Part shown: in pieces, positions 1 through 61,051 of the stretch
Position numbering within the stretch: position 1 is the first letter of the stretch
Layout: the number at the start of each line of letters is the position of its first letter
Assembly (NCBI GenBank): GCA_902760865.1
Contig: CACWID010000014.1
Span: forward strand, 1-61,051
DNA from: an uncultured Bacteroidales bacterium
GTDB taxonomy: Bacteria > Bacteroidota > Bacteroidia > Bacteroidales > Muribaculaceae
Length of the DNA stretch: 61,051 nt
Reading direction: 5' to 3'
Translations under genes and position numbers: made by a program
Notes under the pieces: generated by a model
The model's input: the letters and a program-made list of their open reading frames with translations, nothing else
Database searches by the model: none
What the model was told of the DNA's origin: nothing

Positions 1-50
1 TTACCACCTACACCGACGGCACCACCAGCGCTGTTAAGGTGATGAAGTAA
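1..50 (+). CDS. 3' end of an unidentified protein (5' truncated)
   Basis: An open frame enters from the left edge and ends at TAA (48-50). The last residues read TTYTDGTTSAVKVMK. Too little is present to assign a family. It is called coding because the frame is open to the edge, its composition matches neighbouring genes, and the stop is followed at once by an intergenic repeat tract, as at other gene ends in this window. Confidence 0.5.
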   Translation, partial: TTYTDGTTSAVKVMK

Positions 51-57
51 TCAGCTT

Positions 58-97
58 AGCCATTAGCTTTTAGCCTTTAGCTATTAGCTGATAGCAA
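58..97. repeat. 7-bp-period intergenic tract (AGCNNNN)
   Basis: AGC occurs at 58, 65, 72, 79, 86 and 93, six times at exactly 7-bp spacing, with T/A-rich filler that varies. It lies just after the stop codon of the truncated gene. See the finding on heptad tracts. Confidence 0.8.
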
Positions 98-105
98 ACG
101 AATCT

Positions 106-135
106 GTAGAGACGCAAGATGACTTGCGTCTCTAC
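106..135 (+). terminator. GAGACGCAA palindrome, copy 1 (terminator-like)
   Basis: A perfect 13-bp inverted repeat (GTAGAGACGCAAG at 106-118, its complement at 123-135) with a 4-nt loop is followed by TTTTTTG. It can act as an intrinsic terminator for the truncated upstream gene. The same palindrome core recurs at 321-346 and 377-398. Confidence 0.6.
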
Positions 136-149
136 TTTTTTGCGCGTGC

Positions 150-282
150 GCGTCAGCAACTCCCCCTCTAAGATTAGAGGGGGCCGGGGGGCGTTGACGC
201 TACGGAAGGCTTTGTCAGACGTTTTTCATACTCCTCCGGCGCTTCGCGCCACCTCCCCTATCTTAGGGGAGGAATTGGGGCT
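150..282. mobile_element. Internal fragment of the MITE-like family (copy C)
   Basis: This stretch holds the interior of the element found complete at 8084-8332: a GC-rich hairpin around CCCCCTCTAAGATTAGAGGG, a GGGGGGCGTTGA segment, then CATACTCCTCCGGCG and CACCTCCCCTATCTTAGGGG. The AACGTGAGCTCGACGAA-type ends are missing. The fragment sits between GAGACGCAA palindromes instead, so it may be a decayed copy or part of a composite. Confidence 0.6.
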
Positions 283-320
283 ACATGCTGTCATTCAGTG
301 GGTTGTACTACCGATGACCT

Positions 321-402
321 GTAGAGACGCAAAATCTTGCGTCTCCAACCGTCAGGCGTTACTATCATCCGACCGGGAGACGCAAAATTTTGCGTCTCTA
401 CT
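321..402. repeat. GAGACGCAA palindromes, copies 2 and 3
   Basis: Copy 2 (321-346) and copy 3 (377-398, a perfect 22-bp palindrome running into CTACTTTTTTG) repeat the core of copy 1. Copies 1 and 3 are each followed by CTACTTTTTTG or CTTTTTTG. Three copies in 300 bp suggest a dispersed repeat that also forms terminators. Nothing else coding is supported between 51 and 527. Confidence 0.6.
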
Positions 403-469
403 TTTTTGAGGCGGGGTGGCTGCGACAAAGATTTTCTCAAAAAAAAGTCAATAATCTAAGATTATTGCT

Positions 470-477
470 TACTTTTG
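470..477 (+). promoter_or_regulatory. -7 box for the zinc-ribbon gene
   Basis: TACTTTTG fits the Bacteroidota -7 consensus TAnnTTTG and lies about 50 bp before the start at 528. No convincing -33 TTTG was found. Confidence 0.45.
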
Positions 478-527
478 CAGATTGTAACAATACGAAGAAA
501 ACAAACGCTAAAAAATAGACTACGATT

Positions 528-2000
528 ATGAGATGTCAACATTGCGGACATGAAGTCCCTGAGGGTTCTGCCTTCTGCAACAAGTGCGGCTATCGCATGA
601 GTGATGAAGTCATGTGCAGTTACTGCCATGAGCCCATGCCATCAACGTCAGTATTTTGTCCCCATTGCGGCAAAGCCGTTGACAATGCGATGAGCATTGC
701 ACGGCAGACCACGGCCACGGGAGGCCAACGCCCCCAGCAGCCGACGGGCACCACCTACAACGAGCAACGACGTGCCGCCGAGCGCCAGGCTGCCCGCCAG
801 CCAGTCAACGCCTGGAAACAGCCCGAGCAGGACGACGATGATGATGACGACGATGGCGGCAACAGCGGCGGCGGTTCCAACTTCAACCGCAACCTGATCA
901 TCGGCATCGTGCTGGCCGTGCTGGCCATAGCCCTGCTGAGCCTGTTGCGCCACTGCAACAGCCAGGAGAACGACCGCCTTGAGGCGCGTGCCGACAGTGC
1001 CGCCCTCATCGCCGACAGCAGCCAGGAGCCTGTCCAGATCCTCGCTGCCGAGCTGAGCCGCAACGGCATGGCTGAGGATAAGGCCTACACGGGCTGTGCA
1101 GTGCGCTTCGCCAGCACTGACCCCGACACCCCCGAGCGCATCGTGGGTGTGACCTACAAGGACGACACCGACCGCCCCTTCATCAAGGTCTATAACCTCA
1201 CCCGTGACGGTGCACAGTGGAAGACCGAACTGGGCCAGACCAAATACTATGACGGACGCTCCATCATCATGGACAACAGCTCGCTCATCGCCGACGGCAT
1301 GAATGTGCCGCGCGCCGTGACCGTCGATGGCAAGCAGTGCCTGTACTTCGCCTTCCTCAACCACCTGAAGGGTGCCGGTGAGGGCAATAACGGCCGCGTG
1401 ACGCTGGCCCTGTATGACGTCGAGGGCAAGAAACTGACGACGCTGACCTATGACGGCCAGATACGTTCCCGCACCGACGGACGCCAGTACGTCTATTGCC
1501 GCGGACCGCTGGAGAGCACCAGCGGCAGCGAGCGCTCCTTCCTGCGCCAGGAGGCCGCCAGCATCGGCGCCATCCGCGTAGCCACCCAGGACGAGATTGA
1601 CGCCGAGGAAGAGGCTAAGGCCAAGGAAGAAGAGGAAAAGGCCCTGGCTGGCGAGGAGAACGCCGAAGCCAAGTGGAACCACGACAATGCCGAGAACATG
1701 GACAAGCTCAAGGAGGGCGAGGAAGTGAAGATGAAGCCCACCCAATATGACAAGCCCATCATCAACATGAAGGAAATCAAGGAGAAGCTCGAGAACGACC
1801 GCTACCTGGTATTCCTCGACACCAAGGGCTCGGTAGTCGGCTTCAACAAGAGCTCCCGCAAGTACTTCACCATCTATGGCGGCAAGAACGGCGCGGCATC
1901 GGGCATCAGCTTCAGCGGCGACAACAATGTGCTCATCAAGACCGCCGGCGGCAGCATTACCTATGACCTGGTCCACGACAAGGCCAAAACGGCAAACTGA
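528..2000 (+). CDS. Double zinc-ribbon, single-pass membrane protein
   Basis: A 490-residue protein. The N-terminus has two CxxC...CxxC zinc ribbons (C3/C6/C17/C20 and C30/C33/C44/C47). A Gln/Arg-rich linker follows, then a run of eight Asp (about 102-109), a Gly/Ser stretch and one hydrophobic segment at about 122-141. The remaining 350 residues contain a charged EEEAKAKEEEEKA stretch near 365. I do not recognise the C-terminal domain. The layout suggests cytosolic zinc ribbons anchored to the inner membrane with the larger domain on the far side; this is inferred. The start is the first ATG after a TAnnTTTG box. A tiny membrane peptide gene starts 11 bp downstream. Confidence 0.85.
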   Translation: MRCQHCGHEVPEGSAFCNKCGYRMSDEVMCSYCHEPMPSTSVFCPHCGKAVDNAMSIARQTTATGGQRPQQPTGTTYNEQRRAAERQAARQPVNAWKQPEQDDDDDDDDGGNSGGGSNFNRNLIIGIVLAVLAIALLSLLRHCNSQENDRLEARADSAALIADSSQEPVQILAAELSRNGMAEDKAYTGCAVRFASTDPDTPERIVGVTYKDDTDRPFIKVYNLTRDGAQWKTELGQTKYYDGRSIIMDNSSLIADGMNVPRAVTVDGKQCLYFAFLNHLKGAGEGNNGRVTLALYDVEGKKLTTLTYDGQIRSRTDGRQYVYCRGPLESTSGSERSFLRQEAASIGAIRVATQDEIDAEEEAKAKEEEEKALAGEENAEAKWNHDNAENMDKLKEGEEVKMKPTQYDKPIINMKEIKEKLENDRYLVFLDTKGSVVGFNKSSRKYFTIYGGKNGAASGISFSGDNNVLIKTAGGSITYDLVHDKAKTAN

Positions 2001-2011
2001 TTACGCAATAA

Positions 2012-2122
2012 ATGACTCCCGAGAAACGATACTACTTCTGGTTTTTCCTCAAGTTGGACCTCATCCTGGCAGGCCTGTTAGCCCTGCTGTGGTGGCTCAA
2101 TCACATCGCCTCTGCGGGATAA
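2012..2122 (+). CDS. 36-residue membrane peptide
   Basis: A short frame begins 11 bp after the zinc-ribbon gene. It encodes a polar aromatic start (MTPEKRYYFWFFLKLD) followed by a hydrophobic helix ending LLALLWWLNHIASAG. The GC-rich third positions resemble the neighbouring genes, and the frame ends right at the repeat array. It could be a partner of the zinc-ribbon protein. No family is recognised, and a ribosome binding site is not obvious. Confidence 0.5.
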   Translation: MTPEKRYYFWFFLKLDLILAGLLALLWWLNHIASAG

Positions 2123-2193
2123 TCTAGTATATCTAGTACTTCTAGATCATCTAGATCATCTAGACCATCTAGATTATCTAGACCGTCTAGAAA
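2122..2193. repeat. 9-bp tandem array with TCTAGA cores (8 units)
   Basis: Eight consecutive 9-bp units of the form ATCTAGNNN run from 2122 to 2193; six contain the palindrome TCTAGA. A related array lies at 42155-42217. Confidence 0.85.
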
Positions 2194-2200
2194 CCAACCG

Positions 2201-2235
2201 ACTGACAACTAAAAACTGACAACTAAAAGCTAAAA
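2201..2235. repeat. 7-bp-period tract before the GNAT gene
   Basis: ACT or GCT occurs at 2201, 2208, 2215, 2222 and 2229 (ACTGACA and ACTAAAA units). The tract ends 1 bp before the ATG at 2237, so it forms the immediate leader, where a ribosome binding site would lie. Confidence 0.75.
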
Positions 2236-2236
2236 T

Positions 2237-3367
2237 ATGGTTGAAATCCGAGAAATCCAACCCACCCGGCGCAACCTGCTCAAGTTTGTGCGTTTCCCCA
2301 TCGATGTCATCTACCGCGACAACGAGTACTACGTTCCGCCGCTGGTCACCGATGAAGTGAACACCCTGCGCCCCGACAAGAACCCGGCATTTGACTTCTG
2401 CGAGGCAGCCTATTTCATGGCATACCGTGATGGGAAAATCGTGGGCCGCATCGCAGGCATCATCAACCATCTGGTCAATGAGCGCATCAACAAAAAGGAG
2501 ACCCGTTTCAGTTACATCGACTTTATCGACGATGTCGAGGTCGTCGATGCCCTCATCGACGCCGTGACCCGTTGGGGCAAGAGCAAAGGCATGGAGCACC
2601 TGACCGGTCCCTTGAGCTTTACCGACATGGACCCTGAAGGCCTGCTCGTCGAGGGCTTTGACCGCATTGGCACAACAGGCGCCGTGTATAGCCACGCCTA
2701 TTATCACAAGCACTTGGAGCGCATGGGCTTTGTCAAGGATGTGGACTGGCTGGAGTTCCTGATCACCATCCCCAAACAGGTTCCCGAGAAGATGCAACGC
2801 ATCGCCAACCTGATAAGCGAACGCATGAATGTGACGACAATCAAGTACACCGACCGCAAGCAACTGGTCAAGGACTATGGTGACGCCATCTTCAAACTGA
2901 TCAATGTGGCCTATGACGAGTTGTTCGGCTACTCGCCCTTGTCCGACAAGCAGATCAAGCACTATATCAAGATGTACCTGCCCTTCCTGCCGCTCGACGA
3001 CCTGTCGATGGTCATTGACAAAGACACGCGCGAGCTCGTCGGCGTAGGCATCACCATACCCTCGATGTCCAAGGCGCTCATCAAGAGTCGCGGCCGCCTG
3101 TTCCCCATGGGCTGGAAATACTTGCTCGATGCCTTCAAGCACAATAATGTGGTGGATCTCATGCTCATTGCCGTCAAGCCTGAACTTCAGAACAAGGGTG
3201 TGAACTCACTCATCTTCAATGACCTCATCCCCGTGTTCAACAAGCATGGCTACACCCATGCCGAGAGCAACCACGAGCTGGAACTCAACTCCAAGGTGCT
3301 CAAGCAATGGGAATACTTCGAGTATGACCAGCACAAGCGCCGCCGCGCCTATACTAAAGAAATCTGA
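2237..3367 (+). CDS. GNAT-like N-acetyltransferase family protein
   Basis: A 376-residue soluble protein. Its overall character matches the long GNAT-like proteins annotated in Bacteroidales: a segment near 60-75 (AYRDGKIVGRIAGII) with the beta-strand pattern of an acetyltransferase fold, and a second block near 300-340 (VKPELQNKGVNSLIFNDL) resembling the acetyl-CoA-binding motif Q/RxxG. The acceptor is unknown. There is no signal peptide or membrane segment. The start follows a heptad tract. It is probably transcribed with, or just ahead of, pgi, 70 bp away. Confidence 0.7.
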   Translation: MVEIREIQPTRRNLLKFVRFPIDVIYRDNEYYVPPLVTDEVNTLRPDKNPAFDFCEAAYFMAYRDGKIVGRIAGIINHLVNERINKKETRFSYIDFIDDVEVVDALIDAVTRWGKSKGMEHLTGPLSFTDMDPEGLLVEGFDRIGTTGAVYSHAYYHKHLERMGFVKDVDWLEFLITIPKQVPEKMQRIANLISERMNVTTIKYTDRKQLVKDYGDAIFKLINVAYDELFGYSPLSDKQIKHYIKMYLPFLPLDDLSMVIDKDTRELVGVGITIPSMSKALIKSRGRLFPMGWKYLLDAFKHNNVVDLMLIAVKPELQNKGVNSLIFNDLIPVFNKHGYTHAESNHELELNSKVLKQWEYFEYDQHKRRRAYTKEI

Positions 3368-3392
3368 TTTGCACCAGAGCAAATCAAATTGA

Positions 3393-3417
3393 TTAGTGGT
3401 TAGTGATTAGAGAATTA
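3393..3417. repeat. Short 7-bp-period tract (TTAGNNN)
   Basis: TTAG occurs at 3393, 3400 and 3407, between the GNAT-like gene and pgi. Three units only. Confidence 0.5.
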
Positions 3418-3437
3418 ACTAAAAAACAATAATATTT

Positions 3438-4766
3438 ATGAACGACAAGATTCAAGTTATCAGCAAATATGCCCTTGACGGGAACGCCCTCAAGAGCGCA
3501 GAAGCCTTACGCATGACCGCCATGGCCGCCAAGCAGACGCTCGAGAGCGGCAGCGGAGCGGGCAACGACTTCCTGGGTTGGCTGCACCTGCCCAGCAGCA
3601 TCGATGAGCAGTTACTGCAAGACATCGAGCGCAGCGCCGCACAGCTTCGCAGCGAGTGCGAGTATGTCATCAGCATCGGCATCGGCGGCAGCTACCTGGG
3701 CGCCAAGGCCGTCATCGAGGCCCTGAGCGACCACTTTGCCGCCTATAAGAGCGGTAATGGCCCCAAGGTGCTGTTTGCCGGCAGCAACATCGGTGAGGAC
3801 TATCTCTATGACATGATGGACCTCGTGCGCGGACACAAGTTCGGCATCATCGTCATTTCCAAGTCAGGCACGACGACCGAGCCGGGCATCGCCTTCCGCA
3901 TCTTCAAGGACATGCTCGAGAAGCAGGAAGGCAAGGCATTTGCCCAGCGCAACATCGTCGCTGTGACTGACGCCCGCCGTGGCGCCCTGCGTGGTCTTGC
4001 CACCCAGGAGGGCTATGCTACCTACGTCATCCCCGACGACGTCGGTGGCCGCTTCTCGGTGCTCACCCCTGTCGGCCTGCTGCCCATCGCGGTGGCCGGG
4101 TTTGACATCCGCGCCCTCGTGGCCGGCGCCGTCGAGATGGAGAAGGAAGGCGACGAGCAGGTGATGCACTATGCCATCGCCCGCAACGCCCTGTACAAGA
4201 ACGGCAAGAAAATCGAGGTTCTCGCCAACTTCAGTCCCCGCCTTCACTTCATCGCCGAGTGGTGGAAACAGCTCTACGGCGAGAGCGAGGGCAAGGGCCA
4301 CAAGGGCATCTTCCCCGCCAGCGTCGATTTCACTACCGACCTGCACAGCATGGGCCAGATGATACAGGACGGCGAGCGCACGCTCTTCGAGACCGTCCTC
4401 AGCGTGGGCGACCAGCAGCATGAGGTCATCATCCCCCGCGACGAGGAGGACCTGGACGGCCTGAACTACATCGCCGGCAAGAACGTGGACTACGTCAACA
4501 AGATGGCCGAGCTGGGTACCCGCCTAGCTCACGTCGATGGCGGCGTGCCCAACCTGATCATCACCATGCCGACTGTCAATGAGCGCTATCTGGGCCAGCT
4601 GATCTACTTCTTCGAGAAGGCGTGCGGCGTGAGCGGCTACATCCTGGGCGTGAACCCGTTTGACCAGCCCGGTGTCGAGGCCTACAAGAAGAACATGTTC
4701 GCCCTGCTCGAGAAGCCCGGCCACGAACAAGCCACGGCCCAAATCAAAGCGAGACTCAAAAACTAA
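3438..4766 (+). CDS. pgi: Glucose-6-phosphate isomerase
   Basis: A 442-residue cytosolic enzyme that interconverts glucose-6-phosphate and fructose-6-phosphate, linking imported glucose to glycolysis. Visible family motifs are [18 protein letters not shown] near 75, the phosphate-binding stretch [14 protein letters not shown] near 140, and the C-terminal signature [20 protein letters not shown] near 400. The length fits the short clade of the family found in Bacteroidota and Firmicutes. It ends in a heptad tract and lies 67 bp before the CoA-transferase gene, in the same direction. Confidence 0.96.
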
Positions 4767-4817
4767 GAACTAAAAACTATAAACTACTAAAGACTAGTGA
4801 CTAGCGACTAGTGACTA
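4762..4817. repeat. 7-bp-period tract (ACTANNN), two phased blocks
   Basis: ACTA occurs at 4762, 4769, 4776 and 4783, and after a phase slip at 4786, 4793, 4800, 4807 and 4814. The first unit overlaps the last codons and stop of pgi (ends 4766). Confidence 0.85.
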
Positions 4818-4833
4818 AAAAACTAAATAAAAA

Positions 4834-6333
4834 ATGATTTATCCGATTCTTTCGGCCGAGGAAGCCGCCGAATTTGTACAAAATGGCTTCACCGTAGGCG
4901 TTTCGGGCTTTACTTCACCCGGTTGCCCTCAAGCTGTGCCTGTTGCCATCGCCGAGCGCGCCAAGCGCGAGCATGAGGCAGGCCGCGAGTTCAAGATCAA
5001 CCTCTTCTCCGGCGCATCGACCAGCGACCACATCGACGGTGAGCTGACCCGTGCCGACGCCCTGAACTTCCGCACTCCCTATCAGTCACACCCCGACATG
5101 CGCAAGGCTATCAACGCCAATGCCATCCACTATAACGACCGCCACTTGAGCGAGCTGGCACAGGAGTTCCGCTATGGCTTCTACGGCAAGATGGACATCG
5201 CTATCGTCGAGGCCCAGAGCATCACCGACGACGGCGATCTCGTGCTGGGCACCTCGATGGGCAACACCGCCACTTGGCTCAAGATGGCCGACAAGGTGAT
5301 TGTCGAGGTCAACGACCAGATTCCCGAGACCATCCTCGGCATGCACGACGTCTATACGCCCAACGATCCCCCTTATCGTCGCGAGATCCCTATCTACACG
5401 CCTCACGATCGCGTGGGTACTCCCACCGCCCATGTTGACCCCAAGAAGGTCCTCGGCGTTGTCAAGACTTCGCTGCCCATCAGCAAGGAGGGTGCCTTCA
5501 CCCCCGTTGATGAGGTGACTGCCGCCATCGGCCGCAACGTGTGCGCCTTCCTCGTTAACGAGCTCAAGGCCGGCCGCATCCCCAAGGAGTTCCTGCCCCT
5601 GCAGAGCGGTGTGGGCAACATCGCCAACGCCGTGCTCGACGCCCTCGACAAGAGCGACGACATTCCTCCCTTTGAGATGTACACCGAGGTCATCCAGGAC
5701 AGCGTGCTCGAGCTCCTCGAGAGCGGCAAGTGTAAGTTTGCCAGCACCTGCTCGATGACCTTCTCCAGCGGTGCCATGACCGAGTTCTTTGAGAAGGGCG
5801 AGGCCCTGCACGGCAAGGTGCTCATGCGCCCCAGCGAAATCAGCAACAACCCCGAGGTGGTTCGCCGTCTGGGCGTCATCACGATGAACACCGCCATCGA
5901 GGCCGACATCTACGGTCACATCAACTCGACCCACGTCAGCGGTACGCGCCTGATGAACGGTGTCGGCGGCTCGGGCGACTTCACCCGCAACGCCTACATC
6001 AGCATCTTCCTGTGCCCGTCGATCAAGAAGGACGACTGCATCAGCACCATCGTGCCCATGGTTTCCTATCCTGACCACAACCCGCACTCGGTCGACATCA
6101 TCATCACCGACCAGGGTATCGCCGACCTGCGCGGCAAGGATCCCGTCCAGAGCGCCCACGAGATTATCGAGAAGGCCGCCCATCCCGTTTATCGTCCCCT
6201 GCTGCGCGAGTACCTCAGCCTCGCCAAGAAGGGCCACGTGATGATGAACCCGGACATCGCCTTCGCCATGCACAGCACGCTGATTCACGACGGCGACATG
6301 CGCAAGACCGACTTCGCCAAGTTCATGAAGTAA
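4834..6333 (+). CDS. Acetyl-CoA hydrolase/transferase family (succinyl-CoA:acetate CoA-transferase type)
   Basis: A 499-residue class I CoA-transferase. The family moves CoA between acetate and succinate, or hydrolyses acetyl-CoA; in a fermenter it couples acetate release to succinyl-CoA formation. Supporting blocks are GFTVGVSGFTSPGCP near 18, LQSGVGNIANAVLDAL near 256, and YTEVIQDS near 283, where E285 probably corresponds to the catalytic glutamate. A glycine-rich block, NGVGGSGDFTRNAYIS, lies near 378. The presence of sdhCAB in the same window fits a succinate/acetate metabolism. The last 15 codons and the stop are duplicated at 7918-7962. Confidence 0.92.
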   Translation: MIYPILSAEEAAEFVQNGFTVGVSGFTSPGCPQAVPVAIAERAKREHEAGREFKINLFSGASTSDHIDGELTRADALNFRTPYQSHPDMRKAINANAIHYNDRHLSELAQEFRYGFYGKMDIAIVEAQSITDDGDLVLGTSMGNTATWLKMADKVIVEVNDQIPETILGMHDVYTPNDPPYRREIPIYTPHDRVGTPTAHVDPKKVLGVVKTSLPISKEGAFTPVDEVTAAIGRNVCAFLVNELKAGRIPKEFLPLQSGVGNIANAVLDALDKSDDIPPFEMYTEVIQDSVLELLESGKCKFASTCSMTFSSGAMTEFFEKGEALHGKVLMRPSEISNNPEVVRRLGVITMNTAIEADIYGHINSTHVSGTRLMNGVGGSGDFTRNAYISIFLCPSIKKDDCISTIVPMVSYPDHNPHSVDIIITDQGIADLRGKDPVQSAHEIIEKAAHPVYRPLLREYLSLAKKGHVMMNPDIAFAMHSTLIHDGDMRKTDFAKFMK

Positions 6334-6363
6334 GCCTTTAGCTATTAGCCTTTAGCCTTTAGC
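6333..6363. repeat. 7-bp-period tract (AGCNNNN) at the CoA-transferase stop
   Basis: AGC occurs at 6333, 6340, 6347, 6354 and 6361. The first unit begins on the last base of the TAA stop codon. The tract is duplicated at 7962-7992. Confidence 0.8.
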
Positions 6364-6387
6364 TGGCATCCGCAGGACGCGGAATTA

Positions 6388-6448
6388 AAAACAAGAAATA
6401 CAAGAACAACAATCTTCACCGGATTGTACATCTTGTATTTCTTGTTTT
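6388..6448 (+). terminator. Strong hairpin terminator after the CoA-transferase gene
   Basis: Perfect 18-bp arms (AAAACAAGAAATACAAGA at 6388-6405 and its complement at 6431-6448) enclose a second stem (ACAATC/GATTGT). The right arm ends in TTTT. A near copy lies at 8018-8077. Confidence 0.8.
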
Positions 6449-6505
6449 CCCTTATTATTCAGCTTGACTCCAGACTGAAAAACGAAATGCCTACCGGAAC
6501 TCACG

Positions 6506-7711
6506 CTAGTATAGCAACCCGAACATCCACAATGGAATGCGGCTGCCATGTCCCACCTCGGTATCATCAACGGCTAAGTAACTGTCGGGTATATCGGCAA
6601 TCTGGTCAAAAGTCTTGGCCTTACCACCCACTTCGAACAGGTATTTGTCGTCGATGATGAAATCCCCCTTCTTGGGTGTCTTCACGCTATGATCAACCTG
6701 CAATTGGCTTAAGAAAAATGTTTCGCGTTCATTTCCCTTGTCAACTCTAGGACATAGGACGTGCATCAAATTAGTATTTCCCAAGAATATCTTATCAGGC
6801 TTGAACAGGTATTTATAATTCTTGATTTTGTTCGTGAGTAAATCAAGTATCTGTGCCTTATCCAAGGCATAGAGCATCTTCAAACCCAGATCATTATTTG
6901 TAGAGAGCTGTTTCCATAATTCTGACATACTGGGCTCAAAAGGCACCCTCTCGCTGATGATCATCAATAGCTTTCTGATTTTTAATATGGTTTCATATGA
7001 TACATTCTCTACCGCCGGCAAATCATTTTCTATCACCACCGAAACGGTTTCACGCAAGCGCAAAGGATAATCTTCACCCGATTCACGATAGAACGGATAA
7101 TAACCATGTTCCAGATAAGCCTCAAAACATGGTATGATCTTGATATCCCGTAGAACCTTCAGCGCAATACCGACATGATGCTGTAACAATTCTTCCAGGG
7201 CAATGGCATCAAGATGAATGCGACCCTCAAAATCAAGAAACTCACGAAATGATAACCCATAGAGGGTGTAAACTGTTTGTCGACGAGACAAATCCACCTT
7301 GGCATTATCCATAATCAACAACGAACTGCTGGTATAGACAATACTTATGTCGGGATGATTATCGTAGATGTTTTTCAGTGTTTCGGACCAATGTTCATAG
7401 CGATGCACCTCATCGAGGTAAATCCGCCTGATACCATGACGGTCGGCCCAACTGACCAAATCCATCAACGAGTGGGACGAGAACCACAGGTCATCAAGGG
7501 ATGCATAAAGCGTTTGATCAATATCATCATAATTCTCCAGAATGTGCTGTAGCAGCATAGTGGTCTTTCCAACACCTCGAGCTCCCCTGACTCCAATCAT
7601 ACGGGCATTCCAGTTAATCTTGGAATAGAGATAACGCTTGAAGCGCAAATTAATCTTTGCGATTCTACGGTGATAATTGTCAATCAGGGGTTGAAGATCT
7701 ATTGTTTCCAT
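6506..7711 (-). CDS. AAA-type ATPase (AAA_14/DUF4143-like)
   Basis: A 401-residue protein if translation starts at the ATG at 7711. An upstream extension to 7912 is open, but it runs through the operator-like dyads and is not protein-like. Walker A is GARGVGKT (43-50) and Walker B is IRRIYLDEVHR (95-105). A later TSSS stretch fits sensor 1, and the C-terminal third is nuclease-like in pattern (DFIIDDKYLFEVGGKAK). Proteins of this kind are common and often multi-copy in Bacteroidales, and their biological role is unsettled. The gene is AT-richer than its neighbours, opposes the CoA-transferase gene, and sits between two copies of that gene's 3' end, so it looks inserted. Confidence 0.85.
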   Translation of the reverse strand: METIDLQPLIDNYHRRIAKINLRFKRYLYSKINWNARMIGVRGARGVGKTTMLLQHILENYDDIDQTLYASLDDLWFSSHSLMDLVSWADRHGIRRIYLDEVHRYEHWSETLKNIYDNHPDISIVYTSSSLLIMDNAKVDLSRRQTVYTLYGLSFREFLDFEGRIHLDAIALEELLQHHVGIALKVLRDIKIIPCFEAYLEHGYYPFYRESGEDYPLRLRETVSVVIENDLPAVENVSYETILKIRKLLMIISERVPFEPSMSELWKQLSTNNDLGLKMLYALDKAQILDLLTNKIKNYKYLFKPDKIFLGNTNLMHVLCPRVDKGNERETFFLSQLQVDHSVKTPKKGDFIIDDKYLFEVGGKAKTFDQIADIPDSYLAVDDTEVGHGSRIPLWMFGLLY

Positions 7712-7751
7712 AAGCCAAATAGTTGATATTTCCAGCCGCAAAAATACACAT

Positions 7752-7802
7752 TTACATTTTGAAATGCAAAAAATATGGAGTTTTTTACATTTTAAAATGT
7801 AA
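7752..7802. promoter_or_regulatory. Twin operator-like dyads before the ATPase gene
   Basis: A perfect 18-bp palindrome, TTACATTTTAAAATGTAA (7785-7802), and a near copy, TTACATTTTGAAATGCAA (7752-7769), are spaced 33 bp apart, about three helical turns. They lie 41-91 bp upstream of the ATPase start. They look like a pair of binding sites for a dimeric repressor, possibly autoregulatory. Confidence 0.55.
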
Positions 7803-7917
7803 ATTCCACATCTTGACTGATAGATAGTACGATATAAAGGATGCCACATCTTTATAGTCGCCATAATCTCGTGGAGGACAGGAGAACAACCAATCGTTGA
7901 GCTACAAGTCATCTATT

Positions 7918-8081
7918 GACGGCGACATGCGCAAGACCGACTTCGCCAAGTTCATGAAGTAAGCCGTTAGCTATTAGCCTTTAGGCTTTAGCTGGCATCC
8001 GCATTCCTGCGGAATTAAAAACAAGAAATACAAGAACAACAATCTTCACTGGATTGTACATCTTGTATTTCTTGTTTCCCT
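7918..8081. repeat. Direct repeat copy 2
   Basis: Second copy of the CoA-transferase 3' end (45 identical bp including TAA at 7960-7962), heptad tract, small hairpin and terminator stem (8018-8077). No start codon or upstream coding sequence accompanies it. It ends at 8081, directly before the TTAA of the MITE. Confidence 0.93.
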
Positions 8082-8083
8082 CT

Positions 8084-8332
8084 TTAATGTGAGCTCGACG
8101 AAAATGCTAATTATCAATCAGCGCGTTAGCAACTCCCAACTCCTCCCCCGCCTGGGGGGAGGTGCCCGAAGGGCGGAGGAGGGGGAGCGATTAGAGGGGG
8201 TTGGGGGGCGTTGATGTCCCAAGAGTAAGTGCATTGAAGGTGAATCATACTCCTCCGGCGCTACGCGCCACCTCCCCTATCTTAGGGGAGGAATTGAGTA
8301 TCAGCAACTTATCTTCGTCGAGCTCACGTTAA
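8084..8332. mobile_element. MITE-like element, copy A
   Basis: A 249-bp element bounded by inverted ends TTAAYGTGAGCTCGACGAA (8084-8102 and, inverted, 8314-8332). The interior holds a GC-rich hairpin around CGCCTGGGGGGAGG, a GGGGGGCGTTGATG segment, CATACTCCTCCGGCG and CACCTCCCCTATCTTAGGGG. Reversed, it aligns end to end with copy B (23764-24122). It has no coding capacity and would need a transposase supplied in trans. Its right end supplies the stop codon of the next gene. Confidence 0.75.
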
Positions 8333-8790
8333 TCACCGGATTCTTCTCTCCAGAAAATGTAGTACTTTAACGTCACGGCATCATTGAGGTTGGCAGTGCC
8401 ATTAGGATTCAACGGGCAGCGGAGAAGCTTCACATAGCAAACGACGTTACCTTTCTGCTCGGGGTTCACATCCGCATAGTCCCGATACAGGCTGTCGCAG
8501 GTCGAGAGCATGGTTGCCACCTTGTTCCGATTACCTTTCTGCTGATCACTCTTGCGCACCGCCTCTTGCATGTGGTAGATGGTTCTGGACAAGCCGTCAA
8601 GCGTCGGATTAACCATCCCGCTTTCCGCCTCGTCGGCCGCCTCCCTCAGATGCAGTCTCACATCAGTCTGGATGTCTAAGTAGAAACTATAGTCATCACT
8701 GCCGACAACATCCTCCTTGTTGTCCCCGCATGAAGGGGCAACCAGCATCACGATAGCGAGCAACCACAGGTATTTCTTGATTGTATTCAT
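8329..8790 (-). CDS. Lipoprotein, N-module only (paralogue 4)
   Basis: A 153-residue lipoprotein with signal peptide and lipobox LVAPSC. Residues after the Cys match the N-terminal module of the proteins at 9038 and 11061: the block FYLDIQTDVRLHL, then GLSRTIYHMQEAV, CDSLYRDYADVNP and CYVKLLRCPLNPNG. The start at 8790 is chosen because the paralogue shares the leader TTTAGAAT(C/G)ATGAATACAATC. The frame ends WREESGD, and its TAA lies in the MITE end. The 169-residue paralogue continues 18 residues past EESG, so the insertion probably shortened this gene. Function unknown. Confidence 0.8.
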   Translation of the reverse strand: MNTIKKYLWLLAIVMLVAPSCGDNKEDVVGSDDYSFYLDIQTDVRLHLREAADEAESGMVNPTLDGLSRTIYHMQEAVRKSDQQKGNRNKVATMLSTCDSLYRDYADVNPEQKGNVVCYVKLLRCPLNPNGTANLNDAVTLKYYIFWREESGD

Positions 8791-8946
8791 CATTCTAAAC
8801 AATTAGGGTTAATACATCTTGCAAATAGGTTACACTCACGACAGGTCAAGCCCTCGTGATAAGTTTATATTGGTTAGACATAATTCACGCATAATCGTTT
8901 AATTATCCCAGTATTAGACATTCATCAACTACCGCTTTAGATGATT

Positions 8947-8987
8947 GAGGTGGCCCCCATCGCTTTGGTCCACGAGGGAACCACCTC
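8947..8987. other. Possible hairpin between lipoprotein genes
   Basis: GAGGTGG (8947-8953) pairs with CCACCTC (8981-8987) around a 27-nt loop. It could be a weak processing or termination structure after the fused lipoprotein gene. The 8791-9037 gap otherwise shows nothing recognisable. Confidence 0.25.
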
Positions 8988-9037
8988 ATACCTAGTAATC
9001 ACACTTGGGTGATTGCATGAAAAAGAATCTTACCTAT

Positions 9038-10189
9038 TTACTTGTCCTTCACGGGACGGATTGACATGTGCATTGCTCGCACGTAATCAACAAACACTGG
9101 GGTCAAGCCATCGCCATCATTGCTGTTGAATCTGAAGCACCAAGCTGTTACTACGCCTTCGTTAACGCCATAACCTCGTTGCTCGGCCGGGCTTGGAGTC
9201 ACGCAGCTGCTCGATGTCCAGTAATAGCCCCTTTCACCTACACCGTAAGGCCCCGCTTGGAAACGGTGAGTAGCGTTTACGTCATCGCCATACATTCCAG
9301 TCAGCGGCATGACGATGCTGTTGTCGTTGGGGCCGATGACCTCATACCACTTGATGTCTCCCCATGTTTGCAGTTTCCACTGGCATTGCTCGCACAACTC
9401 CTTGGCCTCGCTGTAACTGGGGATATGCCATCCTTCGCCCCAGTTCGCTGCCACTACGTCTAATGTTGTTTCGGCAATGTCGGCTGGCGGATTGTTGCCA
9501 CCATAGTTATTGGTGTTCCAAGTGTAGCCGTTGTCATTCCATCCAATACCTTGACCAGACCATAGCATGCCAGTAGGGTCTCCCCAAGCCAGGTGGGCAC
9601 CATAATTGCGAGGCAGTGTAGCACCTATGTTGCAATTGGCCCAAAGGACAGACAGGCCCAGATCAACAGCTTTGAGCGAATCTGGCTTGGCCAAATAATC
9701 GTCGGAAGACGAACCGCCATCGTTGCCGCCATTATTGCCGCCATATGGGTTTTCCCACCAAAAACTGTAGTAGCTTATCGGCTGAGCATCCTTGATGGTG
9801 CCATTGGGATATAAGGTACAGCGGATAAGCTTGACATAGCAGACGAGATAACGTTTGCTCATTGGGTTCATATCGGCGTAATTCCGATACAGGCTGTCTA
9901 AGGTTGTGAGTAGAGCGGCCTCCCTAACACCGTTATTACCTTTCATAGACTTACTCTCATTTACAGCCTGCTGCATATGATAGACGGTTCTAGATAAGCG
10001 ATCGAGTTCCGTACTTGTGGCCATTCCTTTCTCATCTTCGGCATTTTCCGATAGATGCAGCCTCACTTCGGTCTGAATGTCTAAGTAGTAATAATAGTCA
10101 CTACTTGTATTAACATCCTCGCTATCCTTGCAAGAGGACATGGCAACCAGCATGGCAGCAATAAGCAAATATTTCTTGATTGTATTCAT
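9038..10189 (-). CDS. Lipoprotein with N-module fused to a C-module (paralogue 3)
   Basis: A 383-residue lipoprotein (lipobox VAMSSC, Cys20). Residues 21-150 are the N-module shared with the 8329 and 11061 genes. A Gly/Asn/Ser linker follows near 155-167. Residues from about 175 (AVDLGLSVLWANCNIGAT) to the end (MSIRPVKDK) are a C-module shared with the 10232 gene. The C-module's VDLGLSVxWAxCNxGA...WGDPTG...WGEGWxxPS pattern resembles the Fibrobacter-major-paralogous type of domain that is widespread in Bacteroidales surface lipoproteins. It is probably surface- or outer-membrane-anchored. Ligand unknown. Confidence 0.85.
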   Translation of the reverse strand: MNTIKKYLLIAAMLVAMSSCKDSEDVNTSSDYYYYLDIQTEVRLHLSENAEDEKGMATSTELDRLSRTVYHMQQAVNESKSMKGNNGVREAALLTTLDSLYRNYADMNPMSKRYLVCYVKLIRCTLYPNGTIKDAQPISYYSFWWENPYGGNNGGNDGGSSSDDYLAKPDSLKAVDLGLSVLWANCNIGATLPRNYGAHLAWGDPTGMLWSGQGIGWNDNGYTWNTNNYGGNNPPADIAETTLDVVAANWGEGWHIPSYSEAKELCEQCQWKLQTWGDIKWYEVIGPNDNSIVMPLTGMYGDDVNATHRFQAGPYGVGERGYYWTSSSCVTPSPAEQRGYGVNEGVVTAWCFRFNSNDGDGLTPVFVDYVRAMHMSIRPVKDK

Positions 10190-10231
10190 GATTCTAAATA
10201 ATTAGGGTAAAAAATAAGTGGAGCGTACGTC

Positions 10232-11026
10232 CTACTTGTCGTGAACGGGGCGGATGGACATGTGGAAGGCCCGCAGGTGATTTACGAACATGCCCTGCAG
10301 CGACTGGAATTCAGGGACTTCCTGTACAAACCTGAATGCCCACGCCTGGATAACATCTGCATTGATGGGATAGCCACGCGATGCAAAATCATTGGTCAAA
10401 TTGCAGATGGACGAGGTCCAATAGAAGCCTGCAGTGTTCATGTGCAGTGGTCCCTCGTGAAAGCGACCGTCTTCACCCATCTCATCATCACCATAGATTC
10501 CGCACATGGGCATAATGATGCTGTTGCCGTTGGGGCCCGTCACTACGAACCACTTGGAACCATTCTCTTCGTGCATTTGCCAATGGCAGCTATTGGCCAA
10601 CTCTCGAGCCTCGGCCACAGACGGGGTGCGCCATCCCTCGCCCCAATGCACAGCTACCACATCTTGGTCAGTGCCACCGATTTCCTTAGTGGGATCCATG
10701 CCACCAAAATTGTTGGTATTCCAGGTGTAACCATTTTCATTATAGCCTATGCCTTGGTCAGACCACAATTTGCCTGTCGGGTCACCCCAGCCAAAATAAC
10801 CGCCATATTCTTTTGGCGCATCAGCTCCAAGGTTGCAACTAGCCCACTTGACTGATAGCCCCAGGTCAACAGCTTCGACACTTACAGGCAAATCAAGAGA
10901 ATAAACCGGAATCTTTTTCGGAATCATCAATCGATGCTGAGGAGAGTTCGGTTCGTCCTCATTTCCACATGCTGCAGCCATCAGCAGGATGGCAAGCGTC
11001 CCAAATAAGTAATAAATTGTTTTCAT
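10232..11026 (-). CDS. Lipoprotein, C-module only (paralogue 2)
   Basis: A 264-residue lipoprotein starting at the ATG at 11026 (MKTIYYLFGTLA); the open frame further upstream lacks a signal peptide at its start. The lipobox is LMAAAC. After a short spacer it carries only the C-module (VEAVDLGLSVKWASCNLGA to MSIRPVHDK) found in the second half of the 9038 protein, with similar motifs throughout. It lies 42 bp upstream of that gene, on the same strand. Confidence 0.85.
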   Translation of the reverse strand: MKTIYYLFGTLAILLMAAACGNEDEPNSPQHRLMIPKKIPVYSLDLPVSVEAVDLGLSVKWASCNLGADAPKEYGGYFGWGDPTGKLWSDQGIGYNENGYTWNTNNFGGMDPTKEIGGTDQDVVAVHWGEGWRTPSVAEARELANSCHWQMHEENGSKWFVVTGPNGNSIIMPMCGIYGDDEMGEDGRFHEGPLHMNTAGFYWTSSICNLTNDFASRGYPINADVIQAWAFRFVQEVPEFQSLQGMFVNHLRAFHMSIRPVHDK

Positions 11027-11060
11027 TGTTCTTTTTTTGTTAGGTTGAATATCTTCAGGT

Positions 11061-11570
11061 TTAGTATATATTGGTCGGATGACATATGGCAAGCCCTAAG
11101 TTAGGGATAATCATACCGGACTCCTCTCTCCAGAAATAGTAATACTTTAACGTGATGGCATCTTTGAGATTGGCGGTACCATTTGGATTAAGGGGACAGC
11201 GGAGAAGCTTAACGCAGCAAATGACATTTCCTTTTTGCTCGGGATACACTTCGGCATAGTCCCGATATAGACTGTCACAAGTAGTGACTAAAGTGGCCAC
11301 CTTATTCCGGTTACCTTTCTGATTTTCATTCTCGCGTATCGCCTTCTGCATGTGGTAGATGGTTCTGGATAAATGGTCAACCATTGGATTAACCATCCCG
11401 CTTTCATCTTCATCAGCAGCATCATTCAAATACAGTCTCACTTCGGACTTGATATCTAGGTAGTAAAAATAGTCATCACTATCATAAACATCCTCCTTGT
11501 CACCACATGAGGCAACCATCATTACCATGACGGGCAGAATCATCCAAAATAAAAATTTGCTAGTTCTCAT
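11061..11570 (-). CDS. Lipoprotein, N-module only (paralogue 1)
   Basis: A 169-residue lipoprotein (lipobox MVASC). It carries the N-module seen in the 8329 and 9038 proteins (YYLDIKSEVRLYL, HLSRTIYHMQKAI, CDSLYRDYAEVYP, CVKLLRCPLNPNG). Unlike the 8329 copy it has an 18-residue tail after EESG, ending HPTNIY. First of the four lipoprotein genes in transcription order. Function unknown. Confidence 0.8.
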   Translation of the reverse strand: MRTSKFLFWMILPVMVMMVASCGDKEDVYDSDDYFYYLDIKSEVRLYLNDAADEDESGMVNPMVDHLSRTIYHMQKAIRENENQKGNRNKVATLVTTCDSLYRDYAEVYPEQKGNVICCVKLLRCPLNPNGTANLKDAITLKYYYFWREESGMIIPNLGLAICHPTNIY

Positions 11571-11688
11571 AACTCTATTCTGGTTATTTTGGGTTAATTG
11601 TATTTCCTAAACAATACACTATTGTTATGATTATTAGACTGCTACCAACACTTTAAGTTTATTTACCCCCCCGTTTAAACATCTTTTA

Positions 11689-12525
11689 TTATATCTCCAG
11701 GGTTTTGAGTTTGCGCTTGGCAAATGCCAGGCTGCCGTTGAAAATAACATAGCGATTCTTGTCGAGAATGAGGACACGTGGATATGCGGTTATGCCGCAT
11801 TCAGCAAGGATAACACTCAATTTGTCAACGGCATAAACTGGCAGATTACAGCCACGTTTCTTAACGATATTGAGGGCTGTCTCGATGGTCTCGTCCTTAT
11901 AGCAGACGAACAAGGAAGCAACCTGTACCTTTGAGTTATCCTTATATTGGTCATGCAAAGCCTGCACCTCGGGTAAAGCATTGATGCAAGATCCACATGT
12001 GGATGACCATACATCAAAGACGAGATATTCTTCATTCATGTTGCTTAGAGCGACAGACTGCTCACCATTAAAGACTTCTGCAGTGGCAAGGCTTGCGGGT
12101 CTCGCTTTGTTCATTCCATAATTGGCCCACTCATACCACTGGTTTTGCCCCTCGGTAGCACTGTAGATCAAGGCTGCCCCCAACAATAAAACTAACCAAA
12201 TCTTGCGATTATAATAGATAATGACAGCCGCAAGAATAGCCTGCATGGGCAATGCCGTGCAAGGGAGAGAAGTCAGCGTAGATTCAGGAGTGTAAATGCG
12301 ATAAGCAAATTCGGGCAGCCAAGGCAAGATAATCATCGACAGAATGCCCCAGGGATTCAATTGTGAACTATATTTCCACAAAGCCCAAAACGTCAAGGCA
12401 AAAAAGGCGACACAATGCAATCCCGTGGCAAGCTTGAAGCCGTAGCCTCTCACTGGCGAAATCAGACCATAGGCCAGCAGCGCCAGCACAAACAGCAACA
12501 GATATGATTTCTTGGTCGCGTTCAT
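11689..12525 (-). CDS. Membrane-anchored thioredoxin-like (TlpA/DoxX-style) protein
   Basis: A 278-residue protein. The first 130 residues contain about four hydrophobic segments (SYLLLFVLALLAYGLI, CVAFFALTFWALW, a third near 90-105, WLVLLLGAALIYS). The C-terminal half is a thioredoxin-like domain with a CxxC redox motif, WSSTCGSC, near 175, and a cis-proline-like segment, GITAYPRVLILD. It is likely a periplasm-facing disulfide reductase. It lies upstream of the lipoprotein cluster on the same strand, so it may act on those Cys-containing proteins (inferred). Confidence 0.75.
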   Translation of the reverse strand: MNATKKSYLLLFVLALLAYGLISPVRGYGFKLATGLHCVAFFALTFWALWKYSSQLNPWGILSMIILPWLPEFAYRIYTPESTLTSLPCTALPMQAILAAVIIYYNRKIWLVLLLGAALIYSATEGQNQWYEWANYGMNKARPASLATAEVFNGEQSVALSNMNEEYLVFDVWSSTCGSCINALPEVQALHDQYKDNSKVQVASLFVCYKDETIETALNIVKKRGCNLPVYAVDKLSVILAECGITAYPRVLILDKNRYVIFNGSLAFAKRKLKTLEI

Positions 12526-12607
12526 GTTTTTATCTAAGTTTCGAAAGTAGTTAACTTGCTCACGGGTTAATGTTTAAAGAACCTTTTGCTTGAGTATAAT
12601 CCGTCTG

Positions 12608-12615
12608 CAAAATTA
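12608..12615 (-). promoter_or_regulatory. -7 box for the thioredoxin-like/lipoprotein cluster
   Basis: TAATTTTG on the minus strand, about 85 bp before the start at 12525, fits TAnnTTTG. No clear -33 element was found. Confidence 0.4.
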
Positions 12616-12755
12616 CGAATAGTAATTGTTAAATCGGACTAAAATGCGTAAAATCCTACCTAATTTTTGAAAACGTAAAATATTGAAAATCAGAGATCTA
12701 AAAAACAAAAATCTAATTATGCCCTAATGGGGATGAAAATTGGGCCTTAAAGTGT

Positions 12756-12763
12756 TAAATTTG
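12756..12763 (+). promoter_or_regulatory. -7 box for the TPR regulator gene
   Basis: TAAATTTG lies 65 bp upstream of the start at 12828. The AT-rich 12526-12827 region therefore appears to carry divergent promoters for the regulator and the lipoprotein cluster. Confidence 0.4.
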
Positions 12764-12827
12764 CAACCTATTTCACTGGCTTTATAGTGGAAACTGCAGC
12801 AAATCTCAACCCAAAAACATCTATCAC

Positions 12828-14543
12828 ATGACACGTTTCTGGAATATCATCATCTCATTTGCGGCCATTTTTACTCTCGTGTTGACAGGGTGCCACCATG
12901 GCTCTGCCACCATGCGGGAACTGGCCGATATCGACTCGACGTTGACCGTTTCGCGCCAATATGAGACAGCCCTGCATCGTCTGGATTCATTGCAACCCGA
13001 CGGCTTTAACAAGGAGGAGCGTGCCTACTACTCCCTGCTGCTCACGCAGGCCCATTACAAATGCTTCGTTGACGATACAACCGACTCTGTCATCAACATC
13101 GCTGTAGATTACTATAAAAACTCCAACGACCACGAGAAGCGCACCCGCTCCCTAATCTATCAAGGCGCTGTCTATGAGGTCATGGGCGACCTTGAAAAAG
13201 CAGTGGAAAGCTATAAAAAGGCCGATGAAACCGCAGACGAGAGTGACCTGGAAAATAAAGCTTATGCAAAATTGAGATTAGGTGTTCTCTATCAATCACA
13301 AATTGTAGGAGCAAACACTATCGCTTTAGATAAACTTAAAGAGGCTCTGTCTGAATATAAAAAAGTTGGCGATAAACATTATGAAATTGTCTGCCTTACA
13401 AGCATTGGGGGGTTATATAGAAATATTGAAGAAAAACAGGATTCAGTTGTTATAATTTTAAAAGAAGCAATAGAATTGGCTAAGAATCAAAATGATCAAT
13501 ATCATATTTTCGCAAATCTTTTTCTTCTCTCAGAGTACTATATTGTAAGGAAACATGATTATCAAGCTGCAAAAAAGTACGGATTACAAGCCGTTTCAGT
13601 TGATAAAGCAATCATTGATCACCCAAGAGCACATTATCGACTTGCCTCATCCTATATATTTTTAGGTCAATCTGACTCTGCTTTGTTCTATCTGAAAAAT
13701 GCTCCAGTAGCTTCGAGTGCAATGGATAGTATTGTCTATTTTGAATTAATGTCCGATTTAGAGCATCTTCACTGGAAAGATGATGGAATGTCAAAATATT
13801 ATATTCAAATAGCCCATTCTATTGCGGATTCTCTTACACTGAATGGTCTTAATCATCGTCTGCTTACGATAGAGAAAAAATATGATTTACAGCTGGCGGA
13901 ATTGAACAAAGTAAAGTATCAATCCCGTTGGCGTGGTGCGTTGCTGGTGGTGGCGTTGCTGGCATTGTTGGCCCTGGCGTCAACATTCCTGGCGTCGCGT
14001 TATCGCAACAGGCTGAAGATGAAGCAGAACGAGGCGGAGATGCTGAAGGCTGACCTCGATGATTCGCTGGCCAGCCTGCAACAGGTGCAGAAGCAGCTTG
14101 ATACCTATGAGCAGCAAGTCGGTAACGAAAAGAAGCAACAGAGCGACGAGTTGCGAGCCATCATCAGCCAGCAGATTGATGCCGTGCACCAGTTGATGGT
14201 ATGGTCTTATCAGTTTGACAGCGAGAAGTTTGCCTCCAAGTTCAAGGAAATGATGTCCCTGCCTGACACCACCCATGACAGCACCTACTGGTCCAACCTG
14301 CAGACCCTGGTCAACGACTTGCACGACAACATCCTTGATAAAGCCCAAGAGGCCGCTGGCGGCACCTTGAGTGATAGCGAACTGAACCTGCTTGCACTCT
14401 ATTGCTGTGGCTTCTCACGCACCGTCATCATGGTGGCCATGGGCTACAAGCACATCGGCACCGTCTATAACAAGAAATTCCAGATTGCCCAGAAACTCCA
14501 CGTCACCGACCTCGACGACTTTGTTGGGCCTTATCAACGCTAG
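12828..14543 (+). CDS. Lipoprotein TPR sensor with coiled coil and C-terminal HTH-like domain
   Basis: A 571-residue protein with a lipobox (LVLTGC, Cys22), tetratricopeptide-like helical repeats at about 30-340, one membrane span near 365-390 (ALLVVALLALLALASTFLA), a coiled coil at about 395-445, and a C-terminal segment (TLSDSELNLLALYCCGFSR...GYKHIGTVYNKKFQIAQKL) resembling a LuxR-type helix-turn-helix. The architecture matches the TPR/HTH regulators of Bacteroidales and suggests a signal is sensed outside and passed to a cytoplasmic domain. It is divergent from the lipoprotein cluster, its likely target. Codons from about 13255 to 13900 are strikingly AT-rich, while both ends are GC-rich, a mosaic pattern. 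Confidence 0.75.
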   Translation: MTRFWNIIISFAAIFTLVLTGCHHGSATMRELADIDSTLTVSRQYETALHRLDSLQPDGFNKEERAYYSLLLTQAHYKCFVDDTTDSVINIAVDYYKNSNDHEKRTRSLIYQGAVYEVMGDLEKAVESYKKADETADESDLENKAYAKLRLGVLYQSQIVGANTIALDKLKEALSEYKKVGDKHYEIVCLTSIGGLYRNIEEKQDSVVIILKEAIELAKNQNDQYHIFANLFLLSEYYIVRKHDYQAAKKYGLQAVSVDKAIIDHPRAHYRLASSYIFLGQSDSALFYLKNAPVASSAMDSIVYFELMSDLEHLHWKDDGMSKYYIQIAHSIADSLTLNGLNHRLLTIEKKYDLQLAELNKVKYQSRWRGALLVVALLALLALASTFLASRYRNRLKMKQNEAEMLKADLDDSLASLQQVQKQLDTYEQQVGNEKKQQSDELRAIISQQIDAVHQLMVWSYQFDSEKFASKFKEMMSLPDTTHDSTYWSNLQTLVNDLHDNILDKAQEAAGGTLSDSELNLLALYCCGFSRTVIMVAMGYKHIGTVYNKKFQIAQKLHVTDLDDFVGPYQR

Positions 14544-14677
14544 TCGGTGTGCGGGTATGATGGTACGACGGGAAAAGCAGAAAAAAAGCCGTATATCTCC
14601 CCGATAAAAATCTGTTGACCATCTCTTTGGCTAATTGAGGTTGTTATCTAGCCGTCAATGTTGTTTAATAAGAGCGT

Positions 14678-14832
14678 GCGGATGCCAAATTAGTTTAATT
14701 GGCTACGCCGAACTAAAGGTTCACGTAATTCGCAGTTCATTAAAGAATGCGGATGCCCTCAGAAAATTCAGACTATTCAGTTGTTTATAAAAAATCCTTA
14801 GCGTCCTAGGGCCTTAGCGTGACATCCCAAGC
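14678..14832. repeat. Repeat blocks X1-Y1 led by GCGGATGCC
   Basis: X1 (14678-14740) contains TTGGCTACGCCGAACTAAAG followed by a TTC-CGTAATTCG segment. Y1 (14749-14832) contains CTCAGAAAATTCAG and CCTTAGCG. Each block begins with GCGGATGCC. The same blocks recur in the opposite order at 15135-15270. Confidence 0.85.
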
Positions 14833-14842
14833 GCGGATGCCA

Positions 14843-14877
14843 ACTAGAAACTAGGGACTAAGGACTAGAAACTAAAA
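14843..14877. repeat. 7-bp-period tract (ACTANNN)
   Basis: ACTA occurs at 14843, 14850, 14857, 14864 and 14871, right after the third GCGGATGCC (14833-14841). Confidence 0.8.
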
Positions 14878-15134
14878 ATCTTTTTACCATTGTCAACAAC
14901 GCCTCAGCACATTATCTTCGCCAGATAATAATATTTCATCGCCATGAGTACACAAAACAACATCGCAGCAATAGATTTGGCCCGCAACCCTGCCAAAAAG
15001 CAAACATATTATAAATCAAGCAGTTGTAAATATATTAACAATATTTTAACATTCCCCCCCGAATTTTTTTAAAAATCAAGAGCAGCTGCTGCCTTTGTAT
15101 TCATTGTAATTATTGTCTTCCTTTTATAACAAGC

Positions 15135-15270
15135 GCGGATGCCCTCAGAAAATTCAGAATTATCAGTTGTTTTAAAAAAAACCTTAGCGCCTTAGCGTGA
15201 GACCCCAAGCGCGGATGCCAAAGTAGTTCAATTGGCTACGCCGAACTAAAGGTTCGCGTAATTCGTAGTT
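15135..15270. repeat. Repeat blocks Y2-X2 led by GCGGATGCC
   Basis: Y2 (15135-15210) and X2 (15211-15270) closely match Y1 and X1 but in swapped order and the same orientation. Both start with GCGGATGCC. Confidence 0.85.
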
Positions 15271-15320
15271 TTAATAACGACTCGGGCCAACGATCTATAT
15301 CGTTTCTTGAAATTTTGCAC

Positions 15321-15328
15321 TACCTTTG
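15321..15328 (+). promoter_or_regulatory. -7 box for the EamA transporter gene
   Basis: TACCTTTG lies only 10 bp before the chosen start at 15339. It overlaps an alternative in-frame ATG at 15315, which is therefore unlikely to be used. Confidence 0.5.
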
Positions 15329-15338
15329 CGGGCTGAAA

Positions 15339-16247
15339 ATGGCTACTGAAAATACTAATTATAGGAATTATAGGGCGCATGGGGCGATGTTGCTGGCCAT
15401 GGTGCTGTTCGGGCTGATGGCGACGTTCTCCAAGGACGTGCTCACCCGCGGCGGCATCACGGGGCCGCAGCTGGTGGCGTTCCGTGTCATCGGGGCGGCG
15501 ATCATCTTCTGGCTGGGATCGCTCATCGTGCCGCAGCAGCGGGTGGAGCGTCGCGACCTGCCGAAGATTGCCGGGGCTGGGTTCTTCGGCTTCGCCCTGG
15601 CCCAGGGCGGCTACATCGTGGGCTTGAGTTTCACCTCGCCCATCAACGCCACCATCGAGCTGACCACGATGCCCATCTTCACCCTCATCCTGTCGTCCAT
15701 CCTGCTGCACGAGCGCATCACGCCACGGCGGGCGCTGGGCATCATCCTGGGCTTCACGGGCGCCGTGCTGCTGATTACCCGCACCACGGCGGGCGACGGC
15801 CGCCCGACCGACATCCGCGGCGACCTGCTCATCCTCGTCTCGCAGGTGGGTTATGCCTTCTACCTGACGAATTATTCACGGGTCATCCGCAAGTATGACG
15901 CCTTCACCTTCAACAAGTGGACGTTTACCTTTGCCAGCCTGATGATCCTGCCCTTCACCTTGCCGCACATCCTGCAGATTGACTGGCCCGGCATGAGCCT
16001 GAGGACCGCCAGCGAAATCATCTACATCGTGGCCGGGGCGACCTTCTTTACCTTCCTGCTGGTGGTGTGGGCGCAGCGTCGCCTGCTGCCCACCACCGTG
16101 AGCGTCTATAACTACGTGCAGCCCTTTGTCGCCGTCGTTGCCAGCATGGCGATGGGCCTGGCCATGCCGCAATGGATGCACGCCGTGGCCGCTGCCCTCA
16201 TCTTCACCGGCGTCTGGCTCGTCGTTAGAGTGAACAGTGAACAGTGA
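15339..16247 (+). CDS. EamA/DMT-family membrane transporter
   Basis: A 302-residue inner-membrane protein with about ten hydrophobic segments and two halves of similar pattern. Examples are AMLLAMVLFGLMATFSK near the start, LILSSILLHERITPRRALGI mid-protein (the typical E-R-P region closing an EamA repeat) and AVAAALIFTGVWLVV at the end. The family exports or takes up small metabolites; the substrate cannot be told. The start at 15339 is preferred because the upstream ATG lies on the promoter box. The last codons (VNSEQ) are encoded by a GTGAACA heptad tract. Confidence 0.88.
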   Translation: MATENTNYRNYRAHGAMLLAMVLFGLMATFSKDVLTRGGITGPQLVAFRVIGAAIIFWLGSLIVPQQRVERRDLPKIAGAGFFGFALAQGGYIVGLSFTSPINATIELTTMPIFTLILSSILLHERITPRRALGIILGFTGAVLLITRTTAGDGRPTDIRGDLLILVSQVGYAFYLTNYSRVIRKYDAFTFNKWTFTFASLMILPFTLPHILQIDWPGMSLRTASEIIYIVAGATFFTFLLVVWAQRRLLPTTVSVYNYVQPFVAVVASMAMGLAMPQWMHAVAAALIFTGVWLVVRVNSEQ

Positions 16248-16256
16248 ACAGTGAAG
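16230..16256. repeat. 7-bp tandem GTGAACA (3.8 units) across the stop codon
   Basis: GTGAACA repeats at 16230, 16237 and 16244, with a partial fourth unit at 16251. It encodes the last five residues and stop of the transporter. Confidence 0.9.
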
Positions 16257-16264
16257 AGAAAACA

Positions 16265-16297
16265 AAGAACAGATGACTGCACCAGCCATCTGTTCTT
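16265..16297. terminator. Bidirectional hairpin between convergent genes
   Basis: AAGAACAGATG (16265-16275) pairs with CATCTGTTCTT (16287-16297), with a further CTG/CAG pairing inside. It lies between the convergent EamA and GYF-domain genes and could end both transcripts. The minus-strand side is T-rich (TTTGTTTTC). Confidence 0.65.
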
Positions 16298-16321
16298 CGT
16301 AATCTTCTATCTATTTACCTG

Positions 16322-16350
16322 TTAACTATTAACCGTTAACTGTTAACTGC
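16322..16350. repeat. 7-bp-period tract (TTAACNN)
   Basis: TTAAC occurs at 16322, 16329, 16336 and 16343, ending at the stop codon of the GYF-domain gene (16351-16353). Confidence 0.75.
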
Positions 16351-17004
16351 TTAAAAGCCGTAGAGGGAGCCGATGGCGCCTTCCTGGATCTGTTGCAGCA
16401 GTTCGGGGTTGGTCATGATCATATATACACTATACAGAACGGCTACAATACCAACACCGCAGGTAATCAGCGTCCACATCTTGGCCGATGCCGACTTCTT
16501 GTTGGCTCCGACATAGTCACCGAGGTTGAACTTGGACTTCACACCATTGGCATGGAAGATGGCGATGATACCGGTGATCAAGGAAAAGATTGAACCGCCG
16601 CAGCACAGGCTACAGATAACTGTGGCGAGGATGGACTCGGTGAGCCACGTCTTGGGCATCATCTGATTGGGCTGGTTGTTGCTCGGGCCGTATTGAGGCG
16701 GTGCATAGGGCTGGTTGCCCTGACCGTAGGTCGTGGGCTGTTGCGGCTGACCACCGTAAGGCGGCATCTGGGGCAACTGTGCGTCGCCCATGGGAGGCGT
16801 CTGCGGCAGCTGCGTGTCCATGCCACCGGGGTTGAAAGTCTGTCCGTTGAGCACTGCCATCAGTTCGGGTACTTGGCTGGCCGACACCCAGGTGGGCATA
16901 CCCTCGCACCACACGAGCGAATTGACGGTCAAGCCGTGAGCCAGCAATTCATTAGGTTCAAACGGTCCGGCCTGCTGGCCGTTTTCTGCAATAAAGTATT
17001 TCAT
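16351..17004 (-). CDS. GYF_2-domain / CD225 (dispanin-like) membrane protein
   Basis: A 217-residue protein. Residues 1-50 (YFIAENGQQAGPFEPNELL...VWCEGMPTWVSA) match the GYF_2 pattern with its GPF and W-x-x-G-M-P-x-W motifs. A Pro/Gln/Gly-rich linker covers about 55-115. The C-terminus has two hydrophobic segments near 120-150 and 180-198, in the layout of the CD225/dispanin family (SILATVICSLCCGGSIFSLITGIIAI, quoted as positions about 124-149; key residues are a Cys pair and Gly). These proteins are common in Bacteroidota. A membrane-organising or adaptor role is possible but unproven. Confidence 0.85.
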   Translation of the reverse strand: MKYFIAENGQQAGPFEPNELLAHGLTVNSLVWCEGMPTWVSASQVPELMAVLNGQTFNPGGMDTQLPQTPPMGDAQLPQMPPYGGQPQQPTTYGQGNQPYAPPQYGPSNNQPNQMMPKTWLTESILATVICSLCCGGSIFSLITGIIAIFHANGVKSKFNLGDYVGANKKSASAKMWTLITCGVGIVAVLYSVYMIMTNPELLQQIQEGAIGSLYGF

Positions 17005-17112
17005 AATTCAAAGATTTTAAGTTGTTAGTTTCCAATCCGCAAATATAGTTCTTTTTTCGGAAAAAGTGCATTTTTCATCCATTTTTTTAATTATTCTGCC
17101 TCGAGAAAACAA

Positions 17113-17148
17113 CATGCCACAGGGTCACGGGAAGGACCCTGCGGCATG
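17113..17148 (-). terminator. Hairpin terminator after sdhB
   Basis: CATGCCACAGGGTC (17113-17126) pairs with GACCCTGCGGCATG (17135-17148), with one mismatch. On the minus strand it is followed by GTTGTTTTC. It closes the sdhCAB operon. Confidence 0.7.
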
Positions 17149-17169
17149 ATATGTGTCGTGTCACCAAAA

Positions 17170-17210
17170 GCTAAAGGCTAATGGCTAATAGCTAAAGGCT
17201 AATGGCTTAG
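17170..17210. repeat. 7-bp-period tract (GCTAANN) at the sdhB stop
   Basis: GCTA or GCTT occurs at 17170, 17177, 17184, 17191, 17198 and 17205. The last unit contains the complement of the sdhB stop codon (17207-17209). Confidence 0.85.
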
Positions 17211-17962
17211 TCAGCACACTTGGCGCAGATGAACTCGCGGTTCAGGCGGGCGATGTTGCTCAGCTTGATGTTCTTGGGGCACTCGGCAGCACAGGCACCG
17301 GTGTTGGTGCAGTTACCGAAGCCCAGCTCGTCCATCTTGGCGAGCATGGCCTTCACGCGGCGCTTAGCCTCGGCACGGCCCTGGGGCAGCAGTGCAAACT
17401 GGCTCACCTTGGCGCTGAGGAACAGCATGGCTGAACCGTTCTTGCAGGCAGCAACACAGGCACCGCAGCCGATGCAGGTAGCGCTGTCCATGGCCTCGTC
17501 GGCGGCCTCCTTGCTGATAGGGATGGCGTTGGCATCCTGGGCACCGCCGGTCTGGAAACTCACGTAACCACCAGCCTGCTGGATCTGGTCAAAGGCGTTG
17601 CGGTTGACCATCAAGTCCTTGATTACGGGGAAGGCAGCACTGCGCCAGGGCTCAACGGTGATGGTGTCACCATCCTTGAAGCGGCGCATGTAGAGCTGGC
17701 AGGTGGTAGCTCCGGTGGCGGGTCCGTGGGGATGACCGTTCACATAGAGCGAGCACATGCCGCAGATGCCCTCGCGGCAGTCGTGGTCAAAGGTGACGGG
17801 CTCCTGTCCCTGCTCGATGAGTTGCTCGTTGAGGATGTCCATCATCTCGAGGAAGGAGGTATCGGTGGGGATGTCGTGCATCTCGTAGGTCTCAAAGCGG
17901 CCCTCGTCATGAGCGTTGGCCTGACGCCAAACCTTAAGTTTGAAACTTATACTTGTATCCAT
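17207..17962 (-). CDS. sdhB: Succinate dehydrogenase/fumarate reductase iron-sulfur subunit
   Basis: A 251-residue electron-transfer subunit. A ferredoxin-like 2Fe-2S motif, [10 protein letters not shown] (C62, C67, C70) with C88, is followed by [11 protein letters not shown] (C163/C166/C169/C173) and [11 protein letters not shown] (C218/C224/C228) for the other iron-sulfur clusters. It carries electrons between the flavoprotein and the membrane cytochrome b at the inner membrane. Last gene of sdhCAB, 30 bp after sdhA. In Bacteroidales this complex usually works as a fumarate reductase in anaerobic respiration; that direction is inferred from the family. Confidence 0.95.
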
Positions 17963-17992
17963 TGTATTCGATGAATTTTAAAGGGTGGTTGA

Positions 17993-19993
17993 TTATGACT
18001 TGTAGTTACGCGTCTGGACCTTGATGGCCTCGTAGTGGAGCGGCTCCTTGATGAGCGTGGGAGCGGTCTCATCATCGCCGTTGTACTTCCAGCAAGCGAC
18101 ATAGAAGAAGTTCTCGTCGTCGCGCTTGGCCTCACCTTCCTCGGTCTGATGTTCCTCGCGGAAGTGGCCACCGCAGCTCTCGTGGCGGTTCAGTGCATCA
18201 TAGGCAATCAGCTCGCCCATGGTGATGAAGTCACGCAGGCGGAATGCCTTGTCAAGCTCGATGTTCATGCCCTCTTGGGTGCCGGGGATGAACAGGTTGG
18301 TCTCGAACTCCTTGCGCAGCTCTTTGAGCTTCTTCAATGCGGTCTCGAGGCTCTCCTTGGTGCGAGCCATGCCGACGTAGTCCCACATCACGTTACCTAG
18401 CTCCTTGTGGATGCTGTCAACCGAACGCTTGCCGTGGATACTCATCAGGTGGTCGAGGTTGGCCTGTACCTTCTTCTCGGCAGCGTCAAACTCGGGCGTG
18501 TCGGTCGAGAAGTGAGGCACGGTGATCTGGTCGCTCAGGTAGTTCTGGATGGTGTAGGGCAGCACGAAGTAGCCGTCGGCCAGACCCTGCATCAGCGCCG
18601 AAGCACCGAGGCGGTTAGCACCGTGGTCACTGAAGTTGCACTCACCGATGGCGAACAGACCCTTGATGCTGGTCTGCAGCTCATAGTCAACCCAGATACC
18701 GCCCATCGTGTAGTGGATGGCGGGATAGATCATCATCGGGTTGTAGTACTTCACGCCGTTGATCTCGTTGGCGAGCTCGCCGGGATTCACGTCGGTAATC
18801 TCCTCATACATATCGAACAGGTTGCCGTAGCGCTGACGGATCACGTCGATACCCAGGCGGTTGATGGCTTCGCTGAAGTCCAGGAATACGGCCTTTCCGG
18901 TGTTGTTCACACCGAAACCCTTGTCGCAGCGCTCCTTGGCGGCACGGCTGGCCACGTCACGGGGCACGAGGTTACCGAAGGCCGGGTAGCGGCGCTCCAG
19001 ATAGTAGTCGCGCTCCTCCTCGGGGATGTCACTACCCTTGATCTGACCTGCCTGCAGCTTCTTGGCGTCCTCGATGTTCTTGGGCACCCAGATGCGGCCG
19101 TCGTTACGCAGCGACTCACTCATCAGCGTCAGCTTGGACTGCTTGTCACCGTGAACGGGGATACAGGTGGGGTGAATCTGCACGTAGGCGGGGTTAGCGA
19201 AGTAGGCACCGTGGCGATAGCAAGCCATGGCAGCCGAGCAGTTGCAACCCATAGCGTTGGTGCTCAGGAAGTAGGTGTTACCGTAACCGCCGGTGGCGAT
19301 AACCACAGCGTGGGCGGCAAAGCGCTCGAGCTTACCGGTCACCAGGTTCTTGGCGATGATACCGCGGGCACGGCCGTCGATGATGACCACGTCGTGCATC
19401 TCATAGCGGTTGTAGCTCTTTACCTTGCCGGCATGGATCATGCGGTTCAGGCTCGAATAGGCACCGAGCAGCAGCTGCTGACCGGTCTGACCCTTGGCGT
19501 AGAACGTACGGCTCACCTGAGCGCCACCGAACGAACGGTTGGCCAGCAGGCCGCCATACTCGCGGGCGAAGGGAACACCCTGTGCCACGCACTGGTCGAT
19601 GATATTGTTCGACACCTCAGCCAGGCGATACACGTTGGCCTCGCGGGCACGATAGTCACCACCCTTGACGGTGTCATAGAACAAGCGGTAAACCGAGTCA
19701 CCGTCGTTCTGGTAGTTCTTGGCTGCGTTGATACCACCCTGTGCAGCGATCGAGTGAGCGCGGCGGGGCGAATCCTGGATGCAGAAGTTCAGCACGTTGA
19801 AGCCCATCTCGCCCAGCGTGGCAGCTGCCGACGCACCAGCCAGACCGGTACCCACGACGATGATGTCGAGGCGGCGCTTGTTGGCGGGGTTGACGAGTTT
19901 CTGATGAGCCTTATAGTTGGTCCACTTCTCAGCGATGGGTCCCTCGGGAATCTTGGAATCGATGGGCTGAGCGTTCATTTTGTTTTCTTCCAT
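17993..19993 (-). CDS. sdhA: Succinate dehydrogenase/fumarate reductase flavoprotein subunit
   Basis: A 666-residue FAD enzyme that interconverts fumarate and succinate. The dinucleotide-binding block [19 protein letters not shown] is at 46-64. HSIAAQGG follows, where H80 probably carries the covalent [23 protein letters not shown] lies near 101, and the C-terminal capping and FAD block [20 protein letters not shown] is typical of the family. It lies between sdhC and sdhB. A very long opposite-strand frame over this gene is judged a shadow. Confidence 0.96.
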
Positions 19994-20029
19994 TTGTGTA
20001 ACAAATTTAATAAGGTTAATACTCAGCGA

Positions 20030-20686
20030 TTAGAGGGCAAAGAACCAGGTGAAGTAGCAAGCCTCTACAGCAAACAGGATAAACACGATGGTGGCCCACC
20101 ACTTGGATATGCACTGCCAGCGGGGAATCCACTTGTCGTTAGCGGTGCCCAGGGTCTGGAAGGCGCTCCAGAAACCATGGCTGATGTGGAACCACAGGGC
20201 AGCAAACCAAATCAGGTAAACGGGGAGAACCCACAGCTGGCTGAAGGTAGCCCGCAGGTAGTCCTGGCCCCTCATCACATGCTCACCCATGAGCTCGGGC
20301 AACTGCATCTTGGCCCAGAACTGAGTCAGGTGGAGAACAATGCCACACAGAACGATAAGACCCAGCACGAACATGTTCTGGGAAGCCCACTCAACATCCT
20401 TGGGCTTGGAGGTCACAGCATAGCGGTTATTACCACGCGCCTTGCGGTTCTGCAGCGTGAGAATGAACGCATAGATGATGTGAATGACAAAGCCGCCAGC
20501 CAAGATCAAAGTACCCAGCACGGCATACCAATTAGCACCGAGGAATTCGCAGATAGCGTCATAGTACTCAAACTTGATGACGGCCACCGCATTCATCAGC
20601 GCATGAAATGTGACGAATAGGACGAGGAAGAGGCCGGTTACCGACATCACAATCTTTCGTCCTACAGATGAATTAGTTAACCACAT
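20030..20686 (-). CDS. sdhC: Succinate dehydrogenase/fumarate reductase cytochrome b subunit
   Basis: A 218-residue membrane anchor with about five hydrophobic helices and several His in or near them (VTFHALMNAV, GGFVIHIIYAF, VLHLTQFW, LWFHISHGFW), as expected for di-heme b-type subunits. It exchanges electrons with menaquinone (family knowledge). The start at 20686 (MWLTNSSVGRK) is preferred over an upstream ATG at 20752, which overlaps the promoter -7 box. First gene of sdhCAB. Confidence 0.93.
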   Translation of the reverse strand: MWLTNSSVGRKIVMSVTGLFLVLFVTFHALMNAVAVIKFEYYDAICEFLGANWYAVLGTLILAGGFVIHIIYAFILTLQNRKARGNNRYAVTSKPKDVEWASQNMFVLGLIVLCGIVLHLTQFWAKMQLPELMGEHVMRGQDYLRATFSQLWVLPVYLIWFAALWFHISHGFWSAFQTLGTANDKWIPRWQCISKWWATIVFILFAVEACYFTWFFAL

Positions 20687-20749
20687 AAAAATTGATGATT
20701 TTTTAGTTATTAATTGAATTGATTGTTCCGTTGATACGTTAATAATCTG

Positions 20750-20757
20750 CAAAGATA
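20750..20757 (-). promoter_or_regulatory. -7 box of the sdhCAB operon
   Basis: TATCTTTG on the minus strand, 64 bp before the sdhC start, is a perfect TAnnTTTG match and gives a leader of about 55 nt. Confidence 0.6.
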
Positions 20758-20769
20758 TAAAAAAGTTTT

Positions 20770-20797
20770 CAGTTTTCAGTTAGCAGTTTTCAGTTTT
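20770..20797. repeat. 7-bp-period tract (CAGTTTT)
   Basis: CAG occurs at 20770, 20777, 20784 and 20791. The tract lies where the -33 region of the sdhC promoter would be. Confidence 0.7.
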
Positions 20798-20810
20798 TCA
20801 ATTATTAAGT

Positions 20811-20858
20811 GTAAAAAAACAACCGCAGTGCCATTTTGCCGTCGGCACTACGGTTGTT
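20811..20858 (-). terminator. Intrinsic terminator after the secreted phosphoesterase gene
   Basis: AACAACCG-AGTGCC (from 20818) pairs with GGCACT-CGGTTGTT (to 20858) with one mismatch. On the minus strand it is followed by a run of T (complement of the A-run 20812-20819). It separates the phosphoesterase gene from the sdh promoter. Confidence 0.85.
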
Positions 20859-20890
20859 AGTGGGGCCCGTTACGGGCAATCCATGAATAG

Positions 20891-22363
20891 TTATAACTTG
20901 ACGCTGAGGCGCAGGTCGTCGGTGTGTGACTCGGTCGGAGTACCCACGGCATTGCGATCCTCCAGGATGCTGCGCACGAGCGGTTCGAGCTGGGGATAAA
21001 CGTCACAATCAAAGAAATTCCACAAGGCTTCGGCTTGATCGGGCGCCACTTCTTCAATCATGGCACGCACGCCATGCTTACCCTGGCTGATGATGTCCTG
21101 CACGTCACATTCCTGATCGTTGCCCTCGACCACGGCGAGCAGCGTTCTGGAAAATACTTCGCTCAAGTGTCTCAGGACCAGTTGCGTCGCCTGCTGGGGC
21201 GTCTCGGGCAGCTCCACCTTTCCGCCGCCCACCTCAAGCATGCGTTTGAGTTGTCCCATGCGACCTCCCAGCTTGCTCCACGCCTTGCCTGAGATCATGG
21301 CCGCCAGGCCAGGGGTTGAATTGATGATGCGCTGGCGTCCCTGCTCCCTGAGGTCGGCACACGTCGATGTGGCAGTGAGCCAGCGGGTGTCGATGTCAAG
21401 CGTCCGGCGCTTGCCGTCAAATGTGGCGACACGCACGGCAAAGGGGTAGCAGATGGCCGAACCCGTCGCCACCTCCACGATACTGTCCGTCTTGTCGGGG
21501 CTGAAGCGGGTTGCCGCGTCGGTCACGTGGAGGTGCCCCGTGAAGATGGTATGGATGCCGGCCTGCATCAGCTGGCTGGAAATGTTGTCGTGGTCCTTGA
21601 CGATGTAGTTGGCCAGCAGACGCTCCTGCTGGTCGAAGTGGGGCACCAGGTGGTGGTGCATCATCGCGATGACGCGTTTGCCCTTAGAACTGGCCTCGGT
21701 TGCACGGTCGATGACCCACTGCAGGGTCTCGGGCTTGATGCGGCCTCCGTTATGGTAGGAATTCGCGCTGTCGCCACGGGCGGTCAGGGTGTTGAGTTCG
21801 TCCATATTGCTGTCGATGCCGATGATGACTAGGCCCTTGATGGGTTCGCAGCAATAGCTGAGCGACGCCGGGTCGCGCCGTGAGGCACTCCCATAGCCAT
21901 AGTCGCGGTATATCTGGGCAAACTCATCTCGCGTGACCGTAGCCGTCGGGACCGTCGCATCACCCTCAAAGCGAACGGCATAAGGGTTGTTGCAGTCATG
22001 GTTACCCGGGATGACAAGCGGCTGGATGCCGTGGGCGGCCATGCGGTCCAGATGCTGCACCATGCGTTCATGGCTCAATCGCTCACCGTTGTAGGTGAGG
22101 TCACCGGCAATGAGCACCAGAGCCGGCTTGAGGCCGATGATGGAGTCGGTCCAAGCCCTCATGATGTCATCGCTCTGGGCCATCATCTTGCTGTCACCGG
22201 CATCAGCGCTCCTGATGGCGCTGCCTGGGGTGACGAGCTCAGGGCTGAGCAGGTGGGGGTCACTGATGACGACAATGCGGCCGACGGCAGACCGAGCCGC
22301 CGATTCCAACGCGAGCAATGAGGTTATAATCATTATAATTATCAGTTTTGTTCTCATATTCAT
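20891..22363 (-). CDS. Secreted calcineurin-like metallophosphoesterase
   Basis: A 490-residue protein with an N-terminal signal peptide (LIIIMIITSLLALESAA). All metal-ligand motifs of the calcineurin-like family are present: DPH near 37, GDLTYNGE near 88, GNHD near 120, MMHHH near 232 and GHLH near 278. Substrate unknown; it could be a phosphodiester, nucleotide or phosphoprotein. A paralogue without a signal peptide lies at 38039-39448 and shares the SRRDPxSLSYC block. The C-terminal 180 residues are helical and not assigned. It is a single transcription unit with its own terminator. Confidence 0.9.
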   Translation of the reverse strand: MNMRTKLIIIMIITSLLALESAARSAVGRIVVISDPHLLSPELVTPGSAIRSADAGDSKMMAQSDDIMRAWTDSIIGLKPALVLIAGDLTYNGERLSHERMVQHLDRMAAHGIQPLVIPGNHDCNNPYAVRFEGDATVPTATVTRDEFAQIYRDYGYGSASRRDPASLSYCCEPIKGLVIIGIDSNMDELNTLTARGDSANSYHNGGRIKPETLQWVIDRATEASSKGKRVIAMMHHHLVPHFDQQERLLANYIVKDHDNISSQLMQAGIHTIFTGHLHVTDAATRFSPDKTDSIVEVATGSAICYPFAVRVATFDGKRRTLDIDTRWLTATSTCADLREQGRQRIINSTPGLAAMISGKAWSKLGGRMGQLKRMLEVGGGKVELPETPQQATQLVLRHLSEVFSRTLLAVVEGNDQECDVQDIISQGKHGVRAMIEEVAPDQAEALWNFFDCDVYPQLEPLVRSILEDRNAVGTPTESHTDDLRLSVKL

Positions 22364-22396
22364 AGACCTGTTATTGCATTTATTGTGCCAACTTGG

Positions 22397-22498
22397 TTAG
22401 ACATTAGACATTAGACGTTAGGTGTTAGATGTTAGGTGTTGGACGATAGACGATAGACTTTGATTAACTTCTAACTCCTCACTCCTAACTTCTAACTA
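22397..22498. repeat. Long double 7-bp-period tract at the aroA 3' end
   Basis: TTAG (later TTGG/ATAG) occurs at 22397, 22404, 22411, 22418, 22425, 22432, 22439, 22446 and 22453, nine units. A second register, AACT (once CACT), occurs at 22466, 22473, 22480, 22487 and 22494 and encodes the aroA stop codon and the last three codons. Confidence 0.92.
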
Positions 22499-23720
22499 TC
22501 TCAAATCCTGCTTGTTCCAGATGACGCCAGAAGGCGGGGTAGGACTTGGTGATGACATCGGCATCGTTGATGATCAGTCCGGGAAAACGGACGGCAGCAG
22601 GGGCAAAGGCCATCGCCATGCGATGGTCGCCATGCGGGTCAATCACCGGCGGTTGCGTGCCGACTGCGACGCGCTCGCCATACCACGAGATGGCATCATT
22701 GCCCTCAATCTTGAGGACATAGCCCAGTTTCTCCAGCTCCTGCCTGAGGACCTCGATGCGGTCACTCTCCTTGAGGCGCAGCGTGCGCACTCCCGTCATG
22801 CGGAAGGACCGTTCCAGCAGGCACATCAGCACGACCCACGACGGCACCAGGTCGGGGGTGGAGGTCATGTCGGCGAAGTTGGAACAGCAACAGTCGATGA
22901 AGCGGCTCGAGTCGAGCGCCACTCCGCTGGCGTCGAAGCGGGACGCGATGCCCAACCTGGCACCCAGTTCCACCAATTGGGCATCGCCCTGGATGCTGTC
23001 ACGGCAGAGGCCCTCGAGCCTGAGCGACGAGGCGGGCAGCAAGGCTGCCAGAGCATACCACGGCGCAGCTGAACTCCAATCGCCCTCCACGACATAATCA
23101 TTGCCCGCATAGCCGTTGCCGACGCTGATGACGTTGCCACTGACGTCCACCACAGCACCCATGTCACGCATCACGGCAGCCGTCATACTGATGTAGGGCA
23201 TCGAGACGATATCGCCCTTGAGGCGCACCGTTCCCCCGCCGATAACGGGCAGTACCATCATCACCGCCGAGATAAACTGCGAACTCACGCCGCCCTCCAT
23301 CTCCACGTCGCCGCCATGCATGGCAGTGCCTGAGACACACAGTGGAGGATAGCCCTCCTGGCCGAGGTAATCGATGCTGGCGCCCAGCGAGCGCAGGGCA
23401 TCGACGAGCACGCCGATAGGGCGTTCTCGCATCCGGCTGCACCCGTCAAGCCTAACGGTAACGCCATCGCGTGTAGCAAAATAGGCCGTCAAGAATCGCA
23501 TGGCGGTGCCTGCGGCCCCAACATCAATGTCAAGATCGTTGCCTTGCCTGCCCAGCGCATCGACCATCACCGCCGTGTCATCACACAAGGCAGGATGCAG
23601 CACCTGTGGTTCATTGCCACACAGTGCCGCAATCATCAGCGCCCGGTTAGAGATGCTCTTGGACGTCGGTAAGGCAATGGATGCACATGCCTGTTGCGGT
23701 GCTTTGAGCTGCAGTTTCAT
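22485..23720 (-). CDS. aroA: 3-phosphoshikimate 1-carboxyvinyltransferase (EPSP synthase)
   Basis: A 411-residue shikimate-pathway enzyme that joins PEP to shikimate-3-phosphate. Visible blocks are LPTSKSISNRALMIAAL near 17, GAAGTAMRFLTAYF near 68, RMRERPIGVLVDALR near 96, GGVSSQFISAVMM near 140, LRLKESDRIEVLRQELEKLG near 315 and DPHGDHRMAMAFA near 360. The start at 23720 (MKLQLKAP) is preferred; the longer open frame to 23789 runs into the MITE. The likely promoter -7 box (24173-24180) lies on the far side of that element. Confidence 0.95.
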   Translation of the reverse strand: MKLQLKAPQQACASIALPTSKSISNRALMIAALCGNEPQVLHPALCDDTAVMVDALGRQGNDLDIDVGAAGTAMRFLTAYFATRDGVTVRLDGCSRMRERPIGVLVDALRSLGASIDYLGQEGYPPLCVSGTAMHGGDVEMEGGVSSQFISAVMMVLPVIGGGTVRLKGDIVSMPYISMTAAVMRDMGAVVDVSGNVISVGNGYAGNDYVVEGDWSSAAPWYALAALLPASSLRLEGLCRDSIQGDAQLVELGARLGIASRFDASGVALDSSRFIDCCCSNFADMTSTPDLVPSWVVLMCLLERSFRMTGVRTLRLKESDRIEVLRQELEKLGYVLKIEGNDAISWYGERVAVGTQPPVIDPHGDHRMAMAFAPAAVRFPGLIINDADVITKSYPAFWRHLEQAGFEIVRS

Positions 23721-23763
23721 TTCTAGAAGATGATTGAGTTGTGAATAGCCATTATTCTTTTCA

Positions 23764-24122
23764 ACGTGAACTTGAGGAAAACAAAACACTGATACTCAAC
23801 TCCTCCCCTAAGATAGGGGAGGTGGCGCAGAGCGCAGGAGGAGTATGATATGCTACCGAAGCAAAACCTGTAGTAGCATCAACGCCCGCCTAGAGGCTGT
23901 GCCATAATTCAACTGCTAGAACTATAACCGCCCTGCGGGCGGGAAATTAAACAAATTATTTTTAAAATTTTTATTAATATGAATAAAATATCAATTTTAA
24001 TTTAAAAATTTGTTTAATTTCCCGTGCGATAGCACGGTTATATTACCGAGTCGCTATTATGAAACACCCTCAGTTGCTAACGCTTTCATTCACAGAAGAT
24101 ATTTTCGTCGAACTCACGTTAT
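23764..24122. mobile_element. MITE-like element, copy B
   Basis: Ends are AACGTGAACTTGAGGAAAA (23763-23781) and, inverted, AACGTGAGTTCGACGAAAA (24103-24121). The interior aligns with copy A reversed: CTGATACTCAA, TCCTCCCCTAAGATAGGGGA, GGAGGAGTATGAT, CATCAACGCC and AGTTGCTAACGC. The central part differs and contains a separate AT-rich palindrome. It lies between aroA and its probable promoter. No coding capacity. Confidence 0.72.
23925..24038. repeat. Nested AT-rich palindrome inside MITE copy B
   Basis: Perfect 17-bp arms GGGAAATTAAACAAATT (23941-23957) and its complement (24007-24023) enclose an AT-only loop. Each is flanked by a small GC hairpin (CCGCCCTGCGGGCGG; CCGTGCGATAGCACGG). It replaces the G-rich hairpin of copy A and looks like a second, nested element. 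Confidence 0.7.
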
Positions 24123-24147
24123 TTAATATCAGAAGAGGCGACACTGG

Positions 24148-24264
24148 TTTGCCAAAGTCCCTTTCGATAGCGCAAAGATAACCTTTTTTCTAAAAAGATA
24201 GGGACCGGCAACACACTTTTTCGGATGAAAAGATAGGGACTTTGGGCAAAGTTATGTAACTTTG
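24148..24264. promoter_or_regulatory. Divergent aroA / SDR promoters within an inverted repeat
   Basis: A minus-strand TATCTTTG (24180-24173) and a plus-strand TAACTTTG (24257-24264) face outward. TTTGCCAAAGTCCCT (24148-24162) and AGGGACTTTGGGCAAA (24235-24250) form an inverted repeat with one extra base, and GATAGGGAC is repeated directly. This looks like a shared control region. Confidence 0.5.
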
Positions 24265-24302
24265 CAGGTTGGAACGACATAAACTCTTAAAAAGAACCGA
24301 TT

Positions 24303-25163
24303 ATGATGACCGATAACGATAAAGTGCTGGATCCTGACGTAAAACCGTTGTATATCGTCACTGGTTCAACCGACAGCATGGGCAGCGTGATCACGCGCAA
24401 ACTCGCCGAGCAGGGCAAGGCCGTACTGCTGGCCAGCCGTGATATCCAGAAAGCCGAAAACTATGCGGCGCAACTGCGCACGGTGACCCGCAACAAGGAC
24501 ATATCCTGCCTGCAGCTCGACCTCAACTCCTTTGCACTGGTGAGGGATTTCGTCAACCGCCTGCGCGCGCTGAACCGCCCTGTTGCCGCATTGATCAACA
24601 ATGCAGGCCTGCTGCCCCGCCGCAGCGAGATTTCAGAGGACGGCTTTGAGCACTCGGTACAGGTCAATTACCTGAGCACCGTGCTGCTGTCGATGTTGGT
24701 CTATCCCCTCATCCAGGAGGGAGGCAGCATCATCCTGTCCACCAGCGTGTCACGACGCTTCGTCACCCTACCCTATGAATTCCCTGCCGTGTCACACTTC
24801 ACGCCCTGGGGTGCCTATGCCCAGAGCAAGCTGGCGCTGACACTGTTCTCGATATATATGTCGAGCGTGATGAAGACGCGCCGCGTGTCGGTGAACTGCG
24901 TCAATCCGGGCCTGCTGAAGAGTGGCGCCCTGGCCATGTCGCGGTGGATGGACCGTGTGCCCGACTACCTGAGCCGCAACATCCCCAGCCCCGAGGCCGG
25001 CGTTGTGCCCACCCTGCGCGCCCTGGAGAGCAAGGACACGGGCTACCTGTTCTCGGGTACCGACAAGCAGGTCAAGACATCGACAATGCTCAAGAACCGC
25101 GAGATGTTCATCCGTGTGTGCAACGACACGATGCGCATCCTCAAGGAGCATTTGGATAAATAG
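24303..25163 (+). CDS. Short-chain dehydrogenase/reductase (SDR)
   Basis: A 286-residue Rossmann-fold NAD(P)-dependent oxidoreductase. The cofactor motif is TGSTDSMG near 20, a variant of TGxxxGxG. NNAG is near 99, and the catalytic YAQSK (YxxxK) near 175 follows the STSVSRR serine region. Substrate unknown; the sequence style is that of retinol-dehydrogenase-like SDRs. It leads a run with ribF and upp. Its TAG stop lies in a short heptad tract (TAG at 25161, 25168, 25175). Confidence 0.88.
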   Translation: MMTDNDKVLDPDVKPLYIVTGSTDSMGSVITRKLAEQGKAVLLASRDIQKAENYAAQLRTVTRNKDISCLQLDLNSFALVRDFVNRLRALNRPVAALINNAGLLPRRSEISEDGFEHSVQVNYLSTVLLSMLVYPLIQEGGSIILSTSVSRRFVTLPYEFPAVSHFTPWGAYAQSKLALTLFSIYMSSVMKTRRVSVNCVNPGLLKSGALAMSRWMDRVPDYLSRNIPSPEAGVVPTLRALESKDTGYLFSGTDKQVKTSTMLKNREMFIRVCNDTMRILKEHLDK

Positions 25164-25194
25164 GCTTTAGGTTTTAGCTAGCTGCGATTGGCGA

Positions 25195-26133
25195 ATGAAG
25201 ATTCTTGATGAAAACGACCGGCTGCCTCAGGACAGCACTGTCGCCACGATTGGCATGTTTGACGGGGTCCACCTGGGGCACGTCACACTGGTTGATTTCC
25301 TCAAGAGCCAGGCCGAGTCACTGGGGCGCCAGTCACTGGTGATCACCTTCCTGCATCACCCGCGGCAGGTCCTGCATCCCGATGAACCGTTCCGGCTCAT
25401 CATGCAGCCCGAAGACCGCCTCAAGCACCTCGAGGCCCTGGAGCCCGACCTGCTGTTACCGCTTGACTTCACCCATGAACTTTCCCGCCTCGACTCGATG
25501 CAGTTCATCCAGTTGCTGCGTGACCGCTACGGCGTGTCAACGCTGGTAACCGGCTATAACCACCGCTTCGGCCACAAGAAGGGGGAGACCTTTGAGGACT
25601 ACTGCCGCCACGGCGAGCAGCTGGGCGTCAAGGTGGTCAAGGCCCCCGAATATCTGGGCCGTTATGCGCCCGTCAGCTCAACCATCATCCGCGGGCTCAT
25701 CGCCGCCGGCAAGGTCGTTGACGCGATGCATTGCATGGGGCGTCCGCACATAATCCGCGGCAAGGTGGTGCACGGTTTCCACAACGGTCGCGGCCTGGGA
25801 TTCCCGACCGCCAACGTCGGTGACATGCCTGCCGACGTGCTGCTGCCCCACAACGGCGCGTATGCCGTGCTGGCCCACGTGGGCGGCCGGCAGTTGCAGG
25901 GCATGGCCAACATCGGCAAGCGCCCCACGCTGGACAACGGCAACAGCATCAGCATCGAGGTCAACCTGTTCGGCTTCGACGAGGACATCTACGGTCAGGA
26001 CATCGCGCTGGAATTCATCAGCTTCCTGCGGCTGGAATTCAAGATGTGCGGCCTCGATGAGCTCAAGCATCAGCTCACGCTGGACCGCGACAACGCGCAG
26101 CGACTTCTCAACGAATACTTAACCACTAAATAA
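25195..26133 (+). CDS. ribF: Bifunctional riboflavin kinase / FAD synthetase
   Basis: A 312-residue enzyme that phosphorylates riboflavin to FMN and adenylylates it to FAD. The N-terminal FAD synthetase half has the nucleotidyl-transferase motif GMFDGVHLGH near 21 and SSTIIRGLIAAG near 160. The C-terminal kinase half has GRGLGFPTANV near 200 and the NIGKRPTLD block near 240. FAD is needed by SdhA and NadB in this window. It lies 31 bp after the SDR gene and 10 bp before upp. Confidence 0.95.
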   Translation: MKILDENDRLPQDSTVATIGMFDGVHLGHVTLVDFLKSQAESLGRQSLVITFLHHPRQVLHPDEPFRLIMQPEDRLKHLEALEPDLLLPLDFTHELSRLDSMQFIQLLRDRYGVSTLVTGYNHRFGHKKGETFEDYCRHGEQLGVKVVKAPEYLGRYAPVSSTIIRGLIAAGKVVDAMHCMGRPHIIRGKVVHGFHNGRGLGFPTANVGDMPADVLLPHNGAYAVLAHVGGRQLQGMANIGKRPTLDNGNSISIEVNLFGFDEDIYGQDIALEFISFLRLEFKMCGLDELKHQLTLDRDNAQRLLNEYLTTK

Positions 26134-26143
26134 CTGAATCTAT

Positions 26144-26800
26144 ATGGAAATCTTCAACTTGTGTGAACACAACTCGCTCGTGGGACAGTTCATGAGCGAA
26201 ATCCGCAATAAGGATTTGCAGCAAGAGCGCCTGCGTTTCCGCGCCAACATCCAGCGCCTGGGTCAGATTATGGCCTATGAAATCTCCAAGAAACTCCAGT
26301 ACAAGACCGTCGGAGTGACCACGCCGCTGGGTGTGAAGCAGTGCAATGTACTGGACGACAATGTAGTGCTGGCCACGTTGTTGCGCGCCGGTCTGCCGTT
26401 CCACGAGGGCTTCTTAAACTTCTTTGACGGCGCCGAGAACGCCTTTGTGTCGGCCTACAGGAAGTACTTCCCCAAGACCGACGACTTTGTCGTTCACATC
26501 GAGTATATCGCCAGTCCGCGCCTTGACGGCAAGACGCTGGTCATTGTGGACCCGATGCTCGCCACCGGCTCCTCGATGGAGCTGGCCTACCAGGCCCTGG
26601 TGACCAAGGGCCACCCCGCCCACATCCATGTGGCAAGCGTCGTGGCTACGCCCAAGGCCATTGAGGTCGTACGCCAGCATCTGCCAGAGGACAAGACCAC
26701 GCTGTGGACCTGCGACATCGACAACGAGCTCAATGAGCACAGCTACATCGTGCCCGGCCTGGGCGATTGCGGCGACTTGCTCTACGGCGAGAAAGAGTAA
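26144..26800 (+). CDS. upp: Uracil phosphoribosyltransferase
   Basis: A 218-residue pyrimidine-salvage enzyme making UMP from uracil and PRPP. The PRPP-binding loop VDPMLATGSSMELA is near 142, LRAGLPFHEG near 80 and PGLGDCGDLLYG at the C-terminus. Length and motifs match the family. It starts 10 bp after ribF, so it is likely co-transcribed. Confidence 0.93.
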   Translation: MEIFNLCEHNSLVGQFMSEIRNKDLQQERLRFRANIQRLGQIMAYEISKKLQYKTVGVTTPLGVKQCNVLDDNVVLATLLRAGLPFHEGFLNFFDGAENAFVSAYRKYFPKTDDFVVHIEYIASPRLDGKTLVIVDPMLATGSSMELAYQALVTKGHPAHIHVASVVATPKAIEVVRQHLPEDKTTLWTCDIDNELNEHSYIVPGLGDCGDLLYGEKE

Positions 26801-26898
26801 ACCAATCCTTTAAGCAGCAAATCTTGCCAACGGCAGATTGCCTACATCTAAGCACGTCTCATCCTCATCATAAGATTGATTGAAAAAATCAGGGGAAC

Positions 26899-27945
26899 AT
26901 GGCAAACAAGATTATCGATACCAAAGCAATAGAGTTGGTCAGTGATCACCTTTATAAAGGTGTAGTTGACATTATCAATGATGCAAAGCGAAATGTCATT
27001 GTGTATGTCAACAAACACGCCAACATGATGTTTTGGCATATAGGCCATTTCATCAATGAGGATATGGGATATCAGCAATACTCGGCTTATGGTGACAAGA
27101 TTCTTGCGACACTGTCACAAAGATTAACAGCCCTCTACGGAAAAGGCTATACCTACTCAGCGGTCACAAGAATGATGAAGGTTGCCAGGATTTACAATGA
27201 GGAAGGAATGTTTGCGACGTTGTCGCAAACATTGACGTGGAGCCATTTCCTGGAACTCATCACCATTGAAGATGACACCAAACGCCTTTTCTATCAGCAA
27301 ATGGGAATTGCCGAGCATTGGAGCGTAAGACAATTACGTGACAAACAAGATGAAATGGCATATGAGCGATCACTCATCGCTGCTAAGCCAGAAAACGAAA
27401 TCATTACAACGCTAGAACAAGTATCACCCACCCACATGGAGCCTGATGCTGTCCTGCGGAATTCTTATGTTTTAGATTTTCTGGGACTCAGTGGCTATTA
27501 CTCAGAGGGAGAATTAGAAGCTGCAATTGCTAAACAACTGGAGGCTTTCATCTTGGAGTTGGGGCAGGGCTTTGCATTCCTTGAACGTCAAAAACGTTTT
27601 ACGATTGACGGAACGGATTATTATTTGGACTTGCTGTTCTACCACAGGAAATTAAAATGCTTGGTAGCCATTGACTTGAAGCTTGGGAAATTCAAACCTC
27701 AATACAAGGGGCAGATGGAACTCTATCTGAAGTATCTGCAGAAATATGATATGCAACCAGATGAAAATCCCCCGATTGGGTTATTGCTGTGCAGCGAGGG
27801 CAATACCGAGCACATTGAGCTCATGATGCTGAACGAAGACCGTATAAAGGTAGCTCAGTATCTGACTTGCCTGCCAGATAAACAGTGGTTTATTGACAAG
27901 TTGAACCGATCTATTCTCATAGCAAAAGAGTACGGTAATCGTTAA
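26899..27945 (+). CDS. DUF1016 / YhcG-like PD-(D/E)XK nuclease
   Basis: A 348-residue protein. The N-terminal half (DIINDAKRNVIVYVNKHANM, YSAVTRMMKVARIY, WSHFLELITIEDDTKRLFY) matches the DUF1016 N-domain. The C-terminal half has the nuclease-fold signature FTIDGTDYYLDLLFYHRKLK with LVAIDLKLGKF near 240-260 (Asp...DxK) and KGQMELYLKYLQKYD. Such genes are scattered through mobile and restriction-associated regions; the cellular role is not settled. It is markedly AT-richer than upp and nadB on either side, suggesting insertion. Confidence 0.88.
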   Translation: MANKIIDTKAIELVSDHLYKGVVDIINDAKRNVIVYVNKHANMMFWHIGHFINEDMGYQQYSAYGDKILATLSQRLTALYGKGYTYSAVTRMMKVARIYNEEGMFATLSQTLTWSHFLELITIEDDTKRLFYQQMGIAEHWSVRQLRDKQDEMAYERSLIAAKPENEIITTLEQVSPTHMEPDAVLRNSYVLDFLGLSGYYSEGELEAAIAKQLEAFILELGQGFAFLERQKRFTIDGTDYYLDLLFYHRKLKCLVAIDLKLGKFKPQYKGQMELYLKYLQKYDMQPDENPPIGLLLCSEGNTEHIELMMLNEDRIKVAQYLTCLPDKQWFIDKLNRSILIAKEYGNR

Positions 27946-28010
27946 TGCTGGAAATAGTTGGGTGATTCAATAAAATATGGAATGATAAATTAATAACTTA
28001 GCAATATATT

Positions 28011-29603
28011 ATGGTAAGAAAATATGACTATCTCATTATCGGTTCGGGTGTAGCCGGTATGAGTTTTGCCCTCAAGGTGGCAAAGACCGGGACTGTGGCA
28101 CTGGTGTGCAAGTCCAAGATGGAAGAGGCCAACACCGACCTCGCACAGGGCGGTGTAGCCACCGTGACTAACCTGGAGGTGGATAACTTTGACAAGCACA
28201 TCCACGACACGATGGTAGCCGGTGACTGGCTCAGCGACCCCGAGGCCGTGAAGAAGGTGGTTACCGAGGCTCCCGCCCAAATCCAGGAACTGCTGGGTTG
28301 GGGCGTGGATTTTGACAAGAACGAGAAGGGCGAGTTTGACCTGCACCGCGAGGGTGGCCACAGCGAATTCCGCATTCTGCACCACGCTGACAACACGGGC
28401 CACGAGATACAGGTGTCGCTCATCGAAACCGTCAAGAACAACCCGAATATTGATGTGTTTGAGGACCACTTTGCTGTCGAGATCCTCACCCAGCACCACC
28501 TGGGCAAGATCGTGACGCGCCGCACACCGGGCATCGAGTGCTATGGCGCCTATGTCCTCAACCAGGAGACTGGCGAGGTAGACACATTCCTGTCGCGTGT
28601 GACACTCATGGCGACGGGCGGCGTCGGAATGGTCTATCGCACCACGACCAACCCGCTGGTGGCCACCGGCGACGGCATCGCGATGGTCTATCGCGCCAAG
28701 GGCACCGTACAGGACATGGAGTTCGTGCAGTTCCACCCCACGGCACTGTATCACCCTGGTGACCGTCCCGCATTCCTCATCACCGAGGCGATGCGCGGCT
28801 ACGGCGGCGTGCTGCGCAACCTGGGAGGCGAGGAATTCATGCAGAAGTATGACCCGCGTCTGTCGCTCGCTCCTCGCGATGTGGTGGCCCGCGCCATCGA
28901 CAACGAGATGAAGCAGCGCGGCGAGGACCACGTCTATCTCGACGTGACCCACAAGGATGCCGAGGAGACCAAGCACCACTTCCCCAACATCTACAAGCAT
29001 TGCCTGGACCTGGGCATCGATATCACCAAGGAGTACATCCCCGTGGTTCCTGCGGCCCACTACCTGTGCGGCGGCATCAAGGTCGATCTGGACGGTTGTT
29101 CCAGCATCAAGCGCCTGTATGCTGTGGGAGAATGCTCATGCACCGGCCTGCACGGCGGCAACCGCCTGGCCAGCAACTCGCTGATTGAGGCGGTGGTCTA
29201 TGCCGACGCGGCCGCCAAGCATGCCATCGAACACCTGAACGAATATTCCTGGCGTGAGGACATCCCCGACTGGGACGATGCCGGCACGACTCATCCCGAA
29301 GAGATGGTGCTTATCAGCCAGAGCGAGAAGGAAGTGGGAGAAATCATGGCGACCTATGTGGGCATCGTTCGCAGCAACCTGCGCCTGGACCGTGCCTGGA
29401 ACCGCCTGGACATCCTCTATGAGGAGACCGAGAAACTCTTCAAGACCAGCAAGGTGTCGCGCCGCATCTGCGAGTTGCGTAACATCATCAACGTGGCCTA
29501 CCTCATCACCCGCCAGGCCAAGGACATGAAGGAGTCACGCGGGCTGCACTACACCATCGACTATCCCCCCGCCCCCAAGAGCGAGGACGACCTGAAGCTG
29601 TAA
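28011..29603 (+). CDS. nadB: L-aspartate oxidase
   Basis: A 530-residue flavoprotein that oxidises aspartate to iminoaspartate for NAD synthesis. FAD block YLIIGSGVAGMSFALKVAK is at 7-25, LAQGGVATV near 44, EAMRGYGGVLRN near 260, and HYLCGGIKVDLDG with GECSCTGLHGGNRLASNSL near 345-395. It is homologous to SdhA but shorter. In anaerobes fumarate can serve as electron acceptor (family knowledge). nadA and nadC are not in the window. Confidence 0.95.
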   Translation: MVRKYDYLIIGSGVAGMSFALKVAKTGTVALVCKSKMEEANTDLAQGGVATVTNLEVDNFDKHIHDTMVAGDWLSDPEAVKKVVTEAPAQIQELLGWGVDFDKNEKGEFDLHREGGHSEFRILHHADNTGHEIQVSLIETVKNNPNIDVFEDHFAVEILTQHHLGKIVTRRTPGIECYGAYVLNQETGEVDTFLSRVTLMATGGVGMVYRTTTNPLVATGDGIAMVYRAKGTVQDMEFVQFHPTALYHPGDRPAFLITEAMRGYGGVLRNLGGEEFMQKYDPRLSLAPRDVVARAIDNEMKQRGEDHVYLDVTHKDAEETKHHFPNIYKHCLDLGIDITKEYIPVVPAAHYLCGGIKVDLDGCSSIKRLYAVGECSCTGLHGGNRLASNSLIEAVVYADAAAKHAIEHLNEYSWREDIPDWDDAGTTHPEEMVLISQSEKEVGEIMATYVGIVRSNLRLDRAWNRLDILYEETEKLFKTSKVSRRICELRNIINVAYLITRQAKDMKESRGLHYTIDYPPAPKSEDDLKL

Positions 29604-29628
29604 AACACAGTTACTGTAAATACACAAC

Positions 29629-29671
29629 AATCCCTATAGTTACTATAGCATCTATAGTTCCTATAGGGATT
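29629..29671. terminator. CTATAG array forming a terminator hairpin
   Basis: CTATAG occurs at 29634, 29643, 29652 and 29661, exactly 9 bp apart. The outer units (AATCCCTATAG / CTATAGGGATT) pair, giving a hairpin between the convergent nadB and DUF4834-like genes. Confidence 0.7.
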
Positions 29672-29675
29672 TGAT

Positions 29676-30005
29676 TTAGATTTCCTCGAACTCGGCGTCG
29701 GTGACTTGTTCCTCGACCACCGTGCGGGCTTCTCCCGTAGAGGTGGTTTCCTCGACGATGGTGCCGCTTACTTCCTCAAAGTCGGCATATTCGCCCTCAC
29801 CGGTGCGATAGATTTTACGCTCGCCGGTCTCGGTGTATTCTTCATCCTCTTCATATCGCTTGCGGGGTGGCCGCTCGTGCTGCTGGCGGCCGCGGAAGGA
29901 CTCATTGACGCGGCGCCTCAGGTTCTGCATATATAGCCATCCACGCAACAGGGGAATTCCTACCATCAGCAGCAAGACCAGGAGTATGAATAACAGAAAA
30001 CTCAT
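29676..30005 (-). CDS. Small membrane-anchored protein, DUF4834-like
   Basis: A 109-residue protein with one N-terminal hydrophobic helix (SFLLFILLVLLLMVGIPLL), a short basic stretch (LRRRVNESFRGR), and an acidic Glu/Thr-rich tail (FEEVSGTIVEETTSTGEA). The layout fits the DUF4834 proteins of Bacteroidota, whose role is unknown. It follows pssA, sharing the boundary base at 30005, so it is translated as part of the psd-pssA unit. Confidence 0.7.
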   Translation of the reverse strand: MSFLLFILLVLLLMVGIPLLRGWLYMQNLRRRVNESFRGRQQHERPPRKRYEEDEEYTETGERKIYRTGEGEYADFEEVSGTIVEETTSTGEARTVVEEQVTDAEFEEI

Positions 30006-30700
30006 TATTTCTCTCTTTTAATGATGGACAAAATCACATACAGGGCGATGGCGGCAGCAAGGCCGGGCAGACCCATGAACACGACAAACGCCACTGTTGC
30101 CACTACCTGCAAATACTGTGCCCAATTCTGACGGAGTGACGACAGATTGTGCATCTTCAACGAGAACATGCGCAGCGGGCATACCATCAGCAGCGACAGA
30201 ACGACAATCAAGACCAACACCGCCCACAACGGGAGGCGGTGGAGGGCATACCATGCCGTGAAACCGATCCAGAAGATGGCATTGGCGGGAATGGGCAGAC
30301 CGGTGAAAGTGGTCGTCTGGTTGGTATCGACGTTGAAGCGGGCCAGGCGCAACGCGCCGAACACCGGAAGCAACAAAGCCACCAGGGCCCAGTGGCCCTC
30401 TCCATGCCCCAGCATCATGTTATACAAGACCAGTGCCGGAGCGAGCCCGAAGCTCACCAGGTCGGCAAGGGAATCCAGTTCCGCGCCTATTCCACTCACG
30501 GCATGAAGCAGCCGAGCCACCAGTCCGTCAAAGAAATCGGCCACCGCCGACAGGGCGATTAACAGGAAGGCCAGCTCATAGCCCTTGAGTCCGCCGCAGA
30601 CCGGGTCATAGCAATTAAACGCTGCGATGCAGGCCATGCAGCCGAACAGCAGGTTCAGCGACGTGATGGCATTGGGGATATTATTGCGGATGGCGTTCAT
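30005..30700 (-). CDS. pssA: CDP-diacylglycerol-serine O-phosphatidyltransferase
   Basis: A 231-residue inner-membrane enzyme making phosphatidylserine from CDP-diacylglycerol and serine. The CDP-alcohol phosphotransferase signature DxxDGxxAR...GxxxDxxxD appears as DFFDGLVAR followed by GIGAELDSLADLVSFG, near 60-85. Several transmembrane helices follow. The start at 30700 (MNAIRNNIPN) is chosen over an upstream TTG/ATG because it begins the conserved region. It lies directly downstream of psd, giving the two-step route to phosphatidylethanolamine. Confidence 0.93.
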   Translation of the reverse strand: MNAIRNNIPNAITSLNLLFGCMACIAAFNCYDPVCGGLKGYELAFLLIALSAVADFFDGLVARLLHAVSGIGAELDSLADLVSFGLAPALVLYNMMLGHGEGHWALVALLLPVFGALRLARFNVDTNQTTTFTGLPIPANAIFWIGFTAWYALHRLPLWAVLVLIVVLSLLMVCPLRMFSLKMHNLSSLRQNWAQYLQVVATVAFVVFMGLPGLAAAIALYVILSIIKREK

Positions 30701-30740
30701 AGTTGATTCTGTTCTTTGCAGTTCCAAAAAAACCTAAAAC

Positions 30741-31421
30741 CTAGGACCTGTTCTTGAGGCGTGCAACAAGCGTCTCGCCGCCCCAGGTGCGGTCACCCAG
30801 CTTGACCATAATCTCGGTGTCGAGGGGCAGGAAAATGTCCACCCTGGAACCGAACTTGATAAAGCCGATAAAGTCGTTGACATCGACCGTCTCGCCCTGC
30901 TCGACATAGGTAACGATGCGCCTGGCCACGGCGCCGGCAATTTGCCGCACGAGGATTTCCTCGCCCGTGGCACTGCGGATGACGATAGACGAGCGCTCGT
31001 TGTCGCTGCTCGACTTGGGCAGATTGGCAGCCAGGAAGCGTCCCGAGTGGTGCTTGTAGTAGGTCACCTCGCCCTTGACGGGAACCCAGTTGGCATGGAC
31101 ATTGAACACGGTCATGAAGACCGACAGCTGGATACAGTTGCGGTGCAGGTACTCGTCCTCATACACCTCCTCGAGGGCCACCACCGTGCCGTCTACACTC
31201 GATACCACAGCGGTGCCGTCGCTGTTGTCGCCCTTGAAATGACGCCGCGGCAGCCTGAAGAAATTAAGTACCAGCAGGAACAGGATCGCCATGAGCGCTA
31301 TCAAGGCCCAAGCCACCGGCTTGTAGTCAAAGAAGCTATAAGCCAGCGCTCCGCTCGCCATTATTATCAAGAACAACATCAGCAGTATGTTCTCTCCCTC
31401 GTGATGGATTTTGACTTTCAT
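30741..31421 (-). CDS. psd: Phosphatidylserine decarboxylase (short, archaeal-type)
   Basis: A 226-residue proenzyme converting phosphatidylserine to phosphatidylethanolamine. Two N-terminal hydrophobic segments lie at about 12-30 and 36-52. The core block FMTVFNVHANWVPVKGEV is near 105. The self-cleavage serine is in GFIKFGSRVDIFLP near 185, where GS marks the cut that generates the pyruvoyl group. First gene of the psd-pssA-DUF4834 unit. Confidence 0.93.
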   Translation of the reverse strand: MKVKIHHEGENILLMLFLIIMASGALAYSFFDYKPVAWALIALMAILFLLVLNFFRLPRRHFKGDNSDGTAVVSSVDGTVVALEEVYEDEYLHRNCIQLSVFMTVFNVHANWVPVKGEVTYYKHHSGRFLAANLPKSSSDNERSSIVIRSATGEEILVRQIAGAVARRIVTYVEQGETVDVNDFIGFIKFGSRVDIFLPLDTEIMVKLGDRTWGGETLVARLKNRS

Positions 31422-31450
31422 CTATTGCGGTTCAAAAACTTTATAACTTG

Positions 31451-31591
31451 CAAAGATATAAATAAGTTTTCAGTTTTCGGTCCTCAACTTTCAGTTTTTT
31501 GGTTTTTACAGAAAATCCAAGGACATTTATCTAAAAAAAAGCGAAAAAGCGCCCCGTTGTCACATATTTTCAATAAAAAACATTATCTTTG
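31451..31591. promoter_or_regulatory. Divergent psd and rnr promoters
   Basis: TATCTTTG on the minus strand (31458-31451) serves psd, and TATCTTTG on the plus strand (31584-31591) serves rnr. Both are perfect TAnnTTTG matches. A CAGTTTT heptad-like stretch lies between them (31467-31500). Confidence 0.55.
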
Positions 31592-31631
31592 TAGGTTAAT
31601 CATCCCGACAAAAAGAACATATCGATACAAT

Positions 31632-34022
31632 ATGGCAAAGAAATACGGATTACAGTCATTGAGGCAGGAACGTCGTGAATATCACGACAGGGTCATCAAT
31701 TTTTTTAATGAGCAGGGCGAGAAATCGTTCAACTATAAGCAGGTGTCGGCAGCCGTGGGCGCCAATACCCCCAGGCGCAGGACCCTCATCGTCGACATAC
31801 TGGAGCAACTGGCTGTTGACGGCTTCCTGGTTCAAGTGGGTGTCGGCAGCTACAAGGCAGCCAACCGCTCGCAGGTGGCCGAGGGCATCTTCATCCGCCG
31901 CAGCAACGGCAAGAACAGTGTGGACACCGCCACCGACGACGGCGAGCCCATCATGGTTGCCGAGCGCAACTCGATGCACGCCCTGAACGGCGACCGCGTG
32001 CTGGTCCACATCAGTGCCGCTCGCCCCGGCATGGAGCCTGAGGCCGAAGTCGTGAAAATCCTGGAGCGCAAGGAGCAGGTGTTTGTCGGCACGCTGCAGG
32101 TACTCAAGTACTTTGCCCAGCTGGCTACCGACAGCAAGTTCCTGGCCACCGACATCTTCATCCCGCTGGACAAGCTGTCCGGCGGCCGCACCGGAGACAA
32201 GGTGGTAGTCAAGATTGTCGAGTGGCCCGAGGATGCCAACTCGCCCATCGGCGAGGTGGTTGACGTGCTGGGTGTTGCCGGCGAGAACAATGCCGAGATC
32301 CATGCCATCCTGGCTGAGTTCGGACTCCCCTACAAGTATCCCGAGAATGTCACCCAGGCCGCCGAGGCCCTGGATGACGGCATCACTCCTGAGGAAATCG
32401 CCAAGCGCCGCGACATGCGTGACGTGACCACGTTCACCATCGACCCGGCCGACGCCAAGGACTTTGATGACGCCCTCTCCATCCAGCAGCTGAAGAACGG
32501 CAACTGGGAAATCGGTGTCCACATCGCCGACGTGAGCCACTATGTCACTCCCGGCTCCATCATCGACAAGGAGGCCTATGAGCGCGCCACATCGGTCTAT
32601 CTGGTGGACCGCACCATCCCCATGCTGCCCGAGAAGCTGTGCAACAACATCTGCTCGTTGCGACCCCATGAGGACAAACTCACCCACTCGGTCGTCATGG
32701 AGATGGATGCCGAGGCCAAGGTGAAAAAATACAAAATCTGCCACACGGTGACGTGCAGCGACAGGCGCTTCTCCTACGAGGAGGCCCAGCACATCCTCGA
32801 GACGGGCGAGGGCGACCTGGCCCAGGAACTGGCCATTCTCAACGATATGGCCAAGCAGCTGAGGCGCCGCCGCTTTGAGGAGGGTGGCTCGGTGTCATTC
32901 AACCGTGAAGAGATCAAGTTTGACATCGACGAGCAAGGCAAGCCCACCGCCGTCCACGTCCATGAGGCCCAAGACGCCAACAAACTCATCGAGGAATTCA
33001 TGTTGCTGGCCAACTGCAAGGTGGCCGAGCACATCGGCAAGGTGCCCAAGAACAAGGTCGCCAAGGCCTTCGTCTATCGAGTCCACGACCAGCCCGACCT
33101 GGACAAGCTCCAGAACTTTGCCGACATCGCTGCCCACTTCGGCTACAAGGTCCGCACCAAGGGCTCCGGCCGCGACATCAACAAGTCCATCAACAAGATG
33201 CTGGAACAGGCCGATGGCAAACCCGAGGAGGAGATGCTCGCCATCCTGGCCATCCGGTCGATGGCCAAGGCCGTCTACAGCGCCACCAACATCGGCCACT
33301 ACGGTCTGGCGTTTGACTACTATACCCACTTCACTTCCCCCATCAGGCGCTACCCCGACCTGACGGTCCACCGCCTGCTGGACAAGTATGCCGCCGGCGA
33401 GAAGAGCGTTGACCCCGTCAAGCTCGAGGACCAGTGCAAGCACATGAGCGCCCAGGAGCAACTCGCAGCCAATGCCGAGCGCGCTTCAATCAAATATAAG
33501 GAAGTCGAGTTCATGGGACAACGCCTGGGCGGCGTGTTCACGGGACACATCTCGGGCGTGACCGAGTGGGGCCTGTATGTCGAGCTCGACGAGACCCACT
33601 GCGAGGGTCTGGTGGGTATCCGCGGCCTGGACGACGACTTCTACGAGTTCGACGAGAAGAACTACTGCATCCGTGGTCGCCGCCGCGGCAAGGTCTATAG
33701 CCTGGGTGATCCCATCACCATCCAAGTGGCCCGCGCCGACCTTATCAAAAAGCAGCTCGACTTTGTGCTCGTCGATAAGGAGAATCCCGCCAATAGCCAC
33801 CGCATCGACCGTGAACCCATCACCGAGCAGAACAGCCGCAGCACCAGCGACCGCATGACACGTGACGAGCGTCGCCGCACGCAGTATGAGGGCGGTAGCG
33901 CCTCACGGCGCCAGCAGCGCGGCAACCGCGGCAACAGCACCCGCCGTCAGGCCAAAGAGGCCCGCGGCAAGGGTGGCAAGAGTGGCCGTAGTAACCGTTC
34001 AGGCAAGCCCCGTCGCCGCTAA
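31632..34022 (+). CDS. rnr: Ribonuclease R (RNB-family 3'-5' exoribonuclease)
   Basis: A 796-residue enzyme starting at the ATG at 31632 (MAKKYGLQSLRQ), 41 bp after the promoter box; the longer open frame upstream is not translated. Order: N-terminal winged-helix-like segment, cold-shock domains (about 70-230), RNB catalytic domain with TIDPADAKDFDDALS near 273 and HFTSPIRRYPDLTVHR near 570, then an S1 domain (FTGHISGVTEWGLYVEL) near 640. A basic Arg/Lys/Gly-rich tail of about 70 residues follows. It degrades structured RNA. Its stop overlaps the mtaB start by one base. Confidence 0.95.
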   Translation: MAKKYGLQSLRQERREYHDRVINFFNEQGEKSFNYKQVSAAVGANTPRRRTLIVDILEQLAVDGFLVQVGVGSYKAANRSQVAEGIFIRRSNGKNSVDTATDDGEPIMVAERNSMHALNGDRVLVHISAARPGMEPEAEVVKILERKEQVFVGTLQVLKYFAQLATDSKFLATDIFIPLDKLSGGRTGDKVVVKIVEWPEDANSPIGEVVDVLGVAGENNAEIHAILAEFGLPYKYPENVTQAAEALDDGITPEEIAKRRDMRDVTTFTIDPADAKDFDDALSIQQLKNGNWEIGVHIADVSHYVTPGSIIDKEAYERATSVYLVDRTIPMLPEKLCNNICSLRPHEDKLTHSVVMEMDAEAKVKKYKICHTVTCSDRRFSYEEAQHILETGEGDLAQELAILNDMAKQLRRRRFEEGGSVSFNREEIKFDIDEQGKPTAVHVHEAQDANKLIEEFMLLANCKVAEHIGKVPKNKVAKAFVYRVHDQPDLDKLQNFADIAAHFGYKVRTKGSGRDINKSINKMLEQADGKPEEEMLAILAIRSMAKAVYSATNIGHYGLAFDYYTHFTSPIRRYPDLTVHRLLDKYAAGEKSVDPVKLEDQCKHMSAQEQLAANAERASIKYKEVEFMGQRLGGVFTGHISGVTEWGLYVELDETHCEGLVGIRGLDDDFYEFDEKNYCIRGRRRGKVYSLGDPITIQVARADLIKKQLDFVLVDKENPANSHRIDREPITEQNSRSTSDRMTRDERRRTQYEGGSASRRQQRGNRGNSTRRQAKEARGKGGKSGRSNRSGKPRRR

Positions 34023-35332
34023 TGAGTCAACAGACGCTCCATAGGGTAAAACTCGAGACGCTAGGCTGCAAGCTGAACTTCTCGGAGACCGCTACCATGC
34101 AGTCACTGCTCGCCCAGCATGGCATCCTGCCTGTTGCCCCCGGCGAGCAGCCCGACGTGTGTGTGGTGAACACGTGTAGTGTCACCGCCCTGGCCGACAG
34201 CAAGTGCCGCCAGCACATCCGTCACCTCATCCGCCAGTACCCCGACGCGCTGATGGTGGTCACCGGCTGCTATGCCCAGCTCAAGGGCAAAGAGATTGCC
34301 GAGATTGACGGGGTGGACATCGTGCTGGGCAGTGAGCACAAGACCGACATCGCCCGCTATGTGCTGCAATGGTTCGAGGACCGCAAGCAACAGCTGGCAG
34401 TGACGCCGTCGCTCGACATCCGCTCGTTCTCGCCATCGTGTGACCACGGTGACCGCACCCGCTACTGGCTCAAGGTGCAGGACGGTTGCGACTACTGGTG
34501 CAGCTACTGCACCATCCCCGCCGCGCGAGGACGCAGCCGCAGCGGCACCATCGCCCAACTCACGCAGCAAGCCCGCGAGGTGGCTGCCGAGGGCGGCAAG
34601 GAAATCGTCATCACGGGCGTCAACATCGGCGACTTCGGCAAGAACACGGGTGAGCAGTTCATCGACCTGCTCAGGTCCCTCGATGATATTGAGGGCATCG
34701 AGCGTTACCGCATCTCGTCGATCGAGCCCGACCTGCTGACCGACGAAATCATCGACTTCTGTGCCGGGTCACGGGCGTTCATGCCCCACTTCCACATCCC
34801 GCTGCAGAGCGGCAGTGACCCTGTGCTGAAGCTGATGCGCCGCCACTATGACCGCCAGCTGTTCGCCGACAAGGTGGCACGGTGCCGCGAACTGATGCCC
34901 GACTGCTTTATCGGCGTGGACGTGATGGTGGGTACTAGGGGCGAGACGCCAGAGCTGTTTGAAGACAGCTACAACTTCATCAAAGGGCTCAACGTGCAGC
35001 ACCTGCACGTATTCCCCTACAGCGAGCGTCCCGGCACCATGGCCCTGCGCATCCCCTACATCGTCACCCAGCAGGACAAACAGGAACGTGCGGCCCGCAT
35101 GATTGCCCTAAGCGATGAGAAACAGGCCGACTTCACGCGGCGCTACCTGGGCACCGTGCGCCCCGTGCTGATGGAGCATGGCCGCGGCAAGGGCATGATG
35201 CATGGCTTCACCGACAACTACATCCGCATCAATGTGGAACCCGACATGGCACTCGCCAACCGCATCGTGAACGTGAAATTACTGACCCTCAACGACGACT
35301 TGAGCGTCGATTCTGAAATCATAAGAGAATGA
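34022..35332 (+). CDS. mtaB: tRNA t6A37 methylthiotransferase MtaB
   Basis: A 436-residue radical-SAM enzyme that adds a methylthio group to t6A37 of tRNA. The N-terminal UPF0004 half has ETLGCKLNFSET near 10 and VVNTCSVT near 48. The radical-SAM cluster motif is CDYWCSYCTIP (CxxxCxxC) near 155. A TRAM-like tail is at the C-terminus. MtaB rather than MiaB or RimO is chosen from the ETLGCKLN start. Translationally coupled to rnr (TAATG) and to the next gene (ATGA). Confidence 0.92.
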   Translation: MSQQTLHRVKLETLGCKLNFSETATMQSLLAQHGILPVAPGEQPDVCVVNTCSVTALADSKCRQHIRHLIRQYPDALMVVTGCYAQLKGKEIAEIDGVDIVLGSEHKTDIARYVLQWFEDRKQQLAVTPSLDIRSFSPSCDHGDRTRYWLKVQDGCDYWCSYCTIPAARGRSRSGTIAQLTQQAREVAAEGGKEIVITGVNIGDFGKNTGEQFIDLLRSLDDIEGIERYRISSIEPDLLTDEIIDFCAGSRAFMPHFHIPLQSGSDPVLKLMRRHYDRQLFADKVARCRELMPDCFIGVDVMVGTRGETPELFEDSYNFIKGLNVQHLHVFPYSERPGTMALRIPYIVTQQDKQERAARMIALSDEKQADFTRRYLGTVRPVLMEHGRGKGMMHGFTDNYIRINVEPDMALANRIVNVKLLTLNDDLSVDSEIIRE

Positions 35333-36354
35333 AAAAAGTTGCTGTCATCATATTGAACTGGAACGGAGCAGAATTGCTGCGCCGCTACCTGCCCACAGTG
35401 ATTGAGGGTACCGATTACGCCATCGCCGACATCATCGTCGTCGATAACGGCAGCACCGACAAGAGCCTGCACGTGCTCCAACAGGACTTCCCGCAGCTCA
35501 GGGTGCTCAGCTTTAAAGAGAACCTAGGCTTTGCCCAAGGGTATAATGTCGCCCTCGCCGAGGTGCAGTACCCCTACACGGTGTTGCTCAACAGCGATGT
35601 GCGTACACCGAAGGGGTGGCTCAACCCGCTGCTGGACTATATGGAGGCCCATCCTAATGTGGGCGCCGTGATGCCCAAGATGCTGAAAGACCGTGAGGGC
35701 GGCAGGCAATCCTTTGAATATGCCGGAGCAGCAGGCGGTTACATCGACTGCCACGGTTACCCTTACTGCAGGGGGCGCATCTTTGACTACGTCGAGGACG
35801 ACCACGGCCAGTATGACGACGGTCCCAAGAGCGTGTTCTGGGCCAGCGGTGCCTGCCTGATGGTGCGCAGTGACCTGTATCGGGCTGTGGGTGGTCTGGA
35901 CAAGGACTTCTTTGCTCACATGGAGGAAATCGACCTGTGCTGGCGCATCCGTCTTGCTGGCAGTGACCTGGTCATGGTGCCCACGAGCCATGTCTATCAC
36001 CTGGGAGGTGGCAGCCTGGCCTATGGCAACCCCCGGAAGACCTACCTCAACTTCCGCAACAACCTGTTGCTACTGCACAAAAACCTGCCGCGGGAAGACG
36101 GCAAGCAGCTGTTGCTTGTCCGTCGCCTGATGGACACACTGGCCTTCGGCATGGCGATCGCCAAGTTCCACTTCGGCGACGCATGGGCCATCATCCGTGC
36201 CCATCGCGACTTCCGCCGCATGCGTTCCAATTACAAGTCACAACCCATGGTTAACCTCCTGAAGCAGTTGCCCGAGGAGCGTGTCAACATCATCACGGCC
36301 CACTACCTGCGCGGCGTGAAACAGTTCACCGAATTGAATATTTCCAACTCATAA
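35329..36354 (+). CDS. Glycosyltransferase family 2 protein
   Basis: A 341-residue GT2 enzyme. The nucleotide-sugar-binding start VAVIILNWNGAELLRRYLP, IIVVDNGSTDKS near 37 and LLNSDVRTPKG near 85 (the DxD-like position) are typical, as is ASGACLMVRSDLYRAVGGLD near 172 with EEIDLCWR near 200. Similar proteins transfer rhamnose or other sugars to surface polysaccharides. Substrate unknown. It overlaps mtaB by 4 bp. Confidence 0.9.
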   Translation: MKKVAVIILNWNGAELLRRYLPTVIEGTDYAIADIIVVDNGSTDKSLHVLQQDFPQLRVLSFKENLGFAQGYNVALAEVQYPYTVLLNSDVRTPKGWLNPLLDYMEAHPNVGAVMPKMLKDREGGRQSFEYAGAAGGYIDCHGYPYCRGRIFDYVEDDHGQYDDGPKSVFWASGACLMVRSDLYRAVGGLDKDFFAHMEEIDLCWRIRLAGSDLVMVPTSHVYHLGGGSLAYGNPRKTYLNFRNNLLLLHKNLPREDGKQLLLVRRLMDTLAFGMAIAKFHFGDAWAIIRAHRDFRRMRSNYKSQPMVNLLKQLPEERVNIITAHYLRGVKQFTELNISNS

Positions 36355-36381
36355 CTACTGACGACTAAAAACTGAAATACA

Positions 36382-37494
36382 ATGAGAAAGCTCGGATTCG
36401 GATTGATGCGTCTGCCGCTGGTCAACCCTGATGACCAGACGAGTATCGACATCGAGAAGTTTAAGGAGATGGTTGACCTGTATATGAAGCGAGGGTTCAC
36501 CTACTTTGACACCGCCTATCCCTATCACGGCGGCGCCAGCGAGACGGCCCTGCGCGAGGTCGTGGTCAAGCGTTACCCGCGCGAGTCCTTCACCGTCACC
36601 AGCAAGATGCCCGTGTGGGCTATCAAGGAGGAGGCCGACCTGGAACGCATCTTCAACGAGCAGTTGGAGAAATGCGGCGTGGACTACTTTGACTACTACT
36701 GGCTGCACGCTCTCAACTATGAGCGCGTCGAGGTGATGGAACGGCTGGGAGGTTGGGACTTCATTGCCCGCAAGAAGGCTGAGGGCAAGATACGCCACAT
36801 CGGCTTCTCGTTCCACGACGAGGCAACCCTGCTGGCACAAATCCTCGATAAGCATCCCGAGGCAGAGTTTGTACAGCTGCAGATCAACTACCTGGACTGG
36901 GATAGTCCTGCCATCGAGTCGAGGACCTGCTACGAACTGTGCGAGAAGCACGGCAAGCCCGTCATCGTCATGGAGCCCGTCAAGGGCGGAACGCTCGCAC
37001 ACGTTCCCGAGGCCATCGAGCGGTTGTTCAAGGACTACAACCCCGATGCCAGCAATGCCTCCTGGGCCATCCGCTATTGTGCCTCGTTGCCCAATGTGTA
37101 TGTGGTGCTCAGCGGCATGAGCAACATCGAACAAATGGATGACAACACCAGCTATATGGAAGACTTCCAGCCCCTCAATGACGAGGAGCAGGGCATCATC
37201 GCCCGTGCCACCGAGGTCATCCGCGAGTCCATCGCCATCCCCTGCACCGCCTGCCATTACTGTACCGACGGTTGCCCCATGCAGATTGCCATCCCCGTGT
37301 ACTTCAACCTCTACAACACCCAGCAGCAATTTCCAGAGTTGAAGAATAACAGCAAACTCTACTACGATCTGCTGGCCAAGAGCCACGGCAAGGCAAGCGA
37401 CTGTGTCGAGTGCGGCCAGTGCGAGGCCCAGTGCCCCCAGCACATCAGCATCATCGATAACCTGAAGTCAGTCGTCGAGGCTTTTGAACAATAG
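36382..37494 (+). CDS. Aldo/keto reductase with C-terminal 4Fe-4S ferredoxin-like domain
   Basis: A 370-residue protein. Residues 1-280 form the aldo/keto reductase barrel (LGFGLMRLPL start, YFDTAYPYHGG with the catalytic Tyr/Asp region, IRHIGFSFHD, PVKGGTLA). Residues about 285-365 hold CTACHYCTDGCP and CVECGQCEAQCP, two cluster-type motifs. This fusion is common in anaerobes and implies electron transfer via iron-sulfur clusters. Substrate unknown. A short heptad tract (ACT at 36357, 36364, 36371) precedes the start. Confidence 0.92.
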   Translation: MRKLGFGLMRLPLVNPDDQTSIDIEKFKEMVDLYMKRGFTYFDTAYPYHGGASETALREVVVKRYPRESFTVTSKMPVWAIKEEADLERIFNEQLEKCGVDYFDYYWLHALNYERVEVMERLGGWDFIARKKAEGKIRHIGFSFHDEATLLAQILDKHPEAEFVQLQINYLDWDSPAIESRTCYELCEKHGKPVIVMEPVKGGTLAHVPEAIERLFKDYNPDASNASWAIRYCASLPNVYVVLSGMSNIEQMDDNTSYMEDFQPLNDEEQGIIARATEVIRESIAIPCTACHYCTDGCPMQIAIPVYFNLYNTQQQFPELKNNSKLYYDLLAKSHGKASDCVECGQCEAQCPQHISIIDNLKSVVEAFEQ

Positions 37495-37521
37495 GGCCAA
37501 ACGCTTGTCATCAACACGTAC

Positions 37522-37556
37522 AAAAAAAGAGCCGAACCCGTCAAAGACGGGACGGC
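37522..37556 (-). terminator. Intrinsic terminator of the solo LuxR gene
   Basis: GCCGAACCCGTC (37531-37542) pairs with GACGGGACGGC (37546-37556). On the minus strand it is followed by a T-run (complement of 37522-37528). It may also slow transcription from the convergent aldo/keto reductase gene. Confidence 0.8.
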
Positions 37557-37577
37557 CCTTGATGCTTTCGAATTGCG

Positions 37578-37796
37578 TTAATCGTTGATTTTCAACAAAC
37601 CTGTGCGGTATGCTTTACCGATTAATTCAGCGACGTTGCGGGAGTTAGTCTTGCGCAACAATTGTTTGCGATGATACTCCACAGTATTGGAGGAGATAAA
37701 AATCTTCTCTCCTATTTCTTTGCTGTTATACCCTAATGACAGCAATTCGAGTACTTCCTTTTCTCTGGAAGTCAGTTCAATTTTGGGGGCACTCAT
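37578..37796 (-). CDS. Solo LuxR-type DNA-binding protein
   Basis: A 72-residue protein starting at 37796 (MSAPKIELTSREKEV); the longer open frame upstream begins at the promoter region. It is almost entirely a GerE/LuxR helix-turn-helix: LTSREKEVLELLSLGYNSKE, IFISSNTVEYHRKQLLRKT. There is no receiver or sensor domain. It is probably a transcription factor that acts alone or with a partner. AT-rich promoter DNA with inverted repeats lies just upstream. Confidence 0.85.
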   Translation of the reverse strand: MSAPKIELTSREKEVLELLSLGYNSKEIGEKIFISSNTVEYHRKQLLRKTNSRNVAELIGKAYRTGLLKIND

Positions 37797-37809
37797 AAAT
37801 ATAACGTTT

Positions 37810-37909
37810 TTTGATAAGTTGCTAATTACAACGTACTTGCAAAAATAAATAGGAAAACTTATCAAACCAAACAAAATAGCATAAATTTAGACAAAATGTT
37901 ATCAAAACT
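37810..37909 (-). promoter_or_regulatory. Promoter and inverted-repeat operator of the solo LuxR gene
   Basis: A minus-strand -7 box TATTTTTG (37847-37840) is bracketed by a perfect 11-bp inverted repeat, TTTGATAAGTT (37810-37820) and AACTTATCAAA (37856-37866). A further TTATCAAA half-site lies near 37900. The layout suggests autoregulation. Confidence 0.5.
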
Positions 37910-38038
37910 ATAAATTTCAGTAGATAAATATTAATTTTTGCAACCATTTGCAACAGGCAAACATCATTTTCCACTCCATATCAGATAGAATCCTAAATTC
38001 GATGAAGCAATGGGAACCAGTAGTCCCAACAGCCCTGA

Positions 38039-39448
38039 TCACAGGTCGATGATCGCCGTGTGGTCGTTGATGACAGCCTCGTGGGGGGTTCCGATGTCGT
38101 TGCGGTCCTCGAGAATGCTGCGCAGCACGAGCCTGGCAATGTTATAGATGCGCAGCCGCAGGGCCGCCTTAGCAAACGGCCGCAGGATGCCGGTGACAGT
38201 CTCATTGACCACGCGGTCGGCTCCTGTGATGAGTTCTTCTATCAGTTGCTTGTTGTCACCGATGGTCCCCTCGTTGCCCTCGGCAAAGGCGATATAGGCT
38301 CTAGTGACCGGGTGTTGCAGGTGCTTGAGCATCAGGTCGGCGATACCCTGTGGCGTGTCGGGGAGTTTCACGTATCGCATGATGAAGGGATGCTTGATGC
38401 TGTAGTCGGCGATGGCTTGGCTGATCTCGGGCCAATAGCGCGTCAACACGCCGTGGGTCATCGTGGGAATGCACTGGGTGAACACTTCACGGGCTCTCTC
38501 GCCGAAGTCGGGTTCAGAGGGAAGCCTGAAGAGCGTGCGGGTGTGGAGCAACATCTTGCCGGACTTGGGGTTGCAGGTGGCCACGCGCCATTGACAGGGA
38601 TAACCCACTGCCGCCGCGGTGGCAATCTCAACCATGGTCCCGTGATGGTAGCTGACCTGACTGACGTCGGTGATGTGCAGGTGTCCCGTGAAGATGGCGT
38701 GCACACCGGCCTTGACGAGCCGTTGGCACAGTTGCCCGGCATCATCAACCATATAGGGTGACGCGAGCGTGTCCTCCATGTGGAAATGGGGGACCAGGTG
38801 ATGGTGCATCATCGCGATGACGCGTCGTCCCGCAGCGGTGGCGTGTTCGGCCTGACGGACAAGCCAATGCTGGGTCGAAGGCTCGAGGCGTCCGCTGGTC
38901 TTGCAGTGGTCACGGGCATCACCACGCGAGACGAAGGTGTTGAGGCGGTCCATGCAGGCGTCGATGGCGAGGATGGTGAGGTCATCGGTCACGTCGCGGC
39001 AGTAACTGAGCGAGTCGGGGTCGCGCCGCGAACCACTGTCGTAGCCCGCATGGCGGTAGATGGCGGCAAACTCACGTCGAGTGATGGTGTCGGTTGATGT
39101 GGCATTGTCCCCGTCAAACACCCGGGCATCGGGATTGTTGATGTCGTGGTTGCCAGGCACGACAAGCACCTGTATGCCGGCGTCAGTGAGACGTTCCAAC
39201 TGTGCCGCCACCTGTTCGTGGCTCACACGCTCACCGTCCTTGGTGAGGTCGCCGGTCACCAGCACAAGGTCGGGCTTGAGTTCAAGGATTTCGGCAACCA
39301 AGGTGTCCAGAATCTCGAGGCTCTCGCGCAGCATCTTGCGGTCCTTGGCCAGGTATTCCTCAAATGCGCTGCCCTCGTTGATCAGCAACTCTGGCGCCAT
39401 GACGTGCAAGTCGCTGATAATGGCTATTTTGATGGAATTCTGAGTCAT
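38039..39448 (-). CDS. Calcineurin-like metallophosphoesterase (second paralogue)
   Basis: A 469-residue protein related to the one at 20891-22363 over its whole length, but without a signal peptide (MTQNSIKIAIISDLHV). Metal motifs are DLH near 13, GDLTKDGE near 66, GNHD near 98, MMHHH near 215 and GHLH near 263, and it shares the SRRDPDSLSYC block. It is probably cytoplasmic. It lies 26 bp after the alpha-galactosidase gene in the same direction. Confidence 0.9.
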   Translation of the reverse strand: MTQNSIKIAIISDLHVMAPELLINEGSAFEEYLAKDRKMLRESLEILDTLVAEILELKPDLVLVTGDLTKDGERVSHEQVAAQLERLTDAGIQVLVVPGNHDINNPDARVFDGDNATSTDTITRREFAAIYRHAGYDSGSRRDPDSLSYCRDVTDDLTILAIDACMDRLNTFVSRGDARDHCKTSGRLEPSTQHWLVRQAEHATAAGRRVIAMMHHHLVPHFHMEDTLASPYMVDDAGQLCQRLVKAGVHAIFTGHLHITDVSQVSYHHGTMVEIATAAAVGYPCQWRVATCNPKSGKMLLHTRTLFRLPSEPDFGERAREVFTQCIPTMTHGVLTRYWPEISQAIADYSIKHPFIMRYVKLPDTPQGIADLMLKHLQHPVTRAYIAFAEGNEGTIGDNKQLIEELITGADRVVNETVTGILRPFAKAALRLRIYNIARLVLRSILEDRNDIGTPHEAVINDHTAIIDL

Positions 39449-39474
39449 GGTGTGGTTATGATGAAATATAGAGG

Positions 39475-41046
39475 CTAGTCAAGTTCCATCTTGTCCATAT
39501 CGGGGAGCCATACACCATCGTTCCACAGGCGGATGACGTTGTTGCCTTCCTGGAGGTCGATGTTGATCTTCAGGGTCTGAGGTTTAGTCCAGTCCTTGCC
39601 GTTGACGGAATAAGCCCCAAGTTGCTTGCCGTTGACCTCGACACGGATTTCGCGCCATTCACCGGCAAAGAAATGCAGCGTCATAGTGCGGCGGCCGGCC
39701 TTGTCCACACGGACGTTTCTCCACTGGATGTCGTTGCCGGGACGGTAGCCCACATAGCAGGCGGTGTAGCCGCCCGAAGCGGCCTCGTTGGGGAGACAAA
39801 CCGGAGTGCACAAGTCATAGTACCATTGCAGTTCCTGGTATTGGCTCAAATAGGCGGTCTCGGCTTCATAGATCTTGCGCTCGAGGCGTTGCTGCGCCTT
39901 TGCCCGGTAGATTTTGGTGCCGTGGGCAGGCACGTTGATAACCATCGATGTCGTGGCTGTGCCGGCATTCTCTTGTGCAAAGCAGTCATAGAGTTCAACC
40001 TTGCCGCCTAGGTCAATGGTCTGGAAATCAAGGTTGACGGTTTGGCTCTTATCGCTAGGATTATAGACGGCAAAGGCGCGCTCCGTGCCGTAGAGCTGCT
40101 TGATGTCCTTGACCATGATGAAGCACTCGCCCTGCTTGGCGGCCACATAGGCCTGCAGGTGCAACGGATCCTGGTTGAGGGCAATGAGGTCACGGTTGGT
40201 GAGCAGGCGCAAGGCCTGGGGCTTGATCTTTGCCATGTCACAGCCGATGAGCAACGGCGAGGACATGATGCACCACATGCCGAAGTGGGTCTCGTCCTCG
40301 GTCTGGGACATTGAGCGTCCCACCTCCAGCATGTCCATGTCGTTATAGTGACCGTCATGGCAATAGGCGCTCAGGTAGAGGTTCTCGGCAAGGATTTCCT
40401 TGACCGATTTCCAGTTGTCGTAGATGTCACCCGTCGTGCGCCATGAGTCGGCGACATCGGCGACCCAATTGCCGGGATAGGCCCAGCGGCAGATGTTGAA
40501 CACGATGTCCGGTTTGCCGCAGTTGCGTATCGCGTTAGAGATTGTGGTATATTGCTCCCGCTCGTTGAGGCCCAGATGGCGACCTCCACACCAGTCCACC
40601 TTGATAAAATCAAAGTCCCAATCACGGAAGTAGAGCTGGCAATCCTGCTCCTCGTGTCCGAAAAATCCCACACCGACACCCCACGGCTGGCGGTTGCCCG
40701 AACCGCAGGTGTTGTCGCCGGCATCACTGTAGATTCCCGCTTTAAGACCCAGCGAGTGGATGTAGTCCACAAGGGCCCGCATCCCGCTGGGAAAACGCAC
40801 CGGGTTCAGTATCAAGTGGCCATCCTCGCCTCGCCCTGACCAGTAGCCGTCATCGATGTTGATGTAGCGGTATCCGGCTTCTTGCAGTCCGCTGTTGTGC
40901 ATGGCGTCGGCCTGCTGGCGGATGAGGTCCTCGTTGATGTCGAGGGCAAACGTGTTCCACGAGCTCCAGCCCATGGTGGGGGTGCGCTGGGCCAGCACCG
41001 ATAGTGCCACTGCCAGCAGCAGTGCGAGGATAGACAGTTTTTTCAT
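39475..41046 (-). CDS. Secreted GH27 alpha-galactosidase with C-terminal beta domain
   Basis: A 523-residue enzyme that removes terminal alpha-galactose. A signal peptide (LSILALLLAVALSVLAQ) is followed by the GH27 barrel: MGWSSWNTF near 25, YINIDDGYW near 61, FIKVDWCGG with nucleophile D151, and SWRTTGDI with acid/base D207. The C-terminal 130 residues resemble a CBM35-like carbohydrate-binding module (ASGGYTACYVGYRPGNDIQW, EGNNVIRLWNDG). It would act in the periplasm or at the surface. It stands outside the main PUL but on the same strand. Confidence 0.93.
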   Translation of the reverse strand: MKKLSILALLLAVALSVLAQRTPTMGWSSWNTFALDINEDLIRQQADAMHNSGLQEAGYRYINIDDGYWSGRGEDGHLILNPVRFPSGMRALVDYIHSLGLKAGIYSDAGDNTCGSGNRQPWGVGVGFFGHEEQDCQLYFRDWDFDFIKVDWCGGRHLGLNEREQYTTISNAIRNCGKPDIVFNICRWAYPGNWVADVADSWRTTGDIYDNWKSVKEILAENLYLSAYCHDGHYNDMDMLEVGRSMSQTEDETHFGMWCIMSSPLLIGCDMAKIKPQALRLLTNRDLIALNQDPLHLQAYVAAKQGECFIMVKDIKQLYGTERAFAVYNPSDKSQTVNLDFQTIDLGGKVELYDCFAQENAGTATTSMVINVPAHGTKIYRAKAQQRLERKIYEAETAYLSQYQELQWYYDLCTPVCLPNEAASGGYTACYVGYRPGNDIQWRNVRVDKAGRRTMTLHFFAGEWREIRVEVNGKQLGAYSVNGKDWTKPQTLKINIDLQEGNNVIRLWNDGVWLPDMDKMELD

Positions 41047-41070
41047 TGTAGTGGAGATTGAATGTGAAGT

Positions 41071-42126
41071 TTAGTCGTTGAGGATGAGCATGGCGTCACC
41101 GTAGGCGCCGAAGCGGTACTTCTCCTCGATGGCGACGCGGTAGGCCTCCATTGTCTGCTCGTAGCCGCCGAAGGATGCCTGGGCCATCAGCATGATGGAA
41201 TAAGGCATGTGGAAATTGGTCACCAGAGCGTCACAGGTCGTGCAGACATAGGGCGGGAAGAGGAACTTGTTGGACCAGCCGCCATAGGGCTTGATGTGTC
41301 CGTTCATGCCCACGCAGGTCTCGAAGGCGCGCAGCACCGACGTGCCGATGGCGCACACCTTGTTGCCGCCGTCGCGCAGGGTGTTGACCTTCTCGGCCAG
41401 CTCGACGCTGACGTCCATCTCCTCGCTGTCCATACGATGCTTGCTCAGGTCCTCGACCTCGATGTCACGGTAGCTGCCCAGGCTGATGTGCATCGTGAGG
41501 AACTCGCTGTCGATGTCGCGGATCTCCATGCGACGCATCAGCTCGCGCGAGAAGTGCAGTCCGGCGGCAGGAGCCACCACAGCACCCTCCTTGCGGGCAA
41601 AGATAGTCTGGTAGCGCTCGGCGTCCTCGGGCTCGGCATCACGGTTGATATAGTAGGGCAACGGCGTGTTACCCAGGTTGTAGAGGTCCTTCTTGAACTG
41701 GTCGTGGTCACCGTCATAGAGGAAGCGCAGCGTGCGTCCGCGTGAGGTCGTGTTGTCGATGACCTCGGCCACCATCGAGTCATCCAGGCCGAAGTAGAGC
41801 TTGTTGCCGATGCGGATCTTGCGGGCAGGCTCGACCAGGACATCCCACAACTTGTTGTTGGGATTGAGCTCGCGCAGCAGGAACACCTCGATGCGGGCAC
41901 CGGTTTTCTCCTTGTTGCCGAACAACTTGGCGGGGAACACTTGTGTGTCGTTGAACACGAACAGGTCGTGAGGACCGAAGTACTCAAGGATTTCCTTGAA
42001 AACTCGGTGCTCAATCTGGTTGCTCTTCTTGTGCAACACCATCAGACGCGACTCGTCGCGCACGGGAGCGGGATGCGAAGCAATCAGCTCCTCGGGCATG
42101 CGGGTATTGAATTCTGAAAGTTTCAT
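41071..42126 (-). CDS. queA: S-adenosylmethionine:tRNA ribosyltransferase-isomerase
   Basis: A 351-residue enzyme of queuosine synthesis that adds the ribosyl moiety of SAM to preQ1 in tRNA. Supporting blocks are PEELIASHPAPVRDESRLMVL near 11 (key residues H18, R23, S25), NDTQVFPAKLFGNK near 58, APAAGLHFS near 186 and TNFHMPYSIMLMAQASFGG near 305. It lies downstream of truB in the tRNA-modification cluster, separated by a TCTAGA array. Confidence 0.95.
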   Translation of the reverse strand: MKLSEFNTRMPEELIASHPAPVRDESRLMVLHKKSNQIEHRVFKEILEYFGPHDLFVFNDTQVFPAKLFGNKEKTGARIEVFLLRELNPNNKLWDVLVEPARKIRIGNKLYFGLDDSMVAEVIDNTTSRGRTLRFLYDGDHDQFKKDLYNLGNTPLPYYINRDAEPEDAERYQTIFARKEGAVVAPAAGLHFSRELMRRMEIRDIDSEFLTMHISLGSYRDIEVEDLSKHRMDSEEMDVSVELAEKVNTLRDGGNKVCAIGTSVLRAFETCVGMNGHIKPYGGWSNKFLFPPYVCTTCDALVTNFHMPYSIMLMAQASFGGYEQTMEAYRVAIEEKYRFGAYGDAMLILND

Positions 42127-42154
42127 AATCTATCAGGTTTTTTTATGTTATTGA

Positions 42155-42217
42155 TCTAGATAATCTAGACAATCTAGATGTTCTAGATGCACTAGATGTT
42201 CTAGATGTTCTAGAAAT
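42155..42217. repeat. 9-bp tandem array with TCTAGA cores (7 units)
   Basis: Units start at 42155, 42164, 42173, 42182, 42191, 42200 and 42209; six of seven contain TCTAGA. It has the same period and core as the array at 2122-2193, with different filler, and lies between truB and queA. Confidence 0.88.
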
Positions 42218-42223
42218 TGTTGT

Positions 42224-43075
42224 TTACTTGATCTGTGACGTGCGTTTGGGAGGTGCGTCACATTTCCTTTCCTGCTTGCGGGCCTGGCGCTCGGCCTTCT
42301 GGCGGGCGGCACGCTCGCGGTTCTCCTGGCGCTCCCGCTCCAGCCGCTCGGCAGCGGCCTGTTCGGGCGAGACATATTGTTCCCCGTCCAGTTTCTCGAC
42401 CAGTTGCTCAAGGGTGAGGCAATCGTCGATAGTCACATTGCCCACGCGGGTGCGGCGCAGGGCCGTCAAGTGGGCTCCGCTGCCCAGCGCCTCGCCGATG
42501 TCGCGTGCCAGGGCGCGGATATAGGTACCCTTGCTGCACACCACGCGGATTTGCAGTGTGGGCTCGGCCGGCAGGCCGCATTGCAGCACCTCGATCTCGT
42601 CGATGACCAGCGTCTTGGGACGGATTTCCACATCCTGTCCCTTGCGGGCCAGTTTGTAAGCGGGCTTGCCGTCGATCTTGCAGGCCGAGAACGAGGGGGG
42701 CACCTGCTCGATACTGCCCGTGAACTGCTCCTGCAGCACCCGGTCGATGAGCGCCCGGTCGATGTGCTGCCACTCATAGGTGGCATCGACCACGGTCTCC
42801 AGGTCATAACTGGGGGTGGTGGCGCCCAGACGCAGGTCGGCGATATATTCCTTGACACCGGCCTGCAACTCGTCGATGCGCTTGGTGGCATGCCCGGTGC
42901 AGAGCAGCAGCACGCCGGTGGCCAGCGGGTCTAATGTCCCGGCATGGCCCACCTTGACCTGCCGTGTGCCTAGATGGGTACGCAGGACGGCGCGCACCTT
43001 CTTGACCGCGGCAAACGAGGTCATCCTCAGCGGCTTGTCGATGCAGAATATTTCTCCTTCTATCGGGTTGAGCAT
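42224..43075 (-). CDS. truB: tRNA pseudouridine-55 synthase
   Basis: A 283-residue enzyme forming pseudouridine 55 in the T loop. The catalytic block KVGHAGTLDPLATGVLLL near 41 contains the essential Asp. KPAYKLARKG near 130 and VVCSKGTYIRALARDIGEAL near 180 are conserved. The last 60 residues are an unusually basic, Arg/Gln/Glu-rich tail (ERLERERQENRERAARQKAE). Between uppP and queA. Confidence 0.95.
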   Translation of the reverse strand: MLNPIEGEIFCIDKPLRMTSFAAVKKVRAVLRTHLGTRQVKVGHAGTLDPLATGVLLLCTGHATKRIDELQAGVKEYIADLRLGATTPSYDLETVVDATYEWQHIDRALIDRVLQEQFTGSIEQVPPSFSACKIDGKPAYKLARKGQDVEIRPKTLVIDEIEVLQCGLPAEPTLQIRVVCSKGTYIRALARDIGEALGSGAHLTALRRTRVGNVTIDDCLTLEQLVEKLDGEQYVSPEQAAAERLERERQENRERAARQKAERQARKQERKCDAPPKRTSQIK

Positions 43076-43080
43076 ACTCT

Positions 43081-43114
43081 TAGTCCCTAGTCCTTAGTTT
43101 TTAGTCCCTAGTTG
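43081..43114. repeat. 7-bp-period tract (TAGTCCN)
   Basis: TAG occurs at 43081, 43088, 43095, 43102 and 43109, between uppP and truB. Confidence 0.8.
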
Positions 43115-43132
43115 GCATTCGCCATCTATTAT

Positions 43133-43948
43133 TTAAAAAGCGGGAGCGGGCATCAGCTGGGACAGGGCGATAGCCACAATACCGGCGATGATGCAATACA
43201 CGCCGAACCACACCAGCTTGCCCCGCTTGACGATATTGATCATCCATTTGCAGGCCAGACATCCGGCAATAAACGCAGCCAGGAAACCTACCACCAGCGG
43301 CAACGTGTCGATTCCGCCGAAGGCATCTTCGCCCTTGACGGCCTTGAGCACGTCGAGCAGCGCTTCACCCAGGATGGGCGGGATCACCATCAGGAAGGAG
43401 AACTGAGCCAGACTCTCCTTCTTGTTGCCCAGCAGCAGACCCGTGGCGATGGTGCTGCCCGAACGGGACAGGCCGGGCATCACGGCACACGCCTGGGCGA
43501 TACCGATGATGAAGGCATCCTTCCACGAGATTTTCTCCTTCTGGCGCGGCTTGGCATAATAGGAGAAGATGAGCAGGGCCGCAGTCAGCAACAGCATGCA
43601 GCCCACGATGAGCAGTCCGCTGCCGAAGATCTCCTCCACCTTGTCCTTAAAGAACAAGCCCACGATGCCGACGGGAATCATTGACACGAGAATGTTGATG
43701 AAGTATTTGGTCTCGTCGTTCATCTTGAATTTGAACAGACCCTTCAGAATCCAGTCAATTTCACTCCACAGGATGACAAAGGTGCTCAACACCGTTGCCA
43801 CGTGTACCATAACGGTGAACGCCAGGTTATCGGCACCGTTGATACCGAACAGGTAACTGCCGATGGCTAGGTGTCCGCTACTGCTGACAGGGAGATACTC
43901 GGTCAGACCCTGGACAATGCCCAGAATCAAGGCTTCAAACCAACTCAT
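43133..43948 (-). CDS. uppP: Undecaprenyl-diphosphatase (BacA family)
   Basis: A 271-residue membrane enzyme that recycles the lipid carrier for peptidoglycan and surface polysaccharides. Signature blocks are [20 protein letters not shown] near 14 and [19 protein letters not shown] near 163, with seven or more hydrophobic helices. It lies 5 bp after the DUF3098 gene. Confidence 0.95.
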
Positions 43949-43953
43949 AACGT

Positions 43954-44247
43954 TTACTGATTGACTTCGTTGTCGTTATCTTTGTCTTTCTTGCGGTAGA
44001 TGATGGCAAATGCCATAAGTACAAAGCCCAGGAAAGCAATGATAGGACCCGTGGTGATGCGGCTGCTCTCGAACAGATCCTTGTTGAACGTGTCGCCCGT
44101 GTTGGCGCTGCCCGTCATCAGCCAGAATCCGATAACGATCAGCAGCAGGCAGATGCCCATGAGAATGAAGTTGATCTTGCCCAACGGATAGGACACTTTC
44201 TTTCCTGTCTTGTTCTCGACTTGAGTTTTCTTTTCTTGAGTTGCCAT
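43954..44247 (-). CDS. DUF3098 small membrane protein
   Basis: A 97-residue protein with a polar Lys/Gln-rich start, two hydrophobic helices ([20 protein letters not shown] and [17 protein letters not shown]), the conserved [19 protein letters not shown] loop between them, and a charged tail. It matches DUF3098. In Bacteroidota this family often sits between ftsX and uppP. Here uppP, truB and queA follow, but no ftsX precedes it within the window. Confidence 0.88.
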
Positions 44248-44314
44248 TTATTTGCTCTTTCTTATTAGTTGTTTTGTGATAAAACCCTTGAGGGCATATC
44301 AATGCAATTTCGTG

Positions 44315-44345
44315 CAAAATTACTACATCCACGGGCGTTTGTCAA
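44315..44345 (-). promoter_or_regulatory. Promoter of the DUF3098-uppP-truB-queA unit
   Basis: On the minus strand TAATTTTG (44322-44315) is preceded, 20 bp away, by TTG (44345-44343). This is the -33/-7 spacing usual for Bacteroidota. Confidence 0.5.
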
Positions 44346-44404
44346 TAGTTTTAACCCATTTTTTGAAGTTGGACAGTCAAGAATCAGTCGTATAAAACTA
44401 ACTG

Positions 44405-44479
44405 ACAAAAAGTTATGAACACGGATTTTACAAACTTTTGCACAACCGAGTTGCAAAAGGAATTGTAAAACCCGTGTTC
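44405..44479 (-). terminator. Long hairpin terminator of the PUL operon
   Basis: GAACACGG-TTTTACAA (from 44417) and TTGTAAAA-CCGTGTTC (to 44479) form a long stem that continues through CTTTTGC/GCAAAAG and CAAC/GTTG. On the minus strand a TTTTT run follows. It lies just after the stop of the GH5-GH3 gene. Confidence 0.75.
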
Positions 44480-44500
44480 ACTAATATACTTGAGAACTGG

Positions 44501-47500
44501 TTATCGGACGGTGAATGTGGCCTTGAGAGGCAGGTTGTCGCTGGCTGTGCCGACAAGCATCGTGCGTGTGCCGAGGGAGGTTGTCCAATCGCCCTTGGCC
44601 TCGTCCCAATACTGGAAGGCGCGACCGCCGATGGTCATAGTGACGTCGCGACTCTCGCCGGACTGCAGGGTGACCTTCTGGAAGGCACGCAGCTCCTTCA
44701 CGGGCATCTCGACGGCGCTGTTCAGGTCACTCACGTAGAGCTGAACGACCTCGGCGCCGGCACGGTTACCGGTGTTCTTGACGGTCACGGTTGCCGTCAC
44801 GGTGCCATCAGCAGCGACCTCACGCTTGTCGATGCGTAGGTTGCTCACGGCAAAAGTCGTGTAACTCAGTCCGTAGCCGAAGGCGAACATCGGACGCTTC
44901 TTCTGCTTGTCCACCCAGCGGTAGCCCACGTAGATGCCTTCCTTGTACTCCTCGTCGATGATCTTGTGGTCCTCACGCCAGGTACCGGGATAGGAACCTG
45001 TGGCATGAGCACCGAGGTCATTGAGGTTTACAGGCCAGGTAAACGGCAATTTGCCCGAGGGGTTCACGTCGCCCACGAGGACACTGGCAAATGCATTGCC
45101 CGCCTCGCTGCCGATGAACCAGCCCTGCACGATGGCTGCGACCTTGTCGCGCCACGGCATGGCCACGGCATCACCCGAGATGTTGACGAACACGACGTTC
45201 TTGTTCACGCGGGTCAAAGCCTCAACCAGGGCGTCCTGACCGTAGGGCATGTCCATGTGCTTGCGGTCATGGCCCTCGGAATCCTGATATTCGCTCTTGT
45301 TCAAGCCGCCGAAGATGATGACATAATCGGCACCCTGAGCCTTGGCAACAGCCTCGGCGATGAGTTCGCTGGCCGAGCGGCTCTCGGACAGGGATTGCTT
45401 GGCCACAACGCCATTGTACTCGCCGGTGGTGTCACCCACGTAGCCGCGGGCATAGTCCACCTCAATGCCGGTGCCCGCCAAACGCTTCTGGAGGCCTTCA
45501 AGGGGCAGAATCTCATGCTGCACCTTGAGCGAACTGCTGCCGCCGCCGACGGTCATCATCTTGATGGCGTTCTCGCCGACAACCAGCACGCGCTTGGCCT
45601 TGTCCACGTTGATGGGCAGGATACCGCCCTTGTTCTGGAGCAGCACGATACCGTCCTGGGCAATCTTGAGCGCAGCATCATAATGTGCCTCGCTACACAG
45701 GAAGCCCCGTGCACGCTTGTTGCTCATCGTCGTGCGATAGAACAGGCGCAGCACGCGACGCACCTTGTCGTCCAGCTCGCGGGTCGTGAACTTACCGTCT
45801 TGAATCATCTTTTTATAAGGCAATGCCATGAAATAGGCGTCGTAGGCGTTGCTTGCGCCCCATGCCAGACCATCGGTCCAGCTGCCGAATTCCATGTCCA
45901 GTCCGTTCTTGACAGCCATCTCGGTGTCATGGGCGCCGCCCCAGTCGCTGACCACCACGCCGTCATACTGCCAATTACCCTTCAGAATCTCGTTGAGGGT
46001 GTACTGGTTCTGGCAGCAGTGCTGATCCTTGTAGAGGTTGTAGGAACCCATGATGCCCCAGGTGTGGCCCTCCTTGACGGCAGCCTCGAATGCGGGCAGA
46101 TAAATCTCACGCAGGGCGCGGTCGCTCACGATGACGTTCACCTGGTGGCGATGCTCCTCATCGTTGTTCAGGCAGAAGTGCTTCACACAGGCCGATGTGC
46201 CCGTGCTCTGCAGGCCCTGAACGTAGGGCACCACCATGAGGGATGCCAGCAGAGGATCCTCGCCCATGTATTCAAAGTTGCGGCCATTCAGTGGCGTGCG
46301 GTTGATGTTCACGCCAGGACCCAGGATCATGTCCTTGCCGCGGTAACGTGCTTCCTCACCCAGGCTGCGGCCATACAGACGCGCCAGCTCGGGATTCCAC
46401 GAGGCTGCCAGGCACGTCAGTGCCGGGAAGGCCACACACGAGTCGTTGGTCTGGCCTGCCTGCTCCCACTCGTCCCAGAGGACGTCCGGGCGCACGCCGT
46501 GAGGTCCGTCGTCGGTCCAGAAGTCCGGCATACCCAGCCGCTTCACGCCCGGCGAGGAGAATTTGCTCTGTGCATGGATGACGGCAATCTTCTCATCGAG
46601 CGTCATGCGTGACAAGGCATCCTCGACACGTGCCTCGATGGGCAAGGTCTCGTCAAGATACATGGGCACCCGCTGCGTCAGGCCCAACGACTGGATATAG
46701 TCATTCTGGGGCATGCAGTGCTCATAGCGGCTGTTCTCCACATACTGCATCAGCAGACGGCGGAAGGTCTCCTGATCGGGACGGGCTTCGCGCAGTTCCT
46801 TGTAGGTGCTGCGGGGAGCCTCGGAGTACTTCACCACGATGCTGTCCCACATCTCGGGACGGGTGATGCCCATCATGCACGAGCCGTCAATCTTCTTGTA
46901 GGGCCAGAAGGTGTAGCCGATGTTGGCCTTTTTCATCACGTCGACCAGCTGCGCCTGCCACTCGTTGGTGTTGTGGCCGGTCTCACCCATATACATGGGC
47001 AGACCCGTCTTGTCACGGAAGTCGATGTAATCCTTGATGGCCTCGGCTGTGGCATCGCCACCATAGCGGTGACAGGTGTACATGATGTTGTCATCAAATT
47101 TCCAGTCACTGAACATGTAGAAGTCGGAGTTCCAGCGGGCACCGCCCAGCAGGATCACGTGGTTGGGGTCCACCTGGCGGATGGCCTTGACAGTGCGCAT
47201 GTAGAGCGGCTCGAGCTGCTTGTTCAGCTCCTCCTTGTTCTCAAAGTAGTGGGCGATGGGCTCATTCATCAGCTCATAGCCGAGAATCACCGGCTCGTCC
47301 TTGTAGCGGGCGGCGATGCGCTGCCAGATGTCGATGAACAACTGCTGGCTAGGCTCGCTCTCGAACAGCCAGGGGTAGCCATGGCCGTCGTCGATGTTGT
47401 CGCCCGTCTGTCCGCCGGGACAGTCGTGCATGTCGAGAATCAGGTAGAGACCCGCGTCACGGCACCAGTTCACCACCGAGTCGATGCGGGCAAAGCCGTC

Positions 47501-47896
47501 CTGATCCTTGGCACGGCCCATGTAGTCCTCGTCGGTGAAGAGCCTGTAGTTGAAGGGCAAGCGGATGGTGTTGGCTCCCTGACGCGCGATGAAGGCAACG
47601 TCGGCACGCGTGATGTAGTTGTCCTTGAATTGGCGCCAGAACTCGGCTGCAAAGTCAGGACCCACGGCCTCCTTGATCATCAGGTCAATCATCCAGGGCG
47701 AATTGGTCTTGCTCAGACCGAACATGTAGCCCTCAGGATTGAGCCAGTTGCCCAGATTCGTTCCCTGAATATAAAGTTTCTCTCCGTTAGGTTGCACCAG
47801 GTCGGTACCTTCCACACGGACAAACTTGCCTTGGGGCTTTGCATGAAGCCCCAAGGCAAGAACCAAAGAGAGTATGACAAAAAATGATCCTCTCAT
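44501..47896 (-). CDS. Secreted GH5-GH3 fusion beta-glucanase/beta-glucosidase
   Basis: A 1131-residue protein. A signal peptide (FFVILSLVLALGLHA) is followed by a GH5 domain at about 25-375 (GTNLGNWLNPEG; ELMNEP with acid/base E212; YMGETGHN with nucleophile E305). A linker covers about 376-410, and a full GH3 beta-glucosidase spans about 411-1131 (RMTLDEKIAVIHAQ; GRNFEYMGEDPLL; VKHFCLNN; VVVSDWGG with nucleophile D651; a C-terminal fibronectin-like domain). One polypeptide could thus cut glucan chains internally and release glucose. It is the last gene of the PUL, 21 bp after the GH16 gene. Confidence 0.93.
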   Translation of the reverse strand: MRGSFFVILSLVLALGLHAKPQGKFVRVEGTDLVQPNGEKLYIQGTNLGNWLNPEGYMFGLSKTNSPWMIDLMIKEAVGPDFAAEFWRQFKDNYITRADVAFIARQGANTIRLPFNYRLFTDEDYMGRAKDQDGFARIDSVVNWCRDAGLYLILDMHDCPGGQTGDNIDDGHGYPWLFESEPSQQLFIDIWQRIAARYKDEPVILGYELMNEPIAHYFENKEELNKQLEPLYMRTVKAIRQVDPNHVILLGGARWNSDFYMFSDWKFDDNIMYTCHRYGGDATAEAIKDYIDFRDKTGLPMYMGETGHNTNEWQAQLVDVMKKANIGYTFWPYKKIDGSCMMGITRPEMWDSIVVKYSEAPRSTYKELREARPDQETFRRLLMQYVENSRYEHCMPQNDYIQSLGLTQRVPMYLDETLPIEARVEDALSRMTLDEKIAVIHAQSKFSSPGVKRLGMPDFWTDDGPHGVRPDVLWDEWEQAGQTNDSCVAFPALTCLAASWNPELARLYGRSLGEEARYRGKDMILGPGVNINRTPLNGRNFEYMGEDPLLASLMVVPYVQGLQSTGTSACVKHFCLNNDEEHRHQVNVIVSDRALREIYLPAFEAAVKEGHTWGIMGSYNLYKDQHCCQNQYTLNEILKGNWQYDGVVVSDWGGAHDTEMAVKNGLDMEFGSWTDGLAWGASNAYDAYFMALPYKKMIQDGKFTTRELDDKVRRVLRLFYRTTMSNKRARGFLCSEAHYDAALKIAQDGIVLLQNKGGILPINVDKAKRVLVVGENAIKMMTVGGGSSSLKVQHEILPLEGLQKRLAGTGIEVDYARGYVGDTTGEYNGVVAKQSLSESRSASELIAEAVAKAQGADYVIIFGGLNKSEYQDSEGHDRKHMDMPYGQDALVEALTRVNKNVVFVNISGDAVAMPWRDKVAAIVQGWFIGSEAGNAFASVLVGDVNPSGKLPFTWPVNLNDLGAHATGSYPGTWREDHKIIDEEYKEGIYVGYRWVDKQKKRPMFAFGYGLSYTTFAVSNLRIDKREVAADGTVTATVTVKNTGNRAGAEVVQLYVSDLNSAVEMPVKELRAFQKVTLQSGESRDVTMTIGGRAFQYWDEAKGDWTTSLGTRTMLVGTASDNLPLKATFTVR

Positions 47897-47917
47897 AAAG
47901 TCTTCTAGGTTAAAGCG

Positions 47918-49024
47918 TTAGTTCTTTTGGAAAACGCGTACATAGTCCACTTCCATCGTGACGGGCAGGGCACTCTCATCAACACCCTGAGCGCCACCCC
48001 AGTCACCACCCCAAGCGAGGTTGAAGATGATGTAGAAGGGATCATCGTAGGGCCAGTCGTCGCGACCCAGGCCACGGTTGTTGTAGCTCAGCTGCACCTT
48101 ACCGTCAACGTAGGTGGTGATGTTCTGAGCCGTCCATTCGATGGCATAGGTGTGGAACTCGCCCTCAGCACCCTTGCAGTACATCTCGTGGGTGACCTGA
48201 GTACCGTTGGAGTGAACGTGGGCATTGGCATGCAGGCTCGACGACACATAGTCGGGGTGGTAACCCACCTCTTCCATGATATCGATCTCGCCGTCGGCGG
48301 GCCATGAATGGAAGTTGACAGGCATCATCCAAAAGGCGGGCCAGGTTCCCTTGCCCTTAGGCAGCTTGATGCTGGCCTCGATGTAGCCATACTTCCAGCC
48401 CTGCTTATCCTTGGCGTACACGCGTCCAGAATAAATCTTGCCGTTCTCCTTGAGTGCGGTGATACGAAGCTTGCCGTCGCGAATCTCGGTCACAAGGCGT
48501 CCCTCGGGGGTCTTGTGGTTCACGTAGTTCTGCAACTCGTGATTGACCCAACCGCTGTTCTGCACCTCATGCCTCCAGTCGTCACCGTTCAGCTCCGAGC
48601 CCTTGTCGAACTCATCGTGCCAAACCAGCTTGTAGCCCTCAGGAGCATAGTAGGGAGACTCCTCGGCTGCCTCTTGCGTAATGGTGATGGTTTTGCGGGC
48701 GGCTCCCGACTGGATGATGACCTCACCCTTGCGGACCTCGGTCAACGGGTTGGCGGCGACCGTAATCGTCACTGAACCCGACTGTGACAACGTATTTTTC
48801 GTGTCAAACGTGATGAAGTCCTGATTATTGGTATAGGCTCCCCACTCCTTGCCCGTGATGGTGACATTGACGGTGTATTCACCACCGCCGGCAGGGACCG
48901 AGATGCTTTCCTGCGAGACAGTTATCGTCACAGCAGGCTTCGGCTCGTCTTTGCCGTCCCCACCGCAGCCCCAGAGGGCTACGGTGAGAGAAAGCAATAG
49001 TGTACAAAGCATGAATCGTTTCAT
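47918..49024 (-). CDS. GH16 beta-glucanase lipoprotein with BACON domain
   Basis: A 368-residue surface lipoprotein (lipobox VALWGC, Cys20). Residues about 32-117 are a BACON-type beta domain (ISVPAGGGEYTVNVT...RKTITITQEA). Residues about 125-368 are a GH16 endo-glucanase with the catalytic motif GEIDIMEE (E246, D248, E251) and aromatic surface residues. The family cuts beta-1,3 or mixed beta-1,3/1,4 glucans. It lies between the binding-protein gene and the GH5-GH3 gene. Confidence 0.95.
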   Translation of the reverse strand: MKRFMLCTLLLSLTVALWGCGGDGKDEPKPAVTITVSQESISVPAGGGEYTVNVTITGKEWGAYTNNQDFITFDTKNTLSQSGSVTITVAANPLTEVRKGEVIIQSGAARKTITITQEAAEESPYYAPEGYKLVWHDEFDKGSELNGDDWRHEVQNSGWVNHELQNYVNHKTPEGRLVTEIRDGKLRITALKENGKIYSGRVYAKDKQGWKYGYIEASIKLPKGKGTWPAFWMMPVNFHSWPADGEIDIMEEVGYHPDYVSSSLHANAHVHSNGTQVTHEMYCKGAEGEFHTYAIEWTAQNITTYVDGKVQLSYNNRGLGRDDWPYDDPFYIIFNLAWGGDWGGAQGVDESALPVTMEVDYVRVFQKN

Positions 49025-49061
49025 TTGCTTCAGTTCTTCATTTTTCAGTGATCAGTTGAGA

Positions 49062-49095
49062 GCGGATGCCACTGACAACTGATGACTGACGACTA
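49062..49095. repeat. GCGGATGCC followed by a 7-bp-period tract at a stop codon
   Basis: GCGGATGCC (49062-49070) leads directly into ACTGA/ACTAA units at 49071, 49078, 49085 and 49092. The last unit contains the complement of the stop codon of the glycan-binding protein gene (49093-49095). Confidence 0.8.
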
Positions 49096-51051
49096 ATTTT
49101 TGTGCTTCTGGATGATGATGTTGCTCACCTTGGCCTCAAATCCGGCGGGACAGCCACCGAAGTCCAGGATGAACTTACCCTGATCAAACTCGATCTCATC
49201 ATCACCATTCTTGGCAACGACGTTAACAAACTGGAGTACGTTCTCGCCATCCTCCAGGTAGAAGTCACTCTTGTAGCAAAGCGTGTTGGGGTCATTGGTC
49301 ACGTCAGGATCCTTGTTGACCTTGACGGTGACACCACCCAGTTCCATATTGGTGGTGATGGTGACACGCACATCATAGCCCTGGCCCTTCTCGATGTGCA
49401 GGGGCACGCCATTGATGGCGCACTGGGCCTGCCACTGAGCTACAGTAGCCTGGTTGGCCGTGATGGTATAGACACCATTGGCATAGGAGAAGCCCGGGTC
49501 AGCAACCTGTGACCAGCTGGCGTCAGCCCACCAGAAGCTCATTGTGCCGGCGGTATTGAAACCTGCACCCAGGTTCTCGTCAGAGTTCACGTCAACCCAT
49601 TCAACTGTGGGCTCGTCGGGAATAACGGGCAGCACAGTGCCGTCGTCGTTGGCATGGTCCTTGAGCACGATGTTAAAGATGTTGACGGTCGTACCGGCCT
49701 GGCAGCCACCGAAGTCGAAGAACAGGTTCACACGTTCCATGTCGATACCGGGCATGTCGCTCTTCCAGAAGATATAGTCCTCGCCTGCCTTCAGGTCGAT
49801 GCGGTCGGCAAAATAGAAGACGTTGTCATCGCCGTCCATCACAAGCTTCACGGTAACACCGTTAATGTCCTTGTCACTGATGAGGTGGCAAGAGAAGTCA
49901 TAGTTCTTATCGGCAGTGGTCGAGATGTTGGTGGTCTTGAAGGCCATCTGAGCCTGCCACTGGTCGGTAGTTGCCTCGGGCAGGAATACAGTATAGTCAT
50001 TACCATTGGCCTCAAAGTCGGGGTCAGCAATCTGATTCCAGCCGGGAGCATACCAGAAGAACATGTTGTATTCAACGTTCTTCCACATGTTGAAGTCGCT
50101 GTTAGCGTCGAAACCGAAGAATCCCTTCTCCTCGGGATCGCTGGTGAAGATGAAGCGCCATGCAATGCCGCGATCTTTAGGCTCATAAATGAGCACCATC
50201 TTCTTGGCAGTCAGCGTCTCGATGCGGAAGCGCGGGTTCTCGTACTGTTCATCAGAGCTGATGTAGGGGAAAGCTGTGTTGGGAGCAAGCTGAATGTAAG
50301 TCTGCTTGGTCACGTTGCCGTCAGCATCTTCCCAGTCGTACACTTCGAAGCTCCAGCTGGAAATCTGCTCGCCATCACCATCAACGACGATAGCATCCCA
50401 GTCTTCATTCGCGGGGGCGCCCCACTTAGTGGTACCTTTGTTTACATAGGTAAGGCCATCTACACCTGAATTGTAGGTGAAAGCGCCACCCTTGAGGTTA
50501 TCGGCCGAGAAAATGAGGCGGTCGTCATACACACCGAAGTCCTTCTTCTCATCGGGTTGAGCCGACCACCATCCTGTACCAGCAGTACCGGCAGGACCGC
50601 AGGCCATGTGAGCCACTTCCTTGTGGTCGATGCGCCACTCTTTGTTGGCGATGCGACGGAAGTCATTGCTATAGTCAATCTTTGACTCATTGAAGGTATA
50701 TTCCTTCTTGATACCAGTCTGGCTGATGCCATTACGGTTACCCAGGCGCAGCTCGATAGTGTGAGTACCGGCCTCGCTGTTCTTGTAACCCACCTCTTGC
50801 AGGGTGGAGTAGGACGTACCGTCGAGGATCCAGACAGGATAGGTGCCCGCTTGCGGGGTATAGCTAGCTGTCATCTGGTTGGTCTCCTGATCAACGGAGA
50901 TATTGAAGTCAACACCGCTCACAGTGGGAAGGCCGTTGGGATCTGCGCCTTCAAATTCTTCGGGCGAGCAAGCAGTGAAGAGCAAAGCTGTACAGGCCAA
51001 GAGGCTGAAAAGCACCCCTGATGTCACCTTGTTATATATCTTGTTCATCAT
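49093..51051 (-). CDS. Surface glycan-binding lipoprotein of the PUL (SusE-position)
   Basis: A 652-residue lipoprotein (lipobox LLFTAC). An N-terminal PKD-like domain at about 40-115 (TYPVWILDGTSYSTLQEVGY...HTIELRLGNRNG, quoted in parts) is followed by a middle domain with many aromatics (about 130-330). Two similar beta modules then follow. The first (about 340-480) has YAPGWNQIADPDFEANGNDY, QWQAQMAF and FFDFGGCQAG; the second (about 510-650) has ADASWSQVADPGF, QWQAQCAI and LDFGGCPAG. The duplicated modules resemble CBM4-type carbohydrate-binding folds. It sits next to susD, the usual place for a surface glycan-binding protein. Confidence 0.85.
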   Translation of the reverse strand: MMNKIYNKVTSGVLFSLLACTALLFTACSPEEFEGADPNGLPTVSGVDFNISVDQETNQMTASYTPQAGTYPVWILDGTSYSTLQEVGYKNSEAGTHTIELRLGNRNGISQTGIKKEYTFNESKIDYSNDFRRIANKEWRIDHKEVAHMACGPAGTAGTGWWSAQPDEKKDFGVYDDRLIFSADNLKGGAFTYNSGVDGLTYVNKGTTKWGAPANEDWDAIVVDGDGEQISSWSFEVYDWEDADGNVTKQTYIQLAPNTAFPYISSDEQYENPRFRIETLTAKKMVLIYEPKDRGIAWRFIFTSDPEEKGFFGFDANSDFNMWKNVEYNMFFWYAPGWNQIADPDFEANGNDYTVFLPEATTDQWQAQMAFKTTNISTTADKNYDFSCHLISDKDINGVTVKLVMDGDDNVFYFADRIDLKAGEDYIFWKSDMPGIDMERVNLFFDFGGCQAGTTVNIFNIVLKDHANDDGTVLPVIPDEPTVEWVDVNSDENLGAGFNTAGTMSFWWADASWSQVADPGFSYANGVYTITANQATVAQWQAQCAINGVPLHIEKGQGYDVRVTITTNMELGGVTVKVNKDPDVTNDPNTLCYKSDFYLEDGENVLQFVNVVAKNGDDEIEFDQGKFILDFGGCPAGFEAKVSNIIIQKHKN

Positions 51052-51071
51052 AATTTCTATTTATTGATTGA

Positions 51072-52607
51072 TTAATAGTTGTTCTGAACCAGCGTGGGAT
51101 CAGCATCGAGCTCGCTCTGAGCCAGAGGAATGTACTTCTTGCTGGGTGTCCACGAGTTGGTACGGTAGCCGTAGTTGTCGGGAACGAGCACTGTGGAAGC
51201 CTTTTGGGTGGCTCCAGCGATGCCCTCGGCACGCACGAGATCAAAGTAACGCTTGCCCTCACCGCAGAATTCCAGATGACGCTCGGTGAAGATGTCATCG
51301 ATGGTCACGGCGGTCAAAGCGGGGAGACCGGCACGTGCGCGAACCTCGTTCACATAGCCGGCAGCCTCGGCTGCACTGCCACCGGTCTGGAGAATCAGCT
51401 CGGCAGCGTTGAGCAGGGTCTCGGCATAGCGGTAGATGCGCTTGTTGTTGTTATAGTTCAGGTTCTTGGACGTCGGGCAGTCCTGATTGTTGGCAGACTG
51501 CGGACGATACTTGCCGTGCCAGATGTGGGTGTCCTGATAGCGCTGGGTGTAGTCATAGCCACGCAGGTCCCAGCAGGTAACGTCACGACGCTTGTCGTTC
51601 TCGTCATACATGCTGTAGGCATTGAGACGCATGGGCAGGAAGCCCCAACCGTCGTTACCGCTGTCCCAGCCTTCGCCACCGCCCCAACCGTTGGGCGAGC
51701 ACAGGGTGGGGAATACGGTACCACCGGCAGCCAGAGGAGTACCCCAGTCGCGCTGGGCCTGGTCGTCATTATAATTGATCTCGAAGATGCTCTCGGCGCA
51801 CCACTCGCCACTCTCCTGCCACAAGTCTTTGAAACTCGGGTTGAGACTGTAGCTGCTGTCACTGATGATCTGCTTCATGTAACCCAGAGCAGTTGCATAA
51901 CGGGCGTTGTCGTTCTGGTACATGACCATCTCGGCATAGAGCATGTAGGCAAAAGCCTGGCTTACGCGACCAGCCTCGGCATTGGGCCAACGCATGGGCA
52001 GCACATTGGAGGCAATGATTTCCTCGAGTTCGGGAATGAGATTGTTGTAAATCTCGTCAGCACTGAGCTGCGGAGCAGTGTAGGGCTGAGTGAGGTTCTC
52101 CAGATAGAAGGGCACATTGCCGTAGTAGTGCCACAGGATATTATAATAGTACACGCGCAGCAGACGAGCCTGCATCTCCATCGAGCGACGGAAGCTATCG
52201 CTGGCCTCGGTTTCCCACGATGCATACTTGATGGCGTCGTTGCAACGCTTGATACCGCTGTAGAAGTCGCCCCACAGGGTAGCGAGGGTGTTGTTACCGT
52301 CGGCTTCAAAGTTGAACAGACGGTGCCAGTGCTGGTTGTCGGTATTGTCGGCACCACCGGGCCAGAAGTCGTCGCCCATAATCTCACCGTCAACGGTCAG
52401 GTCGTTGTAGGCCGAGCCGTCCCAGTCGGGCCAGTGCAGAGGAGCGTAGGCAGCAGTGAGTGCCTCGTTCAGGGTCTCCTCGTCGGTGTAATATTCCTCA
52501 AGGGGTTCACCCGTCGGGTTCTTCACCTCAAGAAAATCGTCGCTGCAGGAAGTCAGTGCAAGAAATGCTGCACACAAGCCTGCTATGATAGAAATATGCT
52601 TTTTCAT
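51072..52607 (-). CDS. susD: SusD/RagB-family nutrient-binding lipoprotein
   Basis: A 511-residue outer-membrane lipoprotein (lipobox LALTSC, Cys21). The N-terminal EYYTDEETLNEALTAAYAPL, the central RCNDAIKYASWE and MEMQARLLRVYYYNILWHYY, and the C-terminal ETLLNAAELILQTG and RHLEFCGEGKRYFDLVR are characteristic SusD blocks. It caps the SusC porin and helps load glycan. It lies between susC (23 bp upstream) and the binding-protein gene. Confidence 0.96.
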   Translation of the reverse strand: MKKHISIIAGLCAAFLALTSCSDDFLEVKNPTGEPLEEYYTDEETLNEALTAAYAPLHWPDWDGSAYNDLTVDGEIMGDDFWPGGADNTDNQHWHRLFNFEADGNNTLATLWGDFYSGIKRCNDAIKYASWETEASDSFRRSMEMQARLLRVYYYNILWHYYGNVPFYLENLTQPYTAPQLSADEIYNNLIPELEEIIASNVLPMRWPNAEAGRVSQAFAYMLYAEMVMYQNDNARYATALGYMKQIISDSSYSLNPSFKDLWQESGEWCAESIFEINYNDDQAQRDWGTPLAAGGTVFPTLCSPNGWGGGEGWDSGNDGWGFLPMRLNAYSMYDENDKRRDVTCWDLRGYDYTQRYQDTHIWHGKYRPQSANNQDCPTSKNLNYNNNKRIYRYAETLLNAAELILQTGGSAAEAAGYVNEVRARAGLPALTAVTIDDIFTERHLEFCGEGKRYFDLVRAEGIAGATQKASTVLVPDNYGYRTNSWTPSKKYIPLAQSELDADPTLVQNNY

Positions 52608-52630
52608 ATTGATAATTCTTTATTGGATTG

Positions 52631-55600
52631 TTAGAGTGAGAGGTTAAATCCGACAGTAAAGGTGCGGGCCTGGGGATAAACACCATAGTCAACACCGAGG
52701 CTGGTGGCACCGGAACCGATCTCGGGATCGAAGCCCCAGTACTTGGTCCAGGTGATAAGGTTCTCGGCACGGCCGAAGATGCGCAGGCGGCTGATACCGA
52801 TCTTGTTGGTCAGACGCGGGTGCAAGGTGTAACCGAGGGTGATGTTCTTCAGACGCAGGTAGCTGCCGTCCTGGATATACATGTCGCTGCAAACCCAGTT
52901 CTTGGAGTCACCGAGGGTGGGAACCTTGTCGCTGGTGCCTTCACCAGTCCAACGCTGGAGCACCCAAGTGGGATAGTTACCCGAGGCGATATCCTGGCGG
53001 TAGGTGGCATCAAAGACGTCGGCACCATGAACGCCCTGGAAGAATACGCCGAAGTCGAAGCCTCTCCAGTCAAAGTCGAAGGTCAGACCGAAGGTCCAGT
53101 CGGGCACACCGTTACCGATGTTGGTACGGTCGTCGCTGTTGATCACGTTGTCGGCGTTGGTGTCCAGGAAGCGGAAGTCACCGGGATTGCAGTTCGTGCC
53201 GTACTTGGCGTTATAGGCCTCAGCCTCGGCCATGGTCTGGATGATGCCGTCGGTCTTGTAGCCATAGAAGAAGGGGAAGGGCTGGCCGTTCTCGGCGCGT
53301 GTGCCACCGTCGCTGAACTGGCTGATGCCGTAGTTCAGGAAGCCGGTGTCATTACCCAGGTTCTTCAGCTTGTTCTTCAGATAGGAAGCGTTGCCCTTGA
53401 CAGCGAAGTGAGCATCAGCGACGTTCCAGCGGTAACCGAGCTCAAACTCAACACCACTGTTCTCCATGTCACCGACGTTGGCCAGAGGACGAGCCTCACC
53501 CACGTAGCTGGGGATAGGCATCTCGATGATCATACCATTGGTCTTCTTGATATAGTAGTCAACGCTGAAGGTCAACTTGTTGTTCCAAAGGCCGAGGTCG
53601 ATACCGAGGTCGGTCTGCTCGCTCTCCTCCCACTTCAGGTCTTCGTTAGCCAGGCGGTTGGCCTTGGAGCCGTAAACCATGGCAGCGGTCTGTCCGAAGT
53701 AGTAGTTACTTGTGTTACCGATTGTCGTCAGCGTGGTGTAAGCAAAGTCACCGATGTTGTCGTTACCGTTCTTACCCCAGCTGGCACGAAGCTTCAACAT
53801 GTTCAGCCAGTCGCGGCTGCTCTCCATGAAGGCCTCGTTCATGATGTTCCAACCCAACGAGAAGGAGGGGAAGATACCATACTTGTGATTGGAACCGAAA
53901 CGGCTCGAACCGTCGTGGCGGACGGTAGCCTGGAACATGTAACGCTCGTCGTAGTTGTAGCTCAGACGGGCGAACATGGATGACAGCCTGTGCTCGGTGT
54001 AGGGACCACCCCACACGCCCACGAGGCTCGTAGCACCGGTCATCTTGCCGTCGGCATCGGTGGAAATCTCCAGGTCGCCGCCGGTGGTGTAGTTGATGCT
54101 GGGCTTATCGGGATTCACGAGATACCAGTGTGAACCGCCCAGCTCGTCGCCCTTGAACTTCAGGGCACTCTGGCCGAGCACGACACCGATGGTGTGCTTG
54201 CCGAAGGTCTTGTCATAGGTCAACGTGTTCTCGACCTGCCAGGTGTTGTTATTACCCTTGAAGGCCGATGCCGAGGTGTGGTCGGCGTTGTTGTTGCCCG
54301 AGAGGTAATATTGCTGCAGGGTAGCACCGTTGTAGCCCCAGAAGGAGAGCTCGGCGCTGTAGGTGAAATGGTACTTCAGGGCATCCCACAATTGCAGGTC
54401 AATCGAGAACTTGGGCATGAACTTGTGGCTCCAGTTCTTGTTGGGGTTGCCTTGCATCATAGCGATGGGGTTGTTCTGCTCCTGATAGCTGCCGATGAAA
54501 CCGGGAATCGTGTAAGGATTGTCGTTCTCATCGTAGAAGAGGTCAAAGGCGCTATAGCGTTTAATCATCTCCTGAGCCACGGCACCCTTCAGGGTCACGG
54601 GCAGGGTAGGAGCCAAGTAGAGGGCCGAACCCAGGGGTGAACCCCAAGTGGAGTTGGCCTCGATACCGGTGCTGTGCACGCGCATGTAAGAAAGGTTGGC
54701 GCCCAGGTCCAATTTGTTCAGGAAGTTGCGCTCCTTGGTGGCATCGATGAGGTTGAACTGGTTGTTGGCGCGGATGGTCAGACGGTCATAGTTCGACTGG
54801 CCGTAGTTACCGCCCACGATACCGTCCTGGGTAAAGTAACCCAAGGAGAGGTAGTAGTTCACCTTCTCGCTGGCGCCGCTCACGCTCACGTCATGCTGCA
54901 TGATGGGCGCATTCTTGTTGAAGAGCAGCTCCTGCCAGTCGGTACCGAAACCGACAATCTTATCGCCATTGGCATCCGTCAGGTTGTAGGGATCCTGATA
55001 GAGGGGAGACAGACCGTTCTGCAGGCGGCGCTCGTTCTGCAGGATGGCATAGTCGGTAGCACCAGTCACACTACGCTTTCTCCAGGGGCTCTGCCAACCA
55101 TAGGAGAAGTCGTAGTTGATGCTGGCCCTGCCCATCTTGCCCCTCTTGGTGGTCACGAGGATAACACCGTTGGCAGCACGTGCACCATAGATGGCACCCG
55201 AGGCGGCATCCTTCAGCACCTCGATGCTCTCAATGTCGTTGGGGTTCACGCTCTCCATACCGTACTGGTCGGTGGGCATGCCATCGATGATGTACAGGGG
55301 GTTGGAGTCGTTGATGGTGCCGATACCGCGGATGCGGATCATCGACTGTGCACCGGGCTGACCCGACGAGGAGGTGACGTTGACACCAGCTGCCATACCC
55401 TTCAGGGCGTCCTCAGCGCGCAGGCGAGTCTTGCCTGCAAGGTCCTGGGATGACACCTTGGCGATCGAAGCGGTCACGACGCTCTTCTTCTGCACACCAT
55501 AACCGATCACGACAACCTCGTTCAGCAACTCGGCATCTTCGGTCAGGGTGATTTGCATGTTCTCGCCGGCAAGCACAGTCTGCTTACCATAACCCACGTA

Positions 55601-55819
55601 AGTAATTTCCAACTCGGCACCCTTGGGCGCGTTGATGGAGAAATTGCCGTCGAAGTCCGTAACGGTCGTGTTCGACGTTCCCTTTTGCACAATCGTAGCA
55701 CCGATCACAGGCTCACCGTTGGGATCAACGATGGTGCCCGTGAAAGTCTGATTCTGTGCAAAGACTGCTATCGACATCATGACTGTCAACAACAGCGAAA
55801 GTAATCTTTTCTCTTTCAT
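52631..55819 (-). CDS. susC: SusC/RagA-family TonB-dependent outer-membrane transporter
   Basis: A 1062-residue protein. A signal peptide (LLSLLLTVMMSIAVFAQ), a carboxypeptidase-regulatory-like domain at about 22-95 (GTIVDPNGEPVIGATIVQKG), a TonB-box region EVVVIGYGVQKK near 107, a plug domain (RIRGIGTINDSNPLYIIDGM near 162) and a long beta-barrel ending FTVGFNLSL are visible. It imports oligosaccharides released at the surface. First gene of the PUL; no N-terminal STN signalling domain, which fits regulation by a DUF6377-type protein. Confidence 0.97.
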   Translation of the reverse strand: MKEKRLLSLLLTVMMSIAVFAQNQTFTGTIVDPNGEPVIGATIVQKGTSNTTVTDFDGNFSINAPKGAELEITYVGYGKQTVLAGENMQITLTEDAELLNEVVVIGYGVQKKSVVTASIAKVSSQDLAGKTRLRAEDALKGMAAGVNVTSSSGQPGAQSMIRIRGIGTINDSNPLYIIDGMPTDQYGMESVNPNDIESIEVLKDAASGAIYGARAANGVILVTTKRGKMGRASINYDFSYGWQSPWRKRSVTGATDYAILQNERRLQNGLSPLYQDPYNLTDANGDKIVGFGTDWQELLFNKNAPIMQHDVSVSGASEKVNYYLSLGYFTQDGIVGGNYGQSNYDRLTIRANNQFNLIDATKERNFLNKLDLGANLSYMRVHSTGIEANSTWGSPLGSALYLAPTLPVTLKGAVAQEMIKRYSAFDLFYDENDNPYTIPGFIGSYQEQNNPIAMMQGNPNKNWSHKFMPKFSIDLQLWDALKYHFTYSAELSFWGYNGATLQQYYLSGNNNADHTSASAFKGNNNTWQVENTLTYDKTFGKHTIGVVLGQSALKFKGDELGGSHWYLVNPDKPSINYTTGGDLEISTDADGKMTGATSLVGVWGGPYTEHRLSSMFARLSYNYDERYMFQATVRHDGSSRFGSNHKYGIFPSFSLGWNIMNEAFMESSRDWLNMLKLRASWGKNGNDNIGDFAYTTLTTIGNTSNYYFGQTAAMVYGSKANRLANEDLKWEESEQTDLGIDLGLWNNKLTFSVDYYIKKTNGMIIEMPIPSYVGEARPLANVGDMENSGVEFELGYRWNVADAHFAVKGNASYLKNKLKNLGNDTGFLNYGISQFSDGGTRAENGQPFPFFYGYKTDGIIQTMAEAEAYNAKYGTNCNPGDFRFLDTNADNVINSDDRTNIGNGVPDWTFGLTFDFDWRGFDFGVFFQGVHGADVFDATYRQDIASGNYPTWVLQRWTGEGTSDKVPTLGDSKNWVCSDMYIQDGSYLRLKNITLGYTLHPRLTNKIGISRLRIFGRAENLITWTKYWGFDPEIGSGATSLGVDYGVYPQARTFTVGFNLSL

Positions 55820-55939
55820 GTCACATTATTTATTGGTTGATTAAAAATATATAGTTGTCTCGGTTATTTCATTGCGGTAATATGGCGATGACTGTTTCTG
55901 GTTATGCGGCTTGTGCGAGGTTTCGCCATTCTCACATCG

Positions 55940-55947
55940 CAAAAATA
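55940..55947 (-). promoter_or_regulatory. -7 box of the PUL operon
   Basis: TATTTTTG on the minus strand, about 120 bp before the susC start, fits TAnnTTTG. A clear -33 TTG is lacking, as might be expected for an activated promoter. Confidence 0.4.
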
Positions 55948-55978
55948 TATATTAATAATATGTGTAAACTGGCTTAAA

Positions 55979-56006
55979 AATAAAAAAGTGGACGTTTTCG
56001 TCCACT
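55979..56006 (-). terminator. Terminator-like hairpin upstream of the susC promoter
   Basis: AGTGGACG (55987-55994), TTTT, CGTCCACT (55999-56006) is a perfect 8-bp stem. On the minus strand it is followed by TTTTTTATTTTT. It lies within the 372-bp susC/regulator intergenic region, upstream of the susC -7 box, with no gene known to need it. Confidence 0.55.
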
Positions 56007-56130
56007 CTAAAAATATAAGCATCAGATAGTCAGATATATACAAAACCTTACCAATCGTTAAAAAGTGGTTAAAATATGGTAATACCAAGTAATGAAAACC
56101 ATTAATTTTGGCGTTTTTTCGACCATTTTA

Positions 56131-56162
56131 TTGCGTTTATTGAACTTTTAAGCCTATATTTG
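56131..56162 (+). promoter_or_regulatory. Promoter of the DUF6377 regulator gene
   Basis: TTG (56131-56133) and TATATTTG (56155-56162), separated by 21 bp, fit the -33/-7 pattern. A GTG at 56162 in the same frame lies on the promoter, so translation starts at the ATG at 56192. Confidence 0.5.
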
Positions 56163-56191
56163 TGGCGATTTCTAACAATGACATAAACCCG

Positions 56192-57976
56192 ATGAAATAC
56201 CACATATTATTATTGTTCACCCTGCTGATGATGCTGGCCACACTCGAGGTGTCGGCTGGCGATATCAACCTGCTGCAGGAATATCACCGCCTTGACGATG
56301 CCATCGAGCAGAGCGACAGCTATGTGCAGGTCCGTGAGGAACGCATCGCCAAACTCAAGACTGCGCTCGAGGTGACCCGTGCCGTCAATGCACAATATGA
56401 CCTGTGCCACAGCCTGTACGAGGAGTATCATTCCTATGTCAACGACTCGGCCATCTTCTACCTCGACCGCTGCATCGCGTTGGCCCAGGCCATGGGCGAC
56501 AAGGCGCGCGTCGACGAGTGCCACATCCATCTGGCCTTCCAGTGTACCGAGTCCGGCATGTATCACGAGGCGGCCGATCTGCTGCAGGGCATTGACGAAC
56601 AGCAACTTGATGCCGGCAACTTGCGGCTATACAATATTTCCATGGGCCACTTGTACGGGGAGCTGGGCTATTATTGCAACGTGCCGGCCCTGCAACAGCA
56701 ATACTATGCCAAGCGCGACCAGTACATCAGCCGCATTACCGCCACCAAGGACAATTCCGACGAATACCTGCAGTTCAAAGAGGTGGAATGTTTCGCAGCC
56801 CAGGATGCCAAGGGCGCCCTCGCCTTCAGCGACTTGAGGCTCAAGCAGGTCAAGGAGGGCACCCACGAGTATGCCATTGTGGCCTTTTATCGACATCTGG
56901 ATTACCGGCTGCTGGGCGACTCGATTCAGTCCCGCTACTGGGTCACGCAATCAGCACTGAGCGACGTGAACAACGCCGTCATGGACCAGGGCGCACTGTG
57001 GGAACTGGCCAATATGCTCATGGCCGACGGCGACATCGACCGCGCGTACCGCTACATCCGCTTCGCCTGGCAATGCGCCAGCAAGTTCAACACCCTAAAG
57101 CGCAATAACCAGATTTCGCCCGTCATGACCTCCATCAGCGACAACTACGAGGCCTCGCTCAAGCAGGCCAACAGGCTGCTGCTCGTCCTGGTCGTCGTGG
57201 CAAGCCTCCTGGCAGCACTGTTCTCGGTCATCCTCTTCTATAGCAACAGCCAGCGCAAGAAATTGGCACGAGCGCGTAACGACCTGAGCGACAGCAACAA
57301 GCAGTTGGCGCAACTCAACACCCAGCTATCAGAATTGAACAGCCAGATGCGTGAGACCAACCTCAAGCTAAACGAGTCCAACCGCGTCAAGGACGAGTAC
57401 GTGGGACGATTCATCCACCTCTGCTCCTTCTACATCGACCGTCTCGACGAGATGCGCAAGCGCGTCAACAAGATGGTCAAGGGCCGGGAACTCGATGCCC
57501 TGCTCAAGTTCACCGAGGGCAACGAACTCAGAGACAACAACTTGTCAGAGCTTTACCAGATGTTCGACAGCACCTTCCTGCACCTGTTCCCCAACTTCGT
57601 CGACGACTTCAACGCCCTGCTACGCCCCGAGAGTCGCATCACCCTACCCGACCCCGGCACCCTCAACACCGACATACGCATCTTCGCCCTCATCCGCCTC
57701 GGCATCGAGGACAGCAGCCGCATCGCCGACTTCCTCCACTACTCCGTCAACACCATCTATAACTACCGCGCCAAAGTAAAAAACGGCGCCCTCGGCGACC
57801 GCGACACCTTCGAAACCCAAGTCAAAACCATCGGCATGTACCCCCCCCAGAACCAACAAGAAAGTCTAAAAACAAAATTTTCCAGTACTGTTCCAGTAGA
57901 AATCAGAAAAAGGCACCAAAACTCAATGAGTTCCAGCGCCTTACGCTTAGTTTTCTGTACCCAGAGCCGCAATTGA
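56192..57976 (+). CDS. DUF6377-type TPR transmembrane PUL regulator
   Basis: A 594-residue protein. A signal peptide (YHILLLFTLLMMLATLEVSA) is followed by TPR-like helical repeats (about 25-315), a membrane helix (LLVLVVVASLLAALFSVILF, about 325-345), a coiled coil (about 350-400) and a C-terminal domain. That domain includes TDIRIFALIRLGIEDSSRIA and FLHYSVNTIYNYRAKVKNG, a helix-turn-helix-like end. It is divergent from the PUL and probably its activator, binding glycan or a partner in the periplasm. After a C8 tract at 57841-57848 the reading frame continues about 40 residues that do not look like the family; the native stop may have been lost when mobile DNA arrived. Confidence 0.85.
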   Translation: MKYHILLLFTLLMMLATLEVSAGDINLLQEYHRLDDAIEQSDSYVQVREERIAKLKTALEVTRAVNAQYDLCHSLYEEYHSYVNDSAIFYLDRCIALAQAMGDKARVDECHIHLAFQCTESGMYHEAADLLQGIDEQQLDAGNLRLYNISMGHLYGELGYYCNVPALQQQYYAKRDQYISRITATKDNSDEYLQFKEVECFAAQDAKGALAFSDLRLKQVKEGTHEYAIVAFYRHLDYRLLGDSIQSRYWVTQSALSDVNNAVMDQGALWELANMLMADGDIDRAYRYIRFAWQCASKFNTLKRNNQISPVMTSISDNYEASLKQANRLLLVLVVVASLLAALFSVILFYSNSQRKKLARARNDLSDSNKQLAQLNTQLSELNSQMRETNLKLNESNRVKDEYVGRFIHLCSFYIDRLDEMRKRVNKMVKGRELDALLKFTEGNELRDNNLSELYQMFDSTFLHLFPNFVDDFNALLRPESRITLPDPGTLNTDIRIFALIRLGIEDSSRIADFLHYSVNTIYNYRAKVKNGALGDRDTFETQVKTIGMYPPQNQQESLKTKFSSTVPVEIRKRHQNSMSSSALRLVFCTQSRN

Positions 57977-58107
57977 AAATATTAAAACGGCTTAAATGGC
58001 ATTTAATTGAAAACCCTTTAATTTCGCTTATTACCTATTGATTTTCAACATATTACAAAAACTTTCGGATTTAAGCGCATTTAAGCGTTTTGCAAGGTTT
58101 TTAGCAG
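57901..58107. other. Junction region before the recombinase gene
   Basis: Holds a dyad, AAGGC...AACTCAATGAGTT...GCCTT (57910-57942), and a stretch (57957-57977) whose complement, TTCAATTGCGGCTCTGGGTAC, minus one base each end, resembles a tRNA T-arm and acceptor end. Two ATTTAAGCG copies lie at 58069 and 58079. It may be the attachment region of the element. Confidence 0.35.
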
Positions 58108-58140
58108 ATGTGGGGAAAATGTGGGGAAAATGTGGGGAAA
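58108..58140. repeat. Three exact 11-bp direct repeats ATGTGGGGAAA
   Basis: Copies at 58108-58118, 58119-58129 and 58130-58140, immediately before the recombinase promoter. They are candidate arm-type binding sites for the recombinase. Confidence 0.8.
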
Positions 58141-58144
58141 AAAT

Positions 58145-58176
58145 TTTGGTTATTTTTTGGACAAGTATTACCTTTG
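58145..58176 (+). promoter_or_regulatory. Promoter of the tyrosine recombinase gene
   Basis: TTTG (58145-58148), 20 bp, TACCTTTG (58169-58176) is the best full -33/-7 match in the window. The start codon is 44 bp downstream. Confidence 0.6.
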
Positions 58177-58219
58177 TATTAAGCTATTTACACACTATCC
58201 CAACAACCATAAAAAAGAC

Positions 58220-59554
58220 ATGAAAATTACATTTATCATCAAAAAAACGGCAAAACGGTACGACACGGAATCGGCAGCAACCATATATTTGCGTCTGAGG
58301 GATGGCAGGAGATTGGATTCAGTTGCCCAGACAGAACTCACCATCAATCCTAATCTTTGGGACGAGAAAAATGAGTGTGTCAAGTCTAAGGCTGTTTGTG
58401 ACTCAAAGCTCCGTATAAAGATCAATGAAGAGCTCCGGAAACTCAAAGGCTTTATCGAGAGGGAATACGAACGGGACAAGGACAATCTGGATAAAGACTG
58501 GCTTAAAGCTGTCCTTGTCAGATATTATCATCCCGAAAAGTTCACACCTGAAGGAAACAAGAAGCAGACCTTTGAGCAGATGTTTGATGAGTTTTTGGAG
58601 AAACACCGCCTTTCTGAAGTTCGCAAGAAGAATTTCAGGGTGGTAAAACGTTCCATGCTTCGATATGAGCTTTATGTCAAGAAGACCAAGCGAAACAGGA
58701 AAGACTTTGTTCTTGACGTGAACGAAGTGACCAGGGAAACGCTTGCTGATATGTGGGATTTCTTTGAGAACGAATACAAGTACTTCGAGAAATATCCTCA
58801 AATCTATGAGAACATACCCGAAAAGCGCACACCTCAACCCCGAGGGAAGAACACTCTGATAGATTGTTTCTCACGTATCAGGACTTTTTTCCTGTGGTGC
58901 TATGAGAATGGGAAGACCACCAATCGCCCATTCGACAAATTCCCTATTGAAGAGTGCCTGTATGGTACACCTGTCTATATATCATTAGACGAGAGGGAGC
59001 AGATCTGGAATGCGGATTTGTCAGCAAGACCTCAACTCGCGATTCAGCGTGACATCTTTATTTTCCAATCGGTAATAGGTTGTCGCGTCAGTGACCTTTA
59101 CAGAATGACAAAGCAAAGTATTGTCAACGGTGCCATCGAGTATATCCCCAAGAAAACAAAAGAAGGACGACCTTTAACGGTACGAGTCCCACTGAATGAG
59201 AGAGCAAAAGAGATTCTCAAACGATACGAGGACTTTGAAGGTCCGGGCCTTCTTCCTTTTATTTCTGAGCAGAAATACAACAAGGCCATCAAGGAGTTTT
59301 TCAAACTCGCTGGCATTGATAGGATTGTTACCACATTAGACCCTCTGACGCGTGAAGAGGTAAAACGTCCCATCTATGAGGTAGCCAGTAGCCACATGGC
59401 GCGAAGGACTTTTATCGGTAACATTTACAGAAAAGTCAAGGACCCAAACCTTGTCTCAGCCCTATCAGGTCACAAGGAAGGCAGCAAGGCTTTCCAGCGG
59501 TATCGAGATATTGATGAGGAAATGAAGAGAGACCTGGTCAAGTTATTGGATTAA
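58220..59554 (+). CDS. Tyrosine recombinase / integrase
   Basis: A 444-residue protein with start at 58220 (MKITFIIKKTAKRYD). It has the Arm-DNA-binding N-terminus typical of Bacteroidota integrases (about 1-100), a SAM-like core-binding domain (about 110-270) and a catalytic domain containing VIGCRVSDLY (Arg), SSHMARRTF (His-x-x-Arg), LSGHKEGSKAFQRY (His and nucleophile Tyr). All catalytic residues appear present. AT-rich compared with the PUL. It is likely the integrase of a mobile element whose other genes are absent or beyond the window. Confidence 0.92.
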   Translation: MKITFIIKKTAKRYDTESAATIYLRLRDGRRLDSVAQTELTINPNLWDEKNECVKSKAVCDSKLRIKINEELRKLKGFIEREYERDKDNLDKDWLKAVLVRYYHPEKFTPEGNKKQTFEQMFDEFLEKHRLSEVRKKNFRVVKRSMLRYELYVKKTKRNRKDFVLDVNEVTRETLADMWDFFENEYKYFEKYPQIYENIPEKRTPQPRGKNTLIDCFSRIRTFFLWCYENGKTTNRPFDKFPIEECLYGTPVYISLDEREQIWNADLSARPQLAIQRDIFIFQSVIGCRVSDLYRMTKQSIVNGAIEYIPKKTKEGRPLTVRVPLNERAKEILKRYEDFEGPGLLPFISEQKYNKAIKEFFKLAGIDRIVTTLDPLTREEVKRPIYEVASSHMARRTFIGNIYRKVKDPNLVSALSGHKEGSKAFQRYRDIDEEMKRDLVKLLD

Positions 59555-59600
59555 CTTGAGTTATATTAATCCGTTGTCTGCACCCTAATGGCATTAATAA

Positions 59601-59638
59601 AACGGCACTCCGTTTCACAACGAAGTGCTGTTTCTTTG
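59601..59638 (+). terminator. Terminator after the recombinase gene
   Basis: AACGGCACTCCGTT (59601-59614) and AACGAAGTGCTGTT (59619-59632) pair with two mismatches and are followed by TCTTTG. Confidence 0.65.
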
Positions 59639-59751
59639 TAAAAATATATTATAAATAACATATCATGACGAAACTAGATCTAATTTCGCTGCAAAGTTAC
59701 AGCCGTGTCACATCATACGCAATACCCAAATGGGTCGTATTGACCGAATGA

Positions 59752-60110
59752 TCACTCATGTTTGCAAAAAATGATGCTGTAATAAGTCAAAGAGAGTCGA
59801 ATAGGATATTTTGTAGTCAGTGATTGCATAATACCTTCCCATGCAGATAGTGAACTCGGTGCGTTCACAATTGTGGATTTTCCACTCGGTGAGTGGAAAA
59901 TTCTGAATGGTTCTGATAATCCCATCGCTGACGGGATTATTTCAGATTGTCTAGTCACTGATAGGACAATACCAGATGTCTTTTTGACAAAACTCATGGA
60001 GAAGGCCAGTTGGGCGACTTTGACTGTTCGCTGATTTAGCAAGAAAAAAGCCTCGTAATTTTTGATGAAGTTTACGAGCTCCTCAGTCGTGATATTAACG
60101 CATGAGGATG
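59752..60110 (-). pseudogene. Decayed, frameshifted coding remnant of unknown family
   Basis: On the minus strand a frame begins after a TAG near 60125. It reads protein-like sequence (NITTEELVNFIKNYEAFF, then VKVAQLAFSMSFVKKTSGIV) to about 59940. Protein-like sequence then continues in the next frame (SDGIIRTIQNFPLTEWKIHN, FTICMGRYYAITDYKISYS) to a stop near 59755. There is no good start codon. I do not recognise the family. The rest of 59555-60133 shows only the recombinase terminator and a minus-strand TAACTTTG (59699-59692). Confidence 0.35.
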
Positions 60111-60133
60111 GCCACTAGACTGCTCCTCCTAAG

Positions 60134-61051
60134 TCACACATCCATCAGCCACTTCCACACTGGCACCACGGGAATTCCTTCTTCCGTGCTCTCCTCATCG
60201 TAAGTAATGAGCAAATACTTCCAATCTTGATGTCCTTTTGAATATTTCACCAGCGGTTGCACTTCTCTCTCCCACGTCATCTGGTCTTTTATACTGTACG
60301 AGACTTGTATGGCCAGTTTTCCTTCGGGTATAATAAAGTCAATTTCCTTATCTGCATTCATATAATAAACATTCTCTTTTCCATACCGTCTACAGAGTTC
60401 CACTGCTACCATATTCTCCAGCAGTGATGATTCGGAATTCATCAGGAAAAGGTTAAGTAAGCCATTGTCTATAAAGTAATATTTCTTTTGCGTTTCCTTC
60501 TCTGTCAGTTTGCCTACCTCATTTTGCATGGGTAATATCAGCCAACTGTCTGCAGCATATCCAGCATAATCAATCGTAGTTGGCACACTGATGGGCGACC
60601 CTGTTGCCACTATCACGTTCCTCAGTCTGTTATACGACAACGGCTGCTTCACGCTCTCTGCCATCTTTTTGATCAGGATGTTCAGTACCCTGTCGTTCTT
60701 AATGTTGTTTCGGGCACAGATGTCACCCAGATAGATCTTCTGGTACAAGCTCGAAAGCATAGCTCGCTTGTTCTTAAACGACAGGATCTCTGGCAGACCG
60801 CCGTAATAGAAGTACTCATTCAGATGTCGCTTCACTTCGCTTCTCTGAATCGTGTCGTACTCCCAATGCTCGCTCAGCTCCACCTGTTGCGCCGCCAGGA
60901 ACTCTTTGAATGAATATGGGTACGCATCATAGATAAAGAACCGTCCGCCCAGCGTAGTTGCCACCTCCTTGCTCAGCATCTTCGCATTGCTGCCCGTCAC
61001 ATATACCCTATATTTAGCATCAGCCAGTCTCCGCACAAACTTATCCCAATG
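60134..61051 (-). CDS. AAA ATPase with DUF4143-type C-terminus (5' end beyond window)
   Basis: At least 305 residues; the frame is open to the right edge, so Walker A is not visible. The first residues (HWDKFVRRLADAKYRVYVTGSN) fit the region after Walker B, with sensor-1 TGSN. GGRFFIYDAYPYSFKEFL, EYFYYGGLPEIL and the C-terminal nuclease-like EIDFIIPEGKLAIQVSYSI match the AAA_14/DUF4143 family. It is the second ATPase of this general type in the window and only distantly like the one at 6506. Confidence 0.88.
   Translation of the reverse strand, partial: HWDKFVRRLADAKYRVYVTGSNAKMLSKEVATTLGGRFFIYDAYPYSFKEFLAAQQVELSEHWEYDTIQRSEVKRHLNEYFYYGGLPEILSFKNKRAMLSSLYQKIYLGDICARNNIKNDRVLNILIKKMAESVKQPLSYNRLRNVIVATGSPISVPTTIDYAGYAADSWLILPMQNEVGKLTEKETQKKYYFIDNGLLNLFLMNSESSLLENMVAVELCRRYGKENVYYMNADKEIDFIIPEGKLAIQVSYSIKDQMTWEREVQPLVKYSKGHQDWKYLLITYDEESTEEGIPVVPVWKWLMDV

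Follow-up and report, generated by a model that had tools for sequence, protein, structure and literature searches.

The ATPase gene described here, from an uncultured Bacteroidales bacterium of the Muribaculaceae, was probably inserted as a single-gene fragment at the 3' end and terminator of a CoA-transferase gene, with duplication of about 162 bp of the target. The ATPase gene is an insertion, and relatives carry empty sites. Similarly flanked genes recur at other targets, and flanks of this kind also surround unrelated cargo. Wherever an empty site is available, the repeats derive from the target. The machinery appears not to be encoded by the cargo.

Organization of the locus

The window, i.e. 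the whole stretch of DNA that was analysed, consists of 61,051 nt of contig CACWID010000014.1 (assembly GCA_902760865.1). The features around the insertion are collected in Table 1. The open reading frame of the ATPase is listed as 6506-7912, and its start was placed at about 7711, since aligned homologues begin at or near this position.

Table 1 Features of the insertion locus (positions in the window)
Feature	Position	Strand	Remarks
Acetyl-CoA hydrolase/transferase gene	4834..6333	+	intact; target of the duplication at its 3' end
Target copy 1, gene-attached (last 45 bp of the CoA-transferase gene, heptad tract, terminator-like hairpin)	6289..6450	+	
Terminator-like hairpin in copy 1	6388..6448		27-nt arms
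Inserted DNA between the copies	6451..7917		1467 bp, GC 0.414
AAA_14 ATPase gene	6506..7711	-	401 aa
Pair of operator-like dyads, immediately upstream of the ATPase start	7750..7804		
Target copy 2 (detached gene-end remnant, terminator-like hairpin)	7918..8080	+	
Terminator-like hairpin in copy 2	8019..8077		26-nt arms
Convergent gene downstream	8329..8802	-	no Pfam match; lipoprotein-like by eye

The two flanks of the ATPase gene match each other at E ~4e-72, as a direct repeat of 162/163 bp in which 155 of 162 aligned bases are identical, with one gap column, and whose copies start 1629 bp apart. The repeat contains the last 45 bp of the CoA-transferase gene including the stop codon, a TTTAGCC-type tract and the hairpin. 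The earlier note, made from the sequence alone, had described this gene end with its hairpin as present twice, with an AT-richer ATPase gene and operator-like dyads on the opposite strand in between, and this description holds: the GC content is 0.414 in the insert versus 0.537 in the window and 0.603 in the CoA-transferase gene. The note also contrasted an identical coding part of the repeat with a differing non-coding part; the counts agree with this (0/45 versus 7/117 substitutions), but the difference is not significant (P = 0.097). A single-gene cargo with no recombinase of its own, also proposed there, agrees with the ATPase being the sole gene recognised between the copies and with no recombinase being recognised in the insert. 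Among the inverted repeats of the region none joins both insert ends by pairing. The inserts are not bare units, as 55 bp of unassigned sequence separate the ATPase stop codon from the repeat in the window and 31 bp at L203, a second locus of this kind.

Empty sites in relatives

In G007, a relative of the same genus that lacks the ATPase and has one repeat copy, both window copies align to the same interval (L087, 6621-6778), where nothing matches the insert. The window copies are 95.7 % identical to each other and 90.8 and 87.6 % identical to the single copy of G007; this higher identity within the pair is what long target duplication at insertion would predict. In G019 the CoA-transferase match ends 15 bp short of the gene end, and a homologue of the convergent gene follows at a distance of about 83 bp; this gene end is altered and the site is not a pristine empty one.

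The cleanest case is L203, with a 1,228-bp insert (1365-2592) and 106-bp copies. Positions 1-1364 and 2593-3469 of L203 align to positions 3359-1993 and 2098-1228 of L262, from a sister species, and both copies fall on a single 106-bp stretch of the gene end in L262. Both copies lead to a single place in eight of the nine relatives compared (L262-L270), L270 being matched by one copy only. The target gene has a strong match in 19 of 20 genus members, G208 having a 30-bp match only, and among the matches listed a second piece of the gene end occurs in G197 only. The L203 copies are 89.6 % identical to each other and 81.1 and 82.1 % identical to the single copy of L262, with L264 nearly as close to them (88.6 and 87.6 %) as they are to each other.

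For L053, 100 genomes were searched and seven relatives compared. One of them, L280 (G063), carries homologues of both neighbours with a single terminator copy in the intervening DNA, at about 2200-2269, to which the two L053 copies both align; a related ATPase is found beyond the right-hand gene. In L283, L284 and L285 both neighbours are matched and no repeat copy is, and the three others match the right-hand gene only. Both copies of L063 map to 1928-1761 of L250 (G009). Empty sites were thus found in relatives for the window (G007), L203 (L262-L269), L053 (L280) and L063 (L250). L197 was dropped as a clean case because its own genome carries four pieces of the same gene end.

The earlier note had suggested a search for one-repeat sites in relatives and for other single ATPase genes flanked by copies of a neighbouring gene end. 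Both exist, the former in the same genus (G007) and the latter for example at L203; the contrary outcome that it had named, an identical arrangement in all relatives and an ATPase never so flanked elsewhere, was observed on neither count.

Flanking repeats at other Bacteroidales loci

Flanking repeats of at least 40 bits were found around 24 of 141 ATPase genes versus 15 of 832 other genes in the Bacteroidales loci tested (p 5e-12), a first set in which some ATPase seeds had been picked after showing repeats. The genes in this and the following counts are not independent; some ATPases sit at one same locus in several relatives, and L044 and L107, which are the same DNA, are both in the denominator of 141. 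Flanks of 600 bp were used, and L074, with a strong repeat and too short a flank, was left out of the counts. A second set, consisting of loci fetched later with the same cut-offs and seeds, gave 15/67 ATPase versus 5/116 other genes (p 3e-4). The repeats of L206, L190 and L129 look like IS200-like or paralogous genes and were rejected as target duplications, although they were kept in the counts, L206 and L190 being two of the 15 in the second set.

In a panel assembled under a single selection rule, repeats flanked 10/25 genes for DUF4143 proteins (a part of the second set), 6/25 for RhuM, 4/19 for Fic, 0/28 for PGI and 0/28 for C5-methylase. C5-methylase genes mark the R-M systems from which long target duplication was described, but a single-gene test would miss repeats around a multi-gene system. 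The rates for RhuM and Fic are not significantly below that of the ATPases (p 0.36 and 0.21, in small samples), and it is on these flank counts that the generality of the cargo is based. No repeat of at least 40 bits flanks 117 of the 141 ATPase genes, which target duplication leaves in need of decay or another route.

The length of the duplication varies from 50 to 205 bp in 21 strong ATPase cases (at least 80 bits, L190 and L206 dropped). Among the duplicated targets are 3' ends, 5' ends and terminators, with the intact gene on either side of the ATPase, and there is no constant att core, the duplicated sequences differing between loci by eye except for L121/L237 and two pairs within L133. 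Coding ends of neighbours lie inside the copies in the window, L063, L116, L127, L153, L177 and L203, and a 5' end in L109. By an automatic rule a neighbouring ORF end is included in only 9 of 39 ATPase repeats of at least 40 bits (L181 being weak), and those without an ORF end could include dispersed intergenic repeats. In L121/L237, L156, L166 and L069 the repeat consists of a downstream copy of the operator of the ATPase itself, and target duplication fails to account for this. In the freely accessible literature searched, no report of such flanks for ATPase genes was found.

The ATPase and its shared unit

The window protein matches PF13173 (AAA_14) at 1.9e-25 with 89.8 bits, exceeding the gathering cut-off of 27. 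DUF4143 (PF13635) has no match in it at E <= 0.001, and in five relatives of its own family there was either no match or a score below the Pfam cut-off. The protein has an archaeal/STAND-type ATPase fold and a likely PD-(D/E)XK-like C-terminal domain. Its C-terminal 112 aa resemble Hjc (Z 5.2, rmsd 3.7, 72 aligned), PspGI and other enzymes, which we take to be PD-(D/E)XK enzymes, all with weak Z scores (best 5.3), and D350, E360, K366 and Q370 are conserved in this region. Foldseek gave no C-terminal match at E <= 0.001, and a sequence search of solved structures gave weak local matches only, to RecA and RNA-helicase chains. The match to the PADLOC profile PDC-S01 is partial (1e-22, 78.7 bits, residues 35-309 against profile positions 16-264 of 375), while L116 matches PDC-S01 at 7.6e-167 and L127 matches PDC-S27 at 3.7e-188.

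When loci are compared within each of four groups of homologous ATPases, the shared sequence ends at most 5 bp from the stop codon and begins 83-246 bp before the start codon (within about 19 bp for the L132 pairs). The groups are L102 versus L103/L104/L105 (92-94 % identity), L082/L083/L084 (91-92 %), L149/L153/L157 (80-82 %) and L046/L128/L132/L133 (79-87 %). The shared unit extends 64-71 bp past the stop codon in two pairs, and L121 and L237 have a common unit of 1,325 bp with direct repeats of about 70 bp at both ends.

Discussion

In the preferred explanation, the ATPase gene, equipped with a promoter/operator of its own, would have arrived as a single-gene fragment and entered the CoA-transferase 3' end and terminator region, about 162 bp of which would have been duplicated. 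Since the duplication extends back into the coding sequence, gene and terminator would stay whole in the gene-attached copy, and the other copy would be left behind as a remnant on the far side of the ATPase. A host process is the most likely agent: incoming DNA may have been joined via short homologies to a gapped or forked target at two points offset from each other, so that the DNA lying between them was copied twice; the duplication length would vary with this offset, from tens to hundreds of bases. The flanking repeats would give RecA a simple route to precise loss or to transfer into the corresponding site of another strain, and the insertion may have been retained as a useful or selfish gene, possibly an anti-phage one.

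It is also conceivable, if rather unlikely, that in Bacteroidales a class of small single genes, several being candidates for defence (AAA_14/DUF4143 and DUF234 ATPases and Fic, also RhuM), moves as minimal units of promoter-operator and ORF with their end at the stop codon, each insertion duplicating some 50 to 200 bp of target, the ATPase-nuclease itself performing the insertion in the ATPase families with the operator as its end-binding site. A self-mobile ATPase, whose PD-(D/E)XK-like domain would make two offset nicks and insert its own gene, with fill-in giving the long duplication, a unit of operator plus ORF and a right end at the stop codon, is improbable. The unit ends near the stop codon in the four ATPase groups, the weak C-terminal resemblance with its conserved residues and the L121/L237 unit with its terminal direct repeats speak for it. 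Against it stand the two pairs that share sequence beyond the stop codon, the lack of a C-terminal Foldseek match at E <= 0.001, the lack of an inverted repeat pairing the two insert ends, and the RhuM and Fic flanks, which also weaken any ATPase-specific transposition.

That the repeats are dispersed intergenic sequences, or chance local duplications, beside the ATPase by accident in terminator-rich intergenic regions seems very unlikely. Heptad-tract pieces of about 30-55 bp do match many other places in the genome (25 own-genome matches, with 19 of 90 candidates scored), and ATPase genes are somewhat commoner between convergent neighbours (54/194 versus 175/913 others, p 0.008); however, outside the two copies none of these own-genome matches extends into the hairpin, or into the gene beyond its last 6 bp, and PGI as a control gave no flanked gene. 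As the main cause dispersed repeats are rejected for the window and the empty-site cases by the neighbours' coding ends held in the copies and by the empty sites, which carry one copy, and chance local duplication is rejected on account of the recurrence.

Genomic islands and other elements rebuild the host gene end at tRNA and other gene ends. The earlier note had read the locus in this manner, as a circle carrying the ATPase and a copy of the gene end that integrated there and restored the gene, a step for which homologous or site-specific recombination would serve; the insertion itself has been borne out, whereas the island-like circle with an att site is highly improbable. The whole host gene, the direct repeat on its far side and the geometry are compatible with a circle, the repeats would permit excision as one, and the two copies differ at 7 sites. 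However, no integrase or other recombinase is recognised, there is no constant att core, the target is not a tRNA gene, the cargo is a single gene, and duplicated sequence, length and target type differ between insertions, as does the side of the intact gene, so that a matching gene end would have to be picked up each time or the circle to originate at the same site in another strain. The copies are moreover closer to each other than to that of G007, and nothing in the data requires a circle as an intermediate.

Insertion with long target duplication was reportedly described by Nobusato et al. 2000 (Gene 259:99) and Furuta et al. 2010 (NAR 38:2428). In the accessible parts of this literature, R-M genes are inserted with long, variable direct duplications of target DNA (PMC1643837, PMC3031569, PMC3874152, PMC4978471, PMC2749054), of a length 'in the order of 100 bp' (PMC3874152), discovered via comparison of related genomes (PMC1643837); R-M genes appear there as a frequent association, which we do not treat as a defining one, and a Bacteroides homologue of an R-M system is named. 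The present insertions share the empty site in relatives and the target-derived, variable repeats (162 bp in the window, 106 bp at L203), and differ from the R-M cases, as far as those sources extend, in that the cargo is a Bacteroidales ATPase, with similar flanks for RhuM and Fic and none around C5-methylases. Transposed single genes of Arabidopsis, according to the sections available, have direct repeats of host sequence, often present at the empty orthologous site, of more than 30 bp in 9/25 transposed genes with a known donor site versus 2/102 controls (PMC2869330), but there the organism is a eukaryote and movement is intragenomic.

PDC-S01 and PDC-S27 are presented, in the part of the source at hand, as single-gene defence candidates of PADLOC with an ATPase plus PD-(D/E)XK architecture (PMC12988326), which the partially matching window protein may share; nothing is said there on their mode of insertion. 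PDC-S01 is given there as the fourth most common defence in prokaryotes (PMC12988326) and, in an excerpt of a bovine rumen survey, as the most frequent individual defence locus (PMC13356809). A foreign single-gene ATPase inserted beside a metabolic gene, with similar insertions recurring in Bacteroidales, suggests a route by which small candidate defence genes such as those like PDC-S01 could be acquired: gene by gene, often into gene ends, with no visible transposase and with the neighbour left unbroken. As a cheap marker of single-gene acquisition that needs the sequence alone, the flanking duplication could reveal further candidate genes, and in a genome group where apparent events are numerous and empty sites are close by, the mechanism of long target duplication becomes testable.

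Structure of the repeat and of the inserted DNA

The direct repeat around the ATPase gene described in the earlier note is real, 155 of 162 aligned bases being identical between its copies, with one gap column. As had also been described, the repeat comprises the terminal 45 bp of the CoA-transferase gene including the stop codon, a heptad (TTTAGCC-type) tract and a hairpin. The 1467 bp between the copies are AT-richer (41 % GC vs 54 % GC in the window), with one recognised gene, of the AAA_14 ATPase type, which has two short dyads upstream. Parts of the heptad tract had at least 25 matches across the source genome; outside the window's two copies, none of these matches extended to the hairpin or reached into the end of the CoA-transferase gene by more than 6 bp (19 of 90 candidates scored).

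Soon after the second copy lies a 22-nt inverted repeat (arms 8084-8105 and 8311-8332, 91 % complementary, 205 nt between arms), which could represent the bounds of a small intergenic insert. A dispersed intergenic repeat of 52 bp is found at 226-277 and 8245-8296 (98 % identical, 8 kb between), and 8329-11570 contains tandem paralogues, lipoprotein-like by eye, with DNA stretches 73-80 % identical.

Features of the window locus, and loci with a copy of a neighbouring gene's end beside an ATPase gene (automatic rule)
Feature	Position	Remark
Target copy 1	6289-6450	direct repeat with copy 2
Target copy 2	7918-8080	direct repeat with copy 1
AAA_14 ATPase gene	6506-7711	minus strand
Two short dyads	7750-7804	upstream of ATPase
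Neighbour-end cases		window, L063, L153, L177
L116		160 bp coding of neighbour's end duplicated
L127		103 bp of neighbour's end duplicated
L203		105 bp of neighbour's end duplicated
L109		gene's 5' end duplicated
L181		neighbour-end copy, weak

Empty sites

The search for relatives with one repeat and no ATPase, proposed earlier, was successful in genome G007 (locus L087), in which the CoA-transferase gene is 99 % identical to that of the window, both window copies align to a single stretch (6621-6778), and no part of the 10.7-kb locus matches the inserted DNA. Because the window copies resemble each other more (95.7 % identity) than either resembles the one copy of G007 (90.8 and 87.6 %), the duplication is probably younger than the split from G007. 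In G019 (L093) the CoA-transferase end is altered, the match ending 15 bp short of the window gene's end, and a homologue of the window's next gene (8329-8802) lies about 83 bp past the match. A genus search for the ATPase (E ≤ 1e-40) gave matches in 37 of 101 genomes; in the 12 relatives with fetched loci, none of the listed ATPase matches shares a contig with the CoA-transferase gene, and the closest ATPase relatives (L042-L044, 73-74 % identical) adjoin other genes. Another ATPase-like gene, judged by eye, seems to lie directly downstream of the CoA-transferase gene in L089 (G018), from which the site is possibly a hot spot.

In L203 (G197) the ATPase lies between MacB-like and outer-membrane-channel-like genes (names by eye). 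Positions 1-1364 of this filled site align to 3359-1993 of L262, from the same genus, and 2593-3469 to 2098-1228, and since the blocks overlap in this way the two 106-bp copies correspond to a single 106-bp stretch of the empty site. The insert (1365-2592) consists of the ORF, 31 bp past its stop and 72 bp ahead of its start. The duplicated gene had a strong match in 19 of 20 genus members and, among the listed matches, a second piece of its end was found in G197 only. Eight of nine relatives tested align with both copies at a single place; in L270 only one copy was matched. The copies share 89.6 % identity with each other, 81-82 % with L262 and 88.6 and 87.6 % with L264, and as L264 is nearly as close to them as they are mutually, the age of this duplication relative to the nearest split appears less clear.

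In L280 (G063) a single stretch (about 2200-2269), flanked by homologues of the two genes that neighbour the L053 ATPase, aligns with both L053 copies; of the other six relatives compared, three match both neighbours with no copy and three the right-hand gene alone. L280 also has, at 26-617, an ATPase gene related to that of L053 (74 % DNA identity), which lies beyond the right-hand neighbour at a distance of about 2 kb from the empty site. Both copies of L063 map to 1928-1761 of L250 (G009).

Frequency of flanking repeats

Among 46 ATPase loci (45 of the genus and the window), seven ATPases were flanked within 1.5 kb by a direct repeat with E < 1e-6. With 80 loci from named genomes added, and every called gene counted that was 200 aa or longer and had testable flanks of 600 bp, repeats of at least 40 bits flanked 24 of 141 ATPase-superfamily genes vs 15 of 832 others (odds ratio 11, p 5e-12), and repeats of at least 80 bits 15 of 141 vs 7 of 832. 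As some ATPase-class seeds of this set had been chosen after their repeats were seen, the test was repeated with cut-offs and seeds unchanged on loci newly fetched by a Pfam DUF4143 search over 99 order-level genomes, giving 15 of 67 ATPase genes vs 5 of 116 others (p 3e-4); in both sets the genes are non-independent, and gene calling followed a simple longest-ORF rule. Two of these 15, L206 and L190, were rejected as target duplications, their repeats looking like flanking IS200-like or paralogous genes.

The gene at L206 367-2733 has a copy of an IS200-like ORF on each side, and those at L190 510-2401 and L129 3060-4837, from different genomes, lie between copies of a YjbR/MmcQ-like ORF (ORF names by eye). 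Four ATPase-superfamily genes lie near each other on one strand in L171 (8517-15150).

Duplicated sequences and unit boundaries

The expectation that other ATPases would be flanked by copies of a neighbouring gene's end was borne out in 9 of 39 ATPase cases of at least 40 bits, the window included and L181 weakly; the same automatic rule gave 4 of 20 for other genes. In further cases, e.g. L053, a terminator-like stretch alone is duplicated, and the intact gene is found to either side of the ATPase, depending on the case. Duplication length ranged from 50 to 205 bp in 21 ATPase cases of at least 80 bits, with L190 (232 bp) and L206 (262 bp) dropped. The inserts of L103 (1528-2741, an unidentified ORF) and L105 (2350-4076, an ATPase_2/DUF234-like ATPase by eye) have the same small neighbouring gene, a stretch of which is duplicated around each insert.

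The duplicated sequence varies from locus to locus, except in L121/L237 and L133. The 1,325 bp shared by L121:6329 and L237 (91.5 % identity) include direct repeats of about 70 bp, one being the dyad upstream of the ATPase itself and the other a copy of it past the stop, and in L133 one 50-bp repeat in four copies (2270-2319, 3760-3809, 5776-5829, 7282-7335) flanks two different ATPases. The ATPase's upstream dyad region recurs as a direct repeat immediately past the stop codon in L121 (6329-7459), L237 (3483-4613), L156 (7215-8459), L166 (4402-5595) and L069 (2774-3898).

In pairs of homologous ATPases at different loci, the shared unit ended on the right at most 5 bp from the stop codon in four groups, and on the left mostly 83-246 bp ahead of the start codon. 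Judged from these alignments, the sharp right end is not merely faster divergence outside genes, since upstream non-coding DNA still aligns. In two other pairs the shared unit is longer on this side, namely L121:6329/L237, described above, and L121:9965/L156, in which it extends 64 bp past the stop.

Other cargo families

In panels of the 30 best loci per Pfam family from the same order, under one selection rule, repeats of at least 40 bits flanked 10 of 25 DUF4143 genes (p 2e-4 vs phosphoglucose isomerase, PGI; this panel is part of the second ATPase set), 6 of 25 RhuM genes (p 0.008) and 4 of 19 Fic genes (p 0.02), loci without an ORF over the expected interval having been dropped (five each for DUF4143 and RhuM, 11 for Fic, two each for C5-methylase and PGI). 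None of 28 PGI genes had a flanking repeat, and none of 28 C5-methylase genes, in a single-gene test with multi-gene restriction-modification systems outside its reach. Since the rates for RhuM (p 0.36) and Fic (p 0.21) did not differ significantly from that for DUF4143 in these small samples, the flanks, as read from the counts, are not tied to the ATPase. A RhuM-like gene lies between 201-bp repeats (93 % identity) at L226 4697-6778 and adjoins an ATPase gene.

Mode of insertion

Insertion with long target duplication is, in the passages of PMC1643837, PMC3031569, PMC3874152, PMC4978471 and PMC2749054 that cite it, the mode described by the Kobayashi group for restriction-modification genes. 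Judged against those passages, the window locus fits this mode with another cargo, an ATPase in place of restriction-modification genes, because it has a filled and an empty site, repeats derived from the target and a variable length near 100 bp. Insertion, duplication of the target where an empty site was found and similar flanks around unrelated cargo are established. If a gapped target were joined at two points offset from each other, the variable duplication length would follow. In L203 the 11-base word GATATGAATAA is shared by the end of the target stretch and the 31 bp past the ATPase stop, a single anecdote that fits joining by short homology. As the cargo genes share no known enzyme, we infer that the joining process would be host-borne.
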